DNA of 64,000 bases, taken from the NCBI GenBank assembly GCA_000953735.1, contig LN554852.1, forward strand, positions 2,057,846 through 2,121,845, read 5' to 3'. The position numbers were made by a program, and so were the translations under genes. Positions 1 through 64,000 of the stretch are shown piece by piece (the first letter of the stretch is position 1; every line of letters begins with the position of its first letter). A model generated the notes under the pieces. The model did no database searches and was not told the DNA's origin. It saw only the letters and a program-made list of their open reading frames with translations. This stretch comes from Moritella viscosa (GTDB lineage Bacteria > Pseudomonadota > Gammaproteobacteria > Enterobacterales > Moritellaceae).

Positions 1-732
1 CGATGAAGTGGTAAACCAGCTTGAATAAATGATGTTTTCATAATCAGCGATGCCATAAGCATCCATCAGGCCTTCAACTTGCAATACTATTTTTTGTGGT
101 ATTTCTAGCTTACTGCCAGTTTGATCGATTTGTTTGTTTTTTAAAGCTGCGTAGCTAGTCGACATACCCAGTTTTTGACCTGAACTATCAACTAAGGCAT
201 CAGTAATCGCATAAATATAGTCACTGCCGTGCTCTAGACTGCCTTTTAGTGGTAAGACAGCCAGTGAAGTACCCGTTGAGATAACGGTATAATCAACACC
301 TGCTGTTAACGCTACAGGGTTACTCATAATGTTTGCTCTTGATACATCGACTTTTGCGATTTTCACAGCAGCGTGAAGGAGTGCTGAGTCTGTTGTTAGG
401 GTTACACCAGTTGGTAAATCGAGCTTGATAATGAAAGGTTGTGTTGGGCTCCAACCATCTGTATCACCCATTGCTACCGCTGGATTTGCACGTGTTTTAT
501 CGTCATCTTTATCGATTGGAATATTCAACGTTCCATCAGACGTATCCATTAATAAATTAGTTGGTGTTGATACTGTTTTCTTTGTAGAAATTAAATCAAA
601 TGCGATACTTGATTGACGGTTAAGTGAATCTTTAATTGTGTCATCGATACGGAGGTCTGTTGAATCATCACCGCAGGCTGTTAATCCAAGTATGCTTGCT
701 ATAGCAAGAGCTAGAATTTTCTTATTTTTCAT
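1..732 (-). CDS. VolA/Pla-1-type extracellular lipase lipoprotein, N-terminal part (partial)
   Basis: The gene runs off the left edge; 244 codons are visible. The start ATG at 732 has a GGAG ribosome site about 8 bases upstream. The N-terminus is a lipoprotein signal peptide with lipobox LTAC (Cys20), followed by acidic GDDS residues. The rest resembles the N-terminal domain of bacterial virulence-factor lipases (VolA/Pla-1/cef family), surface lipoproteins of Vibrio and relatives that release fatty acids from lysophospholipids. The catalytic alpha/beta-hydrolase domain, with its GxSxG serine, would lie outside the window, so enzymatic function is inferred only from the N-terminal resemblance. 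It is transcribed away from the kinase-like gene to the right. Confidence 0.7.
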   Translation of the reverse strand, partial: MKNKKILALAIASILGLTACGDDSTDLRIDDTIKDSLNRQSSIAFDLISTKKTVSTPTNLLMDTSDGTLNIPIDKDDDKTRANPAVAMGDTDGWSPTQPFIIKLDLPTGVTLTTDSALLHAAVKIAKVDVSRANIMSNPVALTAGVDYTVISTGTSLAVLPLKGSLEHGSDYIYAITDALVDSSGQKLGMSTSYAALKNKQIDQTGSKLEIPQKIVLQVEGLMDAYGIADYENIIYSSWFTTSS

Positions 733-1352
733 TGATAACTCCGAATTTTAAATATAATAATGGTGCACTTAGAGAATGAGTTAAATGGGGATTTATCTGC
801 GGAATACATTCTGCGGTTATATTAAATCTATGCATTTACTCTCCTTGTAATCTGCTGATTTCAATTAACTATTTTCAATTACACAGTAACTTTAATTTTA
901 ATTAAGCATTTGTATTACTTAATTTATTTTGTGCATTGTTATCTAATTATGACGAAAATTAGGTCTGACCAGTTAAGTTGATTAGCTGAGATTCTAGAAC
1001 ATTCATACTTAAGTGTTAACAGGTTGTCACGTTTTGTGTGAGATGACGCAATTTGCGATCACGCTATTATTTGGTGGTAAATGGATTTTATAAATATTTA
1101 TTGTTTTGGATTAAATTAGCTAAGGTAAATAAAATCAAATGCTTACCTGTTTCTGTTATTGTGCGTGATTCTTGGTTAGATAGATTTACACTCTGATGCT
1201 AATCAATATGTGGTAATTAACATATTCGCAACACTGGTCACATTTTTGTTTATTCTGGCATTGTGTTTTTTATAGGCAATACGATTAACTATCATAACTT
1301 GATTTGTATTCACTCGCTTATTTATACTGACTATCTATTCGTTATCGACATC
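733..1352. other. AT-rich divergent intergenic region
   Basis: About 620 bases between two divergently transcribed genes. It is AT-rich and must hold the promoter of the lipase-type gene. I saw no RNA gene, strong hairpin or convincing small ORF. An in-frame ATG at 1263 could extend the gene to the right by 30 residues, but that extension is hydrophobic, lacks a ribosome site and does not look like part of the kinase fold. Confidence 0.5.
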
Positions 1353-1811
1353 ATGAGTGTTATGGCTTTATTACTTGAACTAACTAAACTGTCTACGCCT
1401 TACATTATTATTATCCGTGGTATACCTGGTTCGGGTAAATCAACACTTGCGCAACGTTATATCCAACTCACTCCAGATGTTGTTCATTGTGAAGCGGACC
1501 ATTACTTTATTAATAAGCAAGGTAAGTATAGCTACAATGGAAGCAAGATGAAGCTAGCTCATCAATACTGTCAACAAACTATGCGCAATGCGTTAGGTAA
1601 AGGGCAATCAGTGATTGTGAGTAACACGACAATTAAGCGGTGGGAGTTAACGGCATTGCTGGACATTGCTGCTAGCTATAACATCGTTCCTTATATCATT
1701 CATTGTTGTGGTGAATTCACGAACACTCATCATGTGCCAGCTGACGTCGTGGCAAAAATGGCGTTGAATTATGAACCTTATCCTGATGAAATCCGTTATA
1801 TTCCAACTTAA
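1353..1811 (+). CDS. AAA_33-type P-loop ATP-binding protein (kinase-like)
   Basis: A protein of about 152 residues. It has a Walker A motif GIPGSGKST near residue 25, followed by a region typical of P-loop kinases of the AAA_33/N4BP2-like group: CEADHYF (Walker-like acid), then QSVIVSNTTI, where small kinases have the second conserved strand. The family phosphorylates nucleic-acid ends or small molecules; the substrate here is unknown. The start is uncertain between ATG 1353 (chosen), ATG 1362 and ATG 1263, because none has a clear Shine-Dalgarno. The gene stands alone, with no operon partner. Confidence 0.65.
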   Translation: MSVMALLLELTKLSTPYIIIIRGIPGSGKSTLAQRYIQLTPDVVHCEADHYFINKQGKYSYNGSKMKLAHQYCQQTMRNALGKGQSVIVSNTTIKRWELTALLDIAASYNIVPYIIHCCGEFTNTHHVPADVVAKMALNYEPYPDEIRYIPT

Positions 1812-1932
1812 AAATACTATCTCTTAAAATGAAGTAAGCTTTATGCCTTTTTTGGGGAGAACCTTGTCATTGCGATGAAATAATCCTCGCTGTTATGAGC
1901 TTATATCACTGTCATTATCTGCCTGTAATGCC

Positions 1933-1960
1933 ATCCATTTTGGAAATTACCAAAATGGAT
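1933..1960. terminator. Perfect 11-bp inverted repeat between kinase-like gene and chrA
   Basis: ATCCATTTTGG, a 6-base loop, then the exact complement. No long T-run follows, so it may be a weak or bidirectional terminator or a protein-binding site rather than a classic intrinsic terminator. Confidence 0.4.
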
Positions 1961-2076
1961 GATTTTGACGCTATAACTTACTGCAAACCGTTATTTCTGT
2001 CATATATCTGCAATAAAACTGAAATATAATAAATACGCGAAATTGGTATCGCATAACAGCTATAAAAGGCAAAGTA

Positions 2077-3228
2077 ATGAAGCAAGTTTTGGAAGTATTT
2101 TGGCAGTTTTTTACATTGGGGTGGATCAGTTTTGGTGGCCCAGCTGCACATATCGGTTATTTCGAGAAAACATTCGTTCAAAAATTAAAATGGATAGATA
2201 GCGAAAGCTATGCAAGATTAATTTCGTTAAGTCAGTTTTTACCTGGCCCAGGTTCAAGTCAGATAGGTTTTGCAATTGGTTTACGTCGTGCAGGTGTTAT
2301 CGGTGGTTTTACCGCGTTCATAGCATTCACATTTCCTTCGGTTCTGTTGCTTTATATTCTAGCAACAACCAATGCGACACAAGATGCTGTATGGTTAGTG
2401 AGTATGACCCACGGGCTGAAATTATTAGCAGTTGTCGTTGTTGCTGATGCGACGCTAAATATGTACAAAGGTTTCTGTAAAGAGCGCACTACGATCACAA
2501 TTTGTGTGGTAACGGCGGTGGTATTACTGATGGTGCCGAGTCTATTAACGCAAATGCTGGTGCTTATCGCAGCTGCGGTGATTGGTATGCAGCTTAAAAG
2601 CCCAAGTGAAGCAACGTCAGAGCCCGCCACTCAAGGTGGAGTTAATTACTTACCATTGATTATTTTTGCAGTGTTATTTGCGGGTTTACCGTTATTAACG
2701 AATTCGCCTGCATGGCTAACTGTATTTACTGATTTCTACCAATCGGGTAGTTTAGTATTTGGTGGCGGCCATGTGGTATTACCCATGCTGCAACAAGCGT
2801 TAGGTGATGCGATTGATACAGACCGTTTCCTATTAGGTTATGCAGCAGCACAAGCTGTACCGGGCCCTATGTTCTCATTATCTGCATTCTTAGGTGCTGA
2901 TTTGTTGGTTAACTCACCATTGATGGGCGCGTTAATGGCGACGCTTGCTATCTTTTTACCGGGTTTCTTACTGGTACTGGGTTTCCACGGTGCATGGGAG
3001 TCGCTTGCGGCTAAACCTAAAGTAGCGGGTGCTGTATGGGGTATTAATGCGGCGGTCGTTGGGCTACTGATGTCAGCGTTATACCAGCCAGTATTTACCT
3101 CTGCAATTTCTAGTCCTGTCGATATGGCCGCGGTCATTATTGGTTTCTTTGCACTACGCACACTGAAATTACCGATTATGGCTGTTGTTTCTAGTTTTAT
3201 CGTATTTGGCTATGTAATGGGTCTATAA
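2077..3228 (+). CDS. chrA: Chromate efflux transporter ChrA (CHR family)
   Basis: A 383-residue, almost wholly hydrophobic protein with two homologous CHR halves, as in long-chain ChrA. The N-half has the signature FFTLGWISFGGPAAHIGYFE and the loop FLPGPGSSQ. The C-half repeats these as GGGHVVLPML and AQAVPGPMFSLSAFLG. The family exports chromate (or sulfate-like oxyanions) through the inner membrane using the proton gradient. Roughly ten to twelve membrane spans are expected. No chrB regulator is adjacent, so induction by chromate is not indicated; the gene may serve a housekeeping oxyanion role. Length matches the family. Confidence 0.9.
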   Translation: MKQVLEVFWQFFTLGWISFGGPAAHIGYFEKTFVQKLKWIDSESYARLISLSQFLPGPGSSQIGFAIGLRRAGVIGGFTAFIAFTFPSVLLLYILATTNATQDAVWLVSMTHGLKLLAVVVVADATLNMYKGFCKERTTITICVVTAVVLLMVPSLLTQMLVLIAAAVIGMQLKSPSEATSEPATQGGVNYLPLIIFAVLFAGLPLLTNSPAWLTVFTDFYQSGSLVFGGGHVVLPMLQQALGDAIDTDRFLLGYAAAQAVPGPMFSLSAFLGADLLVNSPLMGALMATLAIFLPGFLLVLGFHGAWESLAAKPKVAGAVWGINAAVVGLLMSALYQPVFTSAISSPVDMAAVIIGFFALRTLKLPIMAVVSSFIVFGYVMGL

Positions 3229-3334
3229 CGTTTCCCAGCAGTCTGAGGTGATATAACCTTAAATTGCTGGGTATTCACTTTATTATAAACAAGATATACT
3301 TTCGAAAATCTAATTAAATTGCGGATTAAATAAA

Positions 3335-3693
3335 ATGAAGGATTACTATCCGAAACAGATTGTCTGTTTGACAGAGGAAACGACGGAAATGCTATACATA
3401 CTAGGCGAAGAAGCACGTATCGCAGGTATTTCAGGTTTTACTGTTCGTCCGCCGCAAGCGCGACAATCGCAATTATTGGTTCGTGGTGTGGCCGTAAATT
3501 TAAGCCTGAACATGTTGCTACCCGAGAAGGATGGGACAAGATCAGTGCAGTTAAAAACAAGCAATTATTTGAAATTAAATCGGCAAATATATTACAACCT
3601 GGTCCTGCAGCCTTAACCGACGGTTTAGATCAACTTGTTGCTATTATCGAAGCATGGCAACAGCAGTACGCAAACGAAAGTGAGAATGTATAA
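3335..3693 (+). pseudogene. Periplasmic cobalamin/iron-type ABC binding protein, internal deletion
   Basis: The first frame encodes the N-terminus of a BtuF-like substrate-binding protein (IVCLTEETTEMLYILGEEAR, then GISGFTVRPPQARQ). Near 3470-3482 the homology jumps to another frame that encodes the C-terminus of the same family (WCGRKFKPEHVATREGWDKI, then ANILQPGPAALTDGL) and ends at the TAA at 3691-3693. Such proteins are usually about 270-300 residues, so roughly 150 central residues have been lost and the junction also shifts the frame. The fragment shares its last bases with the next start codon, so the gene pair was once translationally coupled. Confidence 0.85.
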
Positions 3694-4138
3694 CTTGGAA
3701 ATTGAAAGTATGACGAAATCAGTCGTTGATGAAGCAATTGTTAATATCGAAGAGAATGTAGATCCAATGTCCGTTCCTGTGGCTAAGCAATGTTCAAAAT
3801 GCCAAGCTGAATTTGGTTGTGGTGTTGCCTCGGCAATTGAGCAGGGTGGTTGTTGGTGTCAAGAGCTACCTACAATTATGCCACTGGGTGAACTGAGTGA
3901 TTGTTTGTGTAAAGTATGTTTAGCAAAGGCCGTAGGTGTCGAGATCATTAAGCAGCTTAATGCGGCGGGTTCACCAAAAGCGCGTCTTGCACTGGCTGAA
4001 CCATATCGTCATCAAACAGAATTAGTTGAGAACATCGATTTTACCATTGAAGATGGCCGTTATGTTTTTAGTGAGTGGTATCACTTAAAACGTGCTCGCT
4101 GTTGTGGTAATGGTTGTCGTCATTGTGCTTACAGATGA
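3686..4138 (+). CDS. Cysteine-rich CWC / DUF5522 protein
   Basis: About 150 residues. An N-terminal CWC module (CSKCQAEFGCGVAS, then GGCWCQELP, then CLCKVC) is joined to a C-terminal DUF5522 module (YVFSEWYHLKRARCCGNGCR, ending in HCAY). The cysteine pattern suggests metal binding, probably zinc or iron-sulfur; no enzymatic role is known to me. The start at 3686 overlaps the end of the preceding pseudogene (ATGTATAA); ATG 3710 is an alternative. Fused CWC-DUF5522 proteins are common in marine gammaproteobacteria, often next to the cobalamin-binding-type gene seen here as a remnant. Confidence 0.75.
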   Translation: MYNLEIESMTKSVVDEAIVNIEENVDPMSVPVAKQCSKCQAEFGCGVASAIEQGGCWCQELPTIMPLGELSDCLCKVCLAKAVGVEIIKQLNAAGSPKARLALAEPYRHQTELVENIDFTIEDGRYVFSEWYHLKRARCCGNGCRHCAYR

Positions 4139-4173
4139 GCGAAGAATAGAGTAGGGTAATTTGGATCATTAAA

Positions 4174-4845
4174 GTGATGAAAAAACAAAAAACGTTAGTG
4201 TCGTGGAGTACCGGTAAAGACGCTGCATGGACGTGTTTGCAATTGGCAAACGATCCATCTATTGAGATCGCTGGTATCTTTTGCTCGGTCAATGCGCAGT
4301 ATCAACGTACCGCTGTTCACTCTGTGCGTATTGAGTTGTTACAGCGCCAAGCTGCGGCAATGAACTTACCCTTGGATATTATTGAAATTCCGTACCCGTG
4401 TAGCAACCTTGAATACGAAGCGATAATGGATGCGTTTGTTGAAAAATCAAAACAGCGTGAAGTCGTTAATTTTGCTTATGGCGATCTGTTTTTAGCTGAT
4501 ATTAAAAACTACCGTGTTAATAATCTTGTTGGCACTGGTATTGAAGCTATTTTTCCCTTGTGGGAATTGGATACCCAGCAGCTTGCACACGATATGTTAG
4601 CGGGTGGTCAGAAAGCGATTGTTACCTGTGTAGATCCACGTCGTTTATCTGCCGGCTATGTGGGTAAAGTCTTTGACGAAGCATTTATCGCTAGCTTACC
4701 AGAAGGTATCGATCCTTGTGGTGAGAACGGTGAGTTTCATACTTTCGTATTTGAAAGCCCGCTGTTTTCAGACGTTATTCATATTGAAACCGGTAATATA
4801 AACAGTGAAGGGCACTACACTTGGATAGACCTAGAACTGGCTTAG
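4174..4845 (+). CDS. PP-loop ATPase, diphthine-ammonia ligase-like (integration target)
   Basis: 223 residues. The N-terminal PP-loop SWSTGKDAAW (SGGxDS-type ATP pyrophosphatase motif) is followed by the family segment FAYGDLFLADIKNYR and the C-terminal GENGEFHTFVFESPLF. In eukaryotes the domain amidates diphthine; bacteria lack diphthamide, so the bacterial substrate is unknown, probably adenylation-dependent amidation or thiolation. The last 65 bases belong partly to the integrated island: a 49-bp stretch recurs at 30239, and the end reads WIDLELA here but WIDIELA in the displaced original. The island therefore restored the reading frame after integrating, so the protein should still be made. 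Confidence 0.85.
   Translation: MMKKQKTLVSWSTGKDAAWTCLQLANDPSIEIAGIFCSVNAQYQRTAVHSVRIELLQRQAAAMNLPLDIIEIPYPCSNLEYEAIMDAFVEKSKQREVVNFAYGDLFLADIKNYRVNNLVGTGIEAIFPLWELDTQQLAHDMLAGGQKAIVTCVDPRRLSAGYVGKVFDEAFIASLPEGIDPCGENGEFHTFVFESPLFSDVIHIETGNINSEGHYTWIDLELA
4781..4829 (+). repeat. Left attachment-site repeat (attL) of the island
   Basis: These 49 bases are identical to 30239-30287. They encode the residues just before the C-terminus of the PP-loop protein. Beyond the identity block the copies diverge at synonymous or conservative positions (CTA GAA CTG here, ATT GAA TTA at the right end). That is the pattern expected when a recombinase crosses over in the 3' end of a gene and the element carries its own substitute end. 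Confidence 0.85.
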
Positions 4846-4951
4846 TTATTAGTATTTGTGTTATTTAAATCAATCACTTATGCTTTTATGGTGTAAGTGG
4901 TCTCTAATGTACGTATATACGGTCTATGATTGAATACCACTGTATATACAC

Positions 4952-5981
4952 GGCTCTGTTCCCTTTTAGTGTTGGTTTATTCAAGAGCTTCATTAAGCCA
5001 GTTTTTGTTTTCGCAAGACGCTTTGTTTTCCATAAAGATAAACCAAGCAATATAATGTTCCATATAGCCAGTACCAACACCATAAAATCGTTTCATCCAA
5101 GTTTTCCAACGCATCATGAAATTATTAAGTGTCTGAATATGATATATTTTATCAATAACCTTTTGATTATCCAAACTGATAAGCCGTTTATGATCGATGT
5201 TGAAACCAAGCTCTTTAACGATGCTTTGATAAGATAAATTACCATCGGTACATAGCACAGAATCAGGTGATAAAAGTAGTGTTAGCGCTAAGCTAAGTTC
5301 TTCTTTAGTATCTCGCTTTAAGACCTGATGGCTTATTGTTCCATTGCGATCTAAAGCCAGTAAAATAGGCACTTTTGGGGGATTACCGCCGCCTCGTTTT
5401 CTTGATTCTCTCAGCATTTTTTTGGAACCTTTGAAACTCTCGGGTACAAAAGTTTCATCTGCTTCAATAATGCCAAGTAATTCAGTCGGTTTGTGCTCAG
5501 AAGGGCTTTTTAGAAAACGATGTCGCCATCTAAATGCTGTTTTTAAATTAATATCTAACTTGTTAGCTGCATATCTCAAACTATTAGATAAACACATACA
5601 TTCTATATATTTCAGCCATTTGCCAGGTTTTTTCATTCTAAATAGACTTGTTCCCGTTAGGGTGCTGAATGTTTTATGGCAAGCATTACAGCGATAACGT
5701 TGTTTTCCTTGCATGGTACTTCCCCATCGAGATAGCACGTGACCATTGCAATGAGGGCAGTTTGATATTTCATTTTCATATTTGGCAAGGATTTGGCCGA
5801 CTTCGTCTTTAGATAGGTGGAAGTCGATATATTTTAAGCGCTTTTAGTTCAACATAAGATAGGTCTTCAATACTTTCTTGAAAAAGCTGCAAAAAGTTAC
5901 TTTACTCATAGCGGTAACCTCATGATATTGCGGTTACTATAAGTATAGCTAAAACTGCCAACACTAAAAGGGAACAGAGCC
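4952..5981 (-). mobile_element. IS1595-family insertion sequence, copy 1 (damaged)
   Basis: 1030 bases with 24-bp perfect terminal inverted repeats beginning GGCTCTGTTCCCTTTTAGTG. It is almost identical to the intact copy at 44798-45827. The 8 bases on either side (4944-4951 and 5982-5989) do not match each other, so no target duplication survives. Its transposase gene carries a frame-disrupting change. Confidence 0.9.
4977..5909 (-). pseudogene. IS1595-family transposase, frameshifted
   Basis: The start ATG at 5909 corresponds to the start of the intact copy at 44870. After about 20 codons this copy reads CTAAAAGCGCTTAAAATATA where the intact one reads CTAAAGCGCTTAAATCATCA, which shifts the frame. 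The rest (from 5738) is open and differs only slightly, for example LTLLLS instead of LTPLLS. The lost part holds the N-terminal region just ahead of the zinc-ribbon, so this copy should be non-autonomous, though its ends could be mobilised by the intact copy. Confidence 0.85.
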
Positions 5982-6485
5982 TGTTATATACAGCGTTTAT
6001 TTTAGGCCAGTTGTAAAAAAACTCAAGACGTGAGGTTTATTCCACCATTTTGTTTGAATTCCTTCTGGGATAGTGAGATTAAATCTTACGGCTAAACTAC
6101 CGGTAAATTCACTCCTCTTCGCCTACCGCGTTTTCGCAATTTTTCACGTTTTGGACACAACGATGGACACGTCACTATAGCTCAAGCCTTTGCTGTAAAG
6201 GATCGAGACGATCATTTAAAGATCGTTAATGTCAAAGTTGTGACAACTTTTGACACAAAGTGACAAGCGTGGGAACAACTCATTATCATAAATTGGGTAG
6301 TTGTTTATTTATGCTGGAAGATGGTGATAACAGCGTGATTAAATTTCTAAGTCCACAAAACCCTTACCAACATCATCTTGGGTTATACCAATATAGTGTA
6401 GTGTTACATTCTCTCCTTTCCTATAAGTGCACCGCATAGTTGTCAAGTTTTACTATACTGTGCATAGCGATATACGGAGAACATT
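5982..6485. other. Non-coding region before the recombinase operon
   Basis: About 500 bases without a credible gene. It contains an imperfect inverted repeat TGTCAAAGTTG / CAACTTTTGACA around 6231-6256, next to CACAAAGTGACA. This last word recurs beyond the other end of the recombinase operon near 13542-13571. The operon start has a purine-rich ribosome site (CGGAGAAC) before ATG 6486. The minus strand shows a short open stretch (ending RFNLTIPEGIQTKWWNKP) that lacks a start codon and may be a remnant. Confidence 0.5.
6252..6265. repeat. AAAGTGACA repeat motif upstream of the recombinase operon
   Basis: GACACAAAGTGACA. The core CAAAGTGACA appears twice more, 11 kb-scale apart, on the far side of the four-gene recombinase operon (13542-13555 and 13558-13571) in the same orientation. 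It could be a recombinase-binding or regulatory site of the module. Confidence 0.35.
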
Positions 6486-8783
6486 ATGCAAAAGTACATT
6501 CAAACACGCACAACTGAACATATTAAGGGTGATGTTTTATCAACACCTTACCAAGATGCATTCTGCGAATCCTTAAATCCGGCAATGAGAAATCGTAATT
6601 TCTTGGAACGCTATAAAATATTCATTGATATAACAAAGAAAAATGAATCACTTCCATATAACGGCATTGAACTATTCAACAATAAGGAATTATTCAACAA
6701 GCATGTTAAAGAATTTATTGGGTTCTATATATCCGATTATTTTGATTTCTCACGTGTTAATCGTATTTATTACAACCGTTCGAAGGACTTGCTTAACTTT
6801 TTTGTTAGATTCGCAAAAATAAATAACTTGGAAATTGATGAACTTTCATTTTCCTCTGTGAATAAAGGCAAAGACCACCACGCTTGCGTTGAGGCATTTA
6901 ACGTTCTGTCATTGAATGAAGAAAGGCTTCGTTACTACATCGGTTGGAATATCACTTCTAAAGAAGGCGATTCACGCTCTATATCGCTACACAAATTTTA
7001 CAATCACTTCGGTTATGAACTGACTGATACAGTCTTTGATGCAATTAATAATTACGCTAGAACCCAAAAATCAAAAACAGTTAACGGATTTAAGTTTATT
7101 ATAACTAGCCTCTTGGATGGTTATTGTGAACTATGTGTAGACAAAGCAGATTTGTTGCACAATTTAAGATATGACAATTCTTATCACTTTCATGAAAAAG
7201 TGTTGATGGTTCTTTTTGCACGACACCAGATAGAAGGTTTAGATACCGGTGGTTTTTTCAAAAATTGGGGGCAGCAAGTTGTTTGTTTTTACCGAGTTTT
7301 CGTTGAGGAAGGTGTTTTTGACGAACCTTTAGCACCATTGATAAAACCGCAATATAAAAAGCCTAAAACCAAATTATCATTTTCTGCTGGAGGCAAGTTA
7401 AATCAGAGAGAAAAAGAAAAGTTACTCGTAAACATACCTTTGCATATCAAGGATGAAAAAGTTATCGAGATTATAAACGAACGTGTTGATGACAACCTAG
7501 CGTTTATCAGAAAAAAAAGTCTTGAGGTTTTTGATGAAATAAAAGAAAGAATCGAAACAATTAAGCGTGCAAAGATCGAAGGTTTGGTAAGACCTCTTGA
7601 AGTTACATCACACCACCCCATAAAGGTTGGTATCGAGAACGAATACAACCTAATTGCAACTTTTTACGAGCATGGTGTTGGTGGTAAAGGTAAAAACAAG
7701 CATTACAAAACATATTTGCAGGTAACGGGTGAGGATACAAACAGAATTTTCAACCTGCCTACAACAAGAACAGCTTCTGCTCTTGCTGCCTTGCTCGTAT
7801 TGGAACATCCATCCATAACTCAATCTTGGTTAGAAAAGTGGGAATTGTACGATAAAAACGGCAAAATGACAGGATTTAGACAGTCTGGTGATAAGTGGGT
7901 TATAACATCAGTAAAAGACCGTAGAGGCAGTGAATTAGCTCAACAGGAGGTACACTTAACAGAGCTAGGAAAAGAGACTGTCGAGCTATTCATTAAGCAT
8001 ACTAGTTTTACTAGAGAAACAATGAAAAGAAATGGTGATGATGGTTGGCGTTACATGATCATTAGCGGAACAGTTAATACAACCTACCGTAAAAAGTTAC
8101 CGCTTTCACCAAGTGACTATAGATACTTATCAGAGAATGAAGATCCAAATGATGTTGAAATTCAAAATATCATCAACCTGACATCACCTAAATCAATACG
8201 AAAAGCATCTGGTATCAAAATCTATCTCGAAACCAAGTCTATTGCAGCCGTATCTCAAGCTCTTGGTCATGTAAGAGCAAGCAATAAAACGCTGTCTCAC
8301 TACATACCTAGCTCTTTAATTGACTTCTTCAATGACAGATGGATAAGACAATACCAGAATGCCATTTTGTTTGAGTCGTTGAAGGATTCCACGTGTTTAG
8401 AAGATGCACTCGATATTTCCTTAGACGAAATTGATGAATTCTTAAGCAACAATAAACTAGGTAAAGTGCCAGATTCGTTGGTATTTGATTGGGAGAATAA
8501 CAGTACTCAAGAAAATTTTGAGTGTAACGTATCGGAGTTGGTTTTCACTCTATCAACAGCTGTATTACAGTTGCTTATCGCAATACAGACCATCGTTGAG
8601 ACAGCAACAGATAAGGACCGATTTATTGATGCAGTAGAACTTTGGTACAAAAAAGCCAAGTTTGTTATTGGCACTATGAACCTAGAAACAAGACTAAACC
8701 AAGACGTTTTCCCGTTGTACCAGGCCGCTATTGATAACCCGTTAAACTGTGAAACATTGAAGGAGAAACTTCTATGTCGTTAA
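6486..8783 (+). CDS. Large atypical tyrosine recombinase, first gene of the recombinase module
   Basis: 765 residues, much longer than phage integrases (about 400). The C-terminal half shows a degenerate tyrosine-recombinase core: a possible box I arginine in TTRTASALAALLVL, a box II reading PKSIRKASGI where lysine replaces the usual HxxR histidine, and a box III/active-site segment AAVSQALGHVRASNKTLSHY with histidine and the nucleophilic tyrosine. The N-terminal 350 residues have no motif I know and probably bind DNA or partner recombinases. It overlaps the next gene by 10 bases, so the four genes form one operon. The low-GC coding differs from the backbone genes, consistent with acquisition. 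Confidence 0.65.
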   Translation: MQKYIQTRTTEHIKGDVLSTPYQDAFCESLNPAMRNRNFLERYKIFIDITKKNESLPYNGIELFNNKELFNKHVKEFIGFYISDYFDFSRVNRIYYNRSKDLLNFFVRFAKINNLEIDELSFSSVNKGKDHHACVEAFNVLSLNEERLRYYIGWNITSKEGDSRSISLHKFYNHFGYELTDTVFDAINNYARTQKSKTVNGFKFIITSLLDGYCELCVDKADLLHNLRYDNSYHFHEKVLMVLFARHQIEGLDTGGFFKNWGQQVVCFYRVFVEEGVFDEPLAPLIKPQYKKPKTKLSFSAGGKLNQREKEKLLVNIPLHIKDEKVIEIINERVDDNLAFIRKKSLEVFDEIKERIETIKRAKIEGLVRPLEVTSHHPIKVGIENEYNLIATFYEHGVGGKGKNKHYKTYLQVTGEDTNRIFNLPTTRTASALAALLVLEHPSITQSWLEKWELYDKNGKMTGFRQSGDKWVITSVKDRRGSELAQQEVHLTELGKETVELFIKHTSFTRETMKRNGDDGWRYMIISGTVNTTYRKKLPLSPSDYRYLSENEDPNDVEIQNIINLTSPKSIRKASGIKIYLETKSIAAVSQALGHVRASNKTLSHYIPSSLIDFFNDRWIRQYQNAILFESLKDSTCLEDALDISLDEIDEFLSNNKLGKVPDSLVFDWENNSTQENFECNVSELVFTLSTAVLQLLIAIQTIVETATDKDRFIDAVELWYKKAKFVIGTMNLETRLNQDVFPLYQAAIDNPLNCETLKEKLLCR

Positions 8784-11185
8784 GTTTAATTAAGGAAATC
8801 GAACAAACACCAGATAAGTTAAAATCCTTATCAAAGGAAGATCTGTCATCAATTGTTACATCTAGTGTGAATTCAGACAATATGGCAGCACTTAAAGTGT
8901 TATTTAAGAATTATACCAATGTTTATAATTATGACGGCTTTCAACCATACTGGCTGAAAAGTGATTTCTATGATGCTGTATGGGAAATCAAATTCAAAGG
9001 TAAATCAAAGAGAATTATTAATTGGGCTGATGTTACATTAAACGACGGAATCAACTTAACTCATTCCAAGCATCAAGGTCTATTGAGCACAATTAAACTT
9101 TGGATTAATAGCTTAGATAACCCCAAATATACATCAGGTAGACAGCTCTGTTCTGAAATTATATCTGCACGCATATCCAAAATATTACATATTTTCAACT
9201 GGTTTTTGTTAAACCAAGATTCTTTGAGTTTGTCCGAGCAAGGACTTATGTTAATAGATAAATCTGTGTTGTGGTCATTAATCAGAAGAAGAACTGAAAG
9301 TGATGATATATGGCTTGTTTTCTACGACTATATCAACGAAATTAAGAAATATTTGGTAGAAAGTATTAAGAATATCAGTGACGATGAAGCTAACGTACTA
9401 GTCGACAAATATCCACACTTAATAAAGCCCACTTTTAAAGATGACATTATCTTCTTTGATGATAACTTGGATAGAATAAAGGCGTGTTGTCACCTATCTA
9501 AAATAGGTTATTACACTTCTTTCTCTGGATTCGTGAATTCAAACGGTATCCCCTTACGCCTTTTTGAGACCGTGTATAAAGGCAGGGTTATAAACATAAG
9601 AAACTCAATAACAATTTTCGACGAATTTAGGCTTAAAGAACCGTTTGAGTTGCACGAATACAAGAATTTCAATTTCTTCAAAGATGCTGAAATAGATAGC
9701 GTTACTGCTGGTTCGATACTTGAGTTATGTGTGGTTTTGAGGCGATTACCATTAATCACAAAAGAGTATCCAAATGATTCAATCATGGTGAATATTGATG
9801 AATTCAAGGACATTAACGCAAAAAGTATTTTATCTAAATACACCATCAAAGGTGATGGCCGTACACCAACTTTACCTGCTGAATTTGTTTTTAGAATGAT
9901 CAAAGACACTTACGAATTTGTACATGACAATATGGACAACATACTAAGTAATGTCATGAAGATAATTGATAAAGCAAGGGAGTCCCCAACTGAAAGAGCA
10001 CCCAACTCATACAGGACAGATGTATTGAAAAAATACAATGAAACTGACGATTTAGATCAAGGTTGCAGCGATTACCGAAACCTATTTCTGCATTACACAT
10101 CAAGAGATCTTATTTCAGAAGAAAATAAAGCCATTGGTGTGAAGAATACATTAATTTTAAATCGAAAAGAAACAGAGGATAGGTTTGAGCGAATAAGGAA
10201 TAACGAAAGCCTTTTTCACCTTTACACTGTGTTAATAGGGAGTCTCCAAATCCTAATTGGAGCCATCACAGCACGTAGACAAGGTGAAATGACAGACCTA
10301 AAACCATACGGCAATCTTTACCCTGATATTAACCCCTTATCGGCAGAAGGTGAGAATACTGACTACAGTGTGTATTTTTACATCAGAAAAACAGGTGTTA
10401 ATGGAATTGTTTCCACAAAAGAAACCGTTAAAAGACCAGTACCAAGATCGCTTGCTAGATTCATCTATAAACTTGAGCAATTCAATAAAATGTACATCAA
10501 TATGGTTGGTGGTTATGTTAAAAATTTTTCATTATTTGGCAATCTTAACCACTCTCAAGCAATTTTAACGAAACCGAATGCAACGCAATACAATAGAGCC
10601 CTATCTCTGGCTTGTGATTATTTTGAAACATCAATCGTAAACATTGGTGAAGGTGAGCTTAGGCGTGTTTATATCAGGCAACACATGCTGCGTAGATTCT
10701 TCGCAATGGTTTTCTTTCACACTAAGCGCTTTAAAGGATTGGACACTCTTAGGTGGATGCTTGCACATTCTGACATTGAGCACCTACATAGGTACATCTC
10801 CGAAACAAACAGTGGTAAAGTTTTAGACGGTGTGAAAGCTAGTGTTATGGTTCATGAATTAAAAAATAGTGTTGGTGAGGTTTCTGAGATCGAAAACCTG
10901 GACAAGCTAGAAGAAGTTATTGCTAAGGAGTATGGCATATCTGATTATGGTTCTGTTCTTGTTTCTACACTCCAAAATGCGGCAGTTGACTATGATGATG
11001 AATCTTATTCTTTAGATCCAAGCCTAGAAGTAATTAAGGCTCAATCTGAACTTGAAGGAAAGGTTTACCAACTTTTGCAAAATGGAGTGATTGACTTGCA
11101 GCCTACTTTCTTTAAAGACTACGATGATGACGGTAACGAAATAAACAGCTATACGCTGGCGATGACCGTCAAGGTAGGTTGTTAA
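8774..11185 (+). CDS. Large tyrosine recombinase, second gene of the module (GmtZ-like)
   Basis: 803 residues. The catalytic set is readable: box I arginine in ITARRQGEMTDL, box II HMLRRFFAMVFF (HxxR), then LRWMLAHSDIEHLHRYIS with the third histidine and the tyrosine. The long N-terminus is unassigned. The start ATG 8774 has AAGGAGAA upstream and overlaps the previous gene; its stop overlaps the start of the next. In size and position next to a small helical protein and a 450-residue integrase, it resembles the integrase component of Gamma-Mobile-Trio islands, which carry defence and T6SS cargo in Vibrio and other gammaproteobacteria. The name is tentative because I cannot align it. Confidence 0.65.
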   Translation: MSLSLIKEIEQTPDKLKSLSKEDLSSIVTSSVNSDNMAALKVLFKNYTNVYNYDGFQPYWLKSDFYDAVWEIKFKGKSKRIINWADVTLNDGINLTHSKHQGLLSTIKLWINSLDNPKYTSGRQLCSEIISARISKILHIFNWFLLNQDSLSLSEQGLMLIDKSVLWSLIRRRTESDDIWLVFYDYINEIKKYLVESIKNISDDEANVLVDKYPHLIKPTFKDDIIFFDDNLDRIKACCHLSKIGYYTSFSGFVNSNGIPLRLFETVYKGRVINIRNSITIFDEFRLKEPFELHEYKNFNFFKDAEIDSVTAGSILELCVVLRRLPLITKEYPNDSIMVNIDEFKDINAKSILSKYTIKGDGRTPTLPAEFVFRMIKDTYEFVHDNMDNILSNVMKIIDKARESPTERAPNSYRTDVLKKYNETDDLDQGCSDYRNLFLHYTSRDLISEENKAIGVKNTLILNRKETEDRFERIRNNESLFHLYTVLIGSLQILIGAITARRQGEMTDLKPYGNLYPDINPLSAEGENTDYSVYFYIRKTGVNGIVSTKETVKRPVPRSLARFIYKLEQFNKMYINMVGGYVKNFSLFGNLNHSQAILTKPNATQYNRALSLACDYFETSIVNIGEGELRRVYIRQHMLRRFFAMVFFHTKRFKGLDTLRWMLAHSDIEHLHRYISETNSGKVLDGVKASVMVHELKNSVGEVSEIENLDKLEEVIAKEYGISDYGSVLVSTLQNAAVDYDDESYSLDPSLEVIKAQSELEGKVYQLLQNGVIDLQPTFFKDYDDDGNEINSYTLAMTVKVGC

Positions 11186-11697
11186 TGAACCGTAAAGAAA
11201 AAGCATTAAGAAAAGTTAGTGGTACTAAAGAGTTGTTGTTATCGATAATTGATAACCCAAGTTACTACAAGGACAGCAGTGCCATTAGAGCAGCTCTTAT
11301 CTCACAAGGGGTGTTGGCTCACTATTCAAACGATAAAATACCTGAATGTTCCTTGAATACCCTTAAAAGCGCATGTGAGCGTAATCTGGAAGGTGGTTTT
11401 GAAAAACTAGACTTGCTACGTGTCAATGCACTTAAAGAGATAGAGAAAGCGATAGAGCAAGACAAGCCAAAGAACATCACAAAGTCAGGTTTGAAGGAGC
11501 AAAAAGAGGAACTCATAAATGAGCTTTTGGCAACACGGACTGATAACTTCAATCTATCCGTTCTGATTTCCGAGTTGCGAGAACATCTAAAAGTTGCCAG
11601 CGAATCTACACTACCACTGGAGACTCGAAAAGCACGTTATGAGCAGATAAATGAGTCTATCACAGCTAAACTCGCATATATTGAGGGTGGTAAGTAA
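11185..11697 (+). CDS. Small helical protein of the recombinase module (GmtX-like)
   Basis: About 170 residues, rich in Lys/Glu and strongly helical, with no membrane segment. The N-terminal part (SAIRAALISQGVLAHYSND, then CSLNTLKSACERNLEGGF) looks like a DNA-binding or helix-turn-helix-like region; the rest should form long helices. ATG 11185 is chosen over a TTG at 11179: it has AAGGTAGG six bases upstream and overlaps the upstream stop (TAATG). Its own stop overlaps the next start (TAATG). The context between two recombinases fits the GmtX position of Gamma-Mobile-Trio elements; its biochemical role is unknown. Confidence 0.6.
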   Translation: MNRKEKALRKVSGTKELLLSIIDNPSYYKDSSAIRAALISQGVLAHYSNDKIPECSLNTLKSACERNLEGGFEKLDLLRVNALKEIEKAIEQDKPKNITKSGLKEQKEELINELLATRTDNFNLSVLISELREHLKVASESTLPLETRKARYEQINESITAKLAYIEGGK

Positions 11698-13043
11698 TGG
11701 GCATCAATCATCTACCAGATTTAACCACATGGGATTTCTATTCACCTATCACAAAAAAAATAGAGACAATTGATGCGCCTGATATGCCATTCATTACTTA
11801 TGGTAGCGGTCGACCATGTATTGAGGCTAACTTGTATTTGAATAGCCTTTTAAGAAATGGGTTATCTATAGGCACACTAAAGAAATACTCAGGGCAAATT
11901 ATTCACCTCGTACGATTTATTGAATCTCAACCGTCATTAACTTCAATCATTCGTCTGACTGATGCTTCATTCAGATTTTTTGTGAACAACCTGACCGCAG
12001 AACGAACCAAGAAAGGGACAGTTAAACGTAGTAATAATACTGTTATAGGTATTGCTAACCAATGTTTAAATTTCTTGAAATATGTCAAATATTTTCACAA
12101 CCTCAAGTGCTTCATTGGGGAAAAGCAGACAAATGCGATTCGGGTAGTAGAACGAGTTGTGAAAGTAGCTATAGGTGGTAAGCAGAAATACAAATACATT
12201 ACTGTCACAACTCATTCCTGTGTACCATCAAGAGATGCAAAAAAAAGAAGGTTGCCCGTTGGTGCAGAGAGTGCAGCAAGAGCGTGGGATTATATTCAGA
12301 ACCAAGATAACAGGGATAAACGACTACGTGACATAGCCCTCTATCAAACAATGTGTCAATTAGGTGGGCGTATTGGTGAGATACACGAACTTACGGTAGA
12401 TGACTTTAAAGAGGCACAGCGCTCTAAAGGTCATCCGTCAATAAAACTAAAAACGTTCAAGCGTGGGAAAGGACGAAAGCACAAGGCAAGGTACATTCCA
12501 GTCCCCAGAACTTTGCTAAGAGACATTAAACAGTACATTATTATCCGAGATAGAATAATCCGTGGACGAAAAATAAATGATCATGGTTATCTATTTATTA
12601 GCTTGACTACAGGTGAGCCATTAAAAGCGAAGTCATGGACTAACTTTATCTTGTCTATCAGGGATAAATTGAACCTATCTGGCGATTTACACCCGCATGC
12701 ATTTAGGCACGCATATATAACCAATATGCTAAAAGAAATCATCCTAATTCATAATGAAGTTAATAATGAGGATGACTTTAGGCGATATATTATCAATACA
12801 GAAATGTTCAAATTGCAATTACAGCAATATTCTGGTCATTCATCATTGGAGTCACTTGATACCTATATTCACTTAGCATTTTCTGAATTATCAGGAACAA
12901 CTAATACTTATAATGCAGTGATGTTAAAAAACTCTGTTGGAATATTCCAAAAGCAAATTGATGGTATTAAACGTCAAATAGATAATAAGGAGCTTAACCA
13001 AAAAAAGCCCTTGAAAATATCAGTGGTGTGTTGTCTGCGTTAA
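11697..13043 (+). CDS. Tyrosine recombinase/integrase of the module (GmtY-like)
   Basis: 448 residues, an ordinary-sized integrase with a complete R-H-R-H-Y set: GGRIGEIHELTVDDF (box I), HPHAFRHAYITNML (box II), YSGHSSLESLDTYIHLAF (third histidine and tyrosine nucleophile). An N-terminal SAM-like core-binding segment (TLKKYSGQIIHLVRFIESQP) precedes it. It is the last gene of the operon. The C-terminus is odd: after NQKK the frame ends in KPLKISVVCCLR, but a one-base shift at the A7 run gives ALENISGVLSALMSDIDAGD, stopping at 13072. The second looks more natural, so either a homopolymer deletion or a -1 frameshift on A_AAA_AAG occurs here. Confidence 0.8.
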   Translation: MGINHLPDLTTWDFYSPITKKIETIDAPDMPFITYGSGRPCIEANLYLNSLLRNGLSIGTLKKYSGQIIHLVRFIESQPSLTSIIRLTDASFRFFVNNLTAERTKKGTVKRSNNTVIGIANQCLNFLKYVKYFHNLKCFIGEKQTNAIRVVERVVKVAIGGKQKYKYITVTTHSCVPSRDAKKRRLPVGAESAARAWDYIQNQDNRDKRLRDIALYQTMCQLGGRIGEIHELTVDDFKEAQRSKGHPSIKLKTFKRGKGRKHKARYIPVPRTLLRDIKQYIIIRDRIIRGRKINDHGYLFISLTTGEPLKAKSWTNFILSIRDKLNLSGDLHPHAFRHAYITNMLKEIILIHNEVNNEDDFRRYIINTEMFKLQLQQYSGHSSLESLDTYIHLAFSELSGTTNTYNAVMLKNSVGIFQKQIDGIKRQIDNKELNQKKPLKISVVCCLR

Positions 13044-13222
13044 TGTCAGATATTGATGCAGGAGACCAGTAAGATTCGAAACCTTTTTAGAGCTCTAGTT
13101 GACTGTTATGCAAACGTATCATTTAGCCTAATATTGACACTCACTTCATCTGTTTGATATATTGTAAATCCTTCTGAAATCTGATCATGTCACTCAGGCT
13201 TATTTTTAAAATAAATGGTGTG

Positions 13223-13531
13223 ATGAGTATGAAACTTTTTAAAATATCGGTATCAAATTTAATTCGTGATTTTCGTTCAACAGACATACCCAATGTCTAT
13301 AAAGTTTACTTCGAAAATTGCGTTTCTGAGTTAGATCTCAGAGAATTATTTTCATGTGGTAAAATTTTAGCTTCTACCACATGGTTATTAAGATCTGTTA
13401 CTGATGATGCCATCGCGATCATAAGCGAAGTTGATTCACCAAAGTTTCCTAGAAAAAATGGTTATAAAACTTTTCATATCAGCTGGTCGTCAGGTGATGC
13501 TCCTGAACCATGCTTTCTAGTATTTGCATAA
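13223..13531 (+). CDS. Small hypothetical protein
   Basis: About 102 residues (ATG 13223, or ATG 13229). I do not recognise a family. It is soluble, with an N-terminal beta-rich look (MKLFKISVSNLIRDF, then YKVYFENCVSELDL) and a C-terminal KTFHISWSSGDAPEPCFLVF. No good ribosome site is visible. It follows the recombinase operon in the same direction, separated by about 150 bases, and is followed by the AAAGTGACA repeats. It could be cargo or a module accessory. Confidence 0.4.
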   Translation: MSMKLFKISVSNLIRDFRSTDIPNVYKVYFENCVSELDLRELFSCGKILASTTWLLRSVTDDAIAIISEVDSPKFPRKNGYKTFHISWSSGDAPEPCFLVFA

Positions 13532-13541
13532 CAAGGCGTTA

Positions 13542-13571
13542 CCCAAAGTGACATTCACACAAAGTGACATT
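13542..13571. repeat. Tandem pair of AAAGTGACATT motifs
   Basis: CCCAAAGTGACATT at 13542-13555 and CACAAAGTGACATT at 13558-13571, spaced 16 bases apart. They lie after the small hypothetical gene and match the motif at 6252-6265 before the recombinase operon. They may delimit the recombinase module or bind its proteins. Confidence 0.4.
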
Positions 13572-13678
13572 AAGGGTTAAACTTATTTCTGGACATTTCT
13601 GGATTAGGTCGTTTACTACATTAGTAAAGATAAATTTACTCAGATATGGCAAACTTTAAGTTGCTTGCCATATCCCCG

Positions 13679-15091
13679 CTACTTCAACGGTTTGAATCGA
13701 ACAGAAGACATTTCATAGTGCTTGATTTCACCACTATTTCGACAATAATATGCCTGGTAGAATTTAAAGTCATAATGGTTATTTTCTTTAACTTTATTTT
13801 CTATTACCTTAATGATTTGGATCTTGTCTTCATCTGATGTATTGATACCAAAAATAATCCCTTTCAATGTTTTAAAGTCATATCGGAGGGTGGTATCTGT
13901 TTGTAAGTAACTCCCGAGCATATTGCATATCAATAACCTATGCTCATTTTCGTATTTCCAATCTTTGGTTTTTTTTGTGACTGATTTATAGAAATTATCC
14001 CAATGCAGCTTCCTCCAATCATCACTGTAGTTCTGCGCTAGTGGGCTAACTATTCCATCCCATGAAAACCAACTCTTGTACGTAGAAGGCTCAGGAAGTT
14101 GAGCTATAGACTCAAAGAAGTTGATTGACTCGTACTTGTGCTCATATTCAATTGGGTAAAACTTAAATGACGATTTACCTTTAATAGATCCTTTTTTTCC
14201 CCATCCATGAATAGCTCCATCTAGAGAAAGGTGGCTATTACCACCACTATCGACTTCAGTTGAAAAAACCATGCACACACCCGTATGGTTCTTTCCATAA
14301 TTACCCCAAACAGACGAATTAGTACATTCGCTCATAAAGCATGCTGTAAACCAATCTGGGAACATCAATTGTTCCAGTTTTTTAACGTATAAACTCGTGA
14401 ACGCAGTAGTGAATAGATTTCTGCGAAACCTTGACATACCACTTAATAAAGTAAGAGCTACATTGCTTTGCTCGAAAAAAAAGGTGTTTGAGTTCTGAAA
14501 TGCACGTACTTTATCTTCTCCGTATTCAGCTTCTAATTTTTCGAGATCAGCAAAGTACCCATCATTGATTTTATTCAGGAGTGAAAAATCTATATTTTTA
14601 AATAAATTATCTGGTACAGCAGATATTTCCTCTAGTCTTTCATAGATGCAATATAGTGCAAAGGGGTGAATAATCCTCAAGTAACATTGAAGCTCACTAT
14701 CCTCAACTTTCGCTCTGTGTATAGATATCCCACTTATAAGGTTTTTGAGGTGTTCATTACCAATAAACCTCTCTGAGATCACTGAAAACTCTGCTTGGGA
14801 ATTTTCGTGTAAATCGTCAACAGTCATACGTGCATCGAAGTGCTTTTCTAAATCAAAATCATCTCCAATAATCTGAAATTCAATGATCCATTTCATCAGG
14901 CATAATAAGTAGTGATTAAAAAGGTTCGTCCAAAGAATTTCATCGCCTTGCCAATAAATATCCTTAAAGCCTTCCACGGGGTCATTAAGTAAGTGTGGTG
15001 GAGCAAAGAAGATAGACTGTCTTTCGAGTTCACTATAGTCTCCAAAAAGGTTTTCTATGGCTCGGAAACGATAAAAGGTAGCCGTTGACAT
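13679..15091 (-). CDS. DUF2971 domain protein
   Basis: 470 residues, longer than the usual 250-300 for DUF2971. N-terminal signature FYRFRAIENLFGDYSELERQ with FFAPPHLLNDPVEG; the central ACFMSECTNSSVWGNYGKNH plus TGVCMVF and the C-terminal WKYENEHRLLI are the conserved DUF2971 blocks. Biochemical function is unknown; these genes are common in accessory and defence loci. It is divergent from the AAA_13 ATPase with 376 bases between, so the two may share regulation or act together. Cys, His and acidic residues in the conserved blocks could be catalytic, but that is speculation. Confidence 0.75.
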   Translation of the reverse strand: MSTATFYRFRAIENLFGDYSELERQSIFFAPPHLLNDPVEGFKDIYWQGDEILWTNLFNHYLLCLMKWIIEFQIIGDDFDLEKHFDARMTVDDLHENSQAEFSVISERFIGNEHLKNLISGISIHRAKVEDSELQCYLRIIHPFALYCIYERLEEISAVPDNLFKNIDFSLLNKINDGYFADLEKLEAEYGEDKVRAFQNSNTFFFEQSNVALTLLSGMSRFRRNLFTTAFTSLYVKKLEQLMFPDWFTACFMSECTNSSVWGNYGKNHTGVCMVFSTEVDSGGNSHLSLDGAIHGWGKKGSIKGKSSFKFYPIEYEHKYESINFFESIAQLPEPSTYKSWFSWDGIVSPLAQNYSDDWRKLHWDNFYKSVTKKTKDWKYENEHRLLICNMLGSYLQTDTTLRYDFKTLKGIIFGINTSDEDKIQIIKVIENKVKENNHYDFKFYQAYYCRNSGEIKHYEMSSVRFKPLK

Positions 15092-15467
15092 ATTGGGTTC
15101 CGTTCTCAGTTATAGTCAAAAAAACACAATAACACAGCTTTTAATGTATGGTGCATAAGTAAAATAGAATTATAGTAATAGCTTTTTAATCATGGTCTTA
15201 TAAATGTAAAATGGACTTCGGTAAAACGGTTACCATAACTCGCAGCTTATTTTTAGACAAAGATGAATAACTCCTTCCTTCGGCCTAGAGAAAGTAGGTT
15301 AACTTGCCCCGAAGAGAAAAAGATGAGTTAGTTATTTCATTTTTAGCCTCGTTTAAGCTCTAAATTCTTAGATAGATATCGGTATCAATAAAACTCAATA
15401 TGATACCATTCCGTTTAGATTGTATGCACCTGTAGATATACTACATAACTTACTGATAAGGTGACAG
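15092..15467. other. Divergent promoter region between DUF2971 and RloC-like genes
   Basis: 376 bases, AT-rich, holding both promoters. The ATPase start at 15468 is preceded by AAGGTGAC. I saw no RNA gene or clear operator. Confidence 0.4.
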
Positions 15468-17780
15468 ATGTTAGAAAAAATCATAAAAATAGAAAATATT
15501 AAGCAATGGCAACACAAACGAGCCTTAGATCAAGGGTTTGATAAGCTTAACCTGATCTATGGTCGAAACGGCTCAGGTAAGTCCACTTTATGTAAGATCT
15601 TCAACTTCATTAACGATAATGACAAGCTAAGTATAAAAGCCCTCAAACCAATTGAATCTGATGGTAATCAAAATCTTACGCTTAGAATTGGTGGTGAAAA
15701 TGTGAACCTAAATTCTTTGCAAACTCCTCATGTTTTCCAAGTATTCAACCAAGAATTTATTGATAATAATCTCTATATCCCAAATGCTAAAGATCGTAGC
15801 CAATTATCAAATTACTACGAGTTTTCACTAGGTAGCGTGTCTGTTCAGAAAGAACAAGAAATTGACACAATCAAAGCAGAAATTGACACAATCAATGGTT
15901 TAATAAACCCTATTGATACAAGACTCTCAATAAAATTTCCCAGCAAGACGGTTGCTCAAATCCGAAAAATAAAATCGATTGCTAATGCTGACGCAGAGAT
16001 TAAAGATCTAGAAGCACAAATTATAGATTTAAAAAGTGTTGAACACTTCAGGAAACGTAAAACGTTATCACTACTAAATCTTAACAAACCTGAGTTTGAT
16101 ACGAGTATCTTTACGCTAAACATCGAGTCTTTGTCCAAAGAAGCAAAAGAGAAAGTCGATGAACACCTTGCAAAAAATCATAAAGAGCAAGATTCTTATT
16201 GGATAGAGCAAGGAACACAGTTAGTAACTGAATCAGGTGATTGCCCTTTCTGTGCTCAACCCCTTTCAAGCTCTAGTATTTTTAACCTATATCAAGATTT
16301 TATTAATGAATCTTACATTAATGCTAGTGATAAGTTTGAACTGGATAGTGGTCAGTTTGAATTAAATGTTGGTGATATAGGCTGTAAGATTGAAGATTTA
16401 GAAGAGCTAGTAAAATCCAATAAGGAAGTTATCGGAGCTTGGTCTGATCGTATCACAGGATTTAACCCTGAGTATGACTTCAAGCAACTTGATTCTTTAT
16501 CATCATCACTTCTAAGTGAATGCATAAACCTTATAAAAGAAAAGAAAAAAGATTTATTATTAGAGTCAGACTTTGCAAAGTTCAATGAACTATTCGATAG
16601 TACATTTAGTAGTTTTGAGTTTTCAACATACAATGAAATAGTAAAAGGTTTTAACGATCAAGTTACTAAATTCTTAGATAATCTAGCTACTGGCTCAACT
16701 CAAGCACTTCAAACAAAAATCAATGAGATTAAAGAAACTCAGTTACGTTTTGAAACTCAAGTTACTGCTGATTTAGATAATCATAAATCTCATACTTCTG
16801 ATAAAAATCATAAAACAAAAAAAATTAAAGAGCTTAAAGAAGAGATAAGCCAAGAGCAAGTTAATAGTATTAAAGAACATAAAGATTCTATCAATGCTAT
16901 TCTTAAAAAATTTCACTCAATGATACGAATCAAAGACCTTAATAAAGACAATAAAGGCAAAGGCGGATCGACTCGCCTAAAGTATGTCATCACGTTCATC
17001 GACAAAGAAATGTCAATTGAAAATGTGGACGATAATAAACTCATTTTTGAGCAGGTTCTAAGCCTTGGTGATAGATCTGCTCTTGCTCTAGCGTTTTTTC
17101 TATCTAAGTTTTCGAAATCAAACAGTGACAATTCAATTATTGTTTTGGACGATCCTATGTCGTCACTCGATAACTACCGTAAAGACGCAACTATCGTAGA
17201 AATTGAAAAGCTTATTAACAATGACTATCAAACCATTGTGTTTAGTCACGACCCATTCTTTTTATCCGATATTCAGAAGTACTCGATACTATCTCAGCTT
17301 ACCAAATGCTTTGAAATTGATGTTTCTTATACAAAGTCTAATCCTCTAGATCCTGATAGCTCTCAATACATTTCTAGTCAATTAGTTGATAGAAGTAACT
17401 ATGATTCTCACGTTCTTCATTCGTATCATAAAGAATACAACAAGCTATATGATTTTGTTGCTCAATCTAGAGATGAATCGAAAATTGAAATTGCTCGGTC
17501 TATACGTCCAATTCTCGAGGCTCATTTGCGTTTCCTATACCCAAGAGAATTCGATGCTAATGTTTGGTTAGGTAATATGATTACGATGATTCGAAACGAA
17601 ACAAATGAAAGTAGTCATTTTTTCGATACTCATGGACGTATAAATAAAATTACAAAAATTAATGAATTTTCTAAAGAGTTTCACCATGCTGATGGGTTCG
17701 ATACAAAAGTTCAAAACCTTGATCTTCAAACGGTACAATCCTACGCAGAAGAAACACTTCAATTCATAACGGGTATTTAA
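15468..17780 (+). CDS. AAA_13-family ATPase, RloC/PrrC-like, candidate anticodon nuclease
   Basis: 770 residues. Walker A YGRNGSGKST at 31-40; long coiled coils on both sides of a zinc-hook-like CPFC (C259, C262); ABC-type signature LSLGDRSALALAFFLSKF; Walker B IIVLDDPMSSLDN near 560 and the H-loop VFSHDPFF. This is the SMC/Rad50-like architecture of RloC. After the ATPase comes an all-helical domain with RPILE (R680, E684) and, 33 residues on, SSH (H717). PrrC-type anticodon nucleases use an Arg-xxx-Glu...His triad with similar spacing, so tRNA cleavage during phage attack is a reasonable hypothesis but not proven. It is island cargo between recombinases and CRISPR-Cas. Confidence 0.75.
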   Translation: MLEKIIKIENIKQWQHKRALDQGFDKLNLIYGRNGSGKSTLCKIFNFINDNDKLSIKALKPIESDGNQNLTLRIGGENVNLNSLQTPHVFQVFNQEFIDNNLYIPNAKDRSQLSNYYEFSLGSVSVQKEQEIDTIKAEIDTINGLINPIDTRLSIKFPSKTVAQIRKIKSIANADAEIKDLEAQIIDLKSVEHFRKRKTLSLLNLNKPEFDTSIFTLNIESLSKEAKEKVDEHLAKNHKEQDSYWIEQGTQLVTESGDCPFCAQPLSSSSIFNLYQDFINESYINASDKFELDSGQFELNVGDIGCKIEDLEELVKSNKEVIGAWSDRITGFNPEYDFKQLDSLSSSLLSECINLIKEKKKDLLLESDFAKFNELFDSTFSSFEFSTYNEIVKGFNDQVTKFLDNLATGSTQALQTKINEIKETQLRFETQVTADLDNHKSHTSDKNHKTKKIKELKEEISQEQVNSIKEHKDSINAILKKFHSMIRIKDLNKDNKGKGGSTRLKYVITFIDKEMSIENVDDNKLIFEQVLSLGDRSALALAFFLSKFSKSNSDNSIIVLDDPMSSLDNYRKDATIVEIEKLINNDYQTIVFSHDPFFLSDIQKYSILSQLTKCFEIDVSYTKSNPLDPDSSQYISSQLVDRSNYDSHVLHSYHKEYNKLYDFVAQSRDESKIEIARSIRPILEAHLRFLYPREFDANVWLGNMITMIRNETNESSHFFDTHGRINKITKINEFSKEFHHADGFDTKVQNLDLQTVQSYAEETLQFITGI

Positions 17781-17793
17781 CCAGTCCTATAGA

Positions 17794-17829
17794 GAAACCA
17801 AGTTCTACTCTTTAGTAGAACTTGGTTTC
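17794..17829 (+). terminator. Strong hairpin after the RloC-like gene
   Basis: A 15-bp perfect stem (GAAACCAAGTTCTAC and its complement) around a 6-base loop, 14 bases after the stop codon, ending in GGTTTCT. Probably the transcription end of the ATPase gene. Confidence 0.7.
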
Positions 17830-18465
17830 TACCCATTAGTGGCTTCTTAATTCCTAATTATCTCCAAGAGCTAACACACTTTGGGCTATAACGAGCTAGC
17901 TGTGATGGTGCACATACTATCTTTTTCATACATATTTCTTATATCAATCGGCAATTGAAAGCACTGAATAATTAACAATAAAATGTGCATATTAGCTGTC
18001 AGTTTTTGATTGTCTTGTACGTCTTATTAAACTTGATAGTCATCAACTTTAATAAGACGTATAGAACTATTTTTAACAGTTGATTTTAAAGTGTTTTATA
18101 TAAACTGACACCCTATACAATAGGAGAGAAGTGTTCCTTTGGATTAGTGGCGAAGCATTTTCATAACTCTGGCAATACCTTTAGTGCTTTGATAAAGATT
18201 AAAACTTATCTGGTTGATGGATTGAGTAAAACTTATATCCATACAATAAAGTGTGAAATTTTTATATTGCATAGGGAATTATATTTTTATCTACGAACAT
18301 AATGTTTAGTTAGAACGATGTAACATAGAATGAAATATTTTGAATGTATCGAAGTGAACTAGTCATAAAGAGGTGTTCTCTTGGTGTTCTTGAATTTATG
18401 TGATAACTTACGACTTTTTACTCTTATTTATTGTATTCATTGTAGTTTTATCTTCAAGGATGGTA
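17830..18465. other. Long upstream region of the cas operon
   Basis: About 640 AT-rich bases before cas1. It holds the cas1 promoter and one 20-bp inverted repeat (18018-18061). No CRISPR repeat-like word was found in it and no ORF is convincing. An in-frame start at 18400 would add a hydrophobic 22-residue stretch to Cas1 that the family lacks. Confidence 0.5.
18018..18061. repeat. 20-bp inverted repeat upstream of cas1
   Basis: TACGTCTTATTAAACTTGAT, a 4-base loop (AGTC), then its complement with one central mismatch. It lies about 400 bases before cas1. There is no T-run, so it is more likely a protein-binding site or structured RNA than a terminator. Confidence 0.55.
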
Positions 18466-19461
18466 ATGAAAGATCTATCTGTATCAGGTTTAAAAAGCAT
18501 TTTGCACTCCAAACGTGCAAATATGTTCTACCTCGAATATTGCCGAGTGATGCAAAAAGACGGCCGTGTTCTTTATCTCACAGAGGCGAAAAATGAGAAC
18601 CAATACTTCAATATCCCAATCGCCAATACCACAGTATTGCTATTAGGCAATGGGACCTCAATTACCCAAGCAGCCATGAGAATGTTAGCCCAAGCAGGCG
18701 TTTTAGTTGGCTTTAGTGGTGGCGGTGGAACTCCTCTATACATGGCGAATGATGCAGAGCAGCCTATAGAATGGTTTACTCCACAAAGTGAGTATCGCCC
18801 AACAGAGTATTTACAAGGTTGGATGTCATTTTGGTTCGATGACGAAAAGCGCTTGACAGCAGCAAAAGCATTTCAGAAAGCAAGATTAGATTTTTTACAG
18901 AAGATTTGGGCAAAAGACAGAGAGCTAAGGCAAGAAGGATTTAATTTAAAAGATACAGGCTTGCAAGAAGCGTTTGAGCGGTTTGAACAACGAACAGAAG
19001 CTGCAACAAAGCAGAGTGATTTATTACTGATAGAAGCGCAATTAACCAAACATTTGTATAAATTTGCTGCGAACAGTGTTCAGCTTCAAGATTTTAGAAG
19101 ACAGCATCAATCAACCGATAAAGCCAATGACTTTTTGAACCACGGTAACTATTTAGCGTATGGTTTAGCTGCAACAACACTATGGGTATTAGGTATTCCG
19201 CATGGCTTTGCAGTGATGCATGGAAAAACTCGACGTGGTGCGTTAGTTTTTGATGTGGCAGATCTAATAAAAGATACCATAGTGCTGCCGTGGGCATTTA
19301 TTTGTGCCAAAGAAAATGATACAGAGCAAGAGTTTCGTCAACAAGTTCTGCAAGCCTTTACCGACCATAAAGTGTTGGATTTTATGTTTGATACCGTGAA
19401 AGAAGTCGCCTTGGCGTTCCAACACTCTAAGTTTATAGATGGCGGAGATTGTGCAAGATGA
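18466..19461 (+). CDS. cas1: Cas1, type I-F adaptation integrase
   Basis: 331 residues from ATG 18466, which has AAGGA five bases upstream and gives the N-terminus MKDLSVSGLKSILHSKRANM, as in Cas1f. Hallmarks: LYLTEAKNENQYFNIPIANT, LLLGNGTSITQAAMRMLAQA, GVLVGFSGGGGTPLY, EYRPTEYLQGW, and the C-terminal HGFAVMHGKTRRGALVFDVA / DLIKD metal-binding region. Cas1 with Cas2-3 inserts new spacers at the leader end of the array. The stop overlaps the next start by four bases (ATGA), so translation is coupled to cas2-3. Confidence 0.95.
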   Translation: MKDLSVSGLKSILHSKRANMFYLEYCRVMQKDGRVLYLTEAKNENQYFNIPIANTTVLLLGNGTSITQAAMRMLAQAGVLVGFSGGGGTPLYMANDAEQPIEWFTPQSEYRPTEYLQGWMSFWFDDEKRLTAAKAFQKARLDFLQKIWAKDRELRQEGFNLKDTGLQEAFERFEQRTEAATKQSDLLLIEAQLTKHLYKFAANSVQLQDFRRQHQSTDKANDFLNHGNYLAYGLAATTLWVLGIPHGFAVMHGKTRRGALVFDVADLIKDTIVLPWAFICAKENDTEQEFRQQVLQAFTDHKVLDFMFDTVKEVALAFQHSKFIDGGDCAR

Positions 19462-22400
19462 TGGTCACTTTTGTTTCTCAGTGTGAGAAAAATGCGTTAA
19501 AGAAAACACGCAGGGTATTAGATGCCTTTGCCAATCGCATTGGTGATAATACATGGCAGAGTATCATTACTGAAGATGGATTATTAACTGTAAAAAAGAT
19601 GCTGCGCCAAACCGCCAGTAAAAGCACCGCGGTCAGTTGTCATTGGATACGCTCTCGTTCACGCAGTCAGTTTCTGTGGGTGGTGGGGAATCGTTTGAAG
19701 TTTAATACCGAGGGTATGGTGCCAGTTAATAGAACCAGTTTAAATCTTGATCATAAAGAATGGGAAAATGGTTGGGATAAGTTAGAAGTGATCGCGAATG
19801 CGACCAGTATTGCAGGCTTATTTCATGATTTTGGTAAAGCCAATGATTTATTTCAAGCAAAACTACAAGGCACAAGTGGTTCAAAAGGAGAACCTTATCG
19901 ACATGAGTGGATATCCTTACGCCTATTTGAAGCATTTGCTAAAGGTAAGTCAGACCAAGAGTGGTTATCTGAATTAAGTGACATAAATCGCTTAGGTAGT
20001 GGTAACCGTATTGAATCTTATGTATTAGACAACTTACATAATGATCACAGTTCAGGTTCATTATCACCATTTAAAACACTCGCACCTTTTGCCACGTTAA
20101 TCGCTTGGTTAATCGTGTCTCATCACCGTTTACCAGCCCCCCAAACCAAGCGTTCAAGAAATGTGAATAATGACCAGATGCCAGAATGGTTAACGAATGT
20201 TTTTAATTGTGATTGGAACTCTAGTAATGCAGAGCAATTAGATCAAATTGGCAGTGAGGTCATCAATAAAAATTGGGATTTCAGTCAAGGAACTCCGTTT
20301 ATTAGTAAAACATGGAAAAAACAAGCGTCTAAGTTGGCGTATCGAACGTTAAAAAACATAAAGTTAAATCATGGTCAAGAATGGTTAAAGCAACGTTTTG
20401 TTGCACACTTATCGCGTTTGTCACTCATGTTATCGGATCACTATTACTCTTCTTTAGAGGCTGAACAGTCACAATTGAAATGGCGAGATAGCAATTATTT
20501 GCCGAAAGCCAATACCGATAGAAAAGCGACTCAGCTTGAAGGACGAGCTGTATTTAAACAGCAATTAGATGAACACAATATTGGGGTATCACATAACGCG
20601 ATGCATTTTGCGTTAAACTTGCCCACATTGAAATATGCGCTACCTGCGATAGGGCAACATAAACTATTCAGTCGCAATGCACCGAAAAAATTCGCATGGC
20701 AAGATAAAGCTTATAAAGCAGCTAAAGAGTATGCTCGATTAAGTGAAAAACAGGGTTTTTTTGGAATAAATATGGCCTCAACAGGCTGTGGTAAAACTAT
20801 TGCTAATGCCCGAGTTATGTATGCTCTTGCTGATGAAAGAGAAGGGTGCCGCTTCTCTGTTGCGGTTGGCTTAAGAACGCTTACGTTACAAACTGGTGAC
20901 AGTTACCGTGATTTATTGAAATTAGGTGATGATGAACTTGCGGTATTAATTGGCTCACAGGCAGTTAAGACCCTACATCAAGTTAATAAAGAACCAAGTA
21001 AAGAAAAGCAAAGCTCAGGAAGCGAATCAAGCGACGATTTTTTCGAGCAATTATTCATTAGTTATGATGGTCAAATTTATGATGGACGCTTAAAACACTG
21101 GCTAAAAGGCAACCCTAAATTAGAGCAATTATTGAGTGCGCCTGTTGTAGTTAGCACCATTGATCATTTAATGCCTGCGACAGAAAGCTTGCGTGGTGGC
21201 AAACAAATTGCTCCAATGCTTCGCTTATTAACCTCAGATCTTATTTTGGATGAGCCTGATGATTTTGGTCTAGAAGATTTGCCTGCATTATGTCGCTTAG
21301 TCAATTGGGCTGGAATGCTAGGTTCCCGTGTATTGCTCTCTTCTGCAACTTTACCACCGTCATTAATCGCTGCGCTATACCATGCGTACCTAGAAGGACG
21401 GAAGCACTTTAATGAAGCTAACTTTCCAGAAGGGGAGTTGCAAAGTGTGGTTTGTGGATGGTTTGATGAAAATAAAAGTCACGTCACAGAGATAAAATCA
21501 TCTGACGCTTTTACGGAAGAAAACGATATATTTGTTCAGAAGCGTATTAACAAATTGAACGAAAATAAAAAAGTGTTGCGTAAAGGAAAATTAGTAACAG
21601 TCCACCTTGATGATGATTCAAGCGGAAAGAAAGATGATAATCATATTTATCAGTCAGTAGCGGCAACCGTTCATGGCCAGATCCATCAATTACACGACAG
21701 TCATCATGTAGAGCATAGCTCAGGACGAAAAGTATCTTGTGGCGTAGTGCGAATGGCGAATATAGACCCGATGATCAAGGTGATGAAGAGCCTGTCAGAA
21801 ATGAGTCCACAAGATGATTACAGTATTCATTTTTGCGTATATCACTCACAGTTCCCATTAGCGGTACGTTCTCATAAGGAGAATCGTTTAGATAATACGC
21901 TAACTCGATATGATCCAGAACAGCTTTGGCAACAACCAGAGATTATTGAAGCACTAAATAAAACAACGACGGCCAATAACATTTTTGTGGTGCTTGGTAC
22001 TTCTGTTGTCGAGGTTGGGCGAGATCATGATTACGATTGGGGAATTGCAGAGCCAAGTTCAATGCGCGCATTGATCCAATTAGCAGGACGTATTCAACGC
22101 CATCGCCAACAAGAGCCTTCCAGCAGTAATTTAATCGTATTAAATAAAAACATCAGAGCATTAAGACATGATTCTACGGCTTATTGTAAACCGGGGTTTG
22201 AAAGTAGAGCTTTGCCCTTATCCACTCATGATTTGAATGAACTATTAAATGGTGAGTTAGAAAGTATCTCTGCGATTTCACGGATTAAAGAGCCTTCATT
22301 TTCTCAGAAAGATTTTCATTTAGATAGAGTATCGAAAAAGAGAAAAGCTAAGGGAATTGACAGTTTTTCAGTACAAGAACATCGAGCGTTAAAGTTAACG

Positions 22401-22853
22401 TTAGGGCTAGACAATAAGCTAAATAAAGATATATTTTTTCAGAAAGATGATGAGGCTTGCCTGTGGTGGAGTGCTGATAATCATGCTGATTGGAATGGTG
22501 AATTTATCAATCAAACTCGGTTCAGAAAGTCAGACCCACAAGAAGAATTCATTTTGTGTAAAACCGATGAGTGGGGCGATTTAGGTTGGCATCAAAAAGA
22601 CACAACGCAAAAAAAATGGGTATTCACGCTACAAAATCACAGAATAGTGAAACAAAGCATTGAGTTATCAAAGGGCAATTACTGGTGGATAAGTACAGAT
22701 GCAGAAACCATTTATATCAATTTAGCTGAACAGCTAGAACAAACAGTAGAAAGCACTGGGCAATATTTTGGTGGTATTAGCTTAAGAGCAGCAAAAGAAG
22801 ACCAAGTGCTTATTTGGAGTTGGAATGATCAGATGGGTGTGTTCAATACATAA
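19458..22853 (+). CDS. cas3: Cas2-3 fusion (Cas3f), type I-F nuclease-helicase
   Basis: About 1131 residues. Start 19458 gives MMVTFVSQCEKNALKKTRR, the Cas2 domain N-terminus. Then the HD nuclease motif GLFHDFGKAND near 120, Walker A ASTGCGKT near 440, the DEAD-like box LILDEPDDFG near 597, motif III LLSSATL, and helicase motifs VEVGRDHDYDWGIAEPS and AGRIQRHRQ near 877. The fused Cas2 domain is diagnostic of I-F. It degrades DNA bound by the Csy complex and supports spacer acquisition. All motifs are intact. The stop codon sits in the loop of a perfect hairpin (22839-22868). Confidence 0.95.
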   Translation: MMVTFVSQCEKNALKKTRRVLDAFANRIGDNTWQSIITEDGLLTVKKMLRQTASKSTAVSCHWIRSRSRSQFLWVVGNRLKFNTEGMVPVNRTSLNLDHKEWENGWDKLEVIANATSIAGLFHDFGKANDLFQAKLQGTSGSKGEPYRHEWISLRLFEAFAKGKSDQEWLSELSDINRLGSGNRIESYVLDNLHNDHSSGSLSPFKTLAPFATLIAWLIVSHHRLPAPQTKRSRNVNNDQMPEWLTNVFNCDWNSSNAEQLDQIGSEVINKNWDFSQGTPFISKTWKKQASKLAYRTLKNIKLNHGQEWLKQRFVAHLSRLSLMLSDHYYSSLEAEQSQLKWRDSNYLPKANTDRKATQLEGRAVFKQQLDEHNIGVSHNAMHFALNLPTLKYALPAIGQHKLFSRNAPKKFAWQDKAYKAAKEYARLSEKQGFFGINMASTGCGKTIANARVMYALADEREGCRFSVAVGLRTLTLQTGDSYRDLLKLGDDELAVLIGSQAVKTLHQVNKEPSKEKQSSGSESSDDFFEQLFISYDGQIYDGRLKHWLKGNPKLEQLLSAPVVVSTIDHLMPATESLRGGKQIAPMLRLLTSDLILDEPDDFGLEDLPALCRLVNWAGMLGSRVLLSSATLPPSLIAALYHAYLEGRKHFNEANFPEGELQSVVCGWFDENKSHVTEIKSSDAFTEENDIFVQKRINKLNENKKVLRKGKLVTVHLDDDSSGKKDDNHIYQSVAATVHGQIHQLHDSHHVEHSSGRKVSCGVVRMANIDPMIKVMKSLSEMSPQDDYSIHFCVYHSQFPLAVRSHKENRLDNTLTRYDPEQLWQQPEIIEALNKTTTANNIFVVLGTSVVEVGRDHDYDWGIAEPSSMRALIQLAGRIQRHRQQEPSSSNLIVLNKNIRALRHDSTAYCKPGFESRALPLSTHDLNELLNGELESISAISRIKEPSFSQKDFHLDRVSKKRKAKGIDSFSVQEHRALKLTLGLDNKLNKDIFFQKDDEACLWWSADNHADWNGEFINQTRFRKSDPQEEFILCKTDEWGDLGWHQKDTTQKKWVFTLQNHRIVKQSIELSKGNYWWISTDAETIYINLAEQLEQTVESTGQYFGGISLRAAKEDQVLIWSWNDQMGVFNT

Positions 22854-22868
22854 AAATGTATTGAACAC
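22839..22868. terminator. Hairpin overlapping the cas2-3 stop codon
   Basis: A 13-bp perfect inverted repeat (GTGTTCAATACAT and complement) with a 4-base A-rich loop containing part of the TAA stop. It separates cas2-3 from the csy genes and also lies just past the 3' end of the minus-strand CreR-like RNA, so it may end transcription from both directions. There is no T-run. Confidence 0.5.
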
Positions 22869-22978
22869 GCTACCTGTACGGTAGTTAAAGAATTAAGAAT
22901 AAAATTTATTTCTAAGCTACCTACTATCGGTAGTCAGTGAATTTTAATGAATTGTGATGGTGATGTCACGTTTAAATA
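22862..22978 (-). ncRNA. Candidate crRNA-like regulatory RNA (CreR/CreA type)
   Basis: On the minus strand, a degenerate first repeat (22942-22909) keeps TTCACTG at its start and the exact handle CTTAGAAA at its end; its stem has changed to CTACC/GGTAG. A 19-nt pseudo-spacer (22908-22890) follows, then a second repeat (22889-22862) with stem CTACC/GGTAG and the unchanged loop GTACA. True repeats have CTGCC/GGCAG, so both stems changed in a compensating way. A perfect -10 TATAAT lies at 22990-22985 on the same strand, giving a start near 22978. Such RNAs, processed by Cas6 and loaded in the effector, repress cas promoters by partial matching. No expression data are available; the boundaries are inferred. 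Confidence 0.8.
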
Positions 22979-22988
22979 CAATTAATTA

Positions 22989-23006
22989 TATTAATAATAA
23001 CATTTA
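22989..23006 (-). promoter_or_regulatory. Predicted Csy-complex operator upstream of csy1
   Basis: On the minus strand a CC PAM (23008-23007) is followed by a site matching the pseudo-spacer at positions 1-5, 7-11 and 13-17, with mismatches at 6, 12 and 18. The mismatching positions are those flipped out of the guide in type I-F complexes. Complementarity stops after 18, so binding without full R-loop and without Cas3 cutting is expected. The site lies 73 bases before the csy1 ATG over an AT-rich stretch that contains possible -10 boxes for csy1 (22987-22992) and for the minus-strand RNA. Confidence 0.75.
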
Positions 23007-23078
23007 GGTTGATCATTTGTTTTGTCGATGGCAAACTTAAATCAATTGATACATAAGCGATGTTTAAAGGTTGATGGA

Positions 23079-24425
23079 ATGACACTATTAAATACCATTG
23101 CTGATTATATTCAGCAACGACAAGATGTAAAGTTAGAACCATTACAAAAGGCATTAAATAAGGTCTTAGACAAGAGTGACGACCCTATTGCAATAGCAGA
23201 GGCGCAAGCTATTTATGCTGATGAGTCAGCACCGGTAAAGGCATCATTTGTTATTGGAGTTTGGCTTTCTGATGCAGCAAAACGAGCAAAGCAGATAAGT
23301 CTAGCTACCCATGCTGCAAAATTTACTCACAGTGATGCTAAAGCCAGCAGTATGTTGGTGAGTGAGCAATCAACTCAAACAAGCTATTTGGTGACGTCAT
23401 CCTTAAATAAAAAAACCATTGATGCAGTCGGTAATGCAGCTGCTTTAGATGTAGCAAGATTACTCAAGTTAGAGTGTGATGGTGAAAGTTTAACTACTCA
23501 ATTACAGCAAGGACACATTAATGCATTACGATCTTTTGCTAAAGATGAGCAGCAGCTACAAGAGTGGAAAGCGGGTTTTGAACAAGCATTGGGAGATACA
23601 AAGTTATCTAGCCATACATTAAGTAAGCAGCTGTACTTTCCCTTAATTGGCAAAGAAAAAACATCGGTTGAATATCATTTGTTATGCCCTCTATTTTCAT
23701 CATCACTCGCGCATGAGCTATATCATGAAGTAAGACGAACTCGGTATGGCGATTCAAAAGAGATCCGTGATGCAAGAAAAGCAGATAAATACCATGAAAA
23801 GTTAGATGAACGTTTTCTTAATATTGCCGTGCAGAATTTTGGTGGTTCGAAACCTCAGAACATCTCGCAATTAAATAATGAACGTCATGGTCAAACCTTT
23901 TTATTAAATTGTGCCCCACCACAATGGAAACGAGTCACATCAACACCTGCCAACAGTGTAACTTTTTTTGGCCGAGAATTAAGTTTTAAGACTGCCTCAT
24001 TGACCCGTGAGTTTCGGTTATTTCTTGAAAATCTAACTGAAGATGATAGGAATGTAAGTACTCGCCGTCAGAGAGAGAATGCGTATCTTTTGCCAATCAT
24101 CGATACGGTATTAAACCATGCAGCAGTCATTCAAATGATGACAGAATATGCAGGTTGGTCAAACAGTGATGAATGCAAAATGAAGTCCAATCATACACTG
24201 TGGCTAGATGTTTACAATACAGATGAAACATTCCAAAAGAGCCGTGAAAAAAGTGATTGGCTAACCCCCATTACTAACGATTTTGCTAATTGGTTAACGC
24301 ATAAATTAAAGAGTCGTAAAGAGAAATATGTTTTGGGTGATATTGAACACGCTTATTTTTCAAAGCTGTTTTTACATCAACTAAAGCACTTTGAACGCTC
24401 TACACCAAAGCTAGGGGAGCTATAA
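23079..24425 (+). CDS. csy1: Csy1 (Cas8f), large subunit of the type I-F complex
   Basis: About 448 residues from ATG 23079 (AAAGG eight bases upstream); an in-frame ATG at 23022 would add 19 unlikely residues. Csy1-type blocks: NNERHGQTFLLNCAPPQWKR, then FFGRELSFKT and VLGDIEHAYFSKLFLHQL near the C-terminus. With Csy2 it binds the 5' handle and reads the CC PAM. It starts after a 225-base gap from cas2-3, which holds the candidate autoregulatory RNA and target site. csy2 follows one base after the stop. Confidence 0.9.
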   Translation: MTLLNTIADYIQQRQDVKLEPLQKALNKVLDKSDDPIAIAEAQAIYADESAPVKASFVIGVWLSDAAKRAKQISLATHAAKFTHSDAKASSMLVSEQSTQTSYLVTSSLNKKTIDAVGNAAALDVARLLKLECDGESLTTQLQQGHINALRSFAKDEQQLQEWKAGFEQALGDTKLSSHTLSKQLYFPLIGKEKTSVEYHLLCPLFSSSLAHELYHEVRRTRYGDSKEIRDARKADKYHEKLDERFLNIAVQNFGGSKPQNISQLNNERHGQTFLLNCAPPQWKRVTSTPANSVTFFGRELSFKTASLTREFRLFLENLTEDDRNVSTRRQRENAYLLPIIDTVLNHAAVIQMMTEYAGWSNSDECKMKSNHTLWLDVYNTDETFQKSREKSDWLTPITNDFANWLTHKLKSRKEKYVLGDIEHAYFSKLFLHQLKHFERSTPKLGEL

Positions 24426-24426
24426 C

Positions 24427-25395
24427 ATGAGCCGATATTTATTGTTGAAAAACGTTAGTGTACAGAACGCCAATGCGATTGCTGGCTTAACTTATGGTTT
24501 CCCTGCCATGACTAACTTTTTGGGGTTTGCTCACGCGATCTCACGTAAATTACCTTCTGAATTAACTGTCACGTTAGGTGGCGTTGCGGTTATCAGCCAT
24601 GAAAATATTATACATGCAAGACAGCCTAAAGAGTGGGGGGATTATGTATTTGCGTTAACTCGTAACCCATTAACTCAAAAAGGAACAACGGCCCCAATTA
24701 ATGAAGAAGGTCGTATGAACATGACCATTTCTCTATTAATCGAAGTGCATGGTTTATTGGGTGGTGCAATAGAACAGGAAAACTCATTAGTTAATAGTGT
24801 GAAATATCTTATTCCTAGATTAAGAATTGCGGGTGGGCAAATTACTCAAATTGGGTCTATATCGCTCACTAACAAAGATGATGATAAAAAAGTATTACGT
24901 CGTTTAATGCCTGGGTTTGTTTTATTAGATCGCAGTGAGTATTTAACTGAACACGTTAAAAATAAACAAGGCGAACAATTGTCAGTATTTGATGCTTGGT
25001 GTGATTTTTACAAATTAAAATACCAAGCGACTCGTGAAGATAGTGATGCAGAAGATCAAGACGAACTAAGTAATAAAGCCAAGTGGGAGTTTGTGAAGAA
25101 ACCTCAAATGGGTTACTTGGTGCCAATCATGTCAGGTTTTTGTGCAATCTCGCCACTTTATGAAGCTGGCAAAGTTGAAAAGGTACGTGATACCACAGTT
25201 CCTGTTGCTTTTGCAGAGGCGGCTTATGGTATTGGTGAATGGATGAGTCCGCACCGTTTAACAAACATAGATGATGCAATTTGGCGCTATGAGCATTGTG
25301 AACCTTGGTATGTCGCCAAAACAAAACCGTTTATAGACCCTATCATTGAGTTTTCTGTGGACGAGCTTGATGAAAGTGCCGAAATGAAATTTTAA
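24427..25395 (+). CDS. csy2: Csy2 (Cas5f), type I-F complex subunit
   Basis: 322 residues, the usual Csy2 size. N-terminal YLLLKNVSVQNANAIAGLTY and GFPAMTNFLGFAHAISRKL are the RAMP-like start of the family. It forms a heterodimer with Csy1 at the 5' handle of the crRNA. The start lies one base after the csy1 stop within the same operon. Confidence 0.93.
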   Translation: MSRYLLLKNVSVQNANAIAGLTYGFPAMTNFLGFAHAISRKLPSELTVTLGGVAVISHENIIHARQPKEWGDYVFALTRNPLTQKGTTAPINEEGRMNMTISLLIEVHGLLGGAIEQENSLVNSVKYLIPRLRIAGGQITQIGSISLTNKDDDKKVLRRLMPGFVLLDRSEYLTEHVKNKQGEQLSVFDAWCDFYKLKYQATREDSDAEDQDELSNKAKWEFVKKPQMGYLVPIMSGFCAISPLYEAGKVEKVRDTTVPVAFAEAAYGIGEWMSPHRLTNIDDAIWRYEHCEPWYVAKTKPFIDPIIEFSVDELDESAEMKF

Positions 25396-25419
25396 AAATT
25401 AATAACAGAGAGAATTAAA

Positions 25420-26403
25420 ATGGCTAAAACAAACTTAAAAACACCATCAGTATTAGCGTTTGAAGCAAAACTACTTCCATCAGATGCATTAATGTTTGCA
25501 GGTAACTGGCAGCAGCAAGAGTGGACACCAATTATTGTGGGTGAAAAAGCGGTGCGTGGAACGATCTCAAATCGTCTAAAAGCTGCAATGGCAAATGATC
25601 CAACAAAATTAGATGCTGAAGTATCTAAAGCAAACTTACAAACGGTTGATATTGCAGCGTTAGATCATCAATCTGACACATTGAAAGTGCAATTTACCCT
25701 GCGTGTATTAAGTGGATTACAGGTGCCATCAACCTGTAATAACCCTGAATATCAGGCAGCATTAGCTAAAAAAATTGAAGCTTACCAACAAGAAGAAGGC
25801 TTTACTGAATTAGCAAAGTGTTATGCTCAAAATATTGCTAATGGTCGTTTTTTATGGCGTAACCGTGTTGGAGCTGAGAATGTATTGGTAAAAGTATCCG
25901 CAGAAGGAAAAGAGTTTACCTTTAATAGTCATGATTTTAATTTACGTAGCTTTGATAATAATCCATCAGTTGACGAGCTAGCAGCGATTATTCAAAAGGG
26001 ATTAGTTGAAAATCATGCGTTAATTAAAGTTGAAGCCTTCACGCAGTTAGGTGAGGGCCAAGCTGTCTATCCGTCGCAAGAGTTGGTCATGGGTGGCGGT
26101 AAAGGTGACAAGAGTAAATTCTTGTATCAGCTAAATGGACAAGCGGCAATGCATTCACAAAAGATTGGTAATGCATTACGTACCATTGATACTTGGCATC
26201 CTGCATTTGAAGAAGTGGGACCTATTGCGGTTGAACCTTATGGTTCTGTAACTAATCGTGGTGCTGCGTATCGACAACCAAAAGAGAATAATGATTTTTA
26301 TAAGTTGTTAGATGGTTGGATGTTAAAAGATAAACAACCAGAGAAAGAGCAACAGCATTACATTATGGCGATGCTTATTCGTGGTGGCGTATTTGGTGAG
26401 TAG
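25420..26403 (+). CDS. csy3: Csy3 (Cas7f), backbone subunit of the type I-F complex
   Basis: 327 residues. Conserved stretches include [18 protein letters not shown] at the N-terminus, [20 protein letters not shown] centrally, and the C-terminal half with [20 protein letters not shown] and [20 protein letters not shown]. Six copies coat the crRNA and flip out every sixth base, which explains the mismatch spacing in the predicted autoregulatory site. Good ribosome site (AGAGAGAATTAAA) before ATG 25420. Confidence 0.95.
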
Positions 26404-26411
26404 AGGTTGTC

Positions 26412-26963
26412 ATGAAATTTTACTGTGATATTAAAGTACTACCAGATCCAGAAGCGTCAGAACCCGTGCTTATTAGCAATTTGATGGCGAAATTACATCG
26501 AGCTTTAGTCGCGTTAAAAGAAGTCAACATTGGTGTTAGTTTTCCTAATGTGAATAAAACATTAGGGGATACTCTACGTTTACATGGTGATGAAGCTGAT
26601 TTAAATAAGTTGTTTGAATTAAATTGGCTTAAAGGTTTACGTGATTATTGTACTCAAACATACATTTCATTGGTGCCAGAGAGTTGCCAGTATTGTAGTG
26701 TAAAGCGTAAACAAGCTAAAAGTGCTAACAACAAACGTAAACGCTCTATCGCTAAAGGTTGGTTAAATGCTGAAGAGGCAGCATTAAAAATTGGCAATGA
26801 GCAGCAAAAAATACTGCGCTTACCGTTTGTTCAATTAAAAAGTACATCTACAGGGCAGGTGATGAAGTTATTCATTGAGCATAGCGTATTGCAAGATGAA
26901 GCAGTTGAAGGGACGTTTAATAGCTATGGGTTAAGCTCATCGGCAACAGTTCCTTGGTTTTAA
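26412..26963 (+). CDS. cas6f: Csy4 (Cas6f), crRNA-processing endoribonuclease
   Basis: 183 residues. H29 sits in KLHRAL, exactly where the catalytic histidine of Csy4 lies. An arginine/lysine-rich helix (VKRKQAKSANNKRKRSIAKG) binds the repeat hairpin, and the C-terminus GTFNSYGLSSSATVPWF is typical. It cuts at the 3' side of the 5-bp CTGCC/GGCAG stem to leave an 8-nt CTTAGAAA handle. The predicted CreR-like RNA keeps a 5-bp stem of altered sequence, so its processing by this enzyme is a testable point. Last gene of the operon, followed by the array leader. Confidence 0.95.
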   Translation: MKFYCDIKVLPDPEASEPVLISNLMAKLHRALVALKEVNIGVSFPNVNKTLGDTLRLHGDEADLNKLFELNWLKGLRDYCTQTYISLVPESCQYCSVKRKQAKSANNKRKRSIAKGWLNAEEAALKIGNEQQKILRLPFVQLKSTSTGQVMKLFIEHSVLQDEAVEGTFNSYGLSSSATVPWF

Positions 26964-27100
26964 CAAAAAATAACCCAAAAACTGTTCTTTAAAAACGAGT
27001 CAATGAAATCAGTGGGTTACAATAGGTATAAAAATTAGGTAAAAATAGATATTTTTGCTTATCTGCTTGTTGTAACTTATTTTTATACTGATATTCTATT
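26964..27100 (+). promoter_or_regulatory. CRISPR leader
   Basis: 137 AT-rich bases between csy4 and the first repeat. It contains AATCAGTGGGTTA (27007-27019), one mismatch from the IHF consensus, about 80 bases before the first repeat, as expected for I-F integration. The distal repeat at the other end is degenerate, confirming that this is the leader side. Confidence 0.75.
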
Positions 27101-29948
27101 GTTCACTGCCGTACAGGCAGCTTAGAAATTTTCAAGTCGATGATAAAACAAGATTTAAAGGTTCACTGCCGTACAGGCAGCTTAGAAACCATTGCAACTA
27201 AAAAATGGAAGTTTAAATTTGTTCACTGCCGTACAGGCAGCTTAGAAAGCCAACGCTGGCGGCGAAAATGAAAGAGTACAGTTCACTGCCGTACAGGCAG
27301 CTTAGAAATTAAGGGTTTTAATCCATGAGTTAAGGCGAGCGTTCACTGCCGTACAGGCAGCTTAGAAATGAGCAAGTACGCAACGTTTGACGAGTGGATC
27401 GTTCACTGCCGTACAGGCAGCTTAGAAAACGAAATGTGGGCTAGCCAGGAGGAGAAATAGGTTCACTGCCGTACAGGCAGCTTAGAAAAGAGCCTGTATC
27501 ACCAGTACCGGAACCAGTACGTTCACTGCCGTACAGGCAGCTTAGAAATAAATTAATTGCTGCATTATTTGTAGCTGTTGGTTCACTGCCGTACAGGCAG
27601 CTTAGAAAAGCTGAAATTGACAAAGTTGAGTTATTGATTGGTTCACTGCCGTACAGGCAGCTTAGAAACATGGTTAATGTCTTAATGACAACGGTTTTAA
27701 GTTCACTGCCGTACAGGCAGCTTAGAAAAGAAGCCGCTTAGGTCGCAGGCTACGAGGTGGGTTCACTGCCGTACAGGCAGCTTAGAAAAGCAGCAAATGC
27801 TGAAAATGATGAAAACATAAGTTCACTGCCGTACAGGCAGCTTAGAAAATAATCAAAATGGTCATACACTTCCTTTAGTAGTTCACTGCCGTACAGGCAG
27901 CTTAGAAAAACGGCCACGCATGTACTCAGGGAAACTATCGGTTCACTGCCGTACAGGCAGCTTAGAAACCAGACCTGACTTTTTGAGTATATGATTTTGG
28001 GTTCACTGCCGTACAGGCAGCTTAGAAAAATCAAAAATGACAACGCAACAACAGAAGCAAGTTCACTGCCGTACAGGCAGCTTAGAAAAGATGAAACTGA
28101 TTTGATAATCAAAATATCTTGTTCACTGCCGTACAGGCAGCTTAGAAAAAGACGAAAAGATTGCACGGCTTTGCAGTAAAGTTCACTGCCGTACAGGCAG
28201 CTTAGAAACTCCGAAATTGGCACGCTAGTAAGAACTGGAAGTTCACTGCCGTACAGGCAGCTTAGAAATCGTTAATCGGGGCTTTTTTTGGATGTTTTTT
28301 GTTCACTGCCGTACAGGCAGCTTAGAAAAAGTGCAGAAACAGTAACAACACCTGCTGTAAGTTCACTGCCGTACAGGCAGCTTAGAAAAAGACAAGGCCG
28401 AGTATCAAAAAAAACAAGAGGTTCACTGCCGTACAGGCAGCTTAGAAATAACTTTGACGGGTTGTGAGCACCCATTGGTTGTTCACTGCCGTACAGGCAG
28501 CTTAGAAAGAAAAAAAGCCCCGAAAACGAGGCAATTAATGTTCACTGCCGTACAGGCAGCTTAGAAATCCAAAAATCATAGAACGTGCTTTAACAAGCGG
28601 TTCACTGCCGTACAGGCAGCTTAGAAATAGAGGGTGTTAGGTCGTCGTCTTTATCTTGGGTTCACTGCCGTACAGGCAGCTTAGAAAGCCCTGCGCCTCT
28701 GCAGTAGCAATTAAATTATGTTCACTGCCGTACAGGCAGCTTAGAAAAAGGCACAGGTAATGCAAAGAACTTATTTCAAGTTCACTGCCGTACAGGCAGC
28801 TTAGAAAACCGCTTGCACCATACACCGATAGCGTTACGCGTTCACTGCTGTACAGGCAGCTTAGAAAATGGCGTCTTGCGTAAATAGCTGCTGTCATAAG
28901 TTCACTGCCGTACAGGCAGCTTAGAAAAGATTGAGACTCTTCTTTAATAGAAACTGTTTTGTTCACTGCCGTACAGGCAGCTTAGAAAAAATATGTGTGC
29001 ATTGTAATTATGTAAAAGATGTTCACTGCCGTACAGGCAGCTTAGAAAACAAGAGCTAATCGAGTTACTTACTAAGACTGGTTCACTGCCGTACAGGCAG
29101 CTTAGAAAACCGCGAATCGTGGTCAATAGCTCTTTTGCTTGTTCACTGCCGTACAGGCAGCTTAGAAAACCGCAGCCCGGTTTCGTCCTCTGCGTTCATT
29201 GTTCACTGCCGTACAGGCAGCTTAGAAATGATGGTACGGTTCTAAACGGCAATGGTGTTTGTTCACTGCCGTACAGGCAGCTTAGAAAATTGGTGCAGAT
29301 TTAGGAAGTGTCCAGATCGCGTTCACTGCCGTACAGGCAGCTTAGAAACAGGAGAACGCCATAATAAAATAGATATTACTGTTCACTGCCGTACAGGCAG
29401 CTTAGAAACAAGGGCCATTCGGCTTAGCCCATGTGATATGGTTCACTGCCGTACAGGCAGCTTAGAAATCTGTATGTGCAAGGTTCTATAAAACATACAT
29501 GTTCACTGCCGTACAGGCAGCTTAGAAAGAACAAGTCGAAAAGATTGTAGATTTTAGTACGTTCACTGCCGTACAGGCAGCTTAGAAATTGATTCAACTA
29601 AACATTCGCTATGGCTTGGTGTTCACTGCCGTACAGGCAGCTTAGAAAAAGACCCGCATCACGATAAATTTTAACTAGAGGTTCACTGCCGTACAGGCAG
29701 CTTAGAAAATGATATTCGATTCGATAAAACCAGAAAGTTAGTTCACTGCCGTACAGGCAGCTTAGAAAAAGGTTATAGACGTGTAATTACGTGTGCGCCA
29801 GTTCACTGCCGTACAGGCAGCTTAGAAAAAATGTAGCAAGTTAAATCTATTGATTCATTCGTTCACTGCCGTACAGGCAGCTTAGAAATGATGGCGTTGC
29901 GTGTGTGTAATCATCAACAAGTTCACTGCCGAATAGGCAGCTTAGTAA
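27101..29948 (+). CRISPR. Type I-F CRISPR array, 48 repeats, 47 spacers
   Basis: 28-base repeats beginning GTTCACTGCCGTACAGGCAG and ending CTTAGAAA, with a 5-bp stem CTGCC/GGCAG and loop GTACA. Spacers are 32 bases except one of 31 (28509-28539) and one of 33 (28928-28960). One internal repeat (from 28840) has CTGCTG instead of CTGCCG. The final repeat (29921-29948) has several changes (GAATA, TTAGTAA), marking the leader-distal end. I counted repeats at 60-base steps from 27101 to 28481 (24), 28540 to 28900 (7) and 28961 to 29921 (17). Spacers were not identified; two contain terminator-like sequence. Confidence 0.97.
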
Positions 29949-29984
29949 TTGTATATTGTTATGAACATATTCAATCCATTTTTC

Positions 29985-30150
29985 TGAGTTCTATTAACTG
30001 GTTTGATTGGCGCTATTCTTGCGTTCCCTATTTATAATATAATCGGTATTAGCTCAAGCAATTGCTAATGCAGTTGTTGATGAGGTCACTGCTAGTGCGG
30101 AAGTTAGCGTGACAGGTGGGAGTTCAAAGGGACTGTATAAGGTAAGTTAA
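29985..30150 (+). pseudogene. Gene remnant at the right end of the island
   Basis: One frame reads LTGLIGAILAFPIYNIIGI (a membrane-like segment). After a shift another frame reads AQAIANAVVDEVTASAEVSV and then TGGSSKGLYKVS, to the TAA at 30148-30150. No start codon or family can be assigned. It is probably the debris of a cargo gene cut off near the island boundary. Confidence 0.35.
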
Positions 30151-30238
30151 AAGACAGTGTAAACTATCGCCACTCTATCGCCACCTTTAATTTGATCGCC
30201 TTTAAGTTGTTGATTTTAAATTGGTTTAATTTGTATTT

Positions 30239-30302
30239 ATATTGAAACCGGTAATATAAACAGTGAAGGGCACTACACTTGGATAGATATTGAATTAGCT
30301 TA
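30239..30302 (+). repeat. Right attachment site (attR) and displaced 3' end of the PP-loop gene
   Basis: The first 49 bases (30239-30287) are identical to 4781-4829. The following bases (TATTGAATTAGCTTAA) encode the same C-terminus with synonymous or conservative changes, ending in a stop codon. This is the original end of the PP-loop gene, cut off from its body by 25.5 kb. Confidence 0.85.
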
Positions 30303-30480
30303 ATTTATCGTGTTGTAACTAACTTGTTCTAACTCAGTTATCGGATACAAGTGAGTTACAACTTAAGCTTCAAAGCTGTCGGTTAGAATGACTGAAGTAT
30401 GGAAAAATTAACACCGCCAGAACGAACAAAAGTAAACTGTTTACAGCATTAAGCCTTTTCATTAAGGAAAAAGCGGTGAG

Positions 30481-31107
30481 TTAGTCAAAGGTATTACTAA
30501 GACGGTACACCTCAGCCAAAACAGTATTATTCTTACTGCCAGTAGATAAATAATGTACCGCGACATCATAATAACTACAAATTATATTAATATCTGCAAT
30601 GTATTGTGGGATTTCAGGTTTTCCAAAGAGTAGAATCACGCATTTATGATTTGGTTTATGATAGCGGTAGGACAGTACTTGGCCGAGGGCATGTTTCCAA
30701 GCATTTAACTTCTTAACTTCAATAATTAAGCTTTTGGATATCAGATCGGCTCTACAACCCGAACCCAAATAAATTTCTGACTCAAATTCAGAATACATTT
30801 CTTCAAAAGTGCAATTTATAGAATGTTCGTTCATACCCATGGCTTTCATTTCACGGTTATAGACTTCAGTAGTGTTTTTGTCACACAAGTAGAAGTTTTC
30901 TTTTCCATTCTTCTCTATTTTTTTGAGAGTATCCAAAGAAATACCACGCCGAAATTTTTTGCCTTTATACTCTATATTACCGAATCTAATATCAGAATCG
31001 TAAGGTAGCGTACGGCCTTTTGCCTGGGCTATTAACCAACTATGTGGGTGGATACAAAAATAACCATTTGAAACGAGCTGCTTAAAGTCCTGTAACACAT
31101 CTATCAA
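30481..31107 (-). CDS. PD-(D/E)XK nuclease-like hypothetical protein
   Basis: 208 residues. The C-terminal half has the pattern of a restriction-endonuclease-like fold: an acidic EIYLGSGCRADLI, then SLIIEVKKLNAWKHALGQVL with the E-x-K pair, followed by helix and strand segments. The N-terminal half (YFCIHPHSWLIAQAKGRTLP) is unassigned. It lies just outside the right island boundary, alone, on the minus strand. It may be a stand-alone DNA-binding or nuclease-like protein; metal-binding residues appear intact, but substrate and role are unknown. Confidence 0.55.
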   Translation of the reverse strand: MIDVLQDFKQLVSNGYFCIHPHSWLIAQAKGRTLPYDSDIRFGNIEYKGKKFRRGISLDTLKKIEKNGKENFYLCDKNTTEVYNREMKAMGMNEHSINCTFEEMYSEFESEIYLGSGCRADLISKSLIIEVKKLNAWKHALGQVLSYRYHKPNHKCVILLFGKPEIPQYIADINIICSYYDVAVHYLSTGSKNNTVLAEVYRLSNTFD

Positions 31108-31243
31108 GTTTAGTTTTCCTCTTTTGAAAGCAACATAAGTGTTGTACTCACTTTAGATCAGAGACTATTCAGGTTGTAAAAAATAACCTTATTGAATTAG
31201 TCTACTTCATTGCCTTGTTGAACATCCGTCTAATATATCTCAC

Positions 31244-34200
31244 TTAACGCTGATCGAATTCAGTTAAATCGACTCCTCGTTCAGCAGCAAATGCGCGTAT
31301 AGCTCGTAGTTTTGTCGCCGTTTCCGACAGGTGTCCGGCCACTGAGTGCAGCAAGCTTGTCGCTACCATCGCATCATTTTCGATCACAGCCCGTAACTCG
31401 GTGGCACCGATTCGTAGAAATACACTGTCTTCTATTGCAATTAAGTCTAATAGACGTGGCTCGTTATTGATGAGAGCCAAATCCCCGATTAATCGTCCAG
31501 GCAAAATTTCTGATACCAAGTGTTGCTCGCCCTGACTTTCTGGCCAGTATAATCCAGATGAACCCTTAACACACAGATAGGAAGCATCTGCTTCTTGACC
31601 TGCTTTAAAAATCACGGTTCCGGCTTCTACTTTCTGCCATTGCGCACTAAATGCGAGCAGGCGTTGTTGTTTTCGATCAAGCCCTGCAAATAATTCAGCC
31701 TGCGCAACCACACATAATTTTCGATTCAAATCCTGGCGCGTATCTTCATCTTGAAGATCATCTTGACGTGCAATACCATCAATGCGCCCATCCATAATTT
31801 CGACGAACAAGTCATAATTTTCTGGACTATGGAATTGGTTCTCAATGAAAATTTGGGTAGTGTTAGGCATCAATTCACTAATACGTTCGCGTGTCAAATC
31901 ACGGGTATCACCATCATGGCTAGCTAATGCATTTCGAAGGATCAGAATATCAGGTTTCTTGATACCTGCGCGACTGAACGCTAGACGTTCCCTGAACACT
32001 GCTGGTAGGTTTTCTCCTCCCTGAGTCGTTGTAACATCATATAAGGATTGCGCGACCAAGCGTCTTAGACCATGTTCTTTTAGGACTTCAACAACAGTAT
32101 CTTCAATCAACTTCTCACGGGCACCTGCCAAACTTGAAATACGTCCGAAAATGGCATTCCCAAGTACTGACATCACAGGAAAATATTGTTGTGGGTCAAT
32201 CGGTTTAAACAAGCCATCTAACTTTGCTACCATATCCGCCGCGTTCTTCATCCTAATTTGCAAAATCCGCGCCTTGAATGAATCTGTGAATGCTGGCCCT
32301 ATCTGTTCGGCAGAAAACGCAAAGGGTACGGTCAGCATCAATGCAAAATCGTCGTGTGACAACTCACTTTGGCCAACTAAGTGTCTTTTTGCTACGATCA
32401 CTCTAAGGCGATGATAAAGATCTTCATCCATATTCAAACGACGAAATAAGGGATGGTCTGTACCATCTGTTCCAAACGTTTCTGTCAGTCCTTCGATTAG
32501 GTTGGCTGACATTTGAGCAAGATATTCAGCGATCCCTTCGTCCTGTAACATCTGTACGAAATTATCCTCTTGTGACAAGGTCACTTGTGTCAACATCTTT
32601 GTTGGAATAGCATAAAGGAGGTTGCTACCTAAGGGAGATACCGGATTGAATTTCTCTGGATGAAAGGCATGCACAATATCATCTAAACCTGCGTTGGCTA
32701 ATCGCTTCGTTATTTCGGGCCGCAACTGTACAATCGCCTCGATCAGTTCTTGTTGCGTGTCTGGATCAAGGCGTGAACGTAAGCCTCTGCGCACCATGAT
32801 ATCATCGGTACCCATCGCTTCAACTAACTGGAACCACCAGTCTTTGATCTCATCACATGATTGAAATCCTGCCATTTTGGGGGCGACCCATTCTGATTCG
32901 AATGGGTCGACACTGTTACCAGCGCGCGCAGATTCTTGTCGCCAATCAGCTATATCAACTGAAATATCTGCACTAAGGACAGGCTCTAGATTAAATGGCA
33001 TGAATAGGTTTTCACCGAGCGTCCCTTGGAAAATATAAGGTTTTGAACTGGCATATCCTATACGGTTGGCAACAACTGTTTGATGCAAATCATTTATCTC
33101 ATGCCCAGCAATCTGCACTGAGCCTCTTTGTGGGATAACTTCGCGTGTGAGTACATCTGCAAACGCGAGTGCTGAAGCTTCATTATTAGTCTGGATTGCA
33201 ACGCGCGCGCCTTGTGGAATGGTCAAGTTAATATCTTCTAGAACCGAATGCCCATCTTTATCGCGTACAGTTACATTCTTGAGTTTGATGTCGCCTCTAA
33301 GGCTGGTAAGCGTATCAGGCTCGCCATCAAATAAAGCGTCTTTAACTAGTGTATTTGGCGCAAAGCGTTCGATCACCACTTCCCAACGGAGAGTCATATC
33401 TTGGGTCTGGTTGTAATAAGTCAGTAACTCTTTCCAAGGCGACGACAGATCTTTATAGGCTGCGAGTGCTGCAACCAAGGCTCCGACAGTAATTTCTCCT
33501 TTGATCGCTAAATACCCACCAACAGAATAGAAAAAAAATGGTGTTAATTGATTGATGAAGTTGTTCAGGAACTTCATGAAGAATTTTTTTTGATAAATTT
33601 GGAAACGAATGCCGAACAAATTCCCTAAACGATTAGAAAACAGAGACAGTCTGTGGCGCATTCCGCCATTCATTCGAATATCGCTGACACCTGCCGCTGT
33701 TTCGCCAATATCTGCGGCTAATTTGCGAATTTCTTGTATTCTCGCCTTATTTAGTAAATTAATCTGTCGCTGTAATTTGGGGATGATCCATGCCTGCAAC
33801 GGGATGAGCGCTATGGACGCAACCCCAAACCAAAAGCTCTGGGCAAATAGAAACGTTAGAATTGTCAACATCTGCCCAGCCTGAAACACTGGTTGTGAGA
33901 GCATATCACCCATAAATGATCCCATAGGTTCAGCTTCAGATGTCACCATAGAAACAAGTTCACCTTGGCTTGTGGTGCGGAAATACGAGCGTGGAAATCT
34001 CAACATGCGGGTGACAAGTTGAAAACGAAATCGACGTAGTAAGCGTTCCGACAACACACCTTTCATTGTATTTAGGCGCATTTTCAATAAGCCATTAGTT
34101 AATACAGCAAATAGGAAACCAGCACAAAGCACCATCAAAAACTGGATCTGACTCAATGTGACACCGAGTAAAGAAACGTCTTCTCCTGTCCCCCCAATAG

Positions 34201-34333
34201 CATCGTTGATAATGCGTTTAGGTAACTCTAGCGAAATGTATAGAATAGGGAAGGTCAGAAGTGTAATAGCAGTTAGAGCCAACTGATTTTTTTTTGAATA
34301 TTTCCAGATAAACTGAAAAATGCTCTTTTCCAT
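31244..34333 (-). CDS. ABC-type membrane protein with degenerate ATPase and C-terminal cyclic-nucleotide-binding domain
   Basis: 1029 residues. Residues 15-310 form an ABC exporter-type membrane domain (RTTSQGELVSMVTSEAEPMG is the usual intracellular loop). Residues 345-450 look like an ABC nucleotide-binding domain, but Walker A reads GARVAIQTNNEASALAF with no GKS/T. A stretch of about 300 residues of unknown fold follows, then a broken signature TTQGGENLPAVFRERLAFSR and Walker B ILILRNALAS without the Asp-Glu. The last 140 residues are a cyclic-nucleotide-binding domain (AGTVIFKAGQEADASYLCVK, then PGRLIGDLALI). ATP hydrolysis looks unlikely; a sensor or channel-like role is inference. Related Crp-fused ABC proteins exist in marine bacteria. 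Confidence 0.7.
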   Translation of the reverse strand: MEKSIFQFIWKYSKKNQLALTAITLLTFPILYISLELPKRIINDAIGGTGEDVSLLGVTLSQIQFLMVLCAGFLFAVLTNGLLKMRLNTMKGVLSERLLRRFRFQLVTRMLRFPRSYFRTTSQGELVSMVTSEAEPMGSFMGDMLSQPVFQAGQMLTILTFLFAQSFWFGVASIALIPLQAWIIPKLQRQINLLNKARIQEIRKLAADIGETAAGVSDIRMNGGMRHRLSLFSNRLGNLFGIRFQIYQKKFFMKFLNNFINQLTPFFFYSVGGYLAIKGEITVGALVAALAAYKDLSSPWKELLTYYNQTQDMTLRWEVVIERFAPNTLVKDALFDGEPDTLTSLRGDIKLKNVTVRDKDGHSVLEDINLTIPQGARVAIQTNNEASALAFADVLTREVIPQRGSVQIAGHEINDLHQTVVANRIGYASSKPYIFQGTLGENLFMPFNLEPVLSADISVDIADWRQESARAGNSVDPFESEWVAPKMAGFQSCDEIKDWWFQLVEAMGTDDIMVRRGLRSRLDPDTQQELIEAIVQLRPEITKRLANAGLDDIVHAFHPEKFNPVSPLGSNLLYAIPTKMLTQVTLSQEDNFVQMLQDEGIAEYLAQMSANLIEGLTETFGTDGTDHPLFRRLNMDEDLYHRLRVIVAKRHLVGQSELSHDDFALMLTVPFAFSAEQIGPAFTDSFKARILQIRMKNAADMVAKLDGLFKPIDPQQYFPVMSVLGNAIFGRISSLAGAREKLIEDTVVEVLKEHGLRRLVAQSLYDVTTTQGGENLPAVFRERLAFSRAGIKKPDILILRNALASHDGDTRDLTRERISELMPNTTQIFIENQFHSPENYDLFVEIMDGRIDGIARQDDLQDEDTRQDLNRKLCVVAQAELFAGLDRKQQRLLAFSAQWQKVEAGTVIFKAGQEADASYLCVKGSSGLYWPESQGEQHLVSEILPGRLIGDLALINNEPRLLDLIAIEDSVFLRIGATELRAVIENDAMVATSLLHSVAGHLSETATKLRAIRAFAAERGVDLTEFDQR

Positions 34334-34693
34334 TTGTGGATTCCTTTACTAGCTGAGTGATAAAGCGTCGTCACTTTAATAGTTTACGTATATCAACTCA
34401 ATCAAAAACTTTTAAACTGTTCAATATCAACGCACACAGTTAATGAGTTTGAGCATAGTAGATCGAATAATCAATTAGCCATTGGCAAGGAGGGTAGGTT
34501 AACCCAAGCGTCGTCGGTCTTATTGTTGCATCATAAGTTTAGCACGCAAACGGATCCATATCGTGATTACAAAATGAGTTCAATTTATCCACTGTGATTG
34601 TCGCATCAACTTCTTCCAATAACTAAACTGGACAAAAAGTCCGCCTCAACTAAGCTTAATTCAGACATAAAGTCTGCTGAGGAAATATACGTT
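34334..34693. other. Divergent intergenic region with long csp leader
   Basis: About 360 bases between the ABC-like gene and the cold-shock gene. The long untranslated region before the csp start is typical of cold-inducible csp mRNAs. No other gene seen. Confidence 0.5.
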
Positions 34694-34897
34694 ATGAGTC
34701 GAGGTACAGTTAAGTGGTTTAATGCTGACAAAGGTTTTGGATTTATCACCCCTGACGAAGGCGGTAATGACCTGTTTGTACATCATTCCGAAATTCAAAC
34801 ATCTGGTTATGCCACATTAGAAGATGGCCAGAAAGTTGAATTCGAAGTGGGCAGCGGGCAAAAAGGACCTTGCGCCACCAATGTAACTGCTATTTAA
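34694..34897 (+). CDS. Cold-shock protein (CspA family)
   Basis: 67 residues, one cold-shock domain. RNP1-like KGFGFITP and RNP2-like [10 protein letters not shown] are present, with start [21 protein letters not shown] 34694 (GAGGAAATATACGTT upstream) is chosen; an in-frame ATG 32 codons earlier lies in the leader. Binds single-stranded RNA and melts mRNA structure, usually cold-induced. A terminator follows directly. Confidence 0.95.
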
Positions 34898-34912
34898 GTT
34901 AACGATTAGCTA

Positions 34913-34949
34913 AAAGGATTAATCACCGACGTGGGGTTAATCCTTTTTT
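34913..34949 (+). terminator. Intrinsic terminator after csp gene
   Basis: AAAGGATTAA, loop, TTAATCCTTT followed by a T-run. It sits between convergent genes and may also end the response-regulator transcript from the other side. Confidence 0.85.
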
Positions 34950-34972
34950 ATTGTTTGGTCGTTTATTCGTTA

Positions 34973-36337
34973 TCAACTTTGAGCATCAATACGCTCAAGA
35001 ATACGTTGTAATCGAGGGCGGCTTATTTTCAAAATATCACAGGCTTTCCCCTTATGACCTGCCACGCGTTTAAGTACATCAATCGTATATTTTAACTCAA
35101 TATCTTGCAGGCTTAATTCATATGTATTTTGTGGTGATAGGTCTGCTGAGTCAGTATTCGCGTCTGCATCGCTTGGTATAGCTTGCTGCTTAATCTCTTC
35201 AAATAGATCTAAGGTTAATATTTTCCCAGAACATAATGCCACGGCCTTTGTTAGCAAGTTCTCAAGCTGTCTGACATTGCCCGGCCAGTCGTAGCCACAA
35301 AGCGCTTCCATCGCATCGCGGGCGACCTGATTAATCTGGGTATCCAAATCACGGTTAATACGAGCCAATAGGGCAGGGATAAGCAAAGGTAAATCTTCTT
35401 TACGTTCTCGCAGTGGCGGAATGTGAATACGCACCACTTGTAAGCGATAAAACAGATCTTCACGAAAAGTTTTATCTTTAATGGCTTGCTGGAAGTCGAT
35501 ATTCGTCGCACAGATTATCCGGGCATTGGTGGTTTGTGATTTTTTTCCACCGACAGGCGTGAACACCTTTTCTTGTAGTACACGCAGTAATTTAGCTTGG
35601 ATAGACCCTGCTAATTCGCCCACTTCGTCTAAAAACAATGTGCCATCTTGTGCCAGTTCAAACTTACCCATCTGGTCGCTAACAGCACCCGTGAAAGCGC
35701 CTTTTTTGTGGCCGAACATTTCAGACTCAAGCAAGGTTTCGACTAAGGCTGCGCAGTTAATTGCGACGAAAGGTTGGGTGGTTTTGTTGCCTGCATTATG
35801 GATAGCTTTGGCGACCATTTCTTTACCTGTACCAGACTCACCCGTGATCATAATGGCTGCATTTGTCATCGCCACTCGACCAATGTTCTTAAATATCTCT
35901 TTCATGGCTTTAGAACAACCAACAATAGAATTACCGCTGCTGTCTGGAATCGAGATTGCATCAAGTGTACTGATATTTTGATATTGTAAGGCGGATCCAA
36001 CCGCTGCATCAATTTCATCAAGGTCTAACGGTTTATGAATATATTCATCCGCGCCATTTTGCATCGCCTCAATGGTACTTTGCATATCATGAAAGGCGGT
36101 GATCATAATAATCCGCGCACTCGGGCAGAGCTGCTTGAATTCACTGATACCTTCTAAACCCGACTTTCCTTCCATCCGAATATCAAGAATAATGATATTT
36201 GGAACAAAAAATTGTGCGATAGCAAGGCCATCATTAACGCTGTTTGCTGTTTTAACTTTATGTTGTTGCGTTTGAAAATGTAATTCAAGCGTACGACGGA
36301 TACCCTTGTCATCGTCGACGATAAGTAATTTACACAT
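34973..36337 (-). CDS. Sigma54-dependent response regulator (NtrC family)
   Basis: 454 residues. Receiver domain with DDDK and the phospho-acceptor Asp in IILDIRMEGKSG (about residue 52); central AAA+ domain with GESGTGKEMVAKAIHN, the sigma54-contact loop GAFTGA and Walker B GTLFLDEVGEL; C-terminal Fis-type helix-turn-helix ACDILKISRPRLQRILERI. It activates sigma54 RNA polymerase at -24/-12 promoters. It overlaps the histidine-kinase gene by 8 bases, so the two are one operon. The nearest good -24/-12 site precedes the idr-like operon (41603-41618), making it the likely target, as AioR is for arsenite oxidase. Confidence 0.9.
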   Translation of the reverse strand: MCKLLIVDDDKGIRRTLELHFQTQQHKVKTANSVNDGLAIAQFFVPNIIILDIRMEGKSGLEGISEFKQLCPSARIIMITAFHDMQSTIEAMQNGADEYIHKPLDLDEIDAAVGSALQYQNISTLDAISIPDSSGNSIVGCSKAMKEIFKNIGRVAMTNAAIMITGESGTGKEMVAKAIHNAGNKTTQPFVAINCAALVETLLESEMFGHKKGAFTGAVSDQMGKFELAQDGTLFLDEVGELAGSIQAKLLRVLQEKVFTPVGGKKSQTTNARIICATNIDFQQAIKDKTFREDLFYRLQVVRIHIPPLRERKEDLPLLIPALLARINRDLDTQINQVARDAMEALCGYDWPGNVRQLENLLTKAVALCSGKILTLDLFEEIKQQAIPSDADANTDSADLSPQNTYELSLQDIELKYTIDVLKRVAGHKGKACDILKISRPRLQRILERIDAQS

Positions 36338-38891
36338 ATTCGTTAGTTACGTCCTTATTCGGTGAAATAGGCTCACAGATATTGCTCGATAAAGGCAATT
36401 GAATCTGCGCTAAAGTACCAACCGGATTCATTGGTTTTAAACGTACACAACCTTTATGGCTTTCAATGATTTTTTGTACAATCGCCAGTCCGAGCCCTGT
36501 TCCTTTTGCCTTGGTGGTATAAAAAGGTTCGAATACTTTGTTTACCATGCAGGGGTCGATGGATTTTCCGTTATTGGCGATATCAATTAAGATCACTGAT
36601 TTAGATTCAGTGAGTAAAATGTTAGTGGTGACCGTGACCAAAGGACAAACATGCTCACTGGTTTCCGCTGCTTGTACTGCATTCACAATCAAATTCTGTA
36701 ATGCTTGACGTAATTTTATTGGATCTGCATATACCGTTGGTAAGTTATGCGGATAATTAAACTCTATCGCCACGTCTTTGTCTTTGGCGAAGCGCCGTTG
36801 ACTGTTGGTGACTAGCTCAACCAGTTTGTTTAAATCAAGCCATTCGGGTTTAAATTGTTCAGGTCTAGAATAGGATAATAAATCTTCTAAAATAGCTTCC
36901 ATATAACGGACTTGCTCAAGCGAAATATCAAACAGTTCATCTTGCTCTTTACGGGCATAAATTTGCAGTGCCATTTTGATCGAACTCAACGGGTTTCTTA
37001 AATCGTGGGCGATCATGTTTACCACTTTACCTACGGCCGCGAGTTTTTCTTGTTTGGCATGTAACGCTTCTTGTTCTTGGATTTCATGAGCGAGGTGCTT
37101 TTCTTTGGTGATATCTTGTTTTACTGCAACAAAGTAAAGAGCATTGCCTGCACTGTCTTTTACTGGTGATATGCGTGCTCGTTCCCAGAACAAGTCACCA
37201 TTCTTTTTCTTATTATGGAATTCACCACGCCATTCATCACCACGCTTAATGGTTAGCCAAAGACTGTCATAACCTGCTTCAGGCATTTCACCTGATTGTA
37301 AAAACTTTGGTGTGATACCCAGTACTTCTTGTTTCTCGTAACCGGTCAATTCACAAAATACTGGGTTTACATAGATGATTTCACCCGTTATTTCAGTGAT
37401 CATCACTGAGTTGTGGCTTTGCTCTACTGCATGGCTTAAGCGCTGTAGTTGATCCTGTTCCATCTTATGTTCTGTGATATCTTCACCAATAAAAGTTGCC
37501 GTGGCTAACTGCTTACCGTGGGCTTTAGAATAGGTACTGTTCCATGATACCAGTACAACTTCGCCAGATTTTGTCTGTACAACTGATTCTATTTTTGCCT
37601 GGTTAACCCCTTGTACCAGCGCTTGTCTTAATGCTTCAGCCGCTTGTTGTCTTAGTTTCTGTGGAATAAAGGTATCGAACCAGCGTTGGCCAATGACATC
37701 GTGTTTTTGATAACCAACTAAATCCAAGAAAAAATCATTACAGAAGGTGATAATCCCATCACTGTTAATCGACACCGCAATAAACTGGATATTCTCTAAC
37801 GTTAATCTGAATTGTTTGTCGTAGGCCTGTTGCTTACGTAAATTGTTTGTTTGCTGACGATGATATCGGAACAAGCAAATGAAAAAGCTAATAACGAATG
37901 CCAGTGTTATATAGAGCAGCATGAATTTATCTGTAAAGGCGATACGGGCTAAATTAAAGCGCTGTTTAGGGAACACTGACACGATCGTCCAACGACTACT
38001 CCGATTCGAAAACGCTTGAGTGAAAGTAATATAGCTGTCTTTAAATAACAGCTGTCCCTGATGTTCTAGGTTCATGAGTTCCAGTAACTCGGCACTTAAT
38101 TGCTTGTTAGTATTAAATTGAAACTGTTGTTGCAGCTTAGATAATGGATCTATAGGTAGTACTGATTTTACAGGTTGAATAATGGCGACGCCTTCAGTAT
38201 TGAGTATGTATAAATGCTCAATAAAATTGGGCGAGATATGCAGGAGGCGATTAATCAGTTTACGGCCTTTGTAGTTTAAAATTATAACGCCTATTTTTTT
38301 ACCTTTGGCATTAAACACGGGCACGCCGATACGGATAGTTGGGTTAAGCGGCTGTTGAATTTTACCGGCTTCAATGTTGAGGTCCATCGGTGATATATAT
38401 ACATTTCCCAGACTAAGTTGCATGGTTTTTTGGAAGTAATATCGCTTAGACTTGTTTTGTAGATTTTGACTATCAACCGCATAAATTTTGTTGCCGATAT
38501 TATTGATACGTATACGTTCGTAACCATTTATATCAATAAAACGGATTTGTTCGTAATTGTCATCATTTTTGCTTAACTCAACAAAATAGTTGGTTAAAGG
38601 CGAGAAGCTGTCGTCATTGAGAGTGAGTTGTTTGGCAGTATAAGACAGCATAAGGGCATCGGATGTCATGCTGTTAAAGCTATCGTTGAGCAGCTTTTCG
38701 ATTAACTCAACAATCACTTGTTCATTGTGTAATGCGTATTGCTTGTCTTTTTCAATATTCAGCGAATAGTGAATGCTCATAAAAATAAACACAACTAACC
38801 AGCAAGGTATCAGCCAATACGCAAGATCCTTGTACAGTTTTTTACGGTTAGTCGCTATATCCATATTATTACCTATGTATTCGGTTTGCAT
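36330..38891 (-). CDS. Membrane sensor histidine kinase with Cache and PAS domains
   Basis: 853 residues. An N-terminal membrane helix (WLIPCWLVVFIFMSIHYSL), a periplasmic Cache-type sensor of about 270 residues, a second helix (FMLLYITLAFVISFFICLFR), two PAS domains, then HisKA (AHDLRNPLSSIKMAL) and HATPase (N-box LIVNAVQAAE, G2 GTGLGLAIVQKI). It should autophosphorylate and pass phosphate to the adjacent regulator. The start is ambiguous between ATG 38891 and ATG 38864 (nearer the first helix). The ligand is unknown; iodate, oxyanion or redox state are guesses from the neighbouring operon. Confidence 0.88.
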   Translation of the reverse strand: MQTEYIGNNMDIATNRKKLYKDLAYWLIPCWLVVFIFMSIHYSLNIEKDKQYALHNEQVIVELIEKLLNDSFNSMTSDALMLSYTAKQLTLNDDSFSPLTNYFVELSKNDDNYEQIRFIDINGYERIRINNIGNKIYAVDSQNLQNKSKRYYFQKTMQLSLGNVYISPMDLNIEAGKIQQPLNPTIRIGVPVFNAKGKKIGVIILNYKGRKLINRLLHISPNFIEHLYILNTEGVAIIQPVKSVLPIDPLSKLQQQFQFNTNKQLSAELLELMNLEHQGQLLFKDSYITFTQAFSNRSSRWTIVSVFPKQRFNLARIAFTDKFMLLYITLAFVISFFICLFRYHRQQTNNLRKQQAYDKQFRLTLENIQFIAVSINSDGIITFCNDFFLDLVGYQKHDVIGQRWFDTFIPQKLRQQAAEALRQALVQGVNQAKIESVVQTKSGEVVLVSWNSTYSKAHGKQLATATFIGEDITEHKMEQDQLQRLSHAVEQSHNSVMITEITGEIIYVNPVFCELTGYEKQEVLGITPKFLQSGEMPEAGYDSLWLTIKRGDEWRGEFHNKKKNGDLFWERARISPVKDSAGNALYFVAVKQDITKEKHLAHEIQEQEALHAKQEKLAAVGKVVNMIAHDLRNPLSSIKMALQIYARKEQDELFDISLEQVRYMEAILEDLLSYSRPEQFKPEWLDLNKLVELVTNSQRRFAKDKDVAIEFNYPHNLPTVYADPIKLRQALQNLIVNAVQAAETSEHVCPLVTVTTNILLTESKSVILIDIANNGKSIDPCMVNKVFEPFYTTKAKGTGLGLAIVQKIIESHKGCVRLKPMNPVGTLAQIQLPLSSNICEPISPNKDVTNEYV

Positions 38892-38942
38892 AAAAGGTCC
38901 ATTTTAAGCAATTACAGTCAGTCTCCTGACAAAATTAGTGTA

Positions 38943-38973
38943 ACAAAAAATGGCACCGTATCTGGGTGCCATG
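38943..38973 (-). terminator. Intrinsic terminator of the HEAT-repeat gene
   Basis: On the minus strand TGGCACCC, short loop, GGTGCCA followed by TTTTTT. It lies downstream of the HEAT-repeat gene and separates it from the kinase operon. Confidence 0.8.
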
Positions 38974-39028
38974 AGTCTTAACTAGGTTAAATCAACATAT
39001 TAGTTGCGCTATATCATGTGTGGCTTCA

Positions 39029-41341
39029 TTAAGAGTTATTTATTTTAATTAATTGACCAGTTAATTGAATTGCGAGAGGTTGTCGGTGATCGTTATAGTT
39101 AGCAATGTTATACGCTAAAATACCTAATGCGCTTTGCTGCTGAGAAAATAATAGTGGGGCAGCGATGACATTAGTTTCTTGATCACTTACCGCTAATTCT
39201 ATCAATGCGGTTAAGTTCGTGGATAAGTCTATTTTAGCTAAAATTTGAAATGCTAATTTACGTACTCCTCCTGCAGGGTCGTGTAGCTTTTTGGTTAATA
39301 TTTCACTGGTTTGCTGCTGGTGGCGCACTAATAATCGTTTTGTTTCTAATTGAAGGTTAAGTGCTGTTAAACAGCAGACACGCACATGCTCATTTTCATC
39401 TTCTGCGCCAATAAGTAATATTGGTAGGGCTTTGTTCAGAGGCATGTGACTTAAAAATTGTGCCGCAGATTGCTTACATAATGGATCACCATAATGCAAA
39501 GTATAACCTGCGGCACCAAGTCCATTTCTTAATACTTGGTAATCGTGATGTTTGGCAATATTAGTCAGCGCTTGAAATATCTCATGCTGTTCTTTTGGTA
39601 TTGCCCCTAGCATTGTTTCAATCAGTAAACCTGCGGCTGATTCAGTTTTACTGTGGCCAAGCGCTCTTATGGCTAACAGTTTATTGTTTGTGTGTGGTAA
39701 GCGGGCAATTTTTTTACGATTTAGTGCTAGATTTTCTCCGGTATCAAGATGGTCACGGACAATATTTCTGTAAGCAGTAAATTCATCATCAAGGCTGTCC
39801 ATCATCTCTAGTAATGTTTGATCATTGGGGGCATCGTTGGGTTGGAGTAGTATTGCTTCAACGTTCGATTGCTGAATAGCGGCGAGTGTTGAAATGGGGG
39901 CATTATTAAACCCTTGGCTATCTGGGAACTTGCTACTGTGCTCTGCTAGCAATGCTTCTAATTCCACACGGTCTGGTTTTTTTTCGGTATCATCAATTTG
40001 TGTTACTTCGATAGTGTCAGCTTGAGACGCTAGGCCAAGTAACAGCTGTTTTAGCCATTTTTGATTATCTTCATTGGCTTCACTGGCTATTGCTTCTAAC
40101 GCTGATTGTCGCAAGGCTACATCAGTATCATCATTTTCCAGCAGTGTTTTTAATATCGGAAATGACAGACTTGCATGCTGGCTGAATTGACTTAACAATC
40201 TGATCAATTGTGCGCGCTGATATAGCTCGACATTCAGATCTTGTATGGCGTTTAAACAGCTATTCAGTGCCGTTAAATAGACATCGGAATAATACGGTGT
40301 CTGTGTTTCTGATAGTTTAGATAAACAATCAATAGCCGCTATTTTGATGGTGCTATCGCTGTGTGTCAGTTGTTCCTGTAGCCAGTGAATATCCGATATC
40401 GTTAATTGATTAGTATGGCGAGAGAGCAGATGAATAAGGCTCGGTAAACTCGAATCAGGCGCCTCTTTAACAAACGCCATTAGTTTTGTTGGTTGTAACG
40501 CGTCTAATTGATTAAGCTGATTGAGTGCGGATGCTGCCGCTTCTTGAACACTGGGTTCTGAATCAGTCAAACAATTAAATATATTGGCTAAGTAAGGCTG
40601 TACATTTTGTGTATTTTTGTGATTCGCAATTGCTTTTATCGCTATTTTTTTAATTTCTGCATCGTCACAATGCAAGCATGCCGCCATATGGATAAGTGCA
40701 GTGGCCGTTTCGCTGGTTGCAAATGCGCGTGCGAGTCTGCGCTTATTCATTTTTCGTGCTGTGGTCCAATATTGCAATAACACTTGTGGTTGGAAATCGA
40801 CTAAAGCACGATAAAGCGCAAGTTCAAGCTCTGGCTCCGGATCTTGTGTTAATAACTCAATAAACAACTTGCCGAACAAGTCGATTTTTTTCTCTGCTTG
40901 AATAGCGCTGAGTAACTGTACCGCAGTTAATTGTAGATCCCACCAATCGTCCCAGTCACCACTGAGCCCCCAGCCATCCTCGGCGGTACGACCAGTAGCG
41001 AAACGGGTGAGTGTGTCGACAACGCGTTGTGATTCGGTGTCATATTGTTTAGCTATAGCAGATAAAGCCGCTAATCGAGCATCGCTATCAGGGTGGTTTG
41101 TGACAACATCTTCTAAACTTTCCAAATCACCAGCAGATACTGTGGCGAGCGCTGTTGCTGCATCGACTACCACATCTGGATCTTGATGGTACAAACATGC
41201 ATTGAGCTGTGGTGTTACTGTGGTTATCTTAGCTTCATTTATCGCACGGGCCGAATAGCAACGCTGCGCTTCGTCACCTGTTTCGAGTAATTTACTTAAT
41301 TCATTAATTGCTGCATTCGTTTGTGTCATGTTAAGTGTCAT
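39029..41341 (-). CDS. HEAT-repeat protein
   Basis: About 770 residues from ATG 41341, which has GAGGTG seven bases upstream; an earlier ATG at 41383 lacks a ribosome site. The protein is a run of helical HEAT-like repeats (LDALQPTKLMAFVKEAPDSS, VRVCCLTALNLQLETKRLL, AGGVRKLAFQILAKID). No catalytic domain or signal peptide. HEAT solenoids are scaffolds; here it is divergent from the idr-like operon, so it may help assemble or mature the molybdoenzyme, but that is only context. Confidence 0.75.
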   Translation of the reverse strand: MTLNMTQTNAAINELSKLLETGDEAQRCYSARAINEAKITTVTPQLNACLYHQDPDVVVDAATALATVSAGDLESLEDVVTNHPDSDARLAALSAIAKQYDTESQRVVDTLTRFATGRTAEDGWGLSGDWDDWWDLQLTAVQLLSAIQAEKKIDLFGKLFIELLTQDPEPELELALYRALVDFQPQVLLQYWTTARKMNKRRLARAFATSETATALIHMAACLHCDDAEIKKIAIKAIANHKNTQNVQPYLANIFNCLTDSEPSVQEAAASALNQLNQLDALQPTKLMAFVKEAPDSSLPSLIHLLSRHTNQLTISDIHWLQEQLTHSDSTIKIAAIDCLSKLSETQTPYYSDVYLTALNSCLNAIQDLNVELYQRAQLIRLLSQFSQHASLSFPILKTLLENDDTDVALRQSALEAIASEANEDNQKWLKQLLLGLASQADTIEVTQIDDTEKKPDRVELEALLAEHSSKFPDSQGFNNAPISTLAAIQQSNVEAILLQPNDAPNDQTLLEMMDSLDDEFTAYRNIVRDHLDTGENLALNRKKIARLPHTNNKLLAIRALGHSKTESAAGLLIETMLGAIPKEQHEIFQALTNIAKHHDYQVLRNGLGAAGYTLHYGDPLCKQSAAQFLSHMPLNKALPILLIGAEDENEHVRVCCLTALNLQLETKRLLVRHQQQTSEILTKKLHDPAGGVRKLAFQILAKIDLSTNLTALIELAVSDQETNVIAAPLLFSQQQSALGILAYNIANYNDHRQPLAIQLTGQLIKINNS

Positions 41342-41674
41342 TCGATTCACCTCTCTGCATTTGTCTATACAAGGCATAAGCATAAAACATGCCTAAATAT
41401 GTGAATTGCTATGCAGCCCGTATATACGCGCTTCAACAGATAATCGTTTGATTTTAATGTTTCATTATAGGTGTGAAATTTAACGATTCATGCAATTAAT
41501 AATTCTATTTTTTAATAAAACGTTGCAAAAACAGCAATGTTAACTCGATCACGTTTACATGTAAGTCTTTGTAAATTAATTGTTTAATTTATTTTTCTAT
41601 TTTGGCGTGGTTTATGCAATTACCCCATTGTGAATAATGTTATTTCAATTAATAGGAAGCAAAGGAGCTTTATA
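41342..41674. other. Divergent control region of the HEAT and idr-like genes
   Basis: 333 AT-rich bases holding the -24/-12 promoter of the cytochrome operon and, on the other strand, the promoter of the HEAT gene. Activator sites would be expected roughly 80-150 bases before the -24 element; I could not define one by eye. Confidence 0.5.
41603..41618 (+). promoter_or_regulatory. Sigma54 (-24/-12) promoter of the idr-like operon
   Basis: TTGGCGTGGTTTATGCA: GG at 41604-41605 and GC at 41616-41617, exactly 10 bases between, as in the TGGCAC-N5-TTGC consensus. Transcription would start near 41629, 46 bases before the first start codon. A sigma54-activator gene lies in the adjacent operon. Confidence 0.75.
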
Positions 41675-42766
41675 ATGATAAAAATGCTGATCCTTACTGC
41701 TACTTTTTCGTTATCATTTTCTGGTTGGGCTGCAAGCGGTGCCAGCGAGTTTGGTCCATTACCAACATTGAAAGTGAATGCCGCAAAAGCAGAATTAGGT
41801 AAACGTCTATTTTATGATACGCGTTTGTCGGGCGACGGAGTGCTGTCTTGCGCGTCATGCCACCAACCTGGCAGTGGGTTTTCACATCCAGATGCGTTAG
41901 CCCCTGCTTATCCAGGCAGTAAAGGTTTCCGTAATGTACCAACACTTATCAATACGGCTTATAAACAAGTGTGGTTTCACGATGGTCGTCTTGGTACCAA
42001 TTTGAATGATGTAACACGTGAAATGTTAACCGAAGATTGGTTAATGAATATGGATATGCGCTTAATGCAAGAGCGTGTTAAACAAGATCCTATTTATGTG
42101 AACATGTTTAAAGCCGCCGGTTATGGCGAACCTTCTAATGGATCTATTCGTAAAGCGATCCCTGAATTTTTAAAAACGTTAACTTCAAAAACCACGCCAT
42201 TCGACAAAGACGAAATGTCAGAACTCGCCCGTAAAGGCCAAGTGATATTTACCGGTAAAGCGGGTTGTGTGCAATGCCACAATGGACCTCTGCTAAGTGA
42301 TGGAAAACCTTATAATACAGGCGTTGAAGAAAACTTAGATATTTTCCGTGACCCAATGCGTCATCACACCTTTATCGCTTTTAACATGTTCATGGGTAAT
42401 GAAAATTACATGAATTTAAAACGTGATGTCGGTGCTCATGTGCAAACGCATAAAGCAGATGGTTCGGATATGGGTAAATTTATGACCCCAACATTACGCG
42501 AATTAAAGCAAACAGCACCTTATATGCATAACGGTGTAATGGATACGCTTGAAGACGTGGTGGCTTTTTATAATACCGGTGGAGGTTCTGACAAAAACAA
42601 AGACAGCCGTTTGAAGCCGTTGAATCTGACATGGAAAGAACAAAAAGCCCTAGTTGCATTCTTGAAGTCATTATCAAGTGAGCCTTTAACGACTGACAAA
42701 CATGTTTGGATTCAGTCCGATTATAACTATGCCCCCGTTGCCGATTGGCAAAGTGCTAAAAATTAA
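41675..42766 (+). CDS. Di-haem cytochrome c peroxidase-like protein (idrP-type)
   Basis: 363 residues from ATG 41675 (AAAGGAG upstream), with a clear Sec signal peptide. Two haem-binding motifs, CASCH (Cys59) and CVQCH (Cys198), give the MauG/CcpA di-haem architecture. In iodate-reducing bacteria two such proteins (IdrP1, IdrP2) accompany IdrAB and probably remove peroxide or intermediates of iodate reduction in the periplasm. First gene of the operon, downstream of a -24/-12 promoter; the next gene starts 10 bases after its stop. Confidence 0.85.
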   Translation: MIKMLILTATFSLSFSGWAASGASEFGPLPTLKVNAAKAELGKRLFYDTRLSGDGVLSCASCHQPGSGFSHPDALAPAYPGSKGFRNVPTLINTAYKQVWFHDGRLGTNLNDVTREMLTEDWLMNMDMRLMQERVKQDPIYVNMFKAAGYGEPSNGSIRKAIPEFLKTLTSKTTPFDKDEMSELARKGQVIFTGKAGCVQCHNGPLLSDGKPYNTGVEENLDIFRDPMRHHTFIAFNMFMGNENYMNLKRDVGAHVQTHKADGSDMGKFMTPTLRELKQTAPYMHNGVMDTLEDVVAFYNTGGGSDKNKDSRLKPLNLTWKEQKALVAFLKSLSSEPLTTDKHVWIQSDYNYAPVADWQSAKN

Positions 42767-42776
42767 GGAGGACGAG

Positions 42777-44027
42777 ATGAGTAAAAAAATCAACTTGTCT
42801 ACATTGGTCACGCTGTTACTGACAATTACTACAGTCCCAGCTTGTGCCCAACAAGACGATAAAAACGATAAGGTAGATAAAAATGCGATCACGGCTGAGA
42901 TTGTCGCTGCGTCACTAAAACCGATCACGCTTAATGGCATGATGCTACCAGCATTGGCACCATTGGGTGCTGTCTCTATCCCTGCAGATAATCCAATGAC
43001 AGCAGAAAAAATTGAGTTAGGTAAAAAGCTATTCTTTGATGGTCGTATTGGTGGGGATGGTTCAACAGCCTGTGTGGCTTGTCATAATCCTGCGTTGGGT
43101 TGGGATTTCCCAACAGATCTATCACTCGGTTATCCGGGTACTGTGCATTGGCGTAACAGTCAAACCATTATTAATTCTGCGTATTACGGCAAATTATTCT
43201 GGGCTGGTTCAAGTAAATCACTTGAAGGCCAAGCGAAGAGTGCGGCGAAAGGAGCGGTTGCTGGTAATGGCGAAGATGACATCATGGAAGCACGATTAGC
43301 GCTTATTCCTGAATACGTAAGCAGTTTTAACCAAGTGTTTGGTGATAACTATCCGAAGGTCAGCAACGTCTGGAAAGCGATGGCTGCCTTTGAACGTACG
43401 CTAGTACAAACTGATACACCATTAGATAACTACTTAATGGGTGATAAAACTGCGCTAACGCAGCAGCAACTTAAGGGTAAAATCTTATTTGAAGGAAAAG
43501 CACAATGTATAGCTTGCCATAACAGTGCGTTAGCAAGTGATCAGAAATACTACAACATTGGAGTGCCAACTAACTTACGCTGGGATTCAGAGGCTCTTGC
43601 ACAGATTACTTTCCGTTATGAGCTGTATTCCAAAGGTTCTAACGAGAAAATGTACCGTAAAACCAAAGCCGATCCGGGTGTTTATTTCCGTGGTAAACGC
43701 AAAGAAATGAAGGGTAAATTCCGAACTCCTAGTTTACGTTATACCAAATATACCGCTCCGTATATGCACAATGGCACGTTAGCAACACTAGCAGATGCGG
43801 TTGATTTCTATGATCGCGGTGGTATTGCAGCCGATGGACGTTCGACTGGATACCTTGCGACGAAGAGTGCGCTAATTAAACCTCTGGGCTTAACGATGGC
43901 CGAAAAATCAGATTTATTAGCATTCTTAGATGCTTTCTCTGGCGAACGTATCACCATGGATTATCCAACACTACCCCCTTATCAGCGTCTATTCACCGAG
44001 CAACAACTTGCGGAGGCGACAAAATGA
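42777..44027 (+). CDS. Second di-haem cytochrome c peroxidase-like protein (idrP-type)
   Basis: 416 residues from ATG 42777, preceded by AAGGAGGACGAG; an in-frame ATG at 42702 lies inside the previous gene. Signal peptide ending TVPAC, which may be a lipobox (Cys anchored), then haem motifs CVACH (Cys99) and CIACH (Cys244). Related to but distinct from the preceding paralogue, matching the IdrP1/IdrP2 pair of iodate-reduction loci. It overlaps the Rieske gene by four bases (ATGA), so the products are translationally coupled. Confidence 0.85.
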   Translation: MSKKINLSTLVTLLLTITTVPACAQQDDKNDKVDKNAITAEIVAASLKPITLNGMMLPALAPLGAVSIPADNPMTAEKIELGKKLFFDGRIGGDGSTACVACHNPALGWDFPTDLSLGYPGTVHWRNSQTIINSAYYGKLFWAGSSKSLEGQAKSAAKGAVAGNGEDDIMEARLALIPEYVSSFNQVFGDNYPKVSNVWKAMAAFERTLVQTDTPLDNYLMGDKTALTQQQLKGKILFEGKAQCIACHNSALASDQKYYNIGVPTNLRWDSEALAQITFRYELYSKGSNEKMYRKTKADPGVYFRGKRKEMKGKFRTPSLRYTKYTAPYMHNGTLATLADAVDFYDRGGIAADGRSTGYLATKSALIKPLGLTMAEKSDLLAFLDAFSGERITMDYPTLPPYQRLFTEQQLAEATK

Positions 44028-44644
44028 TCTTTGATAGAAAAAAACGCAATGCAGAGCGTAAAGAAAAAATGAAGACTGAAAGTACAGAAGAGCATCAAAA
44101 ATGTATGGTCTCACGTCGTGACTTTCTTATGTATACCGGTGCGTTGGCAAGTGCTGCGAGTGTCGTTTCACTGTCTTTATTTCCAGGCACCGTACAAGCG
44201 CAAAGTGTTCAAGCGCGTATTGTTGGCTATCCAAGACAGCTTATAGCTAAAGTCAGTGAGTTGAAGTTGAATGAGCCTGTTAATTTTAATTACCCAGATA
44301 ATGGTCCTAATTCACGTGCCATTATTACAAAAATGGGTGTTAAAGCAGGTGGTGGACTTGGTCATAAACAAGACATAGTGGCGTTCTCATTAATGTGTAC
44401 TCACCAAGGTGGGCCACTTGATGGTCAGTATAAAGTGGTTGGTGAACATCGTGTATTGGGGCAATGTCCATTCCATTTGTCGACGTTTGATCTACGTCGT
44501 CACGGTATTATTGTGTCTGGTCAAGCGTATGAAAGTTTACCACAGGTATTACTTGAACAAGACGGTGATGAGATTTATGCCGTTGGTATCATGGGGCTGC
44601 TGTTTGGCCGAACTGATAATATTATTGCCATGCAGGGGGCTTAA
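44024..44644 (+). CDS. idrB: Rieske iron-sulfur subunit (IdrB/AioB-like)
   Basis: 206 residues. A twin-arginine signal (VSRRDFLMYTGALASAASVV) begins near residue 29, so the folded protein is exported by Tat, probably carrying the large subunit along. Rieske cluster ligands C125-T-H127 and C148-P-F-H151 are intact. It transfers electrons between the molybdenum subunit and periplasmic carriers. It lies between the peroxidases and the large subunit. AioB of arsenite oxidase is the closest homologue family; the peroxidase neighbours favour the iodate-reductase (Idr) branch. Confidence 0.85.
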   Translation: MIFDRKKRNAERKEKMKTESTEEHQKCMVSRRDFLMYTGALASAASVVSLSLFPGTVQAQSVQARIVGYPRQLIAKVSELKLNEPVNFNYPDNGPNSRAIITKMGVKAGGGLGHKQDIVAFSLMCTHQGGPLDGQYKVVGEHRVLGQCPFHLSTFDLRRHGIIVSGQAYESLPQVLLEQDGDEIYAVGIMGLLFGRTDNIIAMQGA

Positions 44645-44797
44645 TTATGACAACTAATTTTTATATTCCAGAAGACCATGCACCGTTACCGCCAGCGAAC
44701 GCTGAAGTAATTACTACTGCGTGTGATTATTGTATTGTTGCTTGTGGATACAAGGTTTATCGGTGGCCGTTAGAAAAAGCCAATGGAGGTCAAAAAG

Positions 44798-45827
44798 GGC
44801 TCTGTTCCCTTTTAGTGTTGGCAGTTTTAGCTATACTTATAGTAACCGCAATATCATGAGGTTACCGCTATGAGTAAAGTAACTTTTGCAGCTTTTCAAG
44901 AAAGTATTGAAGACCTATCTTATGTTGAACTAAAGCGCTTAAATCATCAAATCGACTTCCACCTATCTAAAGACGAAGTCGGCCAAATCCTTGCCAAATA
45001 TGAAAATGAAATATCAAACTGCCCTCATTGCAATGGTCACGTGCTATCTCGATGGGGAAGTACCATGCAAGGAAAACAACGTTATCGCTGTAATGCTTGC
45101 CATAAAACATTCAGCACCCTAACGGGAACAAGTCTATTTAGAATGAAAAAACCTGGCAAATGGCTGAAATATATAGAATGTATGTGTTTATCTAATAGTT
45201 TGAGATATGCAGCTAACAAGTTAGATATTAATTTAAAAACAGCATTTAGATGGCGACATCGTTTTCTAAAAAGCCCTTCTGAGCACAAACCGACTGAATT
45301 ACTTGGCATTATTGAAGCAGATGAAACTTTTGTACCCGAGAGTTTCAAAGGTTCCAAAAAAATGCTGAGAGAATCAAGAAAACGAGGCGGCGGTAATCCC
45401 CCAAAAGTGCCTATTTTACTGGCTTTAGATCGCAATGGAACAATAAGCCATCAGGTCTTAAAGCGAGATACTAAAGAAGAACTTAGCTTAGCGCTAACAC
45501 CACTTTTATCACCTGATTCTGTGCTATGTACCGATGGTAATTTATCTTATCAAAGCATCGTTAAAGAGCTTGGTTTCAACATCGATCATAAACGGCTTAT
45601 CAGTTTGGATAATCAAAAGGTTATTGATAAAATATATCATATTCAGACACTTAATAATTTCATGATGCGTTGGAAAACTTGGATGAAACGATTTTATGGT
45701 GTTGGTACTGGCTATATGGAACATTATATTGCTTGGTTTATCTTTATGGAAAACAAAGCGTCTTGCGAAAACAAAAACTGGCTTAATGAAGCTCTTGAAT
45801 AAACCAACACTAAAAGGGAACAGAGCC
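44798..45827 (+). mobile_element. IS1595-family insertion sequence, copy 2 (intact)
   Basis: 1030 bases with 24-bp perfect inverted repeats, flanked by an 8-bp direct duplication TCAAAAAG (44790-44797 and 45828-45835), the duplication length of this family. The transposase is full length. Insertion in idrA looks recent because both flanks are intact and the host frame is perfect on excision. Confidence 0.97.
44870..45802 (+). CDS. IS1595-family transposase
   Basis: 310 residues. An N-terminal zinc-ribbon (CPHCNGHVLSRWGSTMQGKQ, then CNACHKTF) binds the ends. The ISXO2-like DDE core follows with GIIEADETFV (first Asp), SVLCTDGNLSY (second Asp), and the downstream region LNNFMMRWKTWMKRFYGVGT with the C-terminal part of the fold. 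Starts 73 bases inside the element. It could also mobilise the damaged copy at 4952-5981. Confidence 0.93.
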   Translation: MSKVTFAAFQESIEDLSYVELKRLNHQIDFHLSKDEVGQILAKYENEISNCPHCNGHVLSRWGSTMQGKQRYRCNACHKTFSTLTGTSLFRMKKPGKWLKYIECMCLSNSLRYAANKLDINLKTAFRWRHRFLKSPSEHKPTELLGIIEADETFVPESFKGSKKMLRESRKRGGGNPPKVPILLALDRNGTISHQVLKRDTKEELSLALTPLLSPDSVLCTDGNLSYQSIVKELGFNIDHKRLISLDNQKVIDKIYHIQTLNNFMMRWKTWMKRFYGVGTGYMEHYIAWFIFMENKASCENKNWLNEALE

Positions 45828-48448
45828 TCAAAAAGCCAGTGAAAATGCATTCGGTATCAATTTCCCAAGTGCGCCATTACAAGCGTGGGTTGCGCCATCA
45901 CAGCATAATGTGGTTATGCATTTAGGTAAGCCGCATCATATTGTTATTGTGCCAGACAAAGACAGTTCAGTCGTGAATAAGATGGGTGATTCGTCGATGC
46001 GTGGTGGGTTATTAGCGCAAAAAGTTTATAACCCGGCAACAGGAACACGTGATCGCTTAACACAACCGTTAGTACGTATTGGTGGTAGCTTACAACCTGT
46101 ACCTTGGGATTTTGCCTTGGATATTGCTGCTGAGGTGGGTAGTTATGTTATTGATAAATACGGTACTAATGCCTATGGTGTGAAAACCTACTCTTACCAA
46201 TATATTGAGAATACCTATGCGATCACCAAATATGCATTACGTCATATTAATACGGCTAACTTTAGTTTCCATGATACGCCATCAGACGTTACTTCTACAC
46301 CGGGTTTCCGTGATGCGGGTTTTGATAACTTTGGCCCAAGTTATGACGATTGGGGGGCAGCTGATACGTTAATGGTTTGCGGTACCGACCCATACGAAAC
46401 CAAAACTATCTTGTTTACTCAATTTATGATGCCAGCTATTCAGCGCGGTATGAAAACCGTGATCTTGAACCCAAGAGAAACCGCCGGTATTGCTTACATG
46501 AAAAAACATGGCGGCTTACATATCGATCTTAACCCAGGTTCTGACAACTTGGTGATTGGCGCGATATTACGCGTGATTATGGACAATGGTTGGCAAGATG
46601 ATGAATGGATTGATAAATGGGTCAATAACAAATGGGAGTCTAACTCTGGTTTTGGTCAGGGTACCCGTAATACACCTTGGCAGTGGCGTACCACTTGGGG
46701 AAAATTCCAAACTGACGGTTTTGCAGATTATAAAAAATGGAACCAAGCACAAGACGAGTTTGATCCTAAATACGCGGCGAAAATGGCCGGTATTGATGTA
46801 GCTAAGATCTATAAAGCTGCTGAAATGATGGCGAAACCTGTGAATGGCGTGCGTCCCAAAACATCGATTGGTATTGAGAAAGGTTTTTACTGGTCAAATA
46901 ATACGGCCAATACCAATGCTATTTCAACGTTAGCAACGGTTGTCGGGGCTGGTGGTCGTGAAGGGCGCGTTGTGGGTCGTTTTGGTGGTCACCAGCGTGG
47001 TGGTCAATCAGGCGGTAAATTACCGCGTAATAAATCACCTGAAAAACTACCAGGGCGTCGTCGTAGAGCATTGGATACGGACCGTTATTTATATTCAGGT
47101 CATACCCGTTTTGCGCATGTTATTGGTACCACGTGGATCCAATCTATGTGTGGTAGTCAAGGTCTGCAGAAAAAATTCTGGGAATTAGTCACCTCGAACC
47201 CACATCAAGTCTATAGCTATGATAAACAAGAGATCATCGACACCTTGAAAAAACGTGCGGACTCCGGTGGCATGGTGGTGATCAACCAAGATATTTATTT
47301 ACGTGATCCAATCGGCGCTAAGTTTGCAGATATCGTTTTCCCTGCGGCCACTTGGGGTGAGGTTGACTTTATGCGTGCCAATGGCGAGCGACGTCTGCGT
47401 CTTTATCAAAAATTCAATGATGCGCCAGGACAAGCACAACCAGATTGGTGGATTGTTGGTCAATTGGCGAAACGCATGGGCTTTGACGGTTTTGATTGGG
47501 AAACTTCTAACGATGTAGCAGAAGAAGCATCACGTTTTAGCCGAGGTAGTCGTAAAGATTTCCACATGATAAAAGTGGCTGCTCATATCGAAGGTAAAAC
47601 CTTACATCAAAAACTCAGAGAATATGGCACTGAAGGCATTCAAGGACCTGTGTTCTATAATTACGATACTAAAAAATTAGTGGGCACTAAACGTTTACAT
47701 GATACTGAAATGACCGCTGCAACATTAGCTGAAAAAGGTTTAGCGAATGGCCCACAAGGTCAGAACGTGTTGAAGAAACAGTTAACGGCTTTTAATAGCC
47801 AAACAGGCAAGATCAATCTGCAGAAACATCCTTGGGATCTGTTCAGTGATTTTTATGCTTGGTTACAGCCAAGAGAAGATGAGCTGTGGTTCTCTAATGG
47901 TCGCGTTAACGAAATTTGGCAGTCTGGTTTTGATGATGTTGAACGTCGTGCATATGTGCAACAACGTTGGCCTGAAAACTGGGTTGAGATCCACCCTGAA
48001 GATGCTAAGAAACGTGGTATTGAATCGGGCGACCAAGTGATGATGTATTCTGATCGAGTAGCTAATTTTAAAGACACGATCTTAGGTGTTAAAGGCGATG
48101 ATTTCCAATTTAGTAGCTTGCTGAAAAATGGTCATATCCAGCTTGATAAAGCCGCGGTGACTGCGGTGGCAATTGTGACTTCTGCAACCAAACAGGGGGC
48201 GCTATATGCCAATATGATTGATATGCGCCAGCCATCAAATTCACTCACTACGCGAGTTGTTGACCAGATCAGTGGAAACTACAACTTTAAAATGGGTGTA
48301 TCGAAAATCAGGAAAATTGGTGAATCTAAATATAAACATGAATTTCGTGCTTTCTCTTTTGCACCGAGAAATATTGTCTAGGTAATGTATAAATAATATT
48401 TTGGCTGGGAACGGTTACTTGAAATAATAATTTATAAGGAATATTGAA

Positions 48449-48751
48449 ATGAAAAAATTGTCTTTAGTTATATTAGTTAGTATGTTCGCAATTCCAGCTG
48501 TAGTATCGGCAGCCGATATTGCAGCTGGTAAATTAAAAGTAGCGATGTGCGCAGCTTGCCATGGTGCTGCTGGGATCTCTTCTGTGCCAATGTACCCGAA
48601 CCTAGCGGGTCAAAAAGCAATGTATTTGGCCAAGCAATTGAAAGAGTTTAAATCTGGAAAACGTCAAGATCCAACAATGAAGGGCATGGCTATGACGTTA
48701 TCTGATACTGATATTGCTAATATTTCTGCATATTATGCCAGTTTGAAATAA
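48449..48751 (+). CDS. Periplasmic mono-haem cytochrome c (c553/c5-like)
   Basis: 100 residues. Sec signal peptide to VVSA|ADIA, one haem motif CAACH (Cys34, Cys37, His38), and Met ligands in the [12 protein letters not shown] region. It is 67 bases downstream of the idrA stop and in the same direction, so it may be the electron carrier of the oxidoreductase. Ribosome site AAGGA before ATG. Confidence 0.85.
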
Positions 48752-49023
48752 TTTTACAGTAATGTGGCACTGTGTAATTAAGCGCACAGTGTCACTTCTT
48801 TCTATACTTCCTCTAATCCCTCATTATTTAGAATATAAATAGCTAAAAACAAGCCGATAAGGCATTAATTTGCCATCTATCTGAAATAAATATACATAAG
48901 TTTCAAATATCTCTCGATTATCGTAATCTATCAACTAGAAACTAGGGCCTATTATGCGCTATAATGCGGCGCTTTAAATACGCACGTTTGTAATAAATTA
49001 ACAAAACCGGGATTCAAAGACAT

Positions 49024-49527
49024 ATGGCAGTATTAACTATTCTTACGGCACCAAACAAAAAATTAGAGATACCAGCTGAAAAAGTAACGGATGTAAGTAC
49101 AGTTCAAACATTAATTGATGACATGCTTGATACTATGTATAAAACAGATGATGGTATTGGCCTTGCTTCGACGCAAGTTGGTCGTAAAGAAGCCGTTGTT
49201 GTTATTGATATTTCAGAGGGTCGTAATGAACCTATGGTATTAATCAACCCAGTTGTTGTTGAAGGTGAAAGCATCGAGTCGGGTCAAGAAGGGTGTTTAT
49301 CTATTCCTGGCTACTATGCTGATGTTGAGCGTTATACAAAAGTGAAAGTAACGGCATTGGATCGTGAAGGTAACGCAATTGAAATCAATGACGATGGTTT
49401 CTTAGCGATTGCAATGCAACACGAGATTGATCATCTTAAAGGTACGCTGTTTATTGATTACCTATCGCCATTGAAAAAGAAAATGGCATTAAAGAAAGTG
49501 AAAAAAACAATTAAAGAAATGGCCTAG
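49024..49527 (+). CDS. def: Peptide deformylase
   Basis: 167 residues. The three metal-site motifs are present: GIGLASTQVG (Gly motif), EGCLSIPG with the metal-binding Cys, and QHEIDHLKGTLF with the HExxH pair. It removes the N-formyl group from new proteins, using iron or nickel/zinc. It is not next to fmt, which usually follows the main def, so this is probably a second deformylase gene. Confidence 0.92.
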   Translation: MAVLTILTAPNKKLEIPAEKVTDVSTVQTLIDDMLDTMYKTDDGIGLASTQVGRKEAVVVIDISEGRNEPMVLINPVVVEGESIESGQEGCLSIPGYYADVERYTKVKVTALDREGNAIEINDDGFLAIAMQHEIDHLKGTLFIDYLSPLKKKMALKKVKKTIKEMA

Positions 49528-49562
49528 TCGGGTCTAGAGCAATGCTGAAGGAGCTAAGTTAA

Positions 49563-50225
49563 GTGAAAGGAAAAATTATATCGTACATTTCTGCAAAGAA
49601 GTTTGGTTTTATTTGTGGCGATGATGGCGAGAGTTATTTCTTACATGTGTCGAGCTTGCTCGATAAAGCCAATGAATCTAAATTGGTGAAGGATGTTATT
49701 GTTGATTTTGAACCAACAGAAACACCAAAAGGCCTTGCCGCAAAACAAGTGCACGTACCAGATGTTAACTTTAAAAAACAGTTAGTTGCTTTTTTCACTG
49801 CAAAAAGCAACCAACCAAGATACGGACATGTTGTTGCAAGACATACATTGAGCACACGTTTCTTTAAAGATCAAAACGAAGGTCGTAGCCATATTAAACA
49901 GTTGGCGGCAGACATAGGTTGTAATGCTATTTTAAATACAAATGTGGAAAAGAAAACTTTCTCTGAAGGTGGTGAAGATTTCACTATGTATTCATTTAGC
50001 GGTGACTTTGCGTTAGTTACAGAAGATGTTCCGTGTAATAACGACACGGAATGTGATGAGTCTGTGGCAATCATTGATACTAATATTACAGCCGTAGTAG
50101 GGCAGTTTCAGCGTGTAAATAGTAAAGAAATTAAAGCGAAAGCAAAACAATTACGTAAGTTTAACCCACTGCTATTACTGGGTGCGGTTGTTATTCTAGG
50201 TGTTGTTTTCGCAATTTCGATGTAG
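49563..50225 (+). CDS. Cold-shock-domain protein with C-terminal membrane anchor
   Basis: 220 residues from GTG 49563, with AAGGAG 12 bases upstream and no better start. An N-terminal cold-shock-like domain ([20 protein letters not shown], then YFLHVSSLL), a middle domain ([14 protein letters not shown], then [20 protein letters not shown]) that resembles small heavy-metal-binding YbjQ-type folds, and a C-terminal membrane helix ([17 protein letters not shown]) just before the end. RNA binding at the membrane is inference. It is 35 bases after def and may be co-transcribed. Confidence 0.6.
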
Positions 50226-50298
50226 CTCGTTGATACAGCGCGATGAAATAGTGCGGTGTTATTGAGCTAAGTCGGTCTTTTTAACATTATTTGAATAT

Positions 50299-50340
50299 AA
50301 AGCGGTGGTATTGGGTTTACTCGATACCACCGCTTTTTTA
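50299..50340 (+). terminator. Intrinsic terminator
   Basis: A 13-bp stem AAAGCGGTGGTAT / ATACCACCGCTTT with a 12-base loop, followed by TTTTT. Ends the def/CSD transcript. Confidence 0.85.
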
Positions 50341-50458
50341 TGTGTATTTATTACATAAAAGTGTGATGAGATAAGGATGTTTTATACCTAACTCTGAACT
50401 TACCACCTCTTTGTTGTAATATAACCACGATATTATTGGTGTAATTTCCTGAGGTTGT

Positions 50459-51268
50459 ATGTATAAATTAGTCGCGTTAGATATGGATGGTACTTTACTT
50501 AATTCTCAAGGTGCTATTTCACCGCGTAATAAGCAGGCGATCCTTGCTGCTATAGCGCAGGGTACGCGTGTAGTGCTTGCTTCGGGTCGACCGCTAGAGG
50601 GAATGAACTGGGCGCTAGAAGAGTTGGGTATGATAGGCAATGATGATTATGTTGCTTGCTATAATGGCAGCTTGGTATATCAAGTTGCAGATAAGAAATT
50701 GTTACGCAGTCAAACAGTGACTGGTGCCGATGCGAAAAGCTTGGCGAGTTTAGCGAATAAGTTGGGTGTTTATGTACATGCATTCTCATTAAAACATGGC
50801 TTGATTACGCCTAAGCATAATTATTATACAGACCATGAAGCTAAAATTAATGACCTGACGATCACTGAAGTCGACTTTAGCACCTTGAGTGATGATGAAG
50901 AAATACTAAAAGTAATGATGATTGATGAGCCTGAGAAACTGTCTGCGGCTATCGCTCAGTTACCCGCAGAGATTTATCAGCAATATAACATCTTGCAAAG
51001 CGCCCCTTTCTTTTTAGAGTTTCTACATACAGATAGTCACAAAGGTATCGGTGTTAAAGCCATCGCTGACCAATTTGGTATTAATGCGGATGAAGTGATC
51101 TGTATGGGTGATGCAGGTAACGATAAACAAATGTTGGAATACGCCGGTTTGGGTGTGGCAATGGATAATGCCAGTGATGATATTAAAGCCATCGCTAATC
51201 ATATTACAGCAAGCCATAATGATGACGGTGTCGCGCTGGTCATTGAATCGTTTATTTTAAATAAATAG
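50459..51268 (+). CDS. Cof-type HAD-IIB sugar-phosphatase (YidA-like)
   Basis: 269 residues. Motif I LVALDMDGTLLNSQG with the catalytic Asp pair, motif II VLASGRPLEG, and motifs III/IV VICMGDAGNDKQMLEYAGL. The C2B cap lies between them. Members dephosphorylate sugar phosphates and flavin or other small phosphates in the cytoplasm. Length and motifs are typical. Monocistronic, with no regulatory site seen. Confidence 0.9.
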   Translation: MYKLVALDMDGTLLNSQGAISPRNKQAILAAIAQGTRVVLASGRPLEGMNWALEELGMIGNDDYVACYNGSLVYQVADKKLLRSQTVTGADAKSLASLANKLGVYVHAFSLKHGLITPKHNYYTDHEAKINDLTITEVDFSTLSDDEEILKVMMIDEPEKLSAAIAQLPAEIYQQYNILQSAPFFLEFLHTDSHKGIGVKAIADQFGINADEVICMGDAGNDKQMLEYAGLGVAMDNASDDIKAIANHITASHNDDGVALVIESFILNK

Positions 51269-51375
51269 AGCTTTTAATATGATAGACATTTAAGCGTATT
51301 AGTTCCAATCTAATGATTAATTTATTGTTATCTATCATATACTAGTAGCATTAAATTCTATGATATAAGAGAATA

Positions 51376-52074
51376 ATGGCAAATTTCAACACACATCTTA
51401 ACGTGGCAGTACTATTAACAGGTGTTTCTTCTGCCAGTTTGGTTGCGGCTGGTCACATTGAACTCGATACCGCGATTTGGCTTTGGTTCTTAGGGACAAT
51501 CGGTGGATTGTTACCTGATATTGATTCGGATAACTCGACCTCTCTTGATACTATATTTAACATTTTTTCGTTTGCTGTTATTTTGATAATAATGCGTTAT
51601 ATGACCAGAGAGTATTTTGGTGAATTGAGTTTCGTTGAAGTTATCGCTATACCTGCGGTTGTTTATGGGTTTATGAAGTATGTACTTAGGACTATTTTTG
51701 AGCGCTTAACCGTGCATAGAGGCTGCTGCCACTCGCTACTGTTCTTAGTGTTATCTGGACTTATTACGACTCAGGTAATTGCGAACGTCGATGGTATCGA
51801 TACTGATAAGGCGGATAGCCTTGCTTGGTTGTCTGGTGGTTTTGTATTTTTAGGTGGCTTTATACATTTAATGCTTGATGAAATATACAGTGTTGATTTA
51901 CGGAATATTAAGATAAAGCGTTCATTTGGTACGGCGCTGAAACTAGTCGATTTGGACAGCAAGTTATTGGCATTAGGTATGATGATAGCCGTTGGTGTAC
52001 TTTGGACTACGACACCTGAAATTGAGACAACATGGAGTATGCTCTGTGATTGGTCGATGTTTTCGTTAGTTTAA
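51376..52074 (+). CDS. YdjM-family membrane-bound metal-dependent hydrolase (LexA-regulated type)
   Basis: 232 residues, several membrane spans. The conserved histidine/aspartate set of the family is seen: NTHLN at the N-terminus, GGLLPDIDSDNS, HRGCCHSLLFL and GGFIHLMLDEIYSVD. YdjM in E. coli is an inner-membrane protein under LexA control; here no LexA box was recognised upstream. The enzymatic activity is not established. Confidence 0.8.
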   Translation: MANFNTHLNVAVLLTGVSSASLVAAGHIELDTAIWLWFLGTIGGLLPDIDSDNSTSLDTIFNIFSFAVILIIMRYMTREYFGELSFVEVIAIPAVVYGFMKYVLRTIFERLTVHRGCCHSLLFLVLSGLITTQVIANVDGIDTDKADSLAWLSGGFVFLGGFIHLMLDEIYSVDLRNIKIKRSFGTALKLVDLDSKLLALGMMIAVGVLWTTTPEIETTWSMLCDWSMFSLV

Positions 52075-52161
52075 TGCAGGTAATGTGGGGGGAGGTTAAC
52101 GGAATAAGTGCTTAACTGGTATCAGATAAGCACTTTCATGTATTGCGATAAATGTTAAGAA

Positions 52162-52521
52162 CTAAAGCGCTTCGATATCCACAACTGATTGTGTGAATTC
52201 TGCTAGTTCAAGTTCTGCACACTCGCCTTCCGATACCCAGTTAAGGCCTACAATCACGTTATCTTCGTTTAGATCTTCAATCCAAAATTCAAGTAGGTCA
52301 GATACCGAGATAGCCGTTGGTTTAAACGCTTTCCATTCATCACAGCAATGTTCTTGCGCTAATGCTTGAGTAGACCAAAGTGGCATTGCATCTGTGTTTT
52401 CAAAGTTTACTGAATCGCAAACAACCCAATCTTCACCTGACTTGTCTTGTAAACCCCAAACTTGTTGGCTAGGTTTTGCATCAGCAAAGAATTTCGTCAA
52501 TATTGGATTTGTTTCTTTCAT
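52162..52521 (-). CDS. DUF2750 protein
   Basis: 119 residues, acidic, soluble, matching the DUF2750 family by its block VWGLQDKSGEDWVVCDSVNF and PLWSTQALAQEHCCDEWKAF. The function is unknown. Single gene on the minus strand with its own short promoter region. Confidence 0.8.
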   Translation of the reverse strand: MKETNPILTKFFADAKPSQQVWGLQDKSGEDWVVCDSVNFENTDAMPLWSTQALAQEHCCDEWKAFKPTAISVSDLLEFWIEDLNEDNVIVGLNWVSEGECAELELAEFTQSVVDIEAL

Positions 52522-52614
52522 GGGGTTCTCATTGTATTAGGATTAATGTCGGTATTATACGTTTTTCCTAAACGAATAGACAGTTAATATAGTGTGTTGT
52601 AGGTGTTACAACGC

Positions 52615-52648
52615 TTGTAAAAAAGCCCAGGCAGATTATGACTGGGCT
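52615..52648 (-). terminator. Intrinsic terminator of the chemoreceptor gene
   Basis: On the minus strand AGCCCAG, 11-base loop, CTGGGCT followed by TTTTTT, about 30 bases after the chemoreceptor stop. Confidence 0.85.
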
Positions 52649-52680
52649 ATGCATATAGATTGACTAACTAACCGCTGGTA

Positions 52681-54765
52681 TTAATACTGGAAATTATTTA
52701 TTTTATTACTCACATCTACTGTGTATTGTGCAACATTAGCACTTTCTTGTTGGGATGTTTTGGCACCGTCTGCGATACTCACTGCAACGTTGCTGATTGC
52801 GACAATATTACGATTTACTTCTTCTGTTACCGCAGCTTGTTCTTCAGCAGCACTGGCTATTTGGTGTGCCATATCTTGTATCCGGCAACTTTGTTCATTG
52901 ATTTGCTTTAAGGCGTCAACTGCATTTGTGGCATGGCCCAGACAAGAGCTGGTTAAGCTGCCACTGGTATCCATCGCTTCTACTGCTTGACGACTATAGT
53001 CACGTAGTGAATCTATGACGACTTGAATTTCATCTGTAGATGTTGCCGTTTGCGTGGCTAGGTTACGTACTTCATCGGCAACAACTGCGAAACCACGGCC
53101 TTGCTCACCCGCGCGTGCCGCTTCAATTGCTGCGTTGAGCGCAAGTAAATTAGTTTGCGCTGAAATATTACGTATTACTTCTAAGATCGCAACAATACCT
53201 TCACTGCGTGATTCTAGTTCTGCGACAACTTGTGTAGCGTGAGAGACATTCTGCGATAAACTTCTTAAACCATCGGCATTGGCTTCGACAACTAATTGGC
53301 CGTTATTCACTGCTTTTTGAGTTTCAGATACTGCTTGTGCTGTGACTTGGGCGCTATCTGATACGCTGTGTGCTGTAGAAGACATTTCATTAGTTGCTGT
53401 CGCTACTTGTTCAATCTCTAGCTGTTGTTCGGCAATTTTTAATAAACCTTGGTCGGCTGCATTTGCCGTTATTTTAGCACTGGTATTTAAGTGCTCAGAA
53501 GTCACAGCAACGTCTGCTACAACACCTCTAACGTTGGCAATAAAAATATTCAGGTATTCAGCTAATTGGCCTGTTTCATCATGGCGCTGAATATTTAAAG
53601 ATTGTGTGAGATCGCCACCAGATTGTGTCAATTGGCGAACTTTGTCGACTAAATAACGAATTGGTTTGGAAATAGACTGAGCAGCAATCCACATAAGTAT
53701 AATGCCGAGGATACTGGTCAGAACTGCAATACCAAGTTGGCTTTTAAGATTTGTAGAGAAACCATTATCCACCGCTTTAATAAATGGTTTGGTGCTCGCT
53801 AAGGCCACATGTCGAGGGGTGATAATGATCACTTCCCATTGCTGTGTTACGCCAGTAGCATTAAATTGTTTTGGCGTAAGAAAATCGTTTTCGACAGTAA
53901 CCGTTTCGTCAATAAGGCGCTTACTCAACAGATTTTTAATGGCAATTGAATTGAGTTTTTTACCGATGTTATCAGCCTGTTTACTGTCTGCAGCAATGAC
54001 ACCCGCTGAACTGATAATCAAGACTTGGCTTTGGTTTGAGAATAATCGTTGGGCAGTATCTTGAGCAAGTGATTGTAGGAAATTGAGAGAATAATCAACC
54101 CCGAACATACCAATGAATTGACCATCACGGATCACTGGTGCAACAAATGAACTGAGTAATGTTTCAACACCTTGAACATTAAAGCTTGATGGATCGGTTA
54201 CACAGGCAGTCTTACTTTCCATTGGACATAAATATCACTCTGAAGCTCGAAATCCAGTGGCACTTAGTTTTGTTGCATAAAAGTCCCCAAGTGCTTGTAG
54301 TGCAACGGTTCCATTGGCTGAACGATTCCAGTATGGGGCAAATACACCACTTGCTTGGGAGTGAGGCATGTCGGTATTTACAGCATCCTGACCGTCAAAT
54401 TGGTTTACTTCCCAGCCAGTATAAATACTTAATATGTCTTTGTTTTTCTCTAGCGTATTTTGTAGCATTGCATTGACGGCTTCCCGCGATATGACGGGGG
54501 TTTTGTTGCTAAATGACGCGGCTAGACCTGTTGTTATGCTCATTGCTTTATTAAAGGTGGAAGCAATATGTTGAGCTTCAACGTTTGCACTTAATGAGAG
54601 TCGTTGTTTAATCGCCGATTCGGTATCTTTAAGTACGAGAGTTTGTATCTCGTCACTTAAGTTATTGCTATTAAAGTAACTAAAACTAAATGTTGCGGTG
54701 ACTACCGCAATTAAACTTGCACTACCCCAGAAAAGGATTTGCTGCTTAATGGTTGAAAACTGCAT
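52681..54765 (-). pseudogene. Methyl-accepting chemotaxis protein with an in-frame nonsense codon
   Basis: The reading frame is continuous from ATG 54765 to the stop at 52681 except for one TGA at 54237-54235 (codon 177), between FRASE and YLCPMESK. Related receptors appear to have tryptophan there (TGG). The intact product would be about 694 residues: membrane helix, periplasmic dCache sensor, second helix, HAMP ([20 protein letters not shown]) and a standard signalling tip ([20 protein letters not shown] with [12 protein letters not shown]). As read, only a 176-residue sensor fragment is made. The sensed ligand is unknown. Confidence 0.85.
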
Positions 54766-55139
54766 GCTACGACCTATTGAAATATATAATATATTATTGA
54801 TGCATTAGTTTAACCTTACTAATACAAAAGTGTTAGTAAACGTATATTGTTTATTATAATCGTGAAGTTTTAAGTGATTGAATTTTATCTATATGTGATA
54901 TAAAACTCGGTGTTGATACCTATATGTGAGTGTTTTTTGGCGTAACAAACTGCAATGTGCGTCATAACAAGATTAAAAAGTACTAATCTTTTCCTTTAAT
55001 ATCCATATTGTTAGAACTAGATTATTAGTTTGGATTGTTTTTTGAACAGGTTGTGCTGAAGGTGAGCGAGAGTGTGGTTTGACGTAATTTTTGTATTTAC
55101 AATTAAACTCTATTTCTATATTATTCGATTCATTGCTGC
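54766..55139. other. Intergenic region before tRNA-Ser
   Basis: About 370 AT-rich bases, holding the chemoreceptor promoter (leftward) and the tRNA promoter (rightward). No gene seen. Confidence 0.5.
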
Positions 55140-55230
55140 GGAGGGGTGGCAGAGTGGCCGAATGCACTGGTCTTGAAAACCAGCAGGGGTTAATAGCTCC
55201 TCGAGAGTTCAAATCTCTCCTCCTCCGCCA
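55140..55230 (+). tRNA. serT: tRNA-Ser (anticodon TGA)
   Basis: 91 bases. Acceptor GGAGGGG pairs with CTCCTCC before GCCA (one G-T pair); the anticodon loop CTTGAAA carries TGA, flanked by the stem CTGGT/ACCAG; a long variable arm (class II) and the T-loop GTTCAAATC are present. CCA is encoded. Confidence 0.97.
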
Positions 55231-55240
55231 TCTATTAGAG

Positions 55241-55275
55241 AAGCCGGAACTTATTCATTTAAGTTCCGGCTTTTT
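55241..55275 (+). terminator. Intrinsic terminator after tRNA-Ser
   Basis: AAGCCGGAACTT, 8-base loop, AAGTTCCGGCTT then TTT. Eleven bases after the tRNA. Confidence 0.9.
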
Positions 55276-55290
55276 GCTTTCTATATTGAC

Positions 55291-57720
55291 CTAGAAAGTT
55301 GGAATTCCATTTCCAGAAAAGCTAATTTTAATATTATTTATTGTACTCAGGTCGATATTTTTCCAGTTATTTAATTTTATGGTCCAAGTTGTAAAAGGAG
55401 TTGGCATAAAATAGTTTAACGCATAATCAGATGCGATAGCGCCACTTGTCAGAATATTCACTTCTTGTGTTTGACTATTTACCAAATTGTAAATGATTCT
55501 TCTAAACAATGGGGTGGCTGTAAAAGTGTAATTATCTTGATGCCTTCTATCTTGATAAGTACCACTCGATAGCAGGTCAATATTATACAAACCTGTCGGT
55601 AATTCAGTTCCCTCTATCAATACACTGGCTTCATCTAGTCTTACTCTGTCGAAATCTGCAAATATGGTGCTATTTAAGGGTAAGGTGAAATGTAAAATAC
55701 CGGTATTTTTAAATTCGGCTAACTTATCTATGTCACTAATGTTATGAATAATCGACGAAAAGTCTTGTGGACGAGGGTAAAATCGATCCAAACTTGCTGC
55801 TTCTTGCTGCTTCTTGCTGCTTCTTGCTGCTTCTTGCTGCTTCTTGCTGCTTCTTGCTGCTTCTTGCTCACGCATAAATGCAAGATCTCGCGTATAAGCA
55901 GCAAATGATTTGTTTAACGACGGCGTGATAGCACTCTCTTCTAAAGACCAGTAAGCAAACGCAGACTGGTAATTGGCAAGGGCGATAAACATAGGGCGTT
56001 TAAGGTTACTCAAGGTTCTGAAAAATGCGTCTTCTAAGGCGTTAACTGCACTGGCATCGTTATCAATTGATTCAATAAGCGCTGATACCCGGTTGATATT
56101 CGCCGCATTAACTTGGCTCGCAATTCTTAAATCAATCTGTCTCGATAACTCTTGAGCCAAATTAATCTCTGTTGCTGAAATCGCTTTTGCTTGCGCTGCA
56201 AGCCTTTCTAGCTCTGTAAGATATGGCTTAGCCCCTGAAACACCCGCACTAATCACTGGCACAAAGTTAGCGCGAGCATCAATGAGGAATTCATCCCACA
56301 CTAGGTTAGATGCTTCCAGTGTTGGTACTGTATGCTGAATCGAATTATAGAATTTAGCGATATCATGGACCACAACTTCATATTTAACATCGTTGGAGAA
56401 AGAGTTGACAGCAGCTAGTGATTCTTGAATCTCACGCTGTTTTTTCACAATAGTATCTAATTGTTCCTTTAACTGGATTATTTTTGTGCCTAAGGCAGGT
56501 AGAGTCTTTGCAAATTCAATTAAACCACTCGGGTCACCGCCAGCTGAACCTGCAATCGCGGTACCGGCTTTGGCTATTGCACTGACTACATCAAACACGG
56601 TTTGTATGGTTGCATCGTTTTCAAAAGTCTCTAAACCTTGTCTAAATGCAATTTGAGCTTTAAGTATATTGGTATCTTGGCCTTGATAGTTAGTCGTTTG
56701 CTTAATAAGCGATTGCCTTAACTGATTGACTTGGTTAACGGATCTTTCAATAATCGCAAATTCAGCATTATTGACGCTTTGCAAATCTTCAAGCATGAGA
56801 AGGGCAAGCTGCTTACGATCTGCAAGCACGATATTTCGATCAATATAGTTCTGATATTTGTCTTCATAAGCGCCCATTGCAGCTAAATAACTCGCATAGG
56901 TATATTCATACATATCATGGTTTAAGCTCGGCACATAATTAGGATTATTGTAAGAGAGTTGAATGAATTGCTTTAAGTTTGATACTTGTAAATAGAGTGA
57001 CTTTAATTCTACGTTGTTAGCAATTGTAACCGGCATGAACCTTAATACGCTTTCAACCCAGTCAAGCATTGCAACGCTAAGTTCTGGTGCGTTATCAAAA
57101 ATAGATGCTGCCATGTCAAAAGAATGATTAAAAACAGCTAAGTATGGATTACTATCGATTGCGATTAAGCCGTCTATTTCATTCTTTATTACGGTCTTGT
57201 TATATACCGTTTCTGAGATAGTATAAATTTCACCAAAACCATCCGTTACCGGCATGACAATATCAAACTCATAACCAGACGGGAGTAGAGTGATCACGTT
57301 TATATTATCATTGATGTTTTTTGCAAATACTCCCAAGCTGACTGAGTTTGGCGTTCTTGCATCTATATTCAATGTGATGGCTTTATCGCCGGTAATGTTT
57401 CTCGCAAATATAAATAAGCGCTGATTCGTTAAGTTTGTGATAACACTTTCAGTAACAACCAGTGTATCTGCAACAATAACGATTACATTCGGTTTATTAG
57501 TACCAGTCGTTAATGAATAATCATTTAAAACGGTACTCAAATTTAGCAACATTCCCGAAGCTAAATAAGTCTGTCCATCATTGTTAATTGTTTTTTCAGT
57601 GACGTTATCAGGTAAATTTTTAGGTTGTGCGAGCTTATAATTATTAAGCCAGTCAGTGGCGCTGACGCTCACGCTAAATAACAAACTGAGAGTAATTATA
57701 AAATGGTTGAAAATCTTCAT
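55291..57720 (-). CDS. Large secreted protein with helical core and 10-bp repeat tract
   Basis: 809 residues; Sec signal peptide cleaved near SVSA|TDWL. The N-terminal 200 residues look beta-rich. Residues 240-560 are long helices interrupted by a glycine-rich hydrophobic stretch (FDVVSAIAKAGTAIAGSAGG), as in ClyA/Xax-type pore-forming proteins. Residues 618-643 are a repeat (EAARSSKKQQ) encoded by a 10-bp tandem array; a beta-rich C-terminal domain follows. It sits 128 bases after another secreted helical protein, so they may form a two-component system. Function is not established; no catalytic motif is seen. Confidence 0.5.
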   Translation of the reverse strand: MKIFNHFIITLSLLFSVSVSATDWLNNYKLAQPKNLPDNVTEKTINNDGQTYLASGMLLNLSTVLNDYSLTTGTNKPNVIVIVADTLVVTESVITNLTNQRLFIFARNITGDKAITLNIDARTPNSVSLGVFAKNINDNINVITLLPSGYEFDIVMPVTDGFGEIYTISETVYNKTVIKNEIDGLIAIDSNPYLAVFNHSFDMAASIFDNAPELSVAMLDWVESVLRFMPVTIANNVELKSLYLQVSNLKQFIQLSYNNPNYVPSLNHDMYEYTYASYLAAMGAYEDKYQNYIDRNIVLADRKQLALLMLEDLQSVNNAEFAIIERSVNQVNQLRQSLIKQTTNYQGQDTNILKAQIAFRQGLETFENDATIQTVFDVVSAIAKAGTAIAGSAGGDPSGLIEFAKTLPALGTKIIQLKEQLDTIVKKQREIQESLAAVNSFSNDVKYEVVVHDIAKFYNSIQHTVPTLEASNLVWDEFLIDARANFVPVISAGVSGAKPYLTELERLAAQAKAISATEINLAQELSRQIDLRIASQVNAANINRVSALIESIDNDASAVNALEDAFFRTLSNLKRPMFIALANYQSAFAYWSLEESAITPSLNKSFAAYTRDLAFMREQEAARSSKKQQEAARSSKKQQEAASLDRFYPRPQDFSSIIHNISDIDKLAEFKNTGILHFTLPLNSTIFADFDRVRLDEASVLIEGTELPTGLYNIDLLSSGTYQDRRHQDNYTFTATPLFRRIIYNLVNSQTQEVNILTSGAIASDYALNYFMPTPFTTWTIKLNNWKNIDLSTINNIKISFSGNGIPTF
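55793..55868. repeat. 10-bp tandem repeat inside the secreted-protein gene
   Basis: About 7.6 copies of TTCTTGCTGC. Because 10 is not a multiple of 3, gain or loss of one unit shifts the frame after residue 643; three units make ten codons. All three frames stay open through the array. Confidence 0.95.
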
Positions 57721-57783
57721 CTTATGTCCTTATGATCATAGGAGTATGGATAATATTGATTGAGTTGATATAGGTCGTTACCG

Positions 57784-57819
57784 CTATTTATCTAACCCTA
57801 CATAGCGTTAGATAAATAG
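57784..57819. terminator. Hairpin between the two secreted-protein genes
   Basis: A 13-bp perfect stem CTATTTATCTAAC and complement around a 10-base loop. No T-run. It may attenuate transcription from the upstream gene (57849-59069) into the downstream one. Confidence 0.5.
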
Positions 57820-57848
57820 AGCCAGATAAATAGTGTTAATAAATACCT

Positions 57849-59069
57849 CTATTCCACGATCACATAAGCGTTCTGCGCAAATTGTCTTGCTTTGTTGCTT
57901 ATTTCGAGCCATTTAGGCCCTACGGTGCCAGCCAATGGACTACTTACAATATCAGCGACCACTAAGTTGGCATTACGTAAGGCATCTTCACTGTCTAATG
58001 AATTTAGTGATGTGGTGAGCGAGTCGAAATCACTTTCTAGACCTTGCCAATGCAGCTGTACTTTTTTAAGCTGAGGTAATGCATTTTCAATATGTGTCAG
58101 CATATCATTGATGTTTGAATGAGCGAGTTCGTAAGAAGCAGCAAGGTTAACCGCATGTTCTAAACTTGTATTTGCCGCATTTATTTGATTGTCTATTTCT
58201 TCAATCAAATTATCTAACCTGACTTTTCTAGCGCCTTCAATACTGCCACAAATAGTTAAAACAAGCGGACCACCTATTGCGCAGAGGCCAATATTACGTT
58301 TTGCTTCACTTAGATCGCTCCTGTAACCTGCTATTTCATCGTTTAACAGACGGATGTTCTCTCTTAATGTACTAATAGTAGCGCTGCTTAATAATGTTGA
58401 AAAATCGCCTTCAATAACATCAAGTTGTGCTTTTTGTGCTTCAACATCGGCTGCAAACTGCTTTAAATCCTCAACGGCTTTCGTTGTTGCTTGCTGCTGT
58501 TTATGGCTAAAGTTCTTTAATACATTTAAAAATGAGAGTGCAGCATCGCGATTGGTCGCTGCTGCGGAAAGGTTATACGCAAAAGCGTTTTGTTGTAGCT
58601 GGGTAAGTTGATTCATCAAGGGCTGGATTAGTTGTGGATGTATATTACCGTAGTTTGCAAGTTGTAATGCTAAATCAACAATGCTTGGGTAAATTTTGGA
58701 GTTCCAATCATAACCTGACTGATTAATATTAGTGAATTCAGTGAGCAAATTTTGATATTGAAACGTAAATTCATCATTAGCTGGAAACTTTGTGAGTGTA
58801 CGTAAAGATGCTTCTGTTTTTGGTAATGCGATGGCCGCTGTTGCATAGGCTTGAATTTGATACCACTCCGTAGTTGAAAGTAAGGATGTATCTGAGCCTG
58901 TATCAAGGAATAATGAGTCACCTTCAAAATTACCTTGGATCGTATCATAATCTAGAGGTGGAATTTCAGTGACGGTTTGTGCATGCAATAACGTTGAGCC
59001 AACAATAGATAAAGCAAGTAAGCTCATTTTGAAACCACGTAGTCGTTTATGAGTTGTGTTAGTTTTCAT
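57849..59069 (-). CDS. Secreted long-helical protein, possible ClyA-like pore-forming protein
   Basis: 406 residues; signal peptide ending LLHA|QTVTE. Nearly all-helical with long amphipathic runs (residues 120-230 and 260-350). In the middle is a membrane-inserting-type hydrophobic hairpin NIGLCAIGGPLVLTICGSIE. That arrangement (coiled helices plus one hydrophobic tongue) is the hallmark of ClyA/HBL/MakA-type alpha-pore-forming toxins. I recognise no exact family, so toxicity is a hypothesis. A membrane-bound ToxR-like regulator is encoded divergently upstream, which supports co-regulation as a secreted virulence-type locus. Confidence 0.45.
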   Translation of the reverse strand: MKTNTTHKRLRGFKMSLLALSIVGSTLLHAQTVTEIPPLDYDTIQGNFEGDSLFLDTGSDTSLLSTTEWYQIQAYATAAIALPKTEASLRTLTKFPANDEFTFQYQNLLTEFTNINQSGYDWNSKIYPSIVDLALQLANYGNIHPQLIQPLMNQLTQLQQNAFAYNLSAAATNRDAALSFLNVLKNFSHKQQQATTKAVEDLKQFAADVEAQKAQLDVIEGDFSTLLSSATISTLRENIRLLNDEIAGYRSDLSEAKRNIGLCAIGGPLVLTICGSIEGARKVRLDNLIEEIDNQINAANTSLEHAVNLAASYELAHSNINDMLTHIENALPQLKKVQLHWQGLESDFDSLTTSLNSLDSEDALRNANLVVADIVSSPLAGTVGPKWLEISNKARQFAQNAYVIVE

Positions 59070-59576
59070 TTGTTTGTTCCCTTAGTAAGTAAATAGATAA
59101 ATATCATTTTATTTTTAAGGTTTAAGAAATATTAAGCCTTTTCCGCGATAGAAATATGTCAGACCGAAAGAATTGTTTTTGGAACACAGGTCAAAATTTG
59201 ATATGTATCAAAAGTTCTAATTATATTTATGGCTTTTTATATGTATAAAACTATTGATTTATAAGTGTTTTGTTTTTATTTTAAATATGTATAAATGCAG
59301 TTATTATTGCTAACTAGCAGAGTTAATCGCAGTACTAATGCAATAAGCAGGGGGGATTTAAGAAAAATATGGATTTTTAACATTGTAAATCTAAAAATAT
59401 CTTCTATATAAGCACCATTTAAATTCTGACTATCTAAATTAGAACGTTCATCTTTATTAAATACTCAATAAGAAATATATAGCTATATTTAGTTTTTCAG
59501 GTTATATATGCTAAACAGCATGTAAGATATTAATTATTATGATGTTAATTTATTATCCTGATGGAAGGTTCCTTTT
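59070..59576. other. Divergent regulatory region of the secreted-protein operon
   Basis: About 500 very AT-rich bases between the secreted-protein genes and the ToxR-like gene. It is the likely binding region for that regulator. No RNA gene or ORF seen. Confidence 0.4.
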
Positions 59577-60743
59577 ATGACATACCAGTTTTCAAATAAT
59601 GTCATTTTTTGTAAAATAAAAGCGAATCTTAAAAGTCCGGAAGGTATACAGAAATTAAGTTCATCAGAAAAAGAAATTATTGATTTATTATGTAGCCAAA
59701 ATGGTGCCGTTGTTTCTAAAGAAGAGCTGAAGGTTATAGGCTGGCCGGGGTTGGAAGTAACCGATCAATCTTTAACACAAGCTATTTATTCACTAAGGAA
59801 AAAATTAGCGTTATGTGGCGCTGATGATGTTATTGCGACTGTCTTCAACCAGGGCTATACCGTTAAAAATACGGAGCTATTATCGGAAAATGCGTTATCT
59901 TTACAAGCGCACTCTATCTATAAGATCAACGCTACAAATATACTGTTATTTTTCATTTGTTTACTATTACCCTACATACTTTATGAGCAACTTCTACAGA
60001 GTGAAAGTCATAATGAAGAATTGGCTTTCTTGTTTCCTAAAACAAACTATACACATAATGGTAATTACCTTACGCTTATCTCAAATGAGAACATAAACAA
60101 AGATAGAAAAGTTATGATTGAAATGTTCTCTGATAAAATACCAACTAAAAGTAAGGTATTTTCTTTTATAACCAATAATAAAACCTATATTCTAGCTTGC
60201 CCATTAAGTAATAATGCCATTATGTGTGACAGTACTATAAGTAAAGTATTAGAATTACCTGCAAATGAAGAGAACATAGCGGCTAATAAAGTGAAAGAGT
60301 GGTTCTCATTACAGCAAGAAATTAAAACTGCTCTCCCGCTATTTACAGGGATAATGATGAGTTCGACTAACTATATGTTTGTTGATGAACAACTCACCAT
60401 TACGGATAAAATGCGCTTTATTTTCAATTTTAAAAATCAGGTCGAAAGTGGATTTAAAGAATTCAAGATTAAAGATAAAAAATATGAAGGGAAGTATAAA
60501 GGCTCTATATTATATTCAAAGAAATCAGATACAAAAAATACCTTTATTAGCCGTAGTGGTGATTTTACGTTTAGTTTTGATAACGACGTCGGTACCACAG
60601 CGTTAATTATGCAAAATAGAACGATAGATATTATTCCTTTTAATCGTAGTATGAAAGACAAATGTAGCAAAAAAATTACAGAGAAACGTGTCATTTGGAA
60701 GGTTGAAGAATGGGGGAATCAATCTCTATGGGTGACCCTGTAA
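59577..60743 (+). CDS. ToxR/CadC-like membrane transcriptional regulator, C-terminus replaced by IS256 insertion
   Basis: 388 residues. An N-terminal winged-helix DNA-binding domain of the OmpR type (SSSEKEIIDLLCSQNGAVVS, WPGLEVTDQSLTQAIYSLRK), a membrane helix (NILLFFICLLLPYILYEQLL) and a periplasmic domain. The present stop arises inside the IS256 end. Rejoining the flanks across the 8-bp duplication extends the frame by 16 residues (STSANKMWLFEEHPLY after the Val) to a stop at 62096-62098. So only the last residues were replaced (by TL), and the DNA-binding and membrane parts should be intact. Periplasmic function may be altered. Likely regulator of the divergent secreted proteins. Confidence 0.8.
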   Translation: MTYQFSNNVIFCKIKANLKSPEGIQKLSSSEKEIIDLLCSQNGAVVSKEELKVIGWPGLEVTDQSLTQAIYSLRKKLALCGADDVIATVFNQGYTVKNTELLSENALSLQAHSIYKINATNILLFFICLLLPYILYEQLLQSESHNEELAFLFPKTNYTHNGNYLTLISNENINKDRKVMIEMFSDKIPTKSKVFSFITNNKTYILACPLSNNAIMCDSTISKVLELPANEENIAANKVKEWFSLQQEIKTALPLFTGIMMSSTNYMFVDEQLTITDKMRFIFNFKNQVESGFKEFKIKDKKYEGKYKGSILYSKKSDTKNTFISRSGDFTFSFDNDVGTTALIMQNRTIDIIPFNRSMKDKCSKKITEKRVIWKVEEWGNQSLWVTL

Positions 60744-62038
60744 ATGATTCTGTGTAATTACCATTTTAGAGATGATCTTTTAATCGGTCTTCAAATTCAA
60801 TGATAAAACGATTCATGGCTGCTTTCCAGTTATGGATCGGCATCGACCACTTTTTTGAAGCTGAACGGATCGCTAAATACACTACTTTTTTAGCTGAATC
60901 ATCGCTTGGAAATACCTTCCTATTCTTGATTGCTTTACGTATAACGCTGTTAAGTGATTCAATGGCGTTCGTTGTGTAAATCGCTTTTCTGATATCCTTA
61001 GGATATCTGAAAAACGTATTTAAGTTCTCCCAATTGCTAATCCATGACTTTGATATTTGTGGATATTTATCATCCCAGCGTTCTGAAAACGCATCTCGTT
61101 CCATTAACGCTATATCTTCAGTATCTGCTTGGTAAATTCGTTTTAGGTCTGCCGTTACCGCCTTGTAGTCTTTCCAGGATACAAATCGTAGTGAATTTCT
61201 AATCATATGAACGATACAAAGCTGGATATGAGTTTCAGGGTAAACTGTATTAATTGCATCTGGAAAGCCTTTCAGGCCATCTACACACGCGATTAGGATG
61301 TCTTCGACACCTCTATTCTGTAACTCTGTTAATACATTCAGCCAAAATTTAGCACCTTCATTCTCAGCGAACCACAAGCCTAACAGCTCTTTTTCACCGT
61401 CAAGGTTTATGGCTAAAGCAAGAAATACGGCTTTGTTAATTACGCGATTGTCTTGGCGTATTTTAACGACTATGCAATCTAAATAAACGATAGGATAGAT
61501 GCTATCTAGCGGCCTATTTTGCCACTCGTTTACTTCTTCAATGACGGCATTGGTTACTTTTGATATGAGGGTTGGAGAGATATCCGCATTGTACATTTCT
61601 TTAAATGAATCAACGATATCACGTGTTGTCATTCCTCGAGCATAGAGACTCAGGATCTTATCATCCATCGACGTAAAACGAGTTTGGTTTTTCTTGACCA
61701 GCTTCGGTTCAAAGCTACCCTCGCGATCTCTGGGTGTATCAAGTTCAAATTGGCCATCTTCAGTTTTTAGTGTTTTGGATGAATGTCCATTTCGGTAATT
61801 TCGCGAGGTTTCTTTCTGGTTTTTTTCATAACCCAGATGGTCATCTAGCTCCGCATTGAGCGCAGCTTCAACGGTTATTTTAGTTAGCATTTGACTAAAA
61901 TCGAGGAGGTCTTGTTGAGATTTCAAGCCTTTTGCGGCTTCCTTTGCAAAGGCTTCAAGTTCTTGCTTTGTCATAATTACCTATCCTTAATATGATTAAG
62001 TTAATGATAGGCAATTACACAGATTTCGGGACAGGGTC
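60734..62038 (-). mobile_element. IS256-family insertion sequence
   Basis: 1305 bases with imperfect inverted ends (GACCCTGT, 7 bases, TCTGTGTAATT at both ends) and an 8-bp target duplication CTATGGGT (60726-60733 and 62039-62046). Confidence 0.93.
60766..61974 (-). CDS. IS256-family transposase
   Basis: 402 residues, full length. The family's DDE core is visible: YLDCIVVKIRQD (first Asp), LIACVDGLKGFPDAINTVYP (second Asp) and TTNAIESLNSVIRKAIKNRK with the catalytic Glu. The N-terminal DNA-binding region (ALNAELDDHLGYEKNQ) is complete. Probably still active. Confidence 0.95.
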   Translation of the reverse strand: MTKQELEAFAKEAAKGLKSQQDLLDFSQMLTKITVEAALNAELDDHLGYEKNQKETSRNYRNGHSSKTLKTEDGQFELDTPRDREGSFEPKLVKKNQTRFTSMDDKILSLYARGMTTRDIVDSFKEMYNADISPTLISKVTNAVIEEVNEWQNRPLDSIYPIVYLDCIVVKIRQDNRVINKAVFLALAINLDGEKELLGLWFAENEGAKFWLNVLTELQNRGVEDILIACVDGLKGFPDAINTVYPETHIQLCIVHMIRNSLRFVSWKDYKAVTADLKRIYQADTEDIALMERDAFSERWDDKYPQISKSWISNWENLNTFFRYPKDIRKAIYTTNAIESLNSVIRKAIKNRKVFPSDDSAKKVVYLAIRSASKKWSMPIHNWKAAMNRFIIEFEDRLKDHL

Positions 62039-62180
62039 CTATGGGTATCAACTTCTGCTAATAAGATGTGGTTGTTTGAAGAACATCCACTATATTAACT
62101 TTTACTTTCTGCATTGCGATATTTAAACCACAGTGTTACTAATAGTAACTATATTCCCTCATTGATTATTCTGATTTCTT

Positions 62181-63653
62181 ATGACCACCGCTAAATTCAC
62201 ACAAGGCTCTACTCTGTCTCATATTATTTATATGAGCTCTACAGGTGCTATTGGCTTAACTTGTCTTTTCCTCGTTGATTTACTTGATCTGTTTTATCTC
62301 AGTTTACTTGGCGAACAGCATTTAGCTGCGGCGGTTGGTTATGCGGGAACAGTGGCTTTCTTTACTACTTCAATATCGATTGGTCTGTCTATTGCTATGG
62401 GAGCATTAGTGTCTAAAGCGTTGGGGCAGGGGAAACGTAAAAGTGCAGAGTCTTATGTAACGAATATCAGCATAGTTACCATTTTTGTATCGCTGATCAT
62501 TATGCTATTAACTTGGTTTAATATTGAAATATTGTTGAGTCTACTGGGTGCAAAAGGTGAGACGTTACGCTTGGGGACCATGTATTTACAAATCTTAGTT
62601 CCTTCGATGCCGCTAATGTCAATCGCTATGTCACTCGGTGCGAGTTTACGTGCAGTCGGTGATGGTAAATTATCTATGCTATCTACGATTGGTGGTGGTT
62701 TAGTTAATGCGATATTAGATCCTATTTTTATTTTTACGCTAGGTATGGGGATTGAAGGTGCGGCTATCGCGAGTGTGCTGTCTCGTTGCGCTGTATTTGC
62801 CCTGTCATTTTATGGGGTTTATTCAAAACATAAGCTATTAGGTCGTTGGCATATCAACCGTTTTAAAGCCCAACTACCCTTTATTATGGCCATCGCGCTA
62901 CCAGCAATGCTAACGAACATTGCAACGCCAATCGGTAATGCGTTTGTTACGCGTAGTATCGCGGAATTTGGAGATAGCTTTATGGCGGGTTATGCAACTA
63001 TTAACCGTATTCTACCTGTTGCATTTGGTATGATCTTCGCATTATCCGGGGCTATTGGCCCGATTTTAGGACAGAACTACGGAGCTAAATTAATACCACG
63101 TGTACGTAAAAGTTTAAAGGATGCGTTATGGTTTTGCGCTGGTTATGTGTTTGTTGTTTCTTTCATCTTGTATTTGCTCGAAGATTACTTGATCAGAGGC
63201 TTTAATCTGACTGGTGATGCGGTTGAAGTGGTTACTTTGTTCTGTCGTTTATTAGCACTGACGTTTGTTTTTAACGGCATGATGTTTATTGCTAATGCAA
63301 GTTTTAATAACTTAGGTAAACCTAAATATTCGACTTGGTTTAATATGGGAAAAGCAACATTGGGCACGATCCCATTTGTACTTATTGGTGCAGATATAGC
63401 GGGTGTTAAGGGGATATTAATTGGCCAGGCGTTAGGGTCTGTTTTCTTTGGTATTGCTTCTATCATGCTAGCATTTAAGTTAATCAAACAAAAAGAATGT
63501 AAGACGCATCATAATAGTGAACTGGCAAACAAGTTAGCAGAGGTTGAGACAACATCCACGGTCAATGCGCTGTCTTCTGAATGTTCACAATTTGGTATGT
63601 ACAGCGAAGAGTGTGATAGTAAAGGTTGTAACTTACTATTAGATGAAAAATAA
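62181..63653 (+). CDS. MATE-family multidrug efflux transporter
   Basis: 490 residues, twelve membrane spans in two homologous halves. The N-half has the family region YLSLLGEQHLAAAVGYAGTV and the C-half ALPAMLTNIATPIGNAFVTR. It uses a sodium or proton gradient to export cationic compounds. The C-terminal 50 residues are a cysteine-containing polar tail (ECSQFGMYSEECDSKGCNLL), longer than usual. Its start ATG 62181 lacks a strong ribosome site. It follows the IS256 element, so transcription may be influenced by it. Confidence 0.9.
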   Translation: MTTAKFTQGSTLSHIIYMSSTGAIGLTCLFLVDLLDLFYLSLLGEQHLAAAVGYAGTVAFFTTSISIGLSIAMGALVSKALGQGKRKSAESYVTNISIVTIFVSLIIMLLTWFNIEILLSLLGAKGETLRLGTMYLQILVPSMPLMSIAMSLGASLRAVGDGKLSMLSTIGGGLVNAILDPIFIFTLGMGIEGAAIASVLSRCAVFALSFYGVYSKHKLLGRWHINRFKAQLPFIMAIALPAMLTNIATPIGNAFVTRSIAEFGDSFMAGYATINRILPVAFGMIFALSGAIGPILGQNYGAKLIPRVRKSLKDALWFCAGYVFVVSFILYLLEDYLIRGFNLTGDAVEVVTLFCRLLALTFVFNGMMFIANASFNNLGKPKYSTWFNMGKATLGTIPFVLIGADIAGVKGILIGQALGSVFFGIASIMLAFKLIKQKECKTHHNSELANKLAEVETTSTVNALSSECSQFGMYSEECDSKGCNLLLDEK

Positions 63654-63870
63654 ATGTTAACTCTTAACCTGTAAGTGAATAAGAATAGCTAATCATAAAG
63701 TCAAAACTAAATTAGTACTTTAATTTTAACAAAGTGATGTAAACTCGATAATAATGCTTTCGAAAGAGAAACAAGTTCTTAATCGGGTTATTTTGAGACT
63801 AGCAACACTAGGCTTGGGTAATAAGTAATAGTTGTTTTATGTATGTAAATAAAAATTTAAATGGAGACGT

Positions 63871-64000
63871 ATGCTACATCAAACCATTATAAAAATACGC
63901 GGACAAGTAAATAAGTTAATACCAATCCCGCTTCCTAAACTGATTGAAGGTGGGGGCTCTGTTGTACAAACAGGGGGCGCATTGAAAGAGCTCGGTGGTG
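63871..64000 (+). CDS. Iron-containing alcohol dehydrogenase, N-terminus (partial)
   Basis: 43 codons, running off the right edge. IPIPLPKLIEGGGSVVQTGG resembles the N-terminus of group III metal-dependent alcohol dehydrogenases of Vibrio and relatives. Ribosome site TGGAGA before ATG 63871. The catalytic iron ligands would be outside the window. Confidence 0.65.
   Translation, partial: MLHQTIIKIRGQVNKLIPIPLPKLIEGGGSVVQTGGALKELGG

What the first reader, a model, noticed from the sequence alone, without database searches (positions are those of the whole stretch)
22862..23008. Candidate self-targeting CreR-like RNA controlling the type I-F csy operon
Between cas2-3 and csy1 the minus strand holds two degenerate CRISPR repeats around a 19-nt pseudo-spacer. 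Seen directly: the exact 8-nt handle CTTAGAAA; compensated stems CTACC/GGTAG in both repeats; the exact loop GTACA in the second. The pseudo-spacer matches a CC-flanked site upstream of csy1 at positions 1-5, 7-11 and 13-17, with mismatches exactly at 6, 12 and 18. Chance agreement with the Csy3 flipped-base period, the correct PAM and the correct location is very unlikely. A perfect TATAAT lies before the RNA. Known: crRNA-like RNAs (CreR/CreA) that make Cascade repress cas or toxin promoters. Inference: this one represses csy1-4 (and perhaps itself) when Csy complex is in excess of ordinary crRNA, so anti-CRISPRs or loss of the array would induce it.
Basis: partly seen in the sequence, partly recalled or inferred. 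Interest (0 to 1): 0.95.

Follow-up and report, generated by a model that had tools for sequence, protein, structure and literature searches.

The report
CRISPR guide RNA repressing its own operon
Between two genes of a bacterial type I-F CRISPR immune system sits a tiny, worn-down CRISPR unit whose guide RNA very probably leads the CRISPR complex to switch down the promoter of its own genes; this kind of self-control is already known, and this is a clear, well-preserved example of it.

Summary
On the minus strand between cas2-3 and csy1 lie two degenerate I-F repeats around a 19-nt pseudo-spacer. It matches a CC-flanked site upstream of csy1 at positions 1-5, 7-11 and 13-17, the only exact match in the 5.09-Mb genome. 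An Aliivibrio MAG has the same element; between the two, guide and target differ only at positions 6 and 12. Of 103 csy1 loci screened, 32 carry a comparable element (24 guide clusters), with mismatches concentrated at positions 6, 12 and 18, the bases flipped out in type I-F complexes. Best reading: a CreR, a Csy-bound crRNA-like RNA that represses csy1-4.

The perfect TATAAT is probably not its promoter; GTGACA-17-TAAAAT fits better. The target's PAM abuts the predicted csy1 -35 box and lies 20 bp outside the RNA's own promoter, so self-repression is not supported.

CreR/CreA RNAs and type I-F mini-arrays are published, so this is a new member of a known kind; the six-base drift and promoter register are useful additions. 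Transcription, processing and repression were not testable here.

The parts
22909..22942 (-). pseudo-repeat 1 (psiR1): ATTCACTGA, stem CTACC/GGTAG with 7-nt loop (hairpin 22917-22933), 5' handle CTTAGAAA (22909-22916)
   Evidence: hairpin -6.3 kcal/mol; conserved in L020 with C-to-T giving a G-U pair
22890..22908 (-). pseudo-spacer (psiS), 19 nt, TAAATTTTATTCTTAATTC
22866..22889 (-). pseudo-repeat 2 (psiR2): TTTAA + hairpin CTACC-GTACA-GGTAG (22870-22884) + CGTG
   Evidence: (-6.6 kcal/mol)
22941..22969 (-). predicted creR promoter GTGACA-17-TAAAAT; -10 ends 7 nt before the first hairpin arm, so the RNA should start almost at the hairpin
   Evidence: 10/12; register shared by other loci; L020 has GTGACA-17-TAAGAT
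22990..23008 (-). target: PAM CC (23007-23008) + protospacer TAAATGTTATTATTAAT; 15/15 at non-flipped positions
23009..23037 (+). predicted csy1 promoter: -35 TTGATC (23009-23014) abutting the PAM, 17 nt, TG-extended -10 CAAACT (23032-23037)
   Evidence: register across 13 loci; both hexamers unchanged in L020
23079..24425 (+). csy1 (cas8f); start at ATG 23079 rather than TTG 23022, by N-terminal match to relatives
   Evidence: PF09611, 5.5e-112
24427..26963 (+). csy2 (24427-25395), csy3 (25420-26403), csy4/cas6f (26412-26963)
18400..22853 (+). cas1 (18400-19461) and cas2-3 (19449-22853)
   Evidence: Cas2 and Cas3 C-terminal models over their cut-offs; DEAD, ResIII and HD matches below theirs
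27101..29948 (+). CRISPR array, 48 repeats GTTCACTGCCGTACAGGCAGCTTAGAAA (46 exact, one with 1 mismatch, the last with 3)
22839..22868 (.). 13-bp inverted repeat over the cas2-3 stop and the 3' end of creR; candidate 3'-end stabiliser or terminator for both convergent transcripts (no U-run; the terminator scan found none)
   Evidence: -17.4 kcal/mol, z -7.7; stem kept, loop changed in L020

Best explanation
It is a creR gene for the type I-F system. Inferred steps: a short minus-strand RNA starts near 22934. Csy4 cuts after each GGTAG stem, giving a crRNA-like guide (CUUAGAAA handle, short guide, 3' hairpin). With only 24 nt between handle and 3' stem, instead of 37 in this array, it should form a smaller Csy complex. 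Shown by sequence: the guide can pair with the target at the 15 non-flipped positions out of 17 next to a CC PAM, and that PAM abuts the predicted csy1 -35 box. Inferred: the bound complex covers the -35 region and blocks RNA polymerase, lowering csy1-4. The R-loop is too short to trigger Cas2/3, so the chromosome is not cut. When ordinary crRNAs or anti-CRISPRs take up Csy proteins, repression eases and the operon is refilled.
For: Anatomy. A unique exact target in the genome and chance controls. cas1, cas2-3 and csy1-4 present as open frames with family matches and a 48-repeat array. In L020 the paired guide and target positions are unchanged while guide position 6 and target positions 6 and 12 differ. 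Close relatives without the element have csy1 overlapping or within about 12 nt of the upstream frame, taken to be cas2-3 (L019, L037, L039), so the element comes with its own csy1 promoter. 32 of 103 csy1 loci have a comparable element; with one per guide cluster (n=24), mismatches are 18 at position 6, 18 at 12, 14 at 18, against 1 in total at 1-5 and 5 in total at 7-11 (17 in total at 13-17); 0 of 20,000 permutations reach the 6+12 count. The same finder passes 33 of 68 candidates in real regions, 1 of 37 in reversed regions and 0 of 17 inside csy1; with no PAM required, a best site is CC-flanked in 31 of 39 (background 3.2%). PAM abutting -35: mean promoter score 6.85 against 5.06 +/- 0.37, 0 of 3000 shuffles, 13 loci. 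Precedents: an Acinetobacter I-F CreA in the same gene gap represses although its bases 6, 11 and 18 are unpaired (PMC10097628, sections read); short R-loops keep I-F1 interference off (PMC7296934, passages).
Against: No transcript, processing or binding data. psiR1's 7-nt loop may weaken Csy4 cleavage. The whole RNA is predicted to fold with the two repeats paired to each other rather than as two hairpins, and its fold is not clearly better than shuffles (z -1.3). The csy1 -10 (CAAACT) is weak (3 of 6), and simple scanning prefers other + strand hexamers. The PAM/-35 register fails or shifts in some of the 13 loci (L068 and L082 have no TTG there, L011 and L100 are shifted by 2), and in 5 of the 13 the PAM lies 125-285 nt from csy1 rather than 64-75. 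71 of 103 csy1 loci are not counted as having such an element (one of them, L095, does have one that the finder missed). Only one close relative shares this one.
Confidence: 0.9

Rival explanations
1. It is a CreA antitoxin guide of a CreTA module: the target controls a small toxin RNA between the target and csy1, as in Acinetobacter I-F loci.
For: Same place (cas3-csy1 gap), same orientation, similar guide length and mismatch pattern as the Acinetobacter creTA (PMC10097628).
Against: Only 71 bp separate the PAM from the csy1 start, filled by the predicted promoter and a leader of about 35 nt. The small frames there are not conserved with L020 (ATGTTTAAAGGTTGA against ATGTTCTAA; the other frame is shifted by a 2-nt indel).
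Confidence: 0.05
2. A decayed leftover of a CRISPR array, with a chance match to the csy1 upstream region.
For: Repeats are degenerate and the region is AT-rich; with 2 mismatches allowed the genome shows no excess of sites over the control.
Against: The exact match was never reached in 20,000 shuffles and is unique in the genome; paired positions are conserved while positions 6 and 12 drift; the design recurs in 24 guide clusters.
Confidence: 0.02
3. The complex binds upstream of -35 and activates csy1, or only blocks other transcripts across the site, instead of repressing csy1.
For: The target lies upstream of the predicted -35 rather than across -10 or the start site.
Against: PAM-side Csy1/Csy2 should reach into the adjacent -35 duplex (structural knowledge, recalled); known CreA/CreR guides repress (passages).
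Confidence: 0.03

Closest known systems
CreR (cas-regulating RNA; Liu et al. 2023, Cell Host Microbe, not held; known here through passages of reviews PMC12737573 and PMC13131331)
   Same: crRNA-like RNA inside the cas locus, guide partly complementary to a PAM-flanked site at the cas promoter, no toxin partner. One review calls it widespread in type I and V-A.
   Different: The other review's passage names I-B, I-E and V-A for CreR autorepression; this one is I-F, with a 19-nt guide and six-base mismatch phase.
Standalone-repeat mini-arrays (Shmakov et al. 2023, NAR gkad495; not held; only its citation was seen; content recalled: mini-arrays matching cas8 promoters in many type I systems, one I-F1 example tested)
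   Same: Two repeat-like sequences, partial guide, cas8 promoter target; as recalled, I-F1 included.
   Different: I could not check whether this locus, the drift at positions 6/12/18 or the promoter register were reported there.
CreTA of Acinetobacter I-F (PMC10097628; abstract, outline, two sections and passages seen)
   Same: cas3-csy1 gap, divergent guide, CC PAM, 20-nt guide with mismatches reported at 6, 11 and 18.
   Different: Controls a toxin RNA, with the target downstream of the toxin transcript's start; here no toxin gene is visible, and the target abuts the predicted csy1 -35.
RacrIF1, a phage RNA anti-CRISPR (PMC10651486; passages seen)
   Same: I-F repeat-like RNA bound and processed by Cas6f.
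   Different: Phage-encoded solitary repeat that inhibits the system; no guide aimed at a cas promoter.

Membership tests
CreR | two CRISPR-like repeats around a spacer-like guide, in the cas locus | tested here: met
CreR | guide partly complementary to a PAM-flanked site at a cas promoter | tested here: met
   the promoter itself is predicted, not mapped
CreR | not coupled to a toxin gene | tested here: met
   71 bp from PAM to csy1, no conserved mini-ORF against one relative; a very small RNA toxin cannot be fully excluded
CreR | RNA made, processed by Cas6 and bound by the effector | not testable with these tools
   needs small-RNA sequencing and pull-down
CreR | represses cas genes; relieved by crRNA or anti-CRISPR | not testable with these tools
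   needs reporters
CreA (CreTA) | target controls an adjacent toxin gene | tested here: not met
   little room and no conserved ORF between target and csy1
ordinary CRISPR array | near-identical repeats with 32-nt spacers | tested here: not met
   psiR1/psiR2 differ from the repeat and from each other; 24 nt between handle and next stem instead of 37

The most novel reading that the evidence does not exclude
Type I-F CreR loci follow one design rule: the -10 box ends 7-8 nt before the first hairpin so the RNA has almost no leader; the guide length is set in steps near six nucleotides, mostly shorter than the 37-nt spacing of this array (fewer Csy3 subunits), so it binds but cannot fire Cas2/3; bases 6, 12 and 18 drift freely; and, in the divergent group, the target PAM sits against the -35 box of the promoter it controls. 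New guide/target pairs keep arising under this rule while their letters change completely.
Probability: 0.55. Interest if true: 0.55.

Novelty: new member of a known kind. Interest (0 to 1): 0.42.

Why it matters
It gives a clean, testable case of a type I-F CRISPR system measuring its own free effector complex. The loci around it show in natural sequence what structures say: every sixth guide base is not read. That pattern is a sensitive way to find such regulatory guides, which have little sequence conservation.

Tried and rejected
CreTA reading: rejected (little room, no conserved ORF). Phage copies of the guide: 7 viral stretches hold CTTAGAAATAAATNTTATT (two pairs look identical); judged by eye on the printed 40 nt before the handle, 0 of 7 has a repeat-like hairpin, so probably chance. 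Plasmids: no match to 22700-24425 in distant mode. Phages: two records of one Acinetobacter phage with a csy1 of 30.5% identity, not followed. Rfam: the only CRISPR match is CRISPR-DR4 over psiR1, below threshold (17.7 against 35 bits, E 0.71); two unrelated matches there were also below threshold. Whole-RNA folding: not informative. Guide-length steps: gaps of 20, 24-26, 30-31, 35-36 and 41-42 nt in 24 clusters look quantised near six but do not align perfectly with 37; not tested formally, and the arrays of the other loci were not measured.

Rows dropped or set by hand: duplicate loci and non-csy1 loci before the 103-locus screen; the csy1 position of L016, L017, L108 and L109 was set by hand because the automatic one was wrong; a few loci (for example L053, L091, L128) have less than 800 nt upstream. 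One further csy1 place (G467:C19), with the same score as another in that genome, was not fetched. The promoter-register test used 13 of the 32 loci: 15 have guide and target both on the minus strand, of which L020 and L104 were dropped as near-relatives; the other 17 (15 with both on the csy1 strand, and L063 and L111 with mixed strands) were left out. The -10 test used 25 of 32 after dropping seven near-relatives. L095 has a clear element but handle CTTAGAAG; the finder missed it and it is not counted in the 32. Guide clusters were made by a similarity cut-off (13 of 17), which also merges L047 with L116.

Full report
What is there. The window holds a type I-F locus on the + strand: cas1 (18400-19461), cas2-3 (19449-22853), csy1 (23079-24425), csy2, csy3 and csy4, each an open frame with a Pfam match over its cut-off (within cas2-3 the Cas2 and Cas3 C-terminal models pass, the DEAD, ResIII and HD matches stay below theirs), and an array of 48 repeats from 27101 to 29948. 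The csy1 start is taken as ATG 23079 because its N-terminus matches relatives. In the 225 bp between cas2-3 and csy1 the minus strand carries psiR1, a 19-nt guide and psiR2, and further up a CC-flanked site that the guide matches at 15 of 15 non-flipped positions.

Chance. In 20,000 dinucleotide shuffles of the intergenic region no CC-flanked site reached 15/15 (one reached 14). In the whole 5.09-Mb genome the pattern occurs once exactly, at the target. The five other sites found with up to 2 mismatches all have 2, and one of them is the guide itself; the total of 6 equals the backwards-pattern control. In the window alone, allowing 3 mismatches gives no excess over shuffles. So the strength lies in the exact match.

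Closest relatives. A scan of genome contigs with Csy1 gave two loci: L020 (uncultured Aliivibrio MAG, 83% in Csy1) and L019 (Aliivibrio sp. S3MY1, 75%). L020 has the same element: the guide differs only at position 6 over its 19 nt (T/C), and the 17-nt target only at 6 (G/A) and 12 (A/T). A C-to-T change in the psiR1 stem keeps a G-U pair. L019 and two further close relatives from the family search (L037 at 85%, L039 at 84%) lack the gap: csy1 overlaps, or starts within about 12 nt of, the upstream frame, which I take to be cas2-3. Of the ten other genomes of the window's genus that were sampled, one has a csy1 match, at 31%.

Survey. csy1 was found in 45 of 329 genomes of the family of G260, which I take to be Vibrionaceae because G260 holds the L020 contig (same length), and in 60 of 394 genomes drawn from the order (PF09611). 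After removing duplicates, 103 csy1 loci including the window were screened from 800 nt upstream of csy1 (less where the contig ended) to 60 nt inside it, by anatomy only: 5-bp hairpin, a handle at least 6/8 like CTTAGAAA, and a second hairpin. Of 68 candidates, in 52 loci, 32 (in 32 loci) have a CC-flanked match that at most 3 of 100 shuffled guides reach; these fall into 24 guide clusters. Controls: in a rerun 33 of 68 passed, against 1 of 37 in reversed regions and 0 of 17 inside csy1. When no PAM is required, a best site is CC-flanked in 31 of 39 candidates with at least 13/17 matches, against a background of 3.2%. An earlier guide-target search over 67 of these loci, blind to the handle, gave 19 hits, 15 of them with a handle-like sequence just before the guide.

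Mismatch phase. With one guide per cluster (n=24), mismatches by position are 0,1,0,0,0 at 1-5; 18 at 6; 0,1,0,3,1 at 7-11; 18 at 12; 1,4,4,4,4 at 13-17; 14 at 18, with 15 each at 19 and 20. A rate of 18/24 is what free drift over four letters gives. Permuting mismatches within loci over positions 1-17 never reached the count at 6+12 (0 of 20,000). Position 18 is less telling, because matching has faded there anyway. The pattern fits the 5+1 pairing of type I-F complexes (PMC7305327, passages) and an Acinetobacter I-F CreA whose bases 6, 11 and 18 are naturally unpaired while it represses (PMC10097628, section read). That paper gives 11, not 12, as the second unpaired base, and reports that disrupting pair 12 has no effect, so it agrees only in part.

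Promoters. The best minus-strand promoter next to psiR1 is GTGACA-17-TAAAAT, with its -10 ending 7 nt before the first stem. In 25 loci (near-relatives removed) the -10 consensus match peaks at 7-8 nt before the stem (means 2.92 and 3.08 against 1.48-2.56 at other distances), and by my reading of the printed hexamers 20 of 25 have TAnnnT there. The RNA should therefore begin at or just before the hairpin. On the csy1 side, in the 13 loci with guide and target both on the minus strand, a -35/-10 pair scores best exactly at the PAM edge (6.85 against 4.08-5.69 at other offsets; 0 of 3000 shuffles). Eight of the 13 begin with TTG directly after the PAM's GG and one with TTT; two have TTGA two bases later; L068 and L082 do not fit. 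In 8 of the 13 the PAM is 64-75 nt from the csy1 start; in the other 5 it is 125-285 nt away, so the controlled transcript may differ there. In the window the promoter is TTGATC-17-CAAACT with a TG before the -10; both hexamers are unchanged in L020. The csy1 -10 is weak, so this rests on the comparison, not on the single sequence.

Mechanism. Shown by sequence: guide, target, PAM, hairpins, register, conservation. Inferred: transcription, Csy4 cutting, loading, binding, repression. The stems keep the array stem except for one swapped pair, and the 3' arm keeps AG at its end, which Csy4 is recalled to read. The guide region is 24 nt from handle to stem instead of 37, and the match ends at 17. 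Type I-F1 interference stays off with R-loops shorter than 32 bp (PMC7296934, passages), which would explain why the chromosome survives. Competition by crRNA and anti-CRISPR is how a review describes CreR (PMC12737573, passages). Self-repression of creR is not supported, since the target ends at 22990 and the creR -35 begins at 22969.

Known or new. CreR and mini-arrays at cas promoters are published. Liu 2023 and Shmakov 2023 are not held, so what they say about I-F beyond the review passages is recalled; I recall an I-F1 mini-array tested experimentally in Shmakov 2023. The listings of my paper searches show no title or abstract opening about the position-6/12/18 drift across I-F CreR loci or the PAM/-35 register, but I read no listed paper through, and the two key papers are outside the library, so no claim of priority is made. 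Verdict: real, with the marks of a working element in the comparisons made, and a new member of a known kind.

Noticed in passing
window 22954-22969: An inverted repeat GTGATG-N4-TGTCAC (perfect GTGACA-N4-TGTCAC in L020) lies between the two promoters; its second half is the predicted creR -35. Possibly a protein operator. Half-site spacing does not fit the usual CRP site (recalled).
   Followed up: no
L117:1002-1322 and L008:1038-1400: In two loci of a genus with the mini-array on the csy1 strand (g43), a small protein gene (106 aa from its ATG) with only weak, unconvincing Pfam and PADLOC matches lies between the guide's target and csy1; it could be a CRISPR-controlled cargo gene.
   Followed up: partly
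L121 (about 690-750 nt upstream of csy1): Two consecutive repeat-guide units upstream of csy1 rather than one; neither passes the target screen.
   Followed up: no
L063 and L111: Guides whose best target lies on the strand opposite to the guide's own strand, with 15/17 and 14/17 matches.
   Followed up: no
window 22839-22868: Strong 13-bp hairpin spanning the cas2-3 stop codon and the end of psiR2; loop changed but stem kept in L020.
   Followed up: partly
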